From an uncultured Anaerolineales bacterium (lineage in GTDB: Bacteria > Chloroflexota > Anaerolineae > Aggregatilineales > Aggregatilineaceae): a stretch of DNA of 32,115 nt. The first letter of the stretch is position 1, and each line of letters begins with the position of its first letter. A program made the translations under genes and the position numbers. Below the pieces are notes generated by a model, which did no database searches, was not told the origin of the DNA, and saw only the letters and a list, made by a program, of their open reading frames with translations. This document shows positions 1-32,115 of the stretch, piece by piece. The DNA lies in contig CAKZOB010000090.1 of assembly GCA_937135955.1 (NCBI GenBank), positions 1 through 32,115 on the forward strand, given 5' to 3'.

Positions 1-476
1 AACAGCGCCATCCCCAGGATGATAAACAGTAACGGACCGCCCGGCACACTCAGCCCGCCAAGGCCCAGCACGGCCTCGAAGAAGAAGGCGAAGAGGGCGC
101 AGGCAATCAGGCTGATGCGCACGAACCATCCTCCGGCGGCATAGAGCGAGGGGTTGGGCAGGCGCAGGCCCATCAGCATGAACGCCAGGCCCAGAAACGC
201 CCCGTAGAGTGTCCAGGCGTAGGCCCAGCTATGCCACAGGCCGGTGAAGCCCATCACCGCCAGCAGCACCCCTGTGCCCAGCACCAGCATCCCCGGTATG
301 GCGAAAATCGCCGCTCCCACTGCTCCGCCGTACCAGGCGGGCAGGAGCAACAACAGGCCCGGCACGAGGATGAACAGCGTCCACCACACGCCGGAGCCGA
401 GGAACAGCAGCGCCCCCAGCGCCAGCAAGATCAGCCCAGCGAACGGGCGTGAACCGGAATGGCAGGTGCCGCACAT
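1..476 (-). CDS. Multi-pass membrane protein, partial (runs off left edge)
   Basis: The frame stays open from an ATG at 476 to the window edge (158 codons), so the C-terminus is missing. The start is supported by a GGAGAG ribosome-binding sequence about 5 nt upstream. After an 11-residue head (MCGTCHSGSRP) the product is almost entirely hydrophobic, with about five or six membrane segments. The first pair (GLILLALGALLFLG, then a tryptophan-rich turn and LFILVPGLLLLLPAW) resembles the LiaF/DUF5668-type membrane hairpin found in many small bacterial membrane proteins, but this similarity is loose. The head contains CGTCH, formally a CxxCH motif; at the extreme N-terminus before the first helix it more likely is a vestigial metal-binding knuckle or chance than a haem site. 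No function can be assigned. It is divergent from the J-domain gene at 626. Confidence 0.75.
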   Translation of the reverse strand, partial: MCGTCHSGSRPFAGLILLALGALLFLGSGVWWTLFILVPGLLLLLPAWYGGAVGAAIFAIPGMLVLGTGVLLAVMGFTGLWHSWAYAWTLYGAFLGLAFMLMGLRLPNPSLYAAGGWFVRISLIACALFAFFFEAVLGLGGLSVPGGPLLFIILGMAL

Positions 477-535
477 GGTATCTCTCCGCAAATGCTTTCT
501 ATCTGTTGCGCCCGAATCATTAGTACGCAGATGTA

Positions 536-550
536 GCACAAAAGTTGTGC
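536..550. promoter_or_regulatory. 15-bp perfect inverted repeat, possible operator
   Basis: GCACAA-AAG-TTGTGC is a perfect 6-bp dyad in the 149-bp divergent gap between the membrane-protein and J-domain genes. It lies 21 bp upstream of a consensus TATAAT, about where a regulator of the rightward promoter would bind. No regulator gene is in the window, so the operator role is inference. Confidence 0.35.
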
Positions 551-571
551 GCCAGAGAGAGGGCAATCGAG

Positions 572-577
572 TATAAT
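572..577 (+). promoter_or_regulatory. TATAAT -10 element upstream of the J-domain gene
   Basis: A perfect TATAAT lies 48 bp before the ATG at 626. No good -35 sits at 17 bp; the closest, TTGTGC at 545-550, is too far (21 bp) and is part of the inverted repeat. An activator-dependent promoter is possible. Confidence 0.45.
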
Positions 578-625
578 CGCGGCACGCTACCCAGGCCGAA
601 GCAGCCCAGCAGGTAGACAGGGCAG

Positions 626-1615
626 ATGCGCCGCAAAGTCGTCTACGATCCTCAGCAAGATTACTACGTCCTCCTGGGCGTATCCCCCGACGCCTCGCTA
701 GAGGAGATCCGCCAGGCGTACCGTCAGTGTGTGCGCGAACTGCACCCCGACCTGAATCCAGATCGCGCCGAGTGGGCCACGCGCCAGTTGCAGCGCGTCA
801 ACGCGGCCTACGACGTGCTGCGGGAACCGGCGCTGCGGCAACGGTACGATCGGGCGCGCAGCGGGTACGCGGCTGCAACGCCCCGGCATCCGCGCCCGGC
901 TGCTGCTCGCCCGGCAGCCGCGCCCGATCGTCCCTGGTGGCAACAGGCCGCCGAGCAGAGCGCCCGCGCCCGCATCTACAGTGACCAGAGCGCGATCGGT
1001 TTCACGCCGGTCTGGCTGATGATTGCCGGCTGGCTGCGGCGAGGGCGTCTGCGCGCGCTAGAGTCGCTCTGGCTGACGCTGGTCGGATTGTGGCGCGGTC
1101 CCTACGCTCAGGCGTTGGTAGCACTCTCCTGCGCGCTGGCGCTCAATGTGGCGTTTCTGGTCCATGCGCTGCTCAGCCCTGCCAACCTGGCGAGTCTGGG
1201 ACTGTCCGGCGATCCCACTCCTACGCTAACGCCCGTGCCTACGGCTACCCCCGCCCGGCTCTATCGGGCGTGCCTGAACCCGGACGCGCGCATCACTGCT
1301 CCGTCTGCGGGTGAGGTAGTGGGCGACACCTTTTCGGTCGTAGGCACAGTGGCGCTGGACGATCTGTGGGCCTACAGCGTCGAAATCGGCTACGCCGGAC
1401 CTGGTCAGCCGCGGGCCGCGCCCAGCGTCTGGCGACCGCTGCGCACGCCCCCTCCGCAGCAGACCATCCCCGAACCACCGCTGCGCGACGCTCCGTTGAC
1501 TGACGCGCCGGTTGACCTCAGCGGTCAGCCTGCCGGATTCTATGTGCTGCGGCTGCGGGTGATCTTGCGGGACGGCCAGCAACTGCCTGTCTGCGATGTG
1601 GTGGTGCAGCACTGA
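626..1615 (+). CDS. Membrane-anchored J-domain protein with extracytoplasmic beta domain
   Basis: 329 residues. An N-terminal J domain (about residues 11-76) has the essential HPD at 40-42, so it should stimulate an Hsp70 (DnaK) ATPase. There are no DnaJ G/F or zinc-finger regions. An Ala/Pro-rich linker follows (about 80-105), then an amphipathic stretch and one clear membrane segment (about 163-184). A Thr/Pro linker (PTPTLTPVPTATP, about 197-209) leads to a roughly 115-residue C-terminal domain. That domain begins with a pattern (ITAPSAGEVVGDTFSVVGTV) like the bacterial Ig-like Gmad2 type and has Cys216 and Cys323, which could form a disulphide. The layout implies a cytosolic J domain and an outside sensing or binding domain. 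The role is unknown; tethering DnaK near the membrane is inference. Convergent with the peptidase gene at 1789-3447. Confidence 0.85.
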   Translation: MRRKVVYDPQQDYYVLLGVSPDASLEEIRQAYRQCVRELHPDLNPDRAEWATRQLQRVNAAYDVLREPALRQRYDRARSGYAAATPRHPRPAAARPAAAPDRPWWQQAAEQSARARIYSDQSAIGFTPVWLMIAGWLRRGRLRALESLWLTLVGLWRGPYAQALVALSCALALNVAFLVHALLSPANLASLGLSGDPTPTLTPVPTATPARLYRACLNPDARITAPSAGEVVGDTFSVVGTVALDDLWAYSVEIGYAGPGQPRAAPSVWRPLRTPPPQQTIPEPPLRDAPLTDAPVDLSGQPAGFYVLRLRVILRDGQQLPVCDVVVQH

Positions 1616-1687
1616 TAGCGTTGCAAGGTGCCAGGCGCAGAGCCTGTGATGCACTTTAGAGGCTGTTATGAACTTTTGCGCGGTAGC

Positions 1688-1778
1688 TTCCTCTCACCCC
1701 TGAATCCCCTCTCCCTCGCGACCGCGTCGCGGGGAGAAGGGACTTGCTCTCACACAGGGGCTGAGGGAGGCAAAGAGC
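1688..1778. repeat. Type A C-rich intergenic repeat between convergent genes
   Basis: The 173-bp gap between two convergent genes holds a C-rich arm (CTCACCCCTGAATCCCCTC), a hairpin at 1710-1737 (TCTCCC, bulged T, CGCGAC, CGC loop, GTCGCG, GGGAGA), and a degenerate G-rich return arm. Similar elements occur near 16976-17097 and 29807-29920. It may also act as a bidirectional transcription terminator. Confidence 0.6.
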
Positions 1779-1788
1779 ATAGCACGCT

Positions 1789-3447
1789 CTAGATGGTGAA
1801 TCTGAAATACGACCAGGGCGACCACGCGCAGGCTTGCCCGTCAACCGTCGCCCGCACGCGCCACCTGCCGCGCTGCATTCCCACGAAATTGAAATCGAAC
1901 TTGGTGCCGATCAGGTTGTGCTGGATGAAGAAACTCTGGCCGGTGGCCTCGGCCCATTTGCCGCCATTGACTGCGCCAAAGGCGTCTATCTCGATGCTGT
2001 AACGCACCACGCCGGGGACGTTCACCGGCTCCCAGCGGAACTGCAACCTGCGCGGCCAGTGATCGAAAGTGTCTTCTGGCTGCGGATGGGTCAACTGAGG
2101 CACTGCACCTTTCCACCAGTTGAGCGTGGGGTCGCCCAGCAAGGCCAAGCCATAGTGCCAGAAGATTTCGCCCTCGTCGTGACTGGGGCCGCGAGCCTTC
2201 CACCAGTCTACCAGGGCATCGCCAATAGGCTTGCCCCAGCCCATGGGGCGATAGAAATCTTCGAAGAACAACATAGACCCCGTCTTGGCGCTGGCGACGG
2301 CGGTCAGCCCCATGTTGGTACCCCCGCCCCCCTTATCGAAGATGTACCATCCGCCCAGATAGTCTGTAGACGTGAAGCGGCCCGGCCCGCAGCAGAATAG
2401 ATTGTAGAAGTGAGCGTTGGGCGGGTTGGTATCGCGGAAATAGGTGACGTCAATGTATTCGTCGCCGCTCCCGACGCGCAGAGCGTGCCCCTGCGTCCAC
2501 GAATGGGCGCAGAGCTGCACCCACGAGCGCAGTGTACTGACTTCGGCCTTGTACAGGTCTGCGTCAGTGGTCATGGGGTCTGTATATTTGGTGATGACGG
2601 ACGAGGGGAACATCTCATCGAATGCGCAGTCGTCGAAACCCGTCCAATCGTCATCCACATAGGCCAGCGCCGAGCGAGCATGGCCCAGTTGCCCCAGGCG
2701 GAACTTGTGATTGCGCGCGAAATAGTCATTGAGCAACGCCACGTCTCTGCCATTGGCCGTCGGCGTCCACAGGCGTCCGATCCAGATTTCCGGGTTGACG
2801 TTACCGTTGTGCCCGTTGAAGCGACCGTCTTTGTCCGGGTCTGTCCACACGCCGTCTGTGTCCATATAGTAGAGATCGCACGGGAACTGATCGCCATTCA
2901 GGTCGAACCAGGGAACAGGGATGGCTCCAACCAGCAATGCTCCCACCGGCTTCTTGTTCTTGATGAAGGAACGCACCTGCTGCGGTGTACCACCGTTCAC
3001 CGTATACACGACCGCCCAGTAACCATCGCGGCCCACATCCAGCACATACTGGTCAATGCTGGCGGCCACGCTGTCATAGATGGCGGCATCAACCAGCACG
3101 AGCATCTTGCCTTTGGGGTAGAGATACCATTTGTAAGTGTTGCGATAGGCCTCGTCTGGGGGATAGGAAGGGCGCGGCTTCTCGGCGAAATTGAATATTG
3201 GCTTGAAGATCTCCCCGTACTGAGCGCGAAAGTCCTTGAACGTCTGGATAGCAACCCGCCGTTCGGAGCGGAATTCGAGATTGCGCACGCTACGATACGC
3301 CCGGCCAAGCTTGTAGCTGCGCTCCATGACGTCGAGGTTGAAGAGCGTTCGTTCCCCTTCAATACGAGTGCGGACAAAGTGTTGGGGCTGGAACTTCTGG
3401 CGTTTGGCACGTGCTTCTGGCAACTTGGAAGATTGCGAGCGAGCCAT
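1789..3447 (-). CDS. Gingipain/C25-like caspase-fold cysteine peptidase with C-terminal beta domain
   Basis: 552 residues. The order of a His-containing motif (CAHSWTQGHAL, His315) followed about 37 residues later by a Cys motif (NLFCCGPGRF, Cys352/Cys353), with a downstream YGLALLGDPTLNWW block (432-445), matches the clan CD C25 peptidase layout. The GDPTL block is a hallmark of C25-like proteins. Residues 203-213 (DPDKDGRFNGH) resemble an EF-hand-type calcium loop. After residue 450 a Fn3-like beta domain follows (P-rich start, RLQFRWEPV, Trp-rich end). No signal peptide is visible: the N-terminus is basic and polar, unlike secreted gingipains. The ATG at 3447 has AGGAG about 8 nt upstream and a strong promoter. 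Monocistronic. Protease activity is inferred from motifs only; the substrate is unknown. Confidence 0.72.
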   Translation of the reverse strand: MARSQSSKLPEARAKRQKFQPQHFVRTRIEGERTLFNLDVMERSYKLGRAYRSVRNLEFRSERRVAIQTFKDFRAQYGEIFKPIFNFAEKPRPSYPPDEAYRNTYKWYLYPKGKMLVLVDAAIYDSVAASIDQYVLDVGRDGYWAVVYTVNGGTPQQVRSFIKNKKPVGALLVGAIPVPWFDLNGDQFPCDLYYMDTDGVWTDPDKDGRFNGHNGNVNPEIWIGRLWTPTANGRDVALLNDYFARNHKFRLGQLGHARSALAYVDDDWTGFDDCAFDEMFPSSVITKYTDPMTTDADLYKAEVSTLRSWVQLCAHSWTQGHALRVGSGDEYIDVTYFRDTNPPNAHFYNLFCCGPGRFTSTDYLGGWYIFDKGGGGTNMGLTAVASAKTGSMLFFEDFYRPMGWGKPIGDALVDWWKARGPSHDEGEIFWHYGLALLGDPTLNWWKGAVPQLTHPQPEDTFDHWPRRLQFRWEPVNVPGVVRYSIEIDAFGAVNGGKWAEATGQSFFIQHNLIGTKFDFNFVGMQRGRWRVRATVDGQACAWSPWSYFRFTI

Positions 3448-3478
3448 TTTGTTCTCCTGTTACGCTCATTTTTATGTT

Positions 3479-3507
3479 AATATAAATCTAAAACTGATAA
3501 AAGTCAA
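3479..3507 (-). promoter_or_regulatory. Sigma70-type promoter of the C25-like peptidase gene
   Basis: On the minus strand TTGACT (3507-3502) and TATATT (3484-3479) are separated by exactly 17 bp in an unusually AT-rich patch. The predicted start lies about 25 nt before the ATG at 3447. Confidence 0.7.
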
Positions 3508-3776
3508 ATATTGATTCGACCATCGGACGAGGGGGCAGCATGAACGACACTGGCATTGTAACAGCATACGGGGCGTGCCCACCTATCGCCACAATATGCG
3601 CCGCAACAGCCCAGAGGGTGCCCGCCTGATCCGCCAACCTCGCTCATGATCGAGACCGTCGGCGGGATTTTTCGCAATAGGAGACGGATAAGATTCAGCG
3701 CAGCGCCAGCCTCGACCTCGTCGTGACTGGTCACGGGGTGCTCGTTGGAAGGTAACATCTGCGACGGCGGTTTGCC
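3508..3776. other. Intergenic region without a convincing gene
   Basis: Between the peptidase promoter and the end of the PfkB gene there is no frame with recognisable protein sequence. A 29-codon plus-strand frame at 3540-3629 and an 84-codon minus-strand frame at 3504-3758 exist, but neither has family features. No terminator-like hairpin with a T-run was found after the PfkB stop. Confidence 0.5.
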
Positions 3777-4682
3777 CTACACGTCGCGCGCGCGCAGCAG
3801 CGCCTCGACCTGCGCGCGTGTCGGCAGGCCACCCCGCGCCCCCCGGTGCTGTACCTTGAGCGCGGCGGCAGCGCTGGCGAAGGCCAACGCTTCGGGCAAT
3901 GCCGCTCCTGCCAGCCGCGCCGTCAACAACGCTGCGTGAAAACAGTCGCCCGCGCCGGTGCTGTCTACTACGGGCACGCGGAAAGCAGGCTGAAAGACCG
4001 GCTGCTCGCCAGCGACCAGTCCGTAAGCGCCGCGCGCGCCCGCGGTGACAATGGCCCACTGACCGCCACGTACAAGCGCTTCCAACGGTGCCAGCTCCAG
4101 CGCCTCCAGAGCGCTTTCGGCCACAAAGAAGACATCGGCCAGGGCGATTGCCCGGCGTAGGTCTTCGCCACGCAGGGGGACGGCGCTCTCCACGTCGAGC
4201 GCGAACAGCCCGCCGCCCTGCCGGGCTGCGTCGTGCAGTTGTGCGCACCAGGCGGCGTCGCGCGGGAAAGTGTAGACGGCGCGCGCCCGCCTGGCCAGGG
4301 CAAGCTGTTCGCCGGTGAGCGGTTGCTCGTAGAGAGGAAAGGACGGCAGCAGGATCGTCCGTTTCCCGCTGCCGTCGGTGATGACCAGGGTGAAGGGGGT
4401 TTGCTCGCCGGGCACGTGCAGCAACCCCGCCGGTTCGACACCAAACTCGGCGAAGGATGCCGCCAGCAGGTGACCGTCGGCGTCGTCGCCCACCCAGCCC
4501 GCGTAAGCAGCCCGCAGGCCCAGGCGGGCCGCCGCGCAGGTGGTATTGGCGATAAACCCGCCCGGCAGCCGCCCGATCCATTGCGCCGGGTACTTGTCGT
4601 CGGCCAGGGGCAGGTGCTCCACCTGCATCACCAGGTCGCAGGCGATCCCGCCCACGCCCACGAAGTCGAACTCATGGGGCAT
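3777..4682 (-). CDS. PfkB-family sugar/nucleoside kinase (last gene of the salvage run)
   Basis: 301 residues, normal for the ribokinase/PfkB family. The N-terminal GVGGIACDLV and the glycine pair in GRLPGGFIANT (about 38-47) form the substrate-binding signature. The C-terminal signature VVDSTGAGDCFHAALL (238-253) carries the catalytic base Asp246 and the anion-hole GAGD. It would transfer ATP gamma-phosphate to a sugar or nucleoside hydroxyl in the cytoplasm. The ATG follows the stop of the upstream nucleoside hydrolase by 2 nt, implying translational coupling and suggesting it phosphorylates the hydrolase product (ribose or a related sugar) or a nucleoside. Exact substrate cannot be told from motifs. 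It is paralogous to, but clearly diverged from, the kinase at 8072-9025. Confidence 0.9.
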   Translation of the reverse strand: MPHEFDFVGVGGIACDLVMQVEHLPLADDKYPAQWIGRLPGGFIANTTCAAARLGLRAAYAGWVGDDADGHLLAASFAEFGVEPAGLLHVPGEQTPFTLVITDGSGKRTILLPSFPLYEQPLTGEQLALARRARAVYTFPRDAAWCAQLHDAARQGGGLFALDVESAVPLRGEDLRRAIALADVFFVAESALEALELAPLEALVRGGQWAIVTAGARGAYGLVAGEQPVFQPAFRVPVVDSTGAGDCFHAALLTARLAGAALPEALAFASAAAALKVQHRGARGGLPTRAQVEALLRARDV

Positions 4683-4684
4683 GG

Positions 4685-5671
4685 CTATCGCGCTACTGGA
4701 GCACGCATGGTGGCGTAGAGCAGGTCTTTCCAGCGCCGCGCGTCAATCTCCCAGCAGACGGTGATATGCGGCTCGCCGCGCTGCACCAGCGGCTGCCACA
4801 TAGCGACATTCGGCGTGTCGTAGGGCGTGACACTGAGCTGATCCACCACGGTCATGCCGCGCGTGAAGGTGCCGTCGCATTCTACCTCGACGTAATGCTT
4901 GCTCTTGCGCGTGCAGATGGTCGGGTCAATGGCGATGGCCATCGCCACCGGATCGGGCAGGCCCAGGCCGGGGTCGCCCAGCCAGTTGCGGTTGGCCTCC
5001 AGCGCCGACTTGTTGCAGTCTATGGCGAAGTGCGCCAGCGGCGTGTTGATCTCCTCCTTGCAATAGCGCATTTCCTCGTCGGTGAGGTTGGCTTCGCCAC
5101 GGCATAGCTCCCAGCCGACCATCTCGACAGGCAGGCCAGAGCGGAAGACAATACGCGCCGCCTCCGGATCGCACCAGATGTTGTATTCAGCGGCGGGGGT
5201 GACATTGCCCACCGTGCACGCTGCCCCGCCCATCACCACACAGCGGCTGACGTTGCCGACGATGTCCGGAGCCTGCGACACAGCCAGCGCCACGTTGGTC
5301 AGCGGGCCGAGCGTGACCAGGATGATGCCCGGATTGGCGCGGATGGTGTCAATGAGCGCATCCACGGCGTGCCCCTGGGCGGGCGGCGTCTTGGCCTGAT
5401 ACCCCATGCCGCCCATGCCGTCCGGCCCATGAAACCAATAGGCGTGATAGGTTTCGCGGATCAGCGCCTTCTCCGCCCCATGATAGACGGGCACCTGCTT
5501 GCCGCATAGTTCGACGGTGTAGCGGGCGTTGTTGCTGCCCTGCGCGACGGGCATGTTGCCCCAGACGATGGTGATCGCCTCGACCTCAATATCCGGCGTT
5601 TGCAACGCCATCATGATGGCGACAGCATCGTCGGAGGCAGTATCGGTGTCAATGATCATCTTGCGAGTCAT
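4685..5671 (-). CDS. Inosine-uridine-type nucleoside hydrolase, variant without active-site His
   Basis: 328 residues from the ATG at 5671, chosen because GGGAG lies 9 nt upstream; a GTG at 5698 would add nine residues but has no such site. The calcium-binding signature DTDTASDD (8-15) and the blocks [10 protein letters not shown] (121-130), VVMGGAA and [11 protein letters not shown] place it in the IUNH family, which hydrolyses the N-glycosidic bond of ribonucleosides to base and ribose. At the late active-site motif it reads [14 protein letters not shown] (237-250): Asp240 keeps the calcium ligand, but Pro239 stands where group I/II enzymes have the catalytic His. This suggests a group III-like or altered specificity. 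It lies 28 nt downstream of a second hydrolase gene and 2 nt upstream of a PfkB kinase. Confidence 0.92.
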
Positions 5672-5699
5672 GCTCAATTTCTCCCTGTCTGAATACACT

Positions 5700-6650
5700 C
5701 TATGTCAGCCGGCTCAACTCCAGCGCCAGCAGACGCTCAGCGTCTACCCCCACACAGACATTAACCGGCGGGCGTCCCCGCCAGGGGCCGAGCCGCTCGT
5801 CATCGCCCTGTCCCAGAAACGGCCAGGTCTTGCCGCGGCTGATGCTCTGCGTTTCCACGCGCAGCGGCCAGCGCTCGGTGACGAACAACGACGGATCGAT
5901 CACGTAAGCGATGGCTGACGAGTCGTGCACATAGATGCCATCCATCCCTGGATGCTGGCGCTCGAAGTAGTCGCGGTAGAAGGGCACGATGCGCGCAATG
6001 TGCCGCGCCAGCGGATTGTCTGCCTGTTCGTAGCGGGCCAGGTGCGCGCGCGTCATGTTGACCCGGTGCGTCACGTCCAGCCCCACCATCGTCACCGGCC
6101 AACCCGCCCCAAAGACCACATCTGCCGCCTCCGGATCGTTGTGAATATTGGCTTCGGCGGCGGGCGTCGCGTTGCCGGGGCACAGGGCGTTACCGCCCAT
6201 CAGCACCACCTGGCGGACATTCTGCGCGATGCGCGGCTCCAGGCGCAACGCCAGCGCAAGGTTGGTCAGCGGGCCGAGTGGCACCAGGGTGATCTCGCCT
6301 GGCGCGGCCATCACCTGCTCGACGATGAAGGCCGCCGCCGATCCCTCGCGCGGGCGCGTCGTAGGCGGGGGCAGATGCGCGTTGCCCTGCCCATCGTCGC
6401 CGTGCACAAAGGGCACTGGCCCGTTGAACGGCCTCGCCAGGGGATCGCTGGCCCCCTGCACCACCGGAATATCGGCCCGTCCGGCGATCTCCAGCAGGCG
6501 CAACGCATTGATCGTAGCCAGATCAGTATGGACGTTGCCGAAAACGGTCGTCAGGCCGATCACCTCCAGTTCCGGCGACCGCAGGGCGAAGAAGATGGCC
6601 ATGCTGTCGTCCACGCCGGGATCGGTGTCAATGATGATTTTCTGCGGCAT
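5700..6650 (-). CDS. Inosine-uridine-type nucleoside hydrolase with active-site His
   Basis: 316 residues from the ATG at 6650, preceded by GAGG at 8 nt; an in-frame TTG two codons earlier is less likely. DTDPGVDD (8-15) is the perfect calcium-binding signature. [12 protein letters not shown] (124-135), VVLMGGNA and [10 protein letters not shown] follow. The late motif [15 protein letters not shown] has His242 followed by Asp243, the pair expected for classical IUNH with base-protonating His. The expected reaction is ribonucleoside plus water to base plus D-ribose, in the cytoplasm. It is one of three paralogues here, and the only one with this His, so division of substrates among them is likely. 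Separated from psuG by 115 bp of degenerate repeats. Confidence 0.93.
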
Positions 6651-6670
6651 AAGCAATTCCTCACCAGGTA

Positions 6671-6765
6671 GCTTTCAGCGTTCAGCTTTCAGCCTTCAGC
6701 CCTCAGCGTTCAGGTGCACCGTAGCTCTCGCTGACGGCTGACCGCTAACCGCTAACGGCTGACGG
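6671..6765. repeat. Degenerate short tandem repeats between psuG and nucleoside hydrolase
   Basis: The gap consists of about six degenerate copies of a TTCAGC-type unit (6671-6713), followed by alternating CTGACGG/CCGCTAA units (6730-6765) that are partly self-complementary. Such patches look like a mobile or slippage-prone short repeat. They split the two salvage genes that otherwise would be adjacent. Confidence 0.6.
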
Positions 6766-7674
6766 CTACCGGCCGACCGCTCTCGCGATCTGCGCCGCCA
6801 CGCGCGCGTTGTTGATCAGCGCGGCAATGTTAGCCCGCTGCGAGCGTCCGTCGGTCAGTTCCAGCACTTTAGCCAGCACAAAGGGCGTCACTGCCTTGCC
6901 GTGAATGCCCGCTTCATCGGCCAGGCGCGTGGCCTCGGCAATGGCGCGTTCCGCTTCGTCAATGGGCAAGGCGTCTTCTTCTGGCACGGGCACGGTCACC
7001 AGCGTGCCATGCTGCAACCCTAGCTCGCGGCGCGCAGCGACAATAGCTGCCACCTGCTCCGGCGTATCTACCCGCTGATCCACCGGCAAACCGCTCGAAC
7101 GGCTGTAGAAAGCGGGCAATGTATCGGTGCCGTAACCCAGCACAGGCACGCCCTGCGTCTCCAGTACCTCCAGCGTCAGCGGCAGGTCGAGGATGGACTT
7201 GGCCCCCGCGCAGACCACGGTGATCGGCGTGCGGCCCAGTTCAATCAGATCGGCGGAGACATCCTCCGGATGCCCGCGGTGCACCCCGCCGATGCCGCCC
7301 GTAGCGAAGACTTCGATACCCGCCATGTGCGCCACGATCATCGTGCCAGCGACCGTTGTCGCACCGTGCAGCCCCAGCCCCACCACGATCGGCAGGTCGC
7401 GCCGCGAGCACTTGCGCACGCCCGTCTGACCCAGCGCGGCCAGCCGTTCGATCTGTTCCGTGCTCAGCCCGACAGTGATCCGCCCGTCCAGCACGGCGAT
7501 GGTCGCGGGCACGCCGCCTTCTGCGCGGATGGCGCGTTCCATGGCCAGCGCTGTCTCCACGTTGGCCGGATAGGCGAAGCCATGCGTGATCAGGGTAGAT
7601 TCCAGCGCGACGACCGGCCCACCCGCGGCCAGAGCCTCGCGCACTTCTGGAGCGAATACCAGCACTTCGTTCAT
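6766..7674 (-). CDS. psuG: Pseudouridine-5'-phosphate glycosidase
   Basis: 302 residues from the ATG at 7674; the frame stays open further upstream only as non-homologous sequence. The enzyme reversibly cleaves the C-C glycosidic bond of pseudouridine 5'-phosphate to uracil and ribose 5-phosphate. Family blocks are all present: ALESTLITHGFAYPANVETA (Glu25), GVPATIAVLDGRITVGL, RKCSRRDLP (Lys88), HGATTVAGTM, VFATGGIGGVHRG, DVSADLIELGRTP, CAGAKSILDLP (Lys159) and NIAALINNARVAA at the C-terminus. Glu25, Lys88 and Lys159 correspond to the E. coli catalytic Glu and Lys residues. The start overlaps the stop of the YjbQ-like gene as ATGA, implying coupled translation. The PfkB kinase two genes upstream is the natural candidate for the pseudouridine kinase partner. 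Confidence 0.97.
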   Translation of the reverse strand: MNEVLVFAPEVREALAAGGPVVALESTLITHGFAYPANVETALAMERAIRAEGGVPATIAVLDGRITVGLSTEQIERLAALGQTGVRKCSRRDLPIVVGLGLHGATTVAGTMIVAHMAGIEVFATGGIGGVHRGHPEDVSADLIELGRTPITVVCAGAKSILDLPLTLEVLETQGVPVLGYGTDTLPAFYSRSSGLPVDQRVDTPEQVAAIVAARRELGLQHGTLVTVPVPEEDALPIDEAERAIAEATRLADEAGIHGKAVTPFVLAKVLELTDGRSQRANIAALINNARVAAQIARAVGR

Positions 7675-8078
7675 CCCGCCATCACCTTCACCTGTACGCG
7701 CCGCTCGCGCGGCCCGTCGAATTCGAAAAAGAGGATGCTTTGCGATCCGCCGAGCACCAGATCGCCGTTCTCCACGGCCAGCAACACGCTGTGACCGATC
7801 AGCGCCGCCTTGATGTGACCGGCGGCGTCGGCGGGCGTGTCGTACTGATGCTGGAAGTCCACGCGCGTAGGCACCAGGCGGCGCACCTCGGCGATCAGAT
7901 CGCGCGGGGTGGCTTCGTCCAGCGCCGAGTTGATCGTCACCGCGGCAGTCGTATGCGGGACGATGACTGCGCACAGGCCGGATTGCACGCCGCTCTGGCG
8001 CACAACCTCGCGCACCTGTCCGGTGATGTCCACCAGGCCATCGCCGGGCGGCGTGCTCAGCGAAAGCGTGATCAGCAT
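7671..8078 (-). CDS. yjbQ: YjbQ/UPF0047 family protein (secondary thiamine-phosphate synthase-like)
   Basis: 135 residues, full length for this family. Signatures seen are VPHTTAAVTIN (His at about 42), the RRLVPTRVDFQHQYDT block, AGHIKAALIGHSVLL, ENGDLVLGGSQSILFFEFDGPRERRVQVKV. The family forms small trimers with bound metal. Weak thiamine-phosphate synthase activity has been reported for a member, but the physiological role is unsettled. The usual GTWQ is GGSQ here. The ATG at 8078 lies inside the end of the PfkB gene (7-nt overlap) and the stop overlaps psuG by 4 nt, so it is embedded in the pseudouridine pathway. The location hints at a role near nucleoside or sugar-phosphate metabolism, which is inference. 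Confidence 0.93.
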   Translation of the reverse strand: MLITLSLSTPPGDGLVDITGQVREVVRQSGVQSGLCAVIVPHTTAAVTINSALDEATPRDLIAEVRRLVPTRVDFQHQYDTPADAAGHIKAALIGHSVLLAVENGDLVLGGSQSILFFEFDGPRERRVQVKVMAG

Positions 8079-9025
8079 GGGTAGTCTATTCCTTCTCCTG
8101 CTTTCTCCAACAAAGCCAGCACGTCGGCGCAGGTCGGCGCATTGCGCCCCGCACCGACGCGCTGCACGACAGCAGCGCCCATGGCATTGGCCAGCCGAGC
8201 GCACTGCCGGTAGGGCAGGCCGTGCAACAGACCGGCCAGGAAAGCCGCGTCGAAGCAATCGCCCGCGCCGACGGTGTCCGTCACCGGCACGGAGAAGCCA
8301 GGCACTTCCTCTGCGCCTTCCCCCGTGACCAGCGTGCAGCCCGCCGCGCCGCGCTTGATCACCAGCAGCCCTGGCCCTTTCGCCAGGGTTGCCGACCACG
8401 CTCCCGGCCCGCTCTGTCCCTCCGCCACCAGGGGCACCTCGTCTTCGGTCATCAGCAACACCGCCGACTGTGCCACTGCCCACGCCTTCAGGTCGGGCGA
8501 CACGTAGGCCATGAATGGGCCGACATCGAGCATCACCGGCACACCGACCTGTCGGGCGCGTTCGATAGCGCGGCGAGCCATCGTCACCACGCGGTGTTCG
8601 GAGAGCGTGTAGCCCTGCACGAAGAGCGCATCGGCGCGGGCGATGATCGCGTCGAGCGCGGGCGGGTAGGCAACGTCCGGCCCCTGCCCGTAATTGCCCA
8701 GGAAGGTGTGCTCGCCAGACTGCTGATCGGTGACCACGATCACCAGGGTGGAGGTCGAGCCGGGTTCGCGCACCACGCACGACACGTCCACGCCTTCGGC
8801 GCTTAGCGCCTCCAGGATCAGCGTCCCGAAGGTATCCGCGCCCACCGCCCCCGCCGCCGAGACACTCACCCCCATGCGGCGGGCGGCGATCATGAAGTTG
8901 CCCGCCCCGCCCGGTTCAAGCCGGCGCAGGGGACTTTCCTGGTGCACGCCGGGCTGTACGGGCAGGCTCACCGGCAGGATCACGTCCAGCACCAGGTCTC
9001 CTACTGAGACGATGTGCTTGCCCAT
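8072..9025 (-). CDS. PfkB-family kinase, probable pseudouridine kinase
   Basis: 317 residues. The N-terminal VGDLVLDVILPV, the RRLEPGGAGNFMIAARRMG block (34-52) and the C-terminal VTDTVGAGDCFDAAF (248-262, catalytic Asp256) are complete PfkB signatures. Pseudouridine kinase belongs to this family and is usually encoded beside psuG; here only the short yjbQ-like gene separates them, with overlaps at both ends. The proposed reaction is ATP plus pseudouridine to pseudouridine 5'-phosphate, feeding PsuG. PfkB sequence motifs do not fix the substrate, so ribokinase or another nucleoside kinase remains possible. The start follows the stop of the ADP-ribosylglycohydrolase-like gene by 7 nt. Confidence 0.9.
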   Translation of the reverse strand: MGKHIVSVGDLVLDVILPVSLPVQPGVHQESPLRRLEPGGAGNFMIAARRMGVSVSAAGAVGADTFGTLILEALSAEGVDVSCVVREPGSTSTLVIVVTDQQSGEHTFLGNYGQGPDVAYPPALDAIIARADALFVQGYTLSEHRVVTMARRAIERARQVGVPVMLDVGPFMAYVSPDLKAWAVAQSAVLLMTEDEVPLVAEGQSGPGAWSATLAKGPGLLVIKRGAAGCTLVTGEGAEEVPGFSVPVTDTVGAGDCFDAAFLAGLLHGLPYRQCARLANAMGAAVVQRVGAGRNAPTCADVLALLEKAGEGIDYPC

Positions 9026-9032
9026 GACGAAC

Positions 9033-10034
9033 CTACCTGGTCGCCAGACGATACAGCCCCTCGGCCAGGTCGCGGATGCGGTAGGAAGCGGTCACTTCGT
9101 CTGCCTCCAGCATCGCCAGGGCATCGGCGGGGAAGGCGTCAATGCCCGCATAGGCCCCGGCCATGGCGCAGGCAATCGCCCCGACGGTATCCGCATCGCC
9201 GGAGAGGTTGGCCGCGTAGATCGCCGCCTGCCGCGGGTCGCCCTCGGCCATCGCCAGCACACCGAAGGCCGATCCCACCGTCTCCGGCACCGACAGCGAT
9301 GTGCCGATCACGTCATAGAGTTCGCGCAGGCGGGCGCGCGGCTCGGCGGGACGGCGGGCGATCTCAACGGCCATCTGAATGCGCCGCGCCACCGACGGCC
9401 CCAGCCACGAGCGCCCTTTGGTGCGCCCGATCTCCGCGCCCAGCACGCCAGCCGCCACCATCGCGTCCAGCGACGCGCCTTCGGTCAGCGCCACAGCGAT
9501 CGCTGCCGCAACTGCGCACGCGCCAGAGATGGCGACGTTGGTATTATGCGTGGGAATACAGGCGGTCACCGCATCGGCGATAGCCCCCAGCGGATCACCA
9601 GGGTGCAGCAACCCCACTGGCGAGATGCGCATGGCTGCGCCGTTGGTATCCCCCCAGGTGCCGGTCGTGTGCGGGTCTTCGCCGCGCTTGAGCGCCTGTA
9701 CACCGCGCCGCGTGCTGGGGCCGACGTAGGGCGACGCATCGCCGCCGACGCGGTCGTACCAGGCGATGATCGCCTCGACGACTGCTTGCAGCGTCACGCC
9801 GCCGTGCTCGATGAAGGCGCGCGCCAGCGAAAACGCCTGCTCGGAATCGTCGGTAATGCGTCCGGCGGGCAGGCCAAAGTGCACCGGGTGATCCGGCGGG
9901 GCGGGCAACAGAGAGGTGATCCATCCCCCATACGCCGCCCAGGTGTGATCGAAATCGAAATAGGCGGGCATGCCCCAGGCATCGCCCAGCGCCTGGCCGT
10001 ACAGCCCGCCCAGGATTTTATCCTTCAGTGACAA
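9033..10034 (-). CDS. ADP-ribosylglycohydrolase (DraG/ARH-like) family protein, TTG start
   Basis: 333 residues. The N-terminal GGLYGQALGDAWGMP (9-23), the metal-binding TDDSE (61-65), the central GDTNGAAMRISPVGLL (128-142) and the C-terminal SGDADTVGAIACAMAGA (278-294) are the complete signature of the magnesium-dependent DraG/ARH fold. Members cleave ADP-ribosyl N- or O-glycosidic bonds. In nucleoside salvage loci they may act on ADP-ribose-like or other ribosides. The start is a TTG at 10034: AAGGAG (10046-10041) is 6 nt upstream and no ATG or GTG lies near, so weak initiation is likely. It is the first gene after the transporter, with a palindromic repeat between, and 7 nt before the PfkB gene. 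The substrate is inferred only from context. Confidence 0.92.
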   Translation of the reverse strand: MSLKDKILGGLYGQALGDAWGMPAYFDFDHTWAAYGGWITSLLPAPPDHPVHFGLPAGRITDDSEQAFSLARAFIEHGGVTLQAVVEAIIAWYDRVGGDASPYVGPSTRRGVQALKRGEDPHTTGTWGDTNGAAMRISPVGLLHPGDPLGAIADAVTACIPTHNTNVAISGACAVAAAIAVALTEGASLDAMVAAGVLGAEIGRTKGRSWLGPSVARRIQMAVEIARRPAEPRARLRELYDVIGTSLSVPETVGSAFGVLAMAEGDPRQAAIYAANLSGDADTVGAIACAMAGAYAGIDAFPADALAMLEADEVTASYRIRDLAEGLYRLATR

Positions 10035-10071
10035 CAGAAGCTCCTTTCCGTCTTAGCTGCTGATAACCAAC

Positions 10072-10153
10072 CTCACCCCCCAGCCTCGCTTCGCCCGGTC
10101 GCTCTTCTTCGTGTTGAAGAAGAGACCCAAGGCGCGCCAGCGCGGGGGGTGAG
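10072..10153. repeat. Type B palindromic intergenic repeat with inner hairpin
   Basis: Outer arms CTCACCCCCC (10072-10081) and GGGGGGTGAG (10144-10153) pair perfectly. Between them is a second perfect 9-bp hairpin, CTCTTCTTC-GTGTT-GAAGAAGAG (10102-10124). Left-arm sequence AGCCTCGCTT is shared with the element at 17129-17201. It lies between permease stop and the TTG-started gene on the transcribed strand, so its RNA could form a stable structure there. Confidence 0.8.
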
Positions 10154-10177
10154 AGAACAAGGGCGCGTATTGCACAG

Positions 10178-11680
10178 TCAGGAGGCTGCCGCTGTGCGCC
10201 GACGTCCCTGATGCAGGTAGAGACCGCCCAGCCGCAACCAGATCGCCGCCGCCGCCACCAGCCCCAGGACGAAACCGAGCCACACCGAAGCGTCGTCCAG
10301 CGGCGTCGTCTTCAGGTAGAGCATGAACAGCAACCCCAGGTACAGCCACAGCGACAGCGCCGAAGTAACGGCACTGGCGCGCACGCGCCGCCCGATCCGC
10401 TCGACATCTACCATGAAAGGCAGGTTGATGGCGATCAGCGCCAGCGACAACAGGGAGACCAGCGTAGCCGTCACAAAAACGCTGCCGTTTTGCTCGTCGG
10501 TGCCCAGCCCTTTGAACACGTCTACTCCTGGCCCCCAGTCCGTGCCCAGGTTCTTGAAGCCATCCGGCGACGAGAACATGCTAAGGCCGATAATCAGGCC
10601 GAACACGGCGATCATGGCCATGAACATGTGCAGCACGCTGATCCACTGAATGGCCCGCCAGAAGGAGGCGTCGAACTGCTCGCCCTCGGCAGAGCGTAGC
10701 TGCCGCACGCGCACCGTGAGCTGATTCTGCAGCGCATAGATGACCAGCGCCATCACCGTCGCTATATAGGGCAACATCTGCGGTAGTTGCGACGGGATGT
10801 CCAGCGACCCCACGCGGTTAGAGAGCGCGTCGAAGAAGCCGAAGATGAGCGCGGCGAAGCCGGTACCGATCGGGTTGCCGCCGCCCAGGTAGGGCGTCGC
10901 CAGGGCAATGAAACCGCGTCCGGCGGTCATGTTGGCCTGGAAGAAGGTCAGGTAGCCCATGCTCATATGGATGCCGCCCAGCCCGGCCAGAATGCCGCTG
11001 AGCACCAGCGCCAGATAGCGCACGCGCTCCACGCGGATGCCTACCGAGGCCGCCGCCTGCGGGTTATGGCCTACGGCGCGCAGGTGAATGCCTGTCGGCG
11101 TGCGGTACAGGAAATACCACACCAGCCCCACGGCGATGAAGGCGATCCAGGTCATCACGCTCTGGTTGTCGAAGATGCCAAAGAAGAACGACACCACCGG
11201 AATCCTATCCAGGAAGTCCGGCAACTGGATGAAGGGCATCTTCAGGCTATCCAGGCTGCCCTTGGTGTTGCCGCGGTCGCCGGTCAGCTCGAACATCACC
11301 GCCACCGTGCCCGCCTGCCCCAGGAAGTTGATGGCAATGCCGGAGAGAATCAGGTTGGCCTTGAGCCTGAGATGGAAGAAGCCCAGCAACAAGGCCGTCA
11401 GAATGCCCATCAACACGCCCATTGCCAGGCCCAGCCAGGGGCCGATGGCCTCCCCCGTAGACGCGCCCCACCATTGCTGGGCATAGGCGCTGAAGGCCAC
11501 GCCGGTGAAGGCCGAGATGAGCATAGTCCCTTCCAGGCCGATGTTGATCACGCCCGCCCGGTCGGAGATCAGCGCGCCGAGCGAAGGTAACAGGATCGGC
11601 GTCGTCACCCGCAGGATAGAGGCCAGAAACGCCGAACTGAAAATCCCCTCCAGGACGTTTTGAAACAGGCTGCTATCCAC
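10178..11680 (-). CDS. ABC nucleoside transporter permease 2 with four-helix C-terminal extension, GTG start
   Basis: 500 residues; family members are usually about 300-320. Residues 1-325 are a BPD_transp_2 permease: SLGALISDRAGVINIGLEGTM (34-53), RLKANLILSGIAINFLG, TPTGIHLRAVGHNPQAAASVGI (195-216, the cytoplasmic coupling loop) and GRGFIALATPYLGGGNPIG. Such subunits pair with a paralogous permease to import nucleosides. Residues about 330-500 are extra, with four more membrane segments (about 345-368, 402-423, 440-457, 465-485), and match nothing I recognise. The GTG at 11680 has a perfect AAGGAGGTGG site (11693-11684) and overlaps the stop of permease 1 by 8 nt. Confidence 0.9.
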   Translation of the reverse strand: MDSSLFQNVLEGIFSSAFLASILRVTTPILLPSLGALISDRAGVINIGLEGTMLISAFTGVAFSAYAQQWWGASTGEAIGPWLGLAMGVLMGILTALLLGFFHLRLKANLILSGIAINFLGQAGTVAVMFELTGDRGNTKGSLDSLKMPFIQLPDFLDRIPVVSFFFGIFDNQSVMTWIAFIAVGLVWYFLYRTPTGIHLRAVGHNPQAAASVGIRVERVRYLALVLSGILAGLGGIHMSMGYLTFFQANMTAGRGFIALATPYLGGGNPIGTGFAALIFGFFDALSNRVGSLDIPSQLPQMLPYIATVMALVIYALQNQLTVRVRQLRSAEGEQFDASFWRAIQWISVLHMFMAMIAVFGLIIGLSMFSSPDGFKNLGTDWGPGVDVFKGLGTDEQNGSVFVTATLVSLLSLALIAINLPFMVDVERIGRRVRASAVTSALSLWLYLGLLFMLYLKTTPLDDASVWLGFVLGLVAAAAIWLRLGGLYLHQGRRRTAAAS

Positions 11681-13852
11681 CTGCCACCTCCTTAGCCGGA
11701 GTAGGTTCGCCCACCTTTTGTGCCTCCAATAACTCCAGTTCCACCGTCCCGCGCCGCCGGATGCGCCGCCGCTGCAAGAACGAGACCAGCGCCTCCGCCG
11801 TGATCAGCAGGATGACCACCGCCTGAATGATGCGCACCACTTCCTGGCTGATGTTGGCGTCGCGCTCCATCACCTGCGCGCCGGTGCGCAGGTAGGTATA
11901 GAGCAGGCCGGTGAAAGGCACCACCAGCGGGTTGTTGCGGGCCAACAGGGCCACCACCACACCTTCGAATGCCAGGCCCAGCGAGATGTTGAGGATCAGC
12001 TTGCGGTGCACGCCCATAGCCAGGTGCGCCCCCGCCAACCCGGCCACGGCTCCGCTGATGGCCATGGCCAGCATGATCGTGCGGCGCGTGTTGACGCCCC
12101 CGTAGGCGGCAAACTTGATGTTCGCGCCGATCATGCGAATCTCGTAGCCGATCGGCGTGCGCTGAATCAGCAGCCAGGTGATCACCACCAGCGCGATCAG
12201 CAGATACACGGCAATGGTCAACTGATCACCGCTGATATCCACGATGGGGGTCAGCAGACCATTGGGCGGAATCCAGTCCGAAGCGATGTAACCGGCGTCG
12301 GCGGGCTTGAGTTGCCAGGTGAGCACCATCTCGTAGAAGCGGGTGGCGATGGTGTTGAGCATCAGCGTGGAGACAAGCTCGTTCGCGCCCAGGTAGGCTT
12401 TCAGCACGCCAGGCAACAGCCCCCACAGAAAGCCCGCCGTCGCTGCCGAAAGCAGAGCGATGGGCACCAGCAATGCTTTGGGCGCATCGCCAAACGACAA
12501 ACCGATCACGCCCGACACCAGCGCGCCGAAATAGAGCTGCCCTTCTGCTCCCAGGCTGAATTGCTCGGCGCGGAAGACAATGGCAATCGCCAGGCCGAGC
12601 ATGATCAGCGTCAGCGCGTCGCGCACCCAGATCAGCCAGCGGTTGAGGCGGCTGAGCGGACCGAGCAGGAAGGCGTTGTAGGCTTTGTTGGTGGCCTTGA
12701 ACGTCTCGCTCAGCTTGGTGGCAGTGGTGATCGGTTCCGGCTGCACCCGCACGGTGTAGGTGCCATCGGCGGGCAGGGTGATGTTCTGGATCACCGCATC
12801 GCGCGTGCTCTTGAGGTCGGGTGCGAAGAGCGCGACCTGATCGGCTGTCGCGTCGTTGTTCGCGCCGATTTCCGTCCCGTCGGGCGCGAGCAACGACACC
12901 TGCACGTCCACGTCAATATTGGGGCGCGCCGCATAAGCCAGCACTGAGACCACGTCGCCCGCCCTGCCAATGAAGTCGTATTGCGCCTGTTTGAGCGGTT
13001 CGGCAACCTTCGGCGCGTTGAAGGTAGCGCCCACAGGGGGGCTGTTATAAGACAGGCCCACCGATGGCTTGGCATCGGAGAGCAGCGTCACGCCGAAAGC
13101 GCCTTGCACGCCGGCGCTTGCGCCTTCCGGCTCCGCCACGATGGTATACAGACCATCCGCGGGCAATACGAAGTCCTTGATGACCGCGTCCTTCTCGCTC
13201 TTCAGGTACTCGTCGTATTGCCGCAGGAAGCGGCGGGTCGCCTCGTTGCCGCTGGTGAGCACTTCCCCGTCCGGCCCCAGCAACGAGACCTGCAGGTCAA
13301 GGTCGGAGTCGGCTTCGGCAGCGTAGGCCAGGATGGTCACCTCATGGCCCGCGCCTCCGGCAAACGTGTACTCGGCTTTGGTCAGCGGCTGCGCGTCGGC
13401 AGGGTTATTGAACTCCCCCTGTAGCGAATCGCCATAGCTCAGGTCGAGCGGCGAGGGGGCATCGGAGCGTATCTTTACCTGAAATTCGCCCTGGATGAAG
13501 CGGTTGGCGGCGTCCAGGTTGAAGAAAGCCGTCATCAGATACCCGAAGATCAGCGCCACGGCCACCGTCAGCAGGACGCGCAGCGCATCAACGCGCAACT
13601 GCACCACCAGCAGCAGCACACTGACGCCCACCAGCACATTGACCAGCAGCACGCTCAGGTAGTTGGGCGTGGCCTGGATGGCATCGCGCATCTCGCCAGG
13701 CGACATGCCCACGCTCAGGCCGTAAGTCTTGTAGCTCACCAGCACCAGGATGAGCAGGCTACAGAGTGCGCCGATGACGTACAACCACGCTATACGGCGC
13801 AGAAAGGGGCGGCCTGCCTGTCCGGTGAATTTGGAGGAAGATGCCCGTGAGG

Positions 13853-13856
<4 letters not shown>
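11673..13856 (-). CDS. ABC nucleoside transporter permease 1 with two inserted PPC-like domains
   Basis: 727 residues, about twice the family length. Three N-terminal membrane segments (about 24-42, 66-87, 93-113) are followed by a long soluble stretch. It holds two tandem similar beta domains (about 130-262 and 266-375) with parallel features: YTFAGGAGHEVTILAYAAEADSD versus YDFIGRAGDVVSVLAYAARPNID, DLQVSLLGPDG versus DVQVSLLAPDG, and VLPADGLYTI versus TLPADGTYTV. This is the PPC (bacterial pre-peptidase C-terminal) pattern. The BPD_transp_2 core resumes at about 405 (RDALTLIMLGLAIAIVFRAEQFSLGAEGQ shortened here to its key SLGAEGQ, 434-440), with TPIGYEIRMIGANIKFAAYGG as coupling loop (567-587). 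The insert should face outside. The ATG overlaps the ATPase stop as ATGA. Confidence 0.88.
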
Positions 13857-15400
<1,544 letters not shown>

Positions 15401-15542
15401 GGGCAACTCCACATACCAGCAAGGGGAGGCAATAGACGAACGCGCCAGACAAGAGGCAGCAATGAGGGGTAGAGCGCGCCGTAAGGGTAGCCTGTGAGGG
15501 ATTGCTAAGCCAATCAATCATGGCTCTGTGTACAGCTTGATA

Positions 15543-15572
15543 TAAAAATTGGGGCGAGCTTCCGCTCACCCC
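15543..15572 (-). terminator. Intrinsic terminator after the binding-protein gene
   Basis: Read on the minus strand, GGGGTGAGC-GGAA-GCTCGCCCC forms a 9-bp stem (one G-U pair) closed by a GNRA-type tetraloop and followed by AATTTTTATA. It begins 23 nt past the stop codon. It should stop most transcripts after the abundant binding protein and allow limited readthrough into the ATPase and permeases. Confidence 0.85.
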
Positions 15573-15595
15573 AACGCGCCACCAACTGGACACCG

Positions 15596-16768
15596 CTACT
15601 TGAGATACTCCGACGGATCGAAGTCGGTTGCGGGCATCTCGCTGCAAGGCAAACCTACCTCGGCCAGGTTGTAGCCCAGGTCGAGACGATCCTCGAAGAC
15701 GGTGTTGATGGTGATCTCGCCGTTGAGCACGGCCTCGGTTACCGCGTCAATCAGGTCGAGGATGTTCTCCGGCGTGTTGTCGAAGTAGATGTCGTTCTGG
15801 GCCAGGCCCACGCCACCTTCGGCAATGCCCAACACCTCGGCCTGCCCGAAGACCAACTCGCCCTTCAGGAACAGATCAATGGCGCGGTAGAGCGAGTTGT
15901 CCACGTTCTTCAACATGCTGGTCAGGATGTGCTGTGCCTGATCGGGGTCTGTATCCTGGATGATCAACGCCTGGTCGGAGTCCACACCAATGGCGTAACG
16001 ACCCTGCTCCTGGGCCGCCTCGAAGACGCCTACACCCGTGCCGCCCGCGATCTGGAAGACGATATCGGCCTTCTGCTCATACATGGCCAGGGCGATTTCC
16101 TTACCCTTGGCCGGGTCGTTCCAGCCACCGGCGTACTGCACAATGCGCTGTACATTCGGATTCACCAGGCACGCGCCCTGTTCGTAGCCGACCACGAAGT
16201 CATTGATGACGGGGATGTCCTGCCCGCCGATCGCGCCGATGACGGCTTCGGGGTTCGTCCCTTCCAGGCCGCTGGTGGTGATCGCCCCCGCGTAGACGCC
16301 CGCCAGGAACGAGCCTTCGTTCTGGGCGTAGAGCACCGAATAGACGTTCTTGCAGCCCTCTACGCAGAACTCCGGATTGTCGTAGGGCACCGCATCGTCG
16401 AAGAAGATGAAGTACTTGTCAGGATAGAGGTGGACACGCTTGGCCAGGAACTCGCCCATCTGGAATGTGCCAACGATCAGCACATCGTAGTTCTCCACGT
16501 CGGCCATGGCGTCGCCCAGGCCGCTCTCCCACCCCGCCGGGTCAATGCCCAGCTCGATGGTGTTGACCTGGATGTTGTAGCCATCGTTGATCAGGTTGTC
16601 CATGCCACGCTGGGCCGAGTCGAAGAAGGACTTATCGCCAAGCACGCCGTTGATCACCAGGGTGATCCGCAGCGGCTGGTCCTGGGCGGTAGTGGAAGAA
16701 ACTCCTACCAGGGCCGTCAAGGCCATCACCAATACCAGTATAAGCGTTAGCAACTTCGGGCGGGTCAT
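15596..16768 (-). CDS. BMP-family substrate-binding protein of nucleoside ABC transporter
   Basis: 390 residues from the ATG at 16768, with AGGAG 7-8 nt upstream; in-frame sequence up to 16849 lies within the promoter leader. A Sec signal peptide spans about 1-28 (TRPK, hydrophobic core, then SSTTAQD). There is no lipobox Cys, unlike many BMP lipoproteins, so anchoring is unclear. The mature part starts with the BMP motif LVINGVLGDKSFFDSAQRGM (37-56); AGVYAGAI, GQDIPVINDFVVGYEQGA, QIAGGTGVGVFEAAQEQG and AIGVDSDQA also fit the family, whose members bind purine and pyrimidine nucleosides. First gene of the salvage run, with a near-consensus promoter and its own terminator. Confidence 0.94.
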   Translation of the reverse strand: MTRPKLLTLILVLVMALTALVGVSSTTAQDQPLRITLVINGVLGDKSFFDSAQRGMDNLINDGYNIQVNTIELGIDPAGWESGLGDAMADVENYDVLIVGTFQMGEFLAKRVHLYPDKYFIFFDDAVPYDNPEFCVEGCKNVYSVLYAQNEGSFLAGVYAGAITTSGLEGTNPEAVIGAIGGQDIPVINDFVVGYEQGACLVNPNVQRIVQYAGGWNDPAKGKEIALAMYEQKADIVFQIAGGTGVGVFEAAQEQGRYAIGVDSDQALIIQDTDPDQAQHILTSMLKNVDNSLYRAIDLFLKGELVFGQAEVLGIAEGGVGLAQNDIYFDNTPENILDLIDAVTEAVLNGEITINTVFEDRLDLGYNLAEVGLPCSEMPATDFDPSEYLK

Positions 16769-16819
16769 TTGCCATCTCCTGATGAACTCGTAAAATCTGT
16801 TACCCAAGGGGTTGCTCCC

Positions 16820-16849
16820 AATATACCCTGAGGCCAGGAACGATGTCAA
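16820..16849 (-). promoter_or_regulatory. Main promoter of the nucleoside transport/salvage run
   Basis: On the minus strand, consensus TTGACA (16849-16844) and TATATT (16825-16820) are 18 bp apart. The leader to the ATG at 16768 is about 45 nt and contains the AGGAG site. It is the strongest promoter match in the window. Confidence 0.75.
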
Positions 16850-16975
16850 GAATTCTATAGAGAAGTCATCTCGTTACTACAGAGGCAGGGGTCTGCTCGC
16901 CTGAGAACATTCCTCCGAAGCCGGCTTGGCAGGTTCAGGGGCGGACAGAGCTAGAGCAAGCGTAAGAGACCGTTT

Positions 16976-17097
16976 GAAAAGCCCCCTCAACCCCCGGCCC
17001 CTTCTCCCTCTGAGGGGCGAAGGGGAGACGGGTCAGGTTTTCCCCCTCGCCCCATTGAGGGAGAGGGGTGGCGCACCGCGCCGGGGTGAGGGGTTAT
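16976..17097. repeat. Type A C-rich intergenic repeat
   Basis: Arms CCCCCTCAACCCCCGGCCCC and CTCTCCC-like blocks alternate with G-rich complements, ending with GGGGTGAGGGGT. It lies in the 571-bp gap between the divergent transporter and hydrolase genes. It resembles the elements at 1688-1778 and 29807-29920. No other gene is visible between 16850 and 17339; an apparent frame at 16926-17111 is made of the repeat. Confidence 0.65.
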
Positions 17098-17128
17098 CAA
17101 GTGGCCTCTAAAGGTTGGCTCGCTCCAG

Positions 17129-17201
17129 TTTACCTCACCCCCAGCCTCGCTTTGCGCGGCTCGGCGCGAGGCGCGTGAGCGCCAAGCGGGGGTGAGGTAA
17201 A
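17129..17201. repeat. Type B palindromic intergenic repeat, 14-bp perfect arms
   Basis: TTTACCTCACCCCC (17129-17142) pairs perfectly with GGGGGTGAGGTAAA (17188-17201). The inner part (AGCCTCGCTTTGCGCGGCTC...) is GC-rich and itself partly self-complementary. The left inner sequence AGCCTCGC is shared with copies at 10072 and 26875, which identifies a repeat family. Confidence 0.85.
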
Positions 17202-17233
17202 ATTAAGTGTTCGAGATGCTCTCAATGGCTGTC

Positions 17234-17261
17234 CGCCCTTGAAGGTTGGCAGGCAAGGGCG
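17234..17261. promoter_or_regulatory. 8-bp inverted repeat before nucleoside hydrolase gene
   Basis: CGCCCTTG (17234-17241) and CAAGGGCG (17254-17261) form a perfect dyad with a 12-nt centre, about 80 bp before the ATG at 17340. A weak -10-like TATACA lies at 17306-17311. An operator is possible but unproven. Confidence 0.3.
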
Positions 17262-17339
17262 TCCCAGGCAGGGCAGCGGGCTTCTTGTGCTGAAGGCTGG
17301 CAAGGTATACAGGTTGCTCACAGAAACGAGGGTGCATTC

Positions 17340-18272
17340 ATGCGGCTGATCATAGATACCGATGCCGGTGTAGACGACGCCCAGGCGATCCTGATGGCGC
17401 TGGCTCATCCTGGGGTCACCGTCGAAGCCATCACCACGGTCACCGGCAACACCCATGTAGACTGGGTGATCCGCAACGTGTTCACAGTGCTGAGTCTCAA
17501 AGGCGTGCGCGTGCCTGTGTATCGCGGCGCGGCCTCGCCCTTGGTGCCCGGCTTCTGGCAACCGGAAGTGCGCGTACACGGCGAAGATGGCCTGGGCAAT
17601 TACCGCAATCGCCCTGCCGAATACCCGCCCACCGAACCCGAACCCGCAGCCGTGGCCCTGGTGCGGCTGGCCGACGCAGCCCCCGGCGAACTGACGTTGG
17701 TGGCGCTCGGCCCGCTGACCAATGTAGCGCTCGCCTGTCGGCTCGATCCCGATTTCCCTCGCAAGATCGGGCGCTTCGTCTTCATGGGGGGCACCATCGC
17801 CGCCAAAGGCAACACCGCGCCGCACATCACCGCCGAATTCAACATTCACTGCGACCCCGAAGCGGCGCTGATCGTCCTGGAAGCCTTCCCGCTGGCGACC
17901 ATGCTCTCGTGGGAGACCACGCTTTACCACCCCTTTAGCTGGGCACAGTACGACGCGCTGATTGCTCAGGACTCGGCGGCGGCGCGCTTCGTCGCCGACA
18001 CCACGCGCGAGACGATCTCCTTTTTGCGTCAGCATCCGCGCGTCCCCGGTTACCTGCTGCCCGACCCCCTGGCCATGGCCATCGCGCTCGACCCCGACCT
18101 GATCCACGCCCACGAACAGCACTATGTGGCCGTTGAGGTACAGGGTCGGCAGACGCGCGGGCAGACGGTGGTGGATTATTTCGGTCTGCTGGGGCGCGCC
18201 CCCAACGTAGACGTGGTGACCGACGTGAACATGGCGGGCGTCTATGAACTGTTCCGCCGTGCCGTGAGTTAG
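17340..18272 (+). CDS. Inosine-uridine-type nucleoside hydrolase (third paralogue)
   Basis: 310 residues. The calcium signature DTDAGVDD (6-13), GEDGLGNY (81-88), [14 protein letters not shown] (122-135), FVFMGGTIAAKGN and EFNIHCDPEAAL (166-177) are typical IUNH blocks. The late motif GYLLPDPLAMAIALDP (237-252) has Pro241 before the calcium ligand Asp242, as in the paralogue at 4685 and unlike the His-containing one at 5700. It should hydrolyse a nucleoside or related riboside. The ATG at 17340 has GAGGGTG about 8 nt upstream. It heads a plus-strand unit divergent from the transporter run and is followed after 15 nt by an M42 peptidase gene. Confidence 0.93.
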   Translation: MRLIIDTDAGVDDAQAILMALAHPGVTVEAITTVTGNTHVDWVIRNVFTVLSLKGVRVPVYRGAASPLVPGFWQPEVRVHGEDGLGNYRNRPAEYPPTEPEPAAVALVRLADAAPGELTLVALGPLTNVALACRLDPDFPRKIGRFVFMGGTIAAKGNTAPHITAEFNIHCDPEAALIVLEAFPLATMLSWETTLYHPFSWAQYDALIAQDSAAARFVADTTRETISFLRQHPRVPGYLLPDPLAMAIALDPDLIHAHEQHYVAVEVQGRQTRGQTVVDYFGLLGRAPNVDVVTDVNMAGVYELFRRAVS

Positions 18273-18287
18273 GCCAGCGAGCAGGCT

Positions 18288-19337
18288 ATGCCCGACACCG
18301 ATCCGGCTCAGTTCGTGCCGCTGCTGGAGGCGCTAACCGCCATCCCTGGCCCCGCTGGTCACGAGGATGCCATCGCGCGCGCCCTGGCCGAACGCCTGGC
18401 ACCGCTGGCGGAGGAAGTGCGCCTCGATGCTGTGGGCAATGTCATTGCGCCATTGGGCGGGCCTGCTGACGGGCCGCGCGTGGTCGTGTTGGCGCATCTG
18501 GACACCGTGGGCTTTGCCGTCAAGACGGTGAGCGACGCCGGCATCCTGCGCGTGGTGCCGATGGGCGGCGTGAACCTCAAAGCGCTGCCGGGAGCGGCGG
18601 TGTGCGTCGGAGACATTCCAGGCGTGATCGGCGTCCGCTCGCAGCACCAGGCCCGCCCCGGCGACGAGACCGTGCGCGAAGATGAACTGTATGTGCAGAT
18701 AGCGCCGGAGAGAGTCGCGCAGATCAGCGTGACGATGCCGGTAACCTACGCGCCACAGACCTTACGGTTGGGTGACCGTCTGCTCGCCGCGCCCCATCTG
18801 GACGACCGCGCTGGTTGCGCGGCCCTGATCGCGCTGGCGGAGCGGCTGACTGGCGCTTCGCTCCCCTGCCAGGTGACGCTGATCGGCACCGTGCAAGAGG
18901 AGACGACCTGCGCAGGAGCGTTGGCGGCCCTGCGGGCCGTCGCGCCGGATGTCGCGCTCTTCGTGGATGGCACGCTGAGCTACGACATCCCAGAGACACA
19001 CGGTCAGGGGATGGTGAGGCTGGGGGACGGGCCGGTGCTGACTTCGTTCCTGTATGTGAGTGGACTCAACGGCTGGCACGCCCATCCAGGTCTGCGCGAA
19101 TACCTGCTGCGCGTGGCGGCAGAGGCGGGCATCCCGACTCAGCAGGACGCCATCCGCGGACTGATCAGCGACGCGCGGGTGGCAACCTGGTTGGGCATCC
19201 CCAGCGCGGTGATCGGGTTGCCGCTGCGGGGCAAGCACGCGCCGCTCGAAATCGTTCACCTGGACGATCTGACTCATACGGTTGATTTGCTGGCGGCGGT
19301 GTTGTCGCGCCCGCTGCCCGCCCTGAGACGGGGGTGA
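18288..19337 (+). CDS. M42-family metallo-aminopeptidase/glutamyl-aminopeptidase-like protein
   Basis: 349 residues, normal for M42. All five metal ligands and the catalytic acid are seen: His70 and Asp72 in AHLDTVGF, Asp172 in HLDDRAG, Glu204 (general base) and Glu205 in VQEET, Asp227 in FVDGT, and His317 in RGKHAPLE. M42 enzymes are large cytosolic oligomers that release N-terminal residues from peptides; some homologues were annotated as cellulases in error. The gene lies 15 nt after the nucleoside hydrolase and 3 nt before a second, diverged homologue. Why peptidases accompany a nucleoside hydrolase is not evident; a non-peptide amide substrate is conceivable. Confidence 0.92.
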   Translation: MPDTDPAQFVPLLEALTAIPGPAGHEDAIARALAERLAPLAEEVRLDAVGNVIAPLGGPADGPRVVVLAHLDTVGFAVKTVSDAGILRVVPMGGVNLKALPGAAVCVGDIPGVIGVRSQHQARPGDETVREDELYVQIAPERVAQISVTMPVTYAPQTLRLGDRLLAAPHLDDRAGCAALIALAERLTGASLPCQVTLIGTVQEETTCAGALAALRAVAPDVALFVDGTLSYDIPETHGQGMVRLGDGPVLTSFLYVSGLNGWHAHPGLREYLLRVAAEAGIPTQQDAIRGLISDARVATWLGIPSAVIGLPLRGKHAPLEIVHLDDLTHTVDLLAAVLSRPLPALRRG

Positions 19338-19340
19338 ACC

Positions 19341-20501
19341 ATGCCTGTGACCCTGATCAATCAGACCCTGCCCGCCCTGCGTACCCGCCTGGCGGATATG
19401 CCCACTCTCCGCGATACAGAGGCCCTCTGGCCGCTGCTCGAACGCCTGTTGGTGGCACACGCGCCGTCCAGCGGGGCGGCCCTGCCGGGCGGCATCGGCG
19501 ACGACATCGCCGCGCTGGCCGGTGAACTGAGCCTGGGCGACCGCTGGCTGCCCAACCTGGAGGCAACCGGTAACTGCGCGTTGTGGCTCGGCGCACAGAA
19601 GCCCGCCGCCGACCTGGTGGTGGTGGCGCACATGGATCGGCCTTCCTTCCGCGTGAAATCGCTCGACGATGGCGAATTGTTCCCCATCTGCGCCAATCGC
19701 TTTCCGCCAGGGGAATACCGTGTGCCCGCCAAAGCAGTGCGTTTCGAGGATGGGCGGCTGGTGGTAGGAGCGGCGGGCGCGCTGGTCTCGTGGAAAGGCC
19801 AGGGGCGCGAAGCGCTACACTTCGAGGCGAAACGTGGACGACTCGCCTGGCACGATACGGTGCTGTTGGACGTGCACCCGCTGCAGGACGGGGAACAGGT
19901 ATTGGGCACTGGCCTGGATAACAGCCTGGGCGTGTTGACCGCCCTGCTGGCAGCAACGGCTTTGCAGAGCGTGGAAGACATCCTGGCTGCGCACAATCAG
20001 CGCTGCCTGTTCGTCTTCAGCGATCAGGAAGAAGGCCCGCCAGACGGCTTCTTTGGGCATGGCGCGGCCCGCCTGACCTGCGCGCTGCCCATCCCCACCC
20101 ACGGCGCAGTGGTGGTGGACGCGCACACTGCCGGCCCGTCGTCTGGGCTGTCCCTGGGCAGCGGGGTGAGCTACAGTGCCGCTTCCGGCTGGGGGCGCGG
20201 ATCGCTCGTCCCGCCCAACTATCACGCCCTGGGGCTGGCGCTGACGGAAGCGCTCAATGCACAACGGCCCGGCACGGCGCAGCTCAACACCGGCTATCTT
20301 TCGCGCAGCGACGATATGATCCTGGGACGCTGGGCGCGGGTGCTGGCGTTGGTGGGGCCGCCCATGATTGACCCGCACACCGGCTACGAGCGCGCCATGC
20401 TCAGCGATGTGCAGGCGGGGGTGTGGTGGCTGGCGTATTTCCTGGCGGCAGCGCTGGGTCTGTCGGCGGAACTGAGCGCCCGCTACGGCTTGCCCTGTTG
20501 A
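19341..20501 (+). CDS. Diverged M42/M28-like metallopeptidase paralogue
   Basis: 386 residues. It keeps the co-catalytic zinc-peptidase scheme: His97 and Asp99 in AHMDRPSF, Asp193 in GLDNSLG, Glu230/Glu231 in SDQEEGPPDGFFGHGAA, Asp260 in VVDAHTAG and His346 in DPHTGYE. The spacing resembles M42, but the motif wording differs from the neighbour and suggests another substrate. The C-terminus is rich in small hydrophobic residues (WWLAYFLAAALG) but is unlikely to be a membrane segment. The ATG follows the upstream stop by 3 nt with GGGGGTG overlapping it, so translation should be coupled. The pair could form mixed oligomers, which is speculation. A strong hairpin follows at 20545-20577. Confidence 0.85.
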   Translation: MPVTLINQTLPALRTRLADMPTLRDTEALWPLLERLLVAHAPSSGAALPGGIGDDIAALAGELSLGDRWLPNLEATGNCALWLGAQKPAADLVVVAHMDRPSFRVKSLDDGELFPICANRFPPGEYRVPAKAVRFEDGRLVVGAAGALVSWKGQGREALHFEAKRGRLAWHDTVLLDVHPLQDGEQVLGTGLDNSLGVLTALLAATALQSVEDILAAHNQRCLFVFSDQEEGPPDGFFGHGAARLTCALPIPTHGAVVVDAHTAGPSSGLSLGSGVSYSAASGWGRGSLVPPNYHALGLALTEALNAQRPGTAQLNTGYLSRSDDMILGRWARVLALVGPPMIDPHTGYERAMLSDVQAGVWWLAYFLAAALGLSAELSARYGLPC

Positions 20502-20544
20502 CAGCGTGTCTGGGTGGCCGCTTCAGCGCCAGCGTAGCAAAGAA

Positions 20545-20577
20545 CGCCTCCCGAAGCGAACACCTCTTCGGGAGGCG
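20545..20577. terminator. Hairpin terminator between convergent genes
   Basis: CGCCTCCCGAAG (20545-20556) and CTTCGGGAGGCG (20566-20577) form a perfect 12-bp stem with a 9-nt loop, lying between the stop of the plus-strand peptidase gene and the stop of the minus-strand gene. On the minus strand it is followed by TTCTTTGCT, so it is better in that direction. Confidence 0.8.
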
Positions 20578-20585
20578 CTGTCTGG

Positions 20586-21233
20586 TTACTCCTGCGGGCC
20601 GGCGGGCTTCTCATCGGTGACCGCGGGCGGGCGGTCTTCCTCGCCCTCGATGGGGATACGGGTCACCTGGCTCGCAGGGGCGCTCTCTTCGCGCTTGCGG
20701 GCCGATTGAGCGACTTTGTTGAACGCCACGCGCACCTGGTCGAGCACCTGATCGCCGATCGTCTTCCAGTCGGCCTGCTCGCCCGCGCCGACGATCTCGC
20801 CGATCCAGCCGCGCACGTCGCGTTCGATCTTGGCCCCGATGTCTGACCAACTGGCCTCCGCTGCCGCCTCTGTTTCGGTGGCCGGTGTGGCGGGCGCAGC
20901 GCGTACCAGACGGGCAATGCCGTGCCGGATGCGCCCTTCCATGCGGCTGCTGATGGTGCCCCAGTCCGCGTCTGGCTCAGCGCCGACCCAGCGGCCAATG
21001 GCCTCGCGCGTGCTGGCGTCCATCTTGGCCCCGATTGTCTTCCAGTCGGCATCTTCGGGCGCGCCAACCCAACTGGCGATGCGGCGGCGTAGCTTCTCGT
21101 CAATACGCTCGTCCAGGTCTTCGAAACGGCTTGCTTCGGGGTTCTGCGCCCAGTCGTGCACCGTATCTTTGATCTCCTGGTCAAGATGTTCACCCATCTC
21201 TTCGGGCTTGGGTGGTATGGTATTCTCAGACAT
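20586..21233 (-). CDS. Helical-repeat protein of unknown function
   Basis: 215 residues, hydrophilic, with no signal peptide or membrane segment. It contains four to five copies of an amphipathic unit of about 24 residues: pattern xDWxTIGxKMDxxxRxxIxRWVGA. Copies lie at about 62-85, 89-110, 127-150 and 154-177, with a poorer one at 36-58. Separators are short acidic or Ala/Pro stretches, and the tail (180-215) is charged and disordered. Conserved Trp, Ile-Gly and the closing W-[VI]-G suggest stacked helices or a lipid- or protein-binding surface. I do not recognise the family; membrane-surface apolipoprotein-like helices and a coiled-coil stress protein are both possible. ATG at 21233 with AGAGG about 9 nt upstream. 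Monocistronic, ended by the hairpin at 20545-20577. Confidence 0.8.
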   Translation of the reverse strand: MSENTIPPKPEEMGEHLDQEIKDTVHDWAQNPEASRFEDLDERIDEKLRRRIASWVGAPEDADWKTIGAKMDASTREAIGRWVGAEPDADWGTISSRMEGRIRHGIARLVRAAPATPATETEAAAEASWSDIGAKIERDVRGWIGEIVGAGEQADWKTIGDQVLDQVRVAFNKVAQSARKREESAPASQVTRIPIEGEEDRPPAVTDEKPAGPQE

Positions 21234-21427
21234 GGCTCTATCCTCTCACAGGCATATGTGCCGTTGGCGACGGTGACTCATACACCGGTCATGGCCGATG
21301 CACCAGTCTAAACTCCTATACGACACAGCCCAGGCGAGAGTTGCGAGTCAGCGACCTTTCTTACGCAATATCTACGCCCCGCGCATCCGAAGCATAGAGC
21401 GAGAGGAGCAGCCTCCCGATCTATGAC

Positions 21428-22513
21428 TCAGGGCAGGTAGGGCAGCAGATTCGGGCAATACTGCTGTGCCGCCTGTTGCAGGGCCAGATTGTCCCAGTCG
21501 CCATAGGCCAGCGCCGGGCCGCCGTTCGCGTTCCGGCAATTGTCCGGCCCCACGGCGGACAGGTACAGGGCCAGCGTCGCGCTGAGGCGCGGCGCAGCGA
21601 ACGATGTGCCCGAAACCGCGCCGGAGGGGCTGCCATACTCGCCCGGCATCATCACCTCGCCGTAATTCGAGATCCGCTTCTTCTTGCCCGGTCGCTCGAC
21701 TTCGGCGTCGAGCAGCGGGGCGTCCGACTTCTTATCCCAGGCCGGACTGGCGTGAAAGCCCTGCCCTTTGCTGGCGCTGACACTCACCACCTGATTCCAC
21801 GCCCCCGGCCAGAAGGGGAAATCCAGGCCGAAGTTGCCCGCCGCCGCCACGGGAATGGCTCGGTCGCCCAGGCTGGCGAACAGGGTTTGCAGCGGATCGA
21901 GATCCTGCAGATTCTGCGCCCGCCTGGACATGGCCGGAAACACAGTGTTGTTGTAGAAGATGACGGCGCGCTGGAACAGGTTGCGGTAGCGATTCTCGTC
22001 TTTGGCCTTGCGCGAGTCTGTCAACTGAGCTTCGTATTGCGCGAAGGCTTGCAGGTATTCGCACGGAATGATGGCGAAGCTCATGTTGATGATGTAGAAG
22101 TCCGCCGGATGATCTTCGATGGCGGTGACAATGCGCTGCGCGGCGATCTCGGTAGACACGCCCTGGATGTCCACTGGAGCCAGCGCGATGAAGTCGCCCG
22201 CGCCGAAGTCGTCCAGCAACTGTTCAAGTTGCTGGTAGACCAGGTCGCCATGCGACTGTGTCAGGGGCGTCGCTGAGACGCCGCGCACAGCGTAAGCCTG
22301 CCCTTCCAGGCTGATGGTACAGGAATCCGTCGCGTCGAACTGCCCAGGATCGAGCGTCGCCAAATCAACGCTACCGAAATCGTCAACGACCAGGATCACC
22401 ACGCTGTAGTTGCCCTGGGCGCTCACCGCGCCAATGCCCGTCACGGCCAAGGCAGCGCTGAGAGCGATCAGCAACACGGCCCTGCACTGCGAAATAACCC
22501 TAACCCTGTTCAT
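21428..22513 (-). CDS. Secreted S8 subtilisin-like serine peptidase without propeptide
   Basis: 361 residues. A Sec signal peptide covers about 1-32 (RVRVISQCR, hydrophobic core, AVSA-Q cleavage). The catalytic core begins almost at once: Asp44 or Asp45 in LVVDDFGS, His88 in QSHGDLV, the oxyanion Asn227 in AAAGNFG and the nucleophile Ser304 in SGTSFAAPRLSA. This is a complete S8 triad. Only about a dozen residues separate the signal cleavage site from the Asp motif, so the usual I9 inhibitor propeptide is missing and folding or regulation must differ. Cysteines 65, 151, 326 and 353 could pair outside the cell. The gene lies 41 bp after the STAND gene on the same strand and may be co-transcribed with it. 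The substrate is unknown. Confidence 0.88.
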   Translation of the reverse strand: MNRVRVISQCRAVLLIALSAALAVTGIGAVSAQGNYSVVILVVDDFGSVDLATLDPGQFDATDSCTISLEGQAYAVRGVSATPLTQSHGDLVYQQLEQLLDDFGAGDFIALAPVDIQGVSTEIAAQRIVTAIEDHPADFYIINMSFAIIPCEYLQAFAQYEAQLTDSRKAKDENRYRNLFQRAVIFYNNTVFPAMSRRAQNLQDLDPLQTLFASLGDRAIPVAAAGNFGLDFPFWPGAWNQVVSVSASKGQGFHASPAWDKKSDAPLLDAEVERPGKKKRISNYGEVMMPGEYGSPSGAVSGTSFAAPRLSATLALYLSAVGPDNCRNANGGPALAYGDWDNLALQQAAQQYCPNLLPYLP

Positions 22514-22554
22514 CCCTCTTCCCTTCTACTCATTCATCTGCCGTTCCCAATGGT

Positions 22555-24918
22555 CTATTCGATGGGATAACCGGCCTGGCCCATATACGCCTCGACTTCG
22601 CCCGCCTTGGCTTTCAGGCCACTTTCGCGGAACAGGGCCAGCGCCTGCGAAAAACACTGCTGCGCCTGTACGTCATAGCCCAGCCGGTGATAGTCTTCGC
22701 CCATGGACTGTAGCGCATACGCCGTCCAGATGCGATTATCCAGATCGCGGGCGATTTGCAGCGCCTGCTGATGATGCTCAAGCGCTGCCTCACAATGTCC
22801 CAGGTCGTGCTCGGTCGAACCCAGATTCAGCAGGGCGTAGAAAAGCGTCTCTGGATCGTTGATGCGCTGCGCCAGCGCTACTTCCTCGGCGAAATAGTCG
22901 CGGGCCGCGCCGAAGTCCCCCTGCGACTGCGCATGATAGCCCTGGTGCTCCAGCACAAAGCCCAGCAGGAAACTGTCGTCGAGGGCCTTGGCGATCTCGT
23001 AGGCTGCCTGGAAATGGGCGGCTGCGCGATCGTCGCGCTGATCGGCCAGCACCTTGCCGACAGCGCACACCAGCAGCGCCTGACGATCCTGCCGCCCCAA
23101 CGTGCGCGTCAGGTCGAGAGCCTGTTGATAATGATGCAGAGCCTGGGACAGATCGCCGCGGTCGTAGAAGGCGTTGCCGCGCTTGCCCAGCAGGTAGTGC
23201 CGCACCTCGTCGCGATCCGGCCCCAGGCGTGCCGCCGCCTCGATGGCTGCATCCAGCAACTCCAGGAAATGCAGCGTATGTCCCCGCGCGGTCAGATACG
23301 ACCCGGACAGCGCCTGGATGATGGCGATCAGCGCGTCGGGCTGATTCTGCTGACGCGCGGCGTCGGCGGCCCCCAGCAGGTTATTGATTTCGGCGTCCAG
23401 GGCAGTCAGGTCGTGCTCGTGCTCGACGGCGTAGGCGCGGCATGCGGCGATCACCGCCAGCGGATCAGCGCCGCGCCCGGTCAGCACGGCCCTGGCGTAA
23501 CTGTGCGCCAGATCGTGCACCCGGTAGCAGATGGTCGCCTCTTGCAACCGGTCGGCCAGCCCGCGCCGCCCCAGTGTGATGAGCGCCTCGCGGACGCTGT
23601 CTTCGTCGCGCCCCATGTAGCGCGCCAGCAAGTCAGGAGTCGCCTGGGGAGCGAACAGCGCACCAAAGGCGAGAAAGACTTCGCGGGTCGCTTCGTCCAG
23701 GGCGTAGAGGCTGGCGGTCAGCAACTCGCTGATACTGGTGCGGCCTTCCTCGGCGAAGTCTTCCGGCATGGCCAGGGCGTGCGGGGCCGCAGCGATGCGC
23801 CGCAGCAGGTCGGCGGGGCGAATGCGATCCACCTTCAACGTCTCGCCGGCGATTTCCAGCGCGAAGGGGTGATAACCCACCTGACGGCACAGCTCGCGGG
23901 CCGCGTCGTCATCACATGGCTGGCCTGCGTGCTGACTCAGCAGGTGCAGAGCGTCGCGCGCTTCCAGCTTCCCGACCTCGATGATGTGATCTAGGGCGTA
24001 GCGCTGCCGGGCCGTGACCAGCACCGGCACTTGGCGCGGCACGGCCTTGAGCACCTGACTGAGCGCGGCTCCCTCCCACACGTCGTCCAGCACGATCAGC
24101 GATATCTGAGCATCGGTCAGCAGCCTGCGCAGGGCCTTGGCCTTCTCCGCGCCGGTGACCGTGGTCACCGCCTGCGCGTTGTCCAGCGGGCGGGCGAGCG
24201 CCTCCAGCACGGTGTCGGCGTCTTCGCTACCGACACGCACCCACAGGACCTTGCCGCGATCCTCGTCCAGCCAGGCGGCGGCTACCGCGGCAGCCAGCGC
24301 CGATTTCCCCATGCCGCCGAACCCCTGCAACAGCACGCGCGCGCCCTGTTCCAGCAGCGAGCGGACCTCGGCCCGCATGGCGTCGCGCCCGATCAGGCGA
24401 GGCGGCAGGTCGGGCAGATCGTCGCTGACTTCGGCCAGCGTCGCAGAGGTATCGCCAGGACGCCGCAGCAGCCGGTCGCGCAGCCAGACCTCGATAGATT
24501 TCCTGACCTGCTGACACAAGTCCTCGACAGTGGTGAACCACTTGGGAGTAATGCCGGAGATGACGTTGCTCTGCGCGTCGAGGAAGGCTTGCAGGCGGGG
24601 GTCGCGGCGGTCGGCGGCCACATTCTTGACGTAGATGTGCCGGTCAATGCCCCATTCCGTCGCCCGCTCGAACTCGTCCAGCGTCCATTCGCCCAGTTCG
24701 TTCCAGAACAGGCCGATGTAGAGCGCCGAGCGTTTGAGCGCGTCCAGGTAGACCTGACGGATCGAGCGATCGGTCGCCGGAGCGTCTTCCTCGAACACCC
24801 AGGCCCGCAGCGTCACCACATCGTTGCTCAGCGCGGGGATCAACTCGCGCAGCGCCTGCCGCTCGGCAGCGAGTTCCTGCATCTTGGAGCTGACGAACAC
24901 ATACAGGGGCGTGGTCAT
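22555..24918 (-). CDS. STAND NTPase: DUF4062 - NB-ARC - TPR protein
   Basis: 787 residues. Residues 5-90 are a DUF4062-type domain (YVFVSSKMQELAAERQAL, IGLFWNELGEWTLDEFERA), a TIR-like Rossmann module often found at the N-terminus of conflict proteins. The NB-ARC ATPase follows: P-loop GFGGMGKS (199-206), Walker B LIVLDDVW (274-281), VLVTARQR (299-306), a GLPLAL-like GYHPFALEI (348-356) and an MHD-like VHDLAHSYA (467-475). Residues about 570-780 are TPR units with repeated A-L-x-H-Y/H-x-Q-A-L motifs. Such proteins stay ADP-bound until the sensor repeats detect a ligand, then oligomerise; many are antiphage sensors, others transcriptional or signalling regulators. Neighbouring secreted subtilase and TolB-like genes make the biological role ambiguous. 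Confidence 0.92.
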   Translation of the reverse strand: MTTPLYVFVSSKMQELAAERQALRELIPALSNDVVTLRAWVFEEDAPATDRSIRQVYLDALKRSALYIGLFWNELGEWTLDEFERATEWGIDRHIYVKNVAADRRDPRLQAFLDAQSNVISGITPKWFTTVEDLCQQVRKSIEVWLRDRLLRRPGDTSATLAEVSDDLPDLPPRLIGRDAMRAEVRSLLEQGARVLLQGFGGMGKSALAAAVAAAWLDEDRGKVLWVRVGSEDADTVLEALARPLDNAQAVTTVTGAEKAKALRRLLTDAQISLIVLDDVWEGAALSQVLKAVPRQVPVLVTARQRYALDHIIEVGKLEARDALHLLSQHAGQPCDDDAARELCRQVGYHPFALEIAGETLKVDRIRPADLLRRIAAAPHALAMPEDFAEEGRTSISELLTASLYALDEATREVFLAFGALFAPQATPDLLARYMGRDEDSVREALITLGRRGLADRLQEATICYRVHDLAHSYARAVLTGRGADPLAVIAACRAYAVEHEHDLTALDAEINNLLGAADAARQQNQPDALIAIIQALSGSYLTARGHTLHFLELLDAAIEAAARLGPDRDEVRHYLLGKRGNAFYDRGDLSQALHHYQQALDLTRTLGRQDRQALLVCAVGKVLADQRDDRAAAHFQAAYEIAKALDDSFLLGFVLEHQGYHAQSQGDFGAARDYFAEEVALAQRINDPETLFYALLNLGSTEHDLGHCEAALEHHQQALQIARDLDNRIWTAYALQSMGEDYHRLGYDVQAQQCFSQALALFRESGLKAKAGEVEAYMGQAGYPIE

Positions 24919-24959
24919 AGAGCAGGTTCCTGCACCTGATCAGAAACGATCTCAGGAAA

Positions 24960-25056
24960 ACTTGGCGAATGGCGAACGGTCTCTGACTCCCGCTCGCTGA
25001 TGGCCGATCACCGACCGCTGATCACTGGCAACTGACCAGGGCCAACTGATCGCTGT
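24960..25056. repeat. Degenerate CTGATC/ACTGACC-type short repeats
   Basis: The gap between the STAND and TolB-like genes contains interleaved units such as GCTGATGG, CCGATCACC, GCTGATCACTGGCAACTGACC and CAACTGATCGCTG. It resembles the patch at 6671-6765 in composition and partial self-complementarity. No terminator or clear promoter could be separated from it. Confidence 0.5.
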
Positions 25057-25062
25057 CAATTC

Positions 25063-26385
25063 TTACGGCGCTGCCCGTTGATACACCCCGCAACCCTCGG
25101 CGTAGACGGTCGGCGCGCTCAGTCCGTCGGGACGCACGACGTAAACGCGGTAGCCGCTCGCCGCCTCTGCCGTTGCGCTGCTGAAGTAGAGCAGCGAACT
25201 ATCGGCTGACCACGCCAGATCGTCGTAAAAGCCCGTGTAGGTCGCCACGCGGCGCAGATCGGTGCCGTCTGCCCGCACGACATAGATTGTCCCGCCGCCG
25301 TCGGGAGTCAGCGACAGGCTGGCGAAAGCGATGCGCTGCCCATCCGGAGACCAGCGCGGACGGATGCCCAGGGGCCTGCTCCGATCGGGGGCGGGGACGA
25401 CGATCTGCCCGGTGCCGTCGGCGTTGGCGATGATCAGGCGGGCGTCGTTGAGCGGGTTGGCGCTATAGACCAGACGTTGCCCGTCCGGCGAGGGGATGCC
25501 CGGCCCGTCTATCCACTCGCGGGGAGATGGCGCGCTTGCTTCCGGACACTCCGTCCGAACGGCCAGGTCGCCAGGGTTGGGCAGTTCGGGCGGCAGGGTG
25601 GGTGTCGGTTCGGGCGAAGGGCCGGGCGTGGGCGGCATGGCCGTGCCGATGACCGGCAAGACAATCTCCGCTTCGTCCAGCACCTCCGCGCTGATCACGT
25701 GCACCAACGACAGGCGCAGCCGTACCTCATTGCCCGCCGGAGGCAACACCGGGGCCACCAGTCCCGTGCCCTGCGAGGGCACCCACAAATGGTCGCGCGG
25801 TAGTTCGATGTTCTGCACCTGCCCGTCGGCGAACACCTGATCGAAGACGAGCGCCGTCAGCGGCGAGCGGTCGCGCACGTCCCAGTGCACTTCCACGCGC
25901 GCCTGTCCTGTCGCCAGCACCGACGCGGCCAGGCTTTGCGCAGGCGTGCCGAAGGACGCGATGGCCGGTTGTAGCGCGGCCAGCCAGTCGGGATCGTAGG
26001 GGATGATCAGGGTGCGCTCGTCGAGCGTCGCCCCGTTCCGATCGAGCACGCTCAGGCGGAACGTCGGCGGGCCGAAGTTCATCGGCGCGGTCAGGGGCAC
26101 GGTTAGGCTGCCGACAGGCGACAGGGGATCGGGCGTCTCCACCGACTGCCAGGCTCGCCCCTGATAGGTGTGCAAGGCCACGCGCATCCCCTCGCCTACA
26201 TGGGCAATATGCCACGACAGAGTCGCCGTCAGGTCGCCGGCTTCCAGTTCGGTCAGGGTGACGGTAGACACGTTGCAGTCGAAGGCGAAAATGGTAGGGC
26301 CGAATTGTCCCTGGGCAGAGGTGTGAAATGCCCCCTCAGTCACTGCCATTAGCACTATGGCGAACAGCGACGCCAGTTTGCTCAC
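25063..26385 (-). CDS. Secreted protein with TolB/PD40-type propeller blades, GTG start
   Basis: 440 residues. A signal peptide spans about 1-25 (SKLASLFAIVLMAV core, TSA-Q cleavage). Residues 30-245 are beta-rich domains of unknown type. A Pro/Thr linker (about 250-270) leads to three PD40 (WD40-like beta-propeller) repeats: PSPDGQRLVYSA (299-309), WSPDGQRIAFASL (345-357) and WSADSSLLYFSS (392-403), each followed by a strand and an xADGTxLxxV turn. Three blades are fewer than a closed propeller needs, so the remainder is degenerate, absent or supplied by oligomerisation. The GTG at 26385 is chosen because AAGGAG lies about 6 nt upstream and no ATG fits. It probably binds extracellular ligands. 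It lies 144 bp upstream of the STAND gene, same strand. Confidence 0.85.
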   Translation of the reverse strand: MSKLASLFAIVLMAVTEGAFHTSAQGQFGPTIFAFDCNVSTVTLTELEAGDLTATLSWHIAHVGEGMRVALHTYQGRAWQSVETPDPLSPVGSLTVPLTAPMNFGPPTFRLSVLDRNGATLDERTLIIPYDPDWLAALQPAIASFGTPAQSLAASVLATGQARVEVHWDVRDRSPLTALVFDQVFADGQVQNIELPRDHLWVPSQGTGLVAPVLPPAGNEVRLRLSLVHVISAEVLDEAEIVLPVIGTAMPPTPGPSPEPTPTLPPELPNPGDLAVRTECPEASAPSPREWIDGPGIPSPDGQRLVYSANPLNDARLIIANADGTGQIVVPAPDRSRPLGIRPRWSPDGQRIAFASLSLTPDGGGTIYVVRADGTDLRRVATYTGFYDDLAWSADSSLLYFSSATAEAASGYRVYVVRPDGLSAPTVYAEGCGVYQRAAP

Positions 26386-26429
26386 AGATGGCTCCTTCCT
26401 GGAACGTACCAGCGCGTTTCATCTCAGTA

Positions 26430-26666
26430 TTACGTAACCAGGAAAACTTTGCCCAACGGTTGTTGCGCGTTCGGGTGGCGCTGCGACTCGCGCACCCTCG
26501 CTCTTTCACGTTGCGGCTGGCGCTTCTGCCCAGGCAGCACGGAATCCCCCGTATCAAAATCGCCAGGGTAGACAAACAGCCCGTCATCAGCCCATCCGTT
26601 CAGATACCCTTCCAAGTCGCCTCGATTCAGCTTCTCTATGGCAATCAACATAAGGCCAAGATTCAT
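26430..26666 (-). pseudogene. Truncated SnoaL-like (NTF2-fold) gene
   Basis: From the ATG at 26666 the first 37 residues (IEKLNRGDLEGYLNGWADDGLF, then VYPGDFD) match the opening helices and first strand of SnoaL-like polyketide-cyclase/NTF2 proteins, which usually are 110-150 residues. The frame then turns into basic, repetitive sequence (RQPQRERARVRESQRHP) and ends after 78 codons, with no continuation in the other two frames that resembles the family. This suggests a deletion or decay after the N-terminal third. A good promoter remains, so it may still be transcribed. A genuine short protein cannot be excluded. Confidence 0.6.
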
Positions 26667-26685
26667 TCGAGATTGTGTTTCTCTT

Positions 26686-26714
26686 AATATAGTTGTTTTC
26701 GATCCAGAAGGCAA
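26686..26714 (-). promoter_or_regulatory. Promoter of the truncated SnoaL-like gene
   Basis: Minus-strand TTGCCT (26714-26709) and TATATT (26691-26686) are 17 bp apart. The predicted leader to the ATG at 26666 is only about 13 nt. Confidence 0.55.
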
Positions 26715-27069
26715 CGACGAGCCGAGGCCGAGGGTAGGTGCCTTTCACGAAAGCTCACGGTCGGCTGATCATGCATCAGACCCGTTCGGGCTTGTCGGGT
26801 CTTGTGAACTCAACTGAAATGCACCCCATTTGAGAGGTGCGCGCAAACTGTGACAGGCCGTTTGCTGCGCTGCGGTTGACCTCACCCCCAGCCTCGCGCC
26901 AGCGCCGAACGGGGGTGAGGTCAACACCTCCCCACCGAGCAAATCGCTGAGACCCTTTGCTCGCACTCAGTTTGAGGGGTGATGTCACGAAAATTCACAC
27001 CAAAGAAAGGACTTCAGAAATCCGCCTTGGTTCGCCGCGGGTGGCAAATGCGCAGTTGGGCGGCGTGGC
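26715..27069. other. Intergenic region with no gene apart from a type B repeat
   Basis: No coding frame with family features is visible. The only structured element is the palindrome at 26875-26925. The remaining sequence is ordinary composition with several short A-rich runs near 26985-27010. Confidence 0.55.
26875..26925. repeat. Type B palindromic intergenic repeat, 15-bp perfect arms
   Basis: GTTGACCTCACCCCC (26875-26889) pairs perfectly with GGGGGTGAGGTCAAC (26911-26925), with a 21-nt centre starting AGCCTCGC. It shares its CCTCACCCCCAGCCTCGC left part with the copies at 17129 and 10072. The outer bases GTTGA/TCAAC differ from the other copies yet remain complementary. Confidence 0.85.
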
Positions 27070-28635
27070 TCAGGCCGATCCCTGCTGCGGCGCGTATTCT
27101 GCCCCGCCCTGACTGGTGCGGTGGAACCACATGGCCAGCAGGGTCAGGTTGCGAATCTCGTTGGCCAGTTCACGCATCATGGCCAGGCCCACCTGTGGCT
27201 TGGCATAGACCAGCGCGGCGAAGTCAGCGCGTGAGAGGGTGTAGACGGTCACGTCTTCCAGGCACCGCACACGGGTGATGTCTGGCTCATCGTCGAGCAC
27301 GCCCAGCTTGCCGAACACGTCGCCGCGGGCATAGGCCGAGAGGATCGTCTCGACCCCATCATCGTCTACGGCGCTCCATACCAGACTGCCCGTCGCCACC
27401 AGATAGAGTCTGTCGCTGGGCACCCCTGGCTCGATCACCACCTGACCGCTGCGAAACATATGCCAGTTGAGCAGCAGCGCCACGTCCTCCAGTTCGCTGT
27501 CCTGTAAGTCGTGGAAGAGCGGGTTCATGCGCAACAACGTCTTGCGACCCTCAATTTCCTGGCGCGGGGTCTGGGTGCGCCGCTCGTCCAGATGCAGGAT
27601 CAGCGCCAGCGTGGGCGTGTCCGCCCCCAGCCGCTGACTGATCTGCTGCCAGATACGGCTGTCTTCGCTGGGCAACACCGTGCGCAGCCACACCCAGGTG
27701 TAGAGGCCCATCGAACTGCGCAGGGCGCTGAGTTGTTGCTCAGTGCGCACGATCTCGCCGTCGAGATAGGCGGCCACATCCAGACGCTGGTTGAGCGCCG
27801 CGCTGCGCAACAGCATCCCCCGCCGCGCCTGCAAGACGACGTACTGCCGGATCGCTTCGGCGCGTTCGCGGTCTATGGTGCCGCGGTAACGGGCCAGCAC
27901 CTGGGCGATCTGCTGGGGGTTGGCAGCAGCCGCCAGTTCGCCCGCGCTGGTCACCTGCGCCAGTTCTGCCGCCAGGGAGCGCCGTTCCAGGCTCAGCGAA
28001 CGCTGGATGAGCAGCACGATCAGCGCCGTGCCCATCAGCCCGATGCCCAGGGCGACAATCAGCAGCGGCAATCCTTCCAGATCGAGCACCAGCTTGTTGA
28101 ACGCGGCGTGCAGGAGCATCGCCAGGGCCAGGCTGAGGCCCACGCGCTGTCGTTGCGCGCGCCGGCTCAAATACTGGCTGCTACCCGCTGCTGTGCCCAC
28201 CAGGCCGGTGACGCAGGCATGCAACAGGCTGATCGAGAGCACCCGTGTGAGGGCAATAGGCAAAGCGCGGTCGGGGTGACTGACGACGTAGTCTATATTC
28301 TCGGCCATGGCGAAGCCTGTACCAATGGCGAAGCCATAAGCCGTGCCATCTACGGTATAGGTCAGGGCCAGCCGCGCTGCCAGCGCCACGATCAACAGCG
28401 CTTTGAGCACTTCTTCGGTCACCGGCGCGCTGAGCAAGGCCACCTGCTCGAAGTTGAGGACGTTGTAGTCGAGCAGCGCGTTATGGAAGAGACTCGCCAG
28501 CCCGAAAGCTCCCACTCCCCAGGCTATCGCCAGAGCAACCACGCTCAGGCGGCTCTGGGCGTAGATTTCCAGCGCCCAGATGCCGAGCATGAAAGCCAGC
28601 GGAATCAACACCGAAATGAAGAGGCTCACCATCAT
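27070..28635 (-). CDS. PrsW-like intramembrane protease fused to a cNMP-binding-fold domain
   Basis: 521 residues from the ATG at 28635. The upstream gene stops 4 nt before it, and the open frame beyond has no homology to the family. Residues 1-210 contain seven or eight membrane segments with the PrsW pattern: EEVLKALLIV (Glu74-Glu75), AENIDYV (Glu112), LHACVTGLVGTAAG (His139) and LLHAAFN (His176). PrsW proteins are CAAX-type glutamic membrane proteases that cut anti-sigma factors or act as abortive sensors. A coiled or helical linker follows (215-365). Residues about 372-495 are a cyclic-nucleotide-binding beta roll (NPLFHDLQDSELEDV, GQVVIEPGVPSDRLYLVATGSL, GDVFGKLGVLDDEPDITRVRC). The phosphate-binding FGEL...PRxA is altered to FGKL...PDIT, so cyclic nucleotide binding is probably lost or changed. 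Membrane protease activity gated by this domain is inference. Confidence 0.85.
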   Translation of the reverse strand: MMVSLFISVLIPLAFMLGIWALEIYAQSRLSVVALAIAWGVGAFGLASLFHNALLDYNVLNFEQVALLSAPVTEEVLKALLIVALAARLALTYTVDGTAYGFAIGTGFAMAENIDYVVSHPDRALPIALTRVLSISLLHACVTGLVGTAAGSSQYLSRRAQRQRVGLSLALAMLLHAAFNKLVLDLEGLPLLIVALGIGLMGTALIVLLIQRSLSLERRSLAAELAQVTSAGELAAAANPQQIAQVLARYRGTIDRERAEAIRQYVVLQARRGMLLRSAALNQRLDVAAYLDGEIVRTEQQLSALRSSMGLYTWVWLRTVLPSEDSRIWQQISQRLGADTPTLALILHLDERRTQTPRQEIEGRKTLLRMNPLFHDLQDSELEDVALLLNWHMFRSGQVVIEPGVPSDRLYLVATGSLVWSAVDDDGVETILSAYARGDVFGKLGVLDDEPDITRVRCLEDVTVYTLSRADFAALVYAKPQVGLAMMRELANEIRNLTLLAMWFHRTSQGGAEYAPQQGSA

Positions 28636-28639
28636 GGCT

Positions 28640-29704
28640 CTACACCGCGGGGGAAGCGCTAGCGGGGTCGTCGGCCTGTTCGCAGACATGAGCGCGAAAC
28701 GCGACGCGTACCCCATCGGCCTCGGCGTCGTCCATGGCGGCGCTGATCATAGCCAGCGCCGCGCGAATCTCGGCGGCTTTGGCCTCGCCCAGGCGATATT
28801 CCAGGTAGCTGGCGAAGTCTCCTGCTGCAAACGCAGCGCTCAGAGCGTCGGCGGCGCGCTTCATGGCCCGCGGACGCACGAAGTGTCCCTGCCGCGCGAA
28901 GGGACGCACCGGCAGCCGCGCATTATAGCGCAGTGGGCTAAAGAGGTTGGGCTTGGCCACCAATTCGGCCAGCGCATCGAGTGACGGCGTTGGGGGCAGG
29001 TAGCGCGCGTCGGGCCGGAAGAGCAGCTCGCCCCGAAAGCGCAGGCGCGCCTGCCGGTCGTAGTGCGCTTGAGTCTCCGGCGGGAGCATGGCGTAGATGG
29101 TCTGCATCAGGGCCAGCGACGCCGCGTCGAGTTCCGCCTGACGCCGGTGACGATCGGCGCTCGGCGGGACAGGCGGCAGCGGCGGGCCGATGGTCACCGT
29201 CAGGCGGGGGAAGCGCAGCCGCAAGATGCGCCCCCACACCTGGTAGGTGTTGCCGAAGGCCATCGGCACAATCGCCGCCTGCGCTGCCTGCGACAGATAG
29301 GCCGCGCCGGACTTGACCGCATCAATCGGCTTTTCCCAGGTGCCACCTTCCGGAAAGATACCCAGTCGCCCGCCAGCCTGCAGGTGCGCCAGCATTTGCT
29401 TGAGGCCCTCGCGGTCTACTGCGCCGCGTTTCATCAGGATCAGCCCGGCACGGCGCACGATCCAGTTGGCGGGCCACAGCAACTCGAAATCGCCGGGGCC
29501 GACGAACACCGTATCCGGCGGCAACAGCACAAAGAGCAACAGCGCGTCGAAGGTAGAGGTATGGTTGGCCGCGTAGATGACCGGGCCGGGCACGTTCAGA
29601 TGTTCGCGCCCGCTGATACACGTGCGCGTCAACAGGCGTAGCGTGACCGCCCCCGCCAGGCGCAGCGCGCCCCGAACAATCCGTGTGCGCCGATCCAGCA
29701 TCAT
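28640..29704 (-). CDS. PlsC-type 1-acyl-glycerol-3-phosphate acyltransferase-like protein with C-terminal extension
   Basis: 354 residues. The acyltransferase core has the catalytic NHTSTFD (HX4D, His48-Asp53), the substrate-binding FVGPGDF and RRAGLILMKRG region, and FPEGGTW (117-123). It would transfer an acyl chain to a lysophospholipid or related alcohol at the inner membrane. Residues about 185-354 form an additional, mostly helical region with no family I recognise, about 110-150 residues beyond a typical PlsC. Two ATGs occur in tandem (29704 and 29701), with only a weak AAGAGA before them. The stop is 4 nt before the PrsW-like gene, so the two are an operon. A link to envelope stress is suggested by this pairing but not shown. 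Confidence 0.88.
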   Translation of the reverse strand: MMLDRRTRIVRGALRLAGAVTLRLLTRTCISGREHLNVPGPVIYAANHTSTFDALLLFVLLPPDTVFVGPGDFELLWPANWIVRRAGLILMKRGAVDREGLKQMLAHLQAGGRLGIFPEGGTWEKPIDAVKSGAAYLSQAAQAAIVPMAFGNTYQVWGRILRLRFPRLTVTIGPPLPPVPPSADRHRRQAELDAASLALMQTIYAMLPPETQAHYDRQARLRFRGELLFRPDARYLPPTPSLDALAELVAKPNLFSPLRYNARLPVRPFARQGHFVRPRAMKRAADALSAAFAAGDFASYLEYRLGEAKAAEIRAALAMISAAMDDAEADGVRVAFRAHVCEQADDPASASPAV

Positions 29705-29806
29705 CGTCGTCTCTTTCTGCCGCCAAGACTGGCAGTGAGTCTAGTCGAGCGAGGGCAGCGGGGCAAGCTCTGCGGAGTGCAGGCTATGCATTACCCACAA
29801 GTCTCC

Positions 29807-29920
29807 CCTCACCCCTCAATCCCCTCTCCCAACGTTGTGGGCGAGGGGACTTACTGTCTCTCGCCCAGGCACTCCCCTTCGCCCGCCGCGCGAGAGAAGG
29901 GACTGGGGGTTGAGGGGCAT
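29807..29920. repeat. Type A C-rich intergenic repeat
   Basis: The left arm CCCCTCACCCCTCAATCCCC and the right arm GGGGGTTGAGGGG are near-complementary across about 110 nt. An inner TCTCTCGC/GCGAGAGA pair also occurs. It lies in the 347-bp divergent gap between the acyltransferase and the small plus-strand gene at 30052. Nothing else is recognised in that gap except a -10-like TACAAT at 29999-30004. Confidence 0.7.
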
Positions 29921-29998
29921 CGGGCGGGGCAAAGTCGCTGACAACCTTTGCACGCACCCCAGATGATCATTCCTTCGCAAGAATCGCGCTCTTCGCGT

Positions 29999-30004
29999 TA
30001 CAAT
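29999..30004 (+). promoter_or_regulatory. Candidate -10 (TACAAT) of the small plus-strand operon
   Basis: TACAAT lies 47 bp before the GTG start at 30052. TTCGCA at 29974-29979 is the nearest -35-like hexamer, at 19 bp, and is weak. Confidence 0.4.
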
Positions 30005-30051
30005 CAGGCGCACACGTCCGCCACATAGCAATTGGCAGGGAGAGAAGGCGC

Positions 30052-30354
30052 GTGCAAGAAGATATTCGCACCACGCAAGAGATTTTCGGCGACCTGTTCG
30101 GGGGGCTGGCCAGCCTGGGCGCGCGCGGCGTTGATGGATTCGTCATCGCCAAGGCGCTGGCTCGCCTGCTCATCCAGCAGGGGATCATCCAGAAAGAGAC
30201 GTTCATCGCCACCATGCGCGAGGTTGCCCGCGAGGAACTGGAGGAATCGGACGAAATCACCCACTTCCTCAGCGAGACGTTCACCGAGATTCTCGATCAA
30301 CTGGCCCTGCGGGCCGAAAGAACCAAAAGCGAGCGCGGAACCGACGAACGCTAA
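30052..30354 (+). CDS. Small helical acidic protein of unknown function, GTG start
   Basis: 100 residues, with no signal peptide or membrane segment. The middle (VDGFVIAKALARLLIQQGII) is hydrophobic-amphipathic, followed by an acidic helix (REVAREELEESDEITHFLSETFTEIL) and a charged tail. It looks like an all-helical bundle that binds another protein. The GTG at 30052 is preceded by GGGAGAGAAGG. Its stop is 9 nt before the YkgJ-type gene, so it may be a partner of that protein. No family recognised. Confidence 0.7.
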   Translation: MQEDIRTTQEIFGDLFGGLASLGARGVDGFVIAKALARLLIQQGIIQKETFIATMREVAREELEESDEITHFLSETFTEILDQLALRAERTKSERGTDER

Positions 30355-30363
30355 CACAGATGT

Positions 30364-30891
30364 ATGGTTTCGCTGGAAACCGATCTCGACCGGATCGCGG
30401 CGCTGGCCGAAGAGCGTCGCGACGATAACCGGGCGTTTGCCCATTTCGTAGACATTATGTGGGAGCGCGAGGGCCGCTCCGATGCCGAGCTAGACGCCCT
30501 CGTCGAACAGATCGTCGCCGACGTCAGCCGCTCTATAGACTGCAAGGCGTGTGCCAATTGTTGCCGCACGCTGACGGTGGGGCTGGAGCCTGCCGATGTC
30601 GAGCGCCTGGCGGCGGGGAGGGGCGCTTCTGCCGCCGAAGTGCTGACACGTTACGTAGATCGGTCGGCAGGCGCGACGCTGGGCGAGTGGGCGACACTGC
30701 GCGGCGTACCCTGCCCCTTCCTGCGCGATAACCTGTGCAGCGTCTACGCGCACCGGCCATTGGCCTGTTTTCACTACCCCGCTTTCACGCCCGATTTCCG
30801 CTGGCTGCTTGAGCACATTCTGGAGGACGCGGGGCGCTGTCCCATTGTCTTCAATGTGATCGAACGCCTGAAAGCCCAACTGGGCTGGTGA
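30364..30891 (+). CDS. YkgJ-family cysteine-cluster protein
   Basis: 175 residues. The cysteine set is C60-x2-C63-x2-C66-C67 (CKACANCC), C117, C125 (CPFLRDNLC), C135 (RPLACFHYP) and C159 (GRCP). This is the CxxCxxCC signature of the YkgJ/UPF0153 family, thought to bind zinc or an iron-sulphur cluster. The N-terminal 55 residues are a charged helical extension. Family function is unknown; some members lie with flagellar or oxidoreductase genes, but neither is nearby. It is the second gene of a two-gene unit, 9 nt after the small helical protein, and is followed at once by a 32-bp perfect palindrome that should end transcription. Confidence 0.9.
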   Translation: MVSLETDLDRIAALAEERRDDNRAFAHFVDIMWEREGRSDAELDALVEQIVADVSRSIDCKACANCCRTLTVGLEPADVERLAAGRGASAAEVLTRYVDRSAGATLGEWATLRGVPCPFLRDNLCSVYAHRPLACFHYPAFTPDFRWLLEHILEDAGRCPIVFNVIERLKAQLGW

Positions 30892-30897
30892 GAGCGA

Positions 30898-30929
30898 AAA
30901 CAGGGGAACCGGCGCCGGTTCCCCTGTTT
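30898..30929. terminator. 32-bp perfect palindrome, bidirectional terminator
   Basis: AAACAGGGGAACCGGC (30898-30913) is followed directly by its exact reverse complement (30914-30929). In RNA it folds into a 14-bp stem with a tight GC-rich loop, flanked by A's and T's on both strands. It lies 6 nt past the YkgJ-type stop and 30 nt past the convergent PPC-repeat stop, so it likely serves both. Confidence 0.85.
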
Positions 30930-30959
30930 CAGACTATCTATAGCGCGCGCCGCAGCAGG

Positions 30960-32115
30960 CTAGCGGACAATGATAATGCGGCTCTGGCGCAGGGGCAGCG
31001 GCTCTTCGCGACCCGGCACAGTGCTGCTGACGCATACCCCGCTGAAGACGGCCAGCTCGGTGCACTTGGCATCGTTGTCCGTCGCGCCGAAGCCGCGCAG
31101 ATAGAGTGTGCCCTGCTCAGATTCCAGAGCGCGCCCCGGCAACCCGCCGAAACCGCCCGTTGCCGTGCCGGTGCCAGAGGGCGGCGGCGGTGTGCCGGGC
31201 ACAATCTTTAGCGTGTAGGGGCCGGTCGTCGAACCCTCGTCAAGGCCCGCCCGTGTGGCGACGATCAGATAGCTGCCGCTTTCCGGCAGCCGGATGGCAA
31301 TCTGCGCATTGGTGCCACCTCCGCTGTCGTCATCTTCGGCGATCACATTGTCGTTAGGGTCAAGAATGCCCAGGTAGGCATCCAGGCCACCCGTGCCAGT
31401 CATGGTGATGGTGATCTGCTCGCCCGCTGTGCCGGCGTATTCGTAGATGTGGAAGAACGAATCTGCGGTGATCGTGCCAGAGATGCTCGCCCCGGCTGCG
31501 ATCTCACCCATATAGGCCATGCCTGGCGGCAGTTCCTGTTGCACAGGCTCTTCCTGCACAACCGGTGTCGCACCGGGGATGCCCGCATAGAGGACGTAAG
31601 CCCCGCTGGACTTGCCCACCTCCATGCCGGAGCGTGTGGCACCAACCAGGTAGACGCCATCCTGGGGGATAGTCACCTGCACCAGGGCGTCGAACTTGCC
31701 CCCTTCGGCCTGTACGCCGCTGTCATCGTCCTCGGCCAGCACATCACCGGCTTCGGTGCCGAAAATCAGGTAGGGGTCGAGCTGGCTACCCTCTGCCGCG
31801 TACATGACCACCACGAACTCAGAGCCAGCCTGCAACTCCACCGAGTAGACCTGCGCATAAGCGGCATCATCGAGCGTGCCGGTGACCGGTTCGCCGAGCG
31901 TCAGGTCACCCATGTAGAAAACACCAGGGCTGACCTCCACGGGGCCAGTGGTCGTGGGGGAAGATACATTGGTTGGGCCGCTCCCACCCTGCAGCGTCAG
32001 GGTATAGCGACCGGTCGTGGTGCCGGTGTCCAGACCGTAGCGTGTGGCAACGATGATGAACTCTCCGCTGCCAGGCAGAGTCGTCTCGATGTAGGCATTG
32101 CCGTTGCCGCCGCTG
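30960..32115 (-). CDS. Secreted PPC-repeat protein, 5' end beyond the right edge
   Basis: The frame is open from the stop at 30960 to the window edge (about 385 codons), so start and any signal peptide are missing. Three tandem PPC-type beta domains are visible. Each has an MGDLTLGEPVTGTL-like entry, Asp-rich calcium-type loops (AEDDDSG occurs twice) and an exit such as LPESGSYLIVATRAGLDEG (compare LPGSGEFIIVATRYGLDTG at the far end). Linkers are Thr/Pro-rich (SSPTTTG; TPPPPSGTGTATGG). A C-terminal piece of about 65 residues includes Cys pairs and ends in basic SRIIIVR. PPC domains usually hold secreted enzymes or bind surfaces. No enzymatic domain is seen in this part. Same domain type as the permease insert at 11673-13856. 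Confidence 0.85.
   Translation of the reverse strand, partial: SGGNGNAYIETTLPGSGEFIIVATRYGLDTGTTTGRYTLTLQGGSGPTNVSSPTTTGPVEVSPGVFYMGDLTLGEPVTGTLDDAAYAQVYSVELQAGSEFVVVMYAAEGSQLDPYLIFGTEAGDVLAEDDDSGVQAEGGKFDALVQVTIPQDGVYLVGATRSGMEVGKSSGAYVLYAGIPGATPVVQEEPVQQELPPGMAYMGEIAAGASISGTITADSFFHIYEYAGTAGEQITITMTGTGGLDAYLGILDPNDNVIAEDDDSGGGTNAQIAIRLPESGSYLIVATRAGLDEGSTTGPYTLKIVPGTPPPPSGTGTATGGFGGLPGRALESEQGTLYLRGFGATDNDAKCTELAVFSGVCVSSTVPGREEPLPLRQSRIIIVR

Follow-up and report, generated by a model that had tools for sequence, protein, structure and literature searches.

PPC-type domains within a permease of a BMP-type ABC importer of Chloroflexota, and their possible role in binding-protein docking

Introduction

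How does a soluble binding protein find its permease, above all when it has no lipid anchor? The question is a general one for ABC importers, and it arises at a locus of an uncultured Anaerolineales bacterium, in a stretch of 32,115 nucleotides that is called the window here. A permease gene in the window carries two inserted beta domains of the PPC type, so that a binding module of a type known from secreted proteins has been recruited into the middle of a transporter and not added at its end. PPC domains are habitually extracytoplasmic. No description of such a permease with PPC domains was found in the open-licence PMC literature. What are these domains, how did they come to be there, and what might they do? 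Relatives of the importer form a graded series, with no, one or two domains in one orthologous system, and both partners of the permease have changed as well; a role for the outer domains is therefore testable by comparison and by deletion.

The importer and its operon

The minus strand encodes, in this order, a BMP binding protein, an ABC ATPase and the permeases P1 and P2 (Table 1). Each of the four scores above its own Pfam cut-off, and the set has the layout of a BMP-type nucleoside ABC importer. Downstream of P2 follow an ADP-ribosylglycohydrolase, a PfkB kinase, an Indigoidine_A/PsuG-like enzyme and two nucleoside hydrolases, and a third nucleoside hydrolase, divergent, is found at 17340-18272. 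A PsuG-like enzyme and a PfkB kinase are the customary pair of pseudouridine salvage; nucleosides, including pseudouridine, are thus the likely cargo. P1 is thus one permease subunit, P2 being the other, of a BMP-type ABC importer whose putative cargo, judging by the gene context, is nucleosides. The operon order and the adjoining salvage enzymes are shared with known BMP/PnrA-type nucleoside importers. The system described here differs in that P1 carries one or two PPC-type domains and an additional N-terminal hairpin, P2 is extended at its C-terminus and BMP ends in a C-terminal tail.

Table 1. Features of the importer locus and of two related binding-protein fusions
Feature	Position	Strand	Basis
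P1 permease gene, 727 aa, BPD_transp_2 with two inserted PPC-type domains	11673..13856	-	ORF, Pfam, AlphaFold model
P1 residues 1-121: helices 18-44 and 66-87 (extra hairpin) and 89-120	13494..13856	-	Model; alignment with relatives that have no domain
P1 PPC-type domain 1, residues 122-249	13110..13493	-	Insert profile, models, fold comparison
P1 PPC-type domain 2, residues 250-376	12729..13109	-	Pfam, profiles, model, domain tree
P1 residues 377-727: outer helix 378-402 and permease core	11676..12728	-	Pfam, alignment, model
P2 partner permease, 500 aa; core 19-310 and C-terminal extension	10178..11680	-	ORF, Pfam; extension by eye
P2 extension, about residues 330-500, mostly hydrophobic, about four helices	10181-10693	-	By eye
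ABC ATPase, two ABC_tran stretches	13853..15517	-	Pfam; true start probably near 15400 (by eye)
BMP/PnrA-type binding protein	15596..16849	-	Pfam; true start probably 16771 (by eye)
BMP C-terminal tail VGLPCSEMPATDFDPSEYLK, candidate docking element	15599..15658	-	Sequence comparison of BMPs
Salvage genes downstream of P2	4685..10034	-	Pfam
Fusion in genome G167, 1226 aa, two BMP domains and SBP_bac_3	L268:5569-9249		
Fusion in genome G179, at least 1139 aa, cut by contig end, two BMP domains and SBP_bac_3	L267:5503-8919		

The original prediction, made from the letters of the window, described a permease of about 727 residues at 11673-13856, with two similar beta domains at residues 130-375 (12730-13470) placed between N-terminal helices and the permease core. 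This description holds. The reading frame runs from 13856 to 11673 on the minus strand and encodes 727 residues, and BPD_transp_2 matches residues 410-685 with 136 bits (Pfam). In a full-length AlphaFold model (mean pLDDT 90.4, pTM 0.75), strands occupy residues 123-243 in the first domain and 252-373 in the second, both with high confidence, and the insert modelled alone reaches a pLDDT of 93.6. In the model the insert follows the third helix of P1 (residues 89-120), which we treat as the canonical first helix, and precedes the BPD_transp_2 core. A profile of the insert family, which includes the window's own row, matches the two halves separately with 212 and 142 bits, and their internal similarity thus goes beyond chance. 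A fusion of two genes by faulty assembly is ruled out, as the same architecture recurs across many genomes, in 8 further two-domain permeases, including a congener 90% identical, and in 48 one-domain permeases.

PPC-type identity of the inserted domains

Pfam PF04151 reaches 22.3 bits on P1, below its gathering cut-off of 25.9, and covers residues 315-372 in domain 2 only. Across the family it matches 10 of 50 aligned members at E <= 0.01 (12 of the 50 have no insert), with a best value of 1.2e-05. The predicted match to PF04151 therefore fell short at the plain cut-off, but a strong profile match to PPC domains of the same genome was found: when domain 2 and the single-domain orthologues were compared by hhalign with eight secreted PPC domains of that genome, the probability was 98.1, with E 6.7e-14 (reckoned for a single comparison) and 36% identity over 70 columns. 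At the level of structure, the VIA comparison (982 chains), which barely tested anything beyond model residues 16-144, i.e. domain 1, ranked two chains highest, both aligned on domain 1: the ColG collagen-binding domain 1nqj, with Z 11.5 and an rmsd of 1.9 over 94 residues, and 5sv5, named as a pre-Peptidase C-terminal Domain, with Z 11.4 and an rmsd of 1.9 over 96. The fold assignment of domain 2 rests on the insert model and on homology. No significant match was obtained with the insert profile against the sequences of solved structures (best E 0.15), nor any at 0.001 with the family profile. Foldseek with the whole P1 model gave mixed matches (best E 7.4e-4), in which the permease part resembles HmuU, PsaC and BtuC chains. 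Together, the fold of domain 1 and the profile match of domain 2 and its orthologues support the PPC-type fold that had been proposed, and the P1 domains are best described as a divergent branch of it, divergent because the plain Pfam cut-off is not reached.

What sets this branch apart? Two features of the permease family go beyond the eight secreted PPC domains of the window genome: a conserved FNxP...P loop, in whose region all of 25 rows share N280 and P287, and, before the conserved D353-A354, a short helix at 338-343.

The closest folds are binding modules of secreted enzymes, and PMC6168687 describes how a segment of a collagenase that includes a PPC domain binds collagen. The likeness to 1nqj and 5sv5 is one of fold, seen on domain 1; these are modules of secreted proteases, with 16% and 12% identity to the P1 insert. 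Might the P1 domains likewise hold a polymer of the cell wall or the extracellular space, and so fix or cluster the transporter? This we regard as quite unlikely. Among the other BPD_transp_2 permeases of the window genome none overlaps an insert-like match, and an envelope anchor would leave the tail of BMP unexplained. Chains of the pentameric channel DeCLIC come next in the VIA comparison, with Z up to 10.0, and they too show beta domains of the same fold on a membrane transport protein, there as an N-terminal addition to an ion channel, in P1 as an insert inside an ABC permease. The periplasmic domains of DeCLIC bind calcium (PMC12664993). A regulatory domain in P1 that senses calcium or another outer ligand, in the manner of the N-terminal domains of DeCLIC, is nevertheless very unlikely: the rmsd across both domains is about 15, so that only single domains superpose.

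Spread and evolutionary history

Is this architecture an isolated construct? When 121 genomes of the order were searched with the full-length permease, 105 had matches; many of these covered only the core and thus belong to paralogues. A scan of 84,980 species genomes with two patterns of the permease core yielded 95 relatives, of which the best 80 were kept; since the patterns were drawn from the core, insert carriers with a divergent core are missed. Locus L162 (a run of N) and the distant loci L181-L188 were excluded from the tree and the counts, and incomplete reading frames from the counts of P2 length and lipobox. Domain number was assigned by length, more than 690 aa standing for two domains and more than 550 aa for one, and was checked by alignment in 25 proteins and 27 inserts. 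The two-domain loci L109-L116 are the same assemblies as in the search of the order, and the counts below use the 84,980-species set, with the window where stated.

A tree of the core from 72 P1 proteins (71 loci and the window) includes nine with two domains, 48 with one and 15 with none. The domain-number labels require two changes on it, the least possible, and the two-domain set and the no-domain set each form one side of a branch, with support of 100/99 and 100/97, respectively. A PPC-type domain was gained once and subsequently duplicated once. In a tree of the domains, support of 100/100 places domain 1 among the permease domains, apart from secreted PPC domains, and domain 2 joins the single domains of relatives (97/97); the second copy thus arose within the gene. 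Insert carriers among the named loci are all titled or placed as Chloroflexota, and all two-domain permeases belong to the window's own family, which has one-domain members too.

How far does the insert reach beyond these relatives? At E <= 1e-10 the insert profile found the window genome only among 400 genomes of the phylum, a sample with few genomes of this order, so that the result bounds the spread but does not prove it narrow. The insert sequence compared with 150 genomes of the class gave weak matches outside the window gene in 10 of them, at 26-42% identity. The insert architecture of P1 is a lineage-wide variant of a known importer type and no one-off. It is also maintained: dN/dS against the 90% identical congener is 0.124 and 0.136 in the two domains and 0.025 in the core (410-685). 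Both domains are under purifying selection, yet change more quickly than the core does.

Side of the membrane

In relatives without the insert, alignment shows a short loop after the first canonical helix at the insert position. Between the insert and the P1 segment 568-585, which we take to be the cytoplasmic coupling helix of BPD_transp_2-type permeases, the model has five helices (404-429, 437-454, 460-489, 493-516 and 549-566), and with this number the insert should face outward. Helix parity in the model, counted from this presumed coupling helix, and the usual location of PPC domains thus both favour the extracytoplasmic placement that had been predicted. The insert would then lie close to the substrate entrance.

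Changes in the partner proteins

The insert does not come alone. Taken as the longest reading frames, P2 measures 424-518 aa in every one of the 52 insert carriers whose P1 and P2 are both complete, whereas the 14 loci that have no insert all show 304-343 aa; insert and P2 extension therefore arose on the same stretch of the tree. Such a pattern would be expected if the PPC domains packed on the extended P2 and fixed the heterodimer, as a module of assembly or stability that makes no contact with the binding protein. Apart from a single polar loop of some 30 residues, however, the P2 extension looks largely hydrophobic by eye, and it would offer little outer surface. It may instead pair with the extra N-terminal hairpin of P1, though relatives with no domain already have the hairpin. 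An assembly module is on this evidence a rather unlikely explanation.

The second change is in the binding protein. Among 56 insert-carrying loci a BMP lies within the covered stretch in 49 and in seven there is none; a C-terminal motif of the form VGxxCxxM[PS], defined after looking at the sequences, is present in 49 of the 49 BMPs and in none of 13 BMPs from loci without insert. Paralogous BMPs beside insert-less permeases of the same order lack it (0/6), as do nine of nine further BMP matches, one of which repeats the BMP of locus L164. What follows the motif varies, FD in 21 of the 49 (the form of the window BMP) and an acidic, methionine-rich end in 28. Only the VGxxCxxM[PS] part is general, and the tail is thus no single fixed tag. 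Nor need tail and PPC domain be partners, since a short end with a cysteine already occurs on the BMPs, likewise devoid of a lipobox, of two relatives that have no insert, L164 and G185; the cysteine may merely form a disulphide. The associations of insert, P2 length and tail all come from one clade and amount to about one event each, not to independent observations. For the two-domain congener G205, whose contig breaks off upstream, no BMP exceeding 43% identity turned up.

The missing lipobox and the BMP fusions

The signal peptide of the window BMP ends near ...TTAQ and, as had been noted originally, there is no lipobox. Could the PPC domains then be an aid to membrane retention that makes up for the missing lipid anchor? 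The counts at first seem to favour this. By a simple pattern and reading by eye rather than a trained predictor, a lipobox is present in none of 47 complete BMPs of insert carriers and in 8 of 13 without insert, the other five including two from Campylobacterota. The argument fails, however, when other binding proteins are considered. One of 35 binding-protein starts in the window genome, G000 (loci L191-L225), has a lipobox, and so do none of 15 in the no-domain genome G185 and none of 15 in the one-domain genome G203 (L226-L255 for these two genomes together). The starts cover 30 of 40 SBP_bac_1 and 5 of 5 Peripla_BP_6 matches in the window genome, two of the latter below cut-off and one of these two being the sole lipobox protein; for G185 and G203 they cover 15 of 21 and 15 of 67 SBP_bac_1 matches, respectively. 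All six paralogous BMPs beside insert-less permeases also lack it, as does the BMP of the insert-less sister L164. Loss of the lipoprotein pathway is ruled out, as Lgt is encoded in 31 of 31 genomes and LspA in 19 of 21. With most of the sampled binding proteins lacking a lipobox while the enzymes are present, the absence looks like a habit of the order and no mark of this importer, and its scarcity in the other binding proteins read leads us to reject lipobox loss as a specific cause of the insert.

A further argument comes from three one-domain relatives (L117, L136 and L166) whose operons lack a BMP. In two of them, the genomes G167 and G179, an orthologous BMP, 73 and 75% identical, is part of a fusion of several binding-protein domains (Table 1), which has a lipobox-type start (by eye) and Glu/Ala-rich linkers between the domains. 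The third genome, G211, is 87% complete and gave no BMP match at E <= 1e-15. The PPC domain is thus kept in G167 and G179, where BMP is probably lipid-anchored, and this argues against a mere retention aid, which we consider highly improbable, and for a function in contact.

Both fusions keep the CxxMP...FD part of the tail after the first BMP, and that of G167 adjoins a BPD_transp_1 permease and an ATPase-like gene. The fusion may be a single protein that serves several importers. Could the PPC domain, then, be a receptor for the tag formed by VGxxCxxM[PS] and a variable acidic end, one that recruits tagged proteins? If so, fusions of the type BMP-BMP-SBP_bac_3 would deliver cargo in trans to several transporters. 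We hold a tag receptor to be unlikely.

A possible docking platform

The best-supported reading, to which we nonetheless give a little less than an even chance, is that the PPC domains constitute a platform for docking and coupling BMP, by analogy with the P2 region of MalF. Docking of BMP was one of the two roles suggested originally, the other being a surface anchor. MalF P2 is a large periplasmic permease region (residues 91-271), a segment of which directly contacts MalE (PMC3150292). The fold, the predicted outer side, the single gain, the constraint on the domains and the co-occurring tail of BMP, kept in both fusions, count in favour of this reading. MalFGK2 resembles the present importer in having a large outer permease region and differs in belonging to another permease family; MalF P2 contacts its binding protein, and the P1 insert would, on this analogy, contact BMP. 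How might such a platform have evolved? An ancestral permease of one Chloroflexota lineage acquired a PPC-type beta-sandwich where its first canonical helix meets the outer face, and the inserted domain was later duplicated inside the gene. On the outer face the domains would dock BMP and couple it to the permease, as MalF P2 does the maltose-binding protein, and the platform might hold the C-terminal tail of BMP. Several observations count against a docking role: the order has further BMP importers that do without domains of this kind, the dN/dS of the domains, at 0.12-0.14, exceeds the 0.025 of the core, the tail of BMP is variable, and seven insert-carrying loci show no BMP in the covered stretch.

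Other genes

Elsewhere in the window, a separate protein at 30960-31940 has a clear PPC domain (51.4 bits). The gene at 22555-24918 encodes a DUF4062 - NB-ARC - TPR protein with the layout of a STAND-type NTPase, and that at 27070-28716 a cyclic-nucleotide-binding domain joined to a PrsW-type intramembrane protease. A peptidase C25 match at 1789-3447 reaches 27.2 bits against a cut-off of 23. In G167, a BPD_transp_1 permease of 669 aa (L268:9407-11416) has its Pfam match at residues 480-666 only, with several hundred unmatched residues before it, and is possibly another permease of the lineage with a large extra region.
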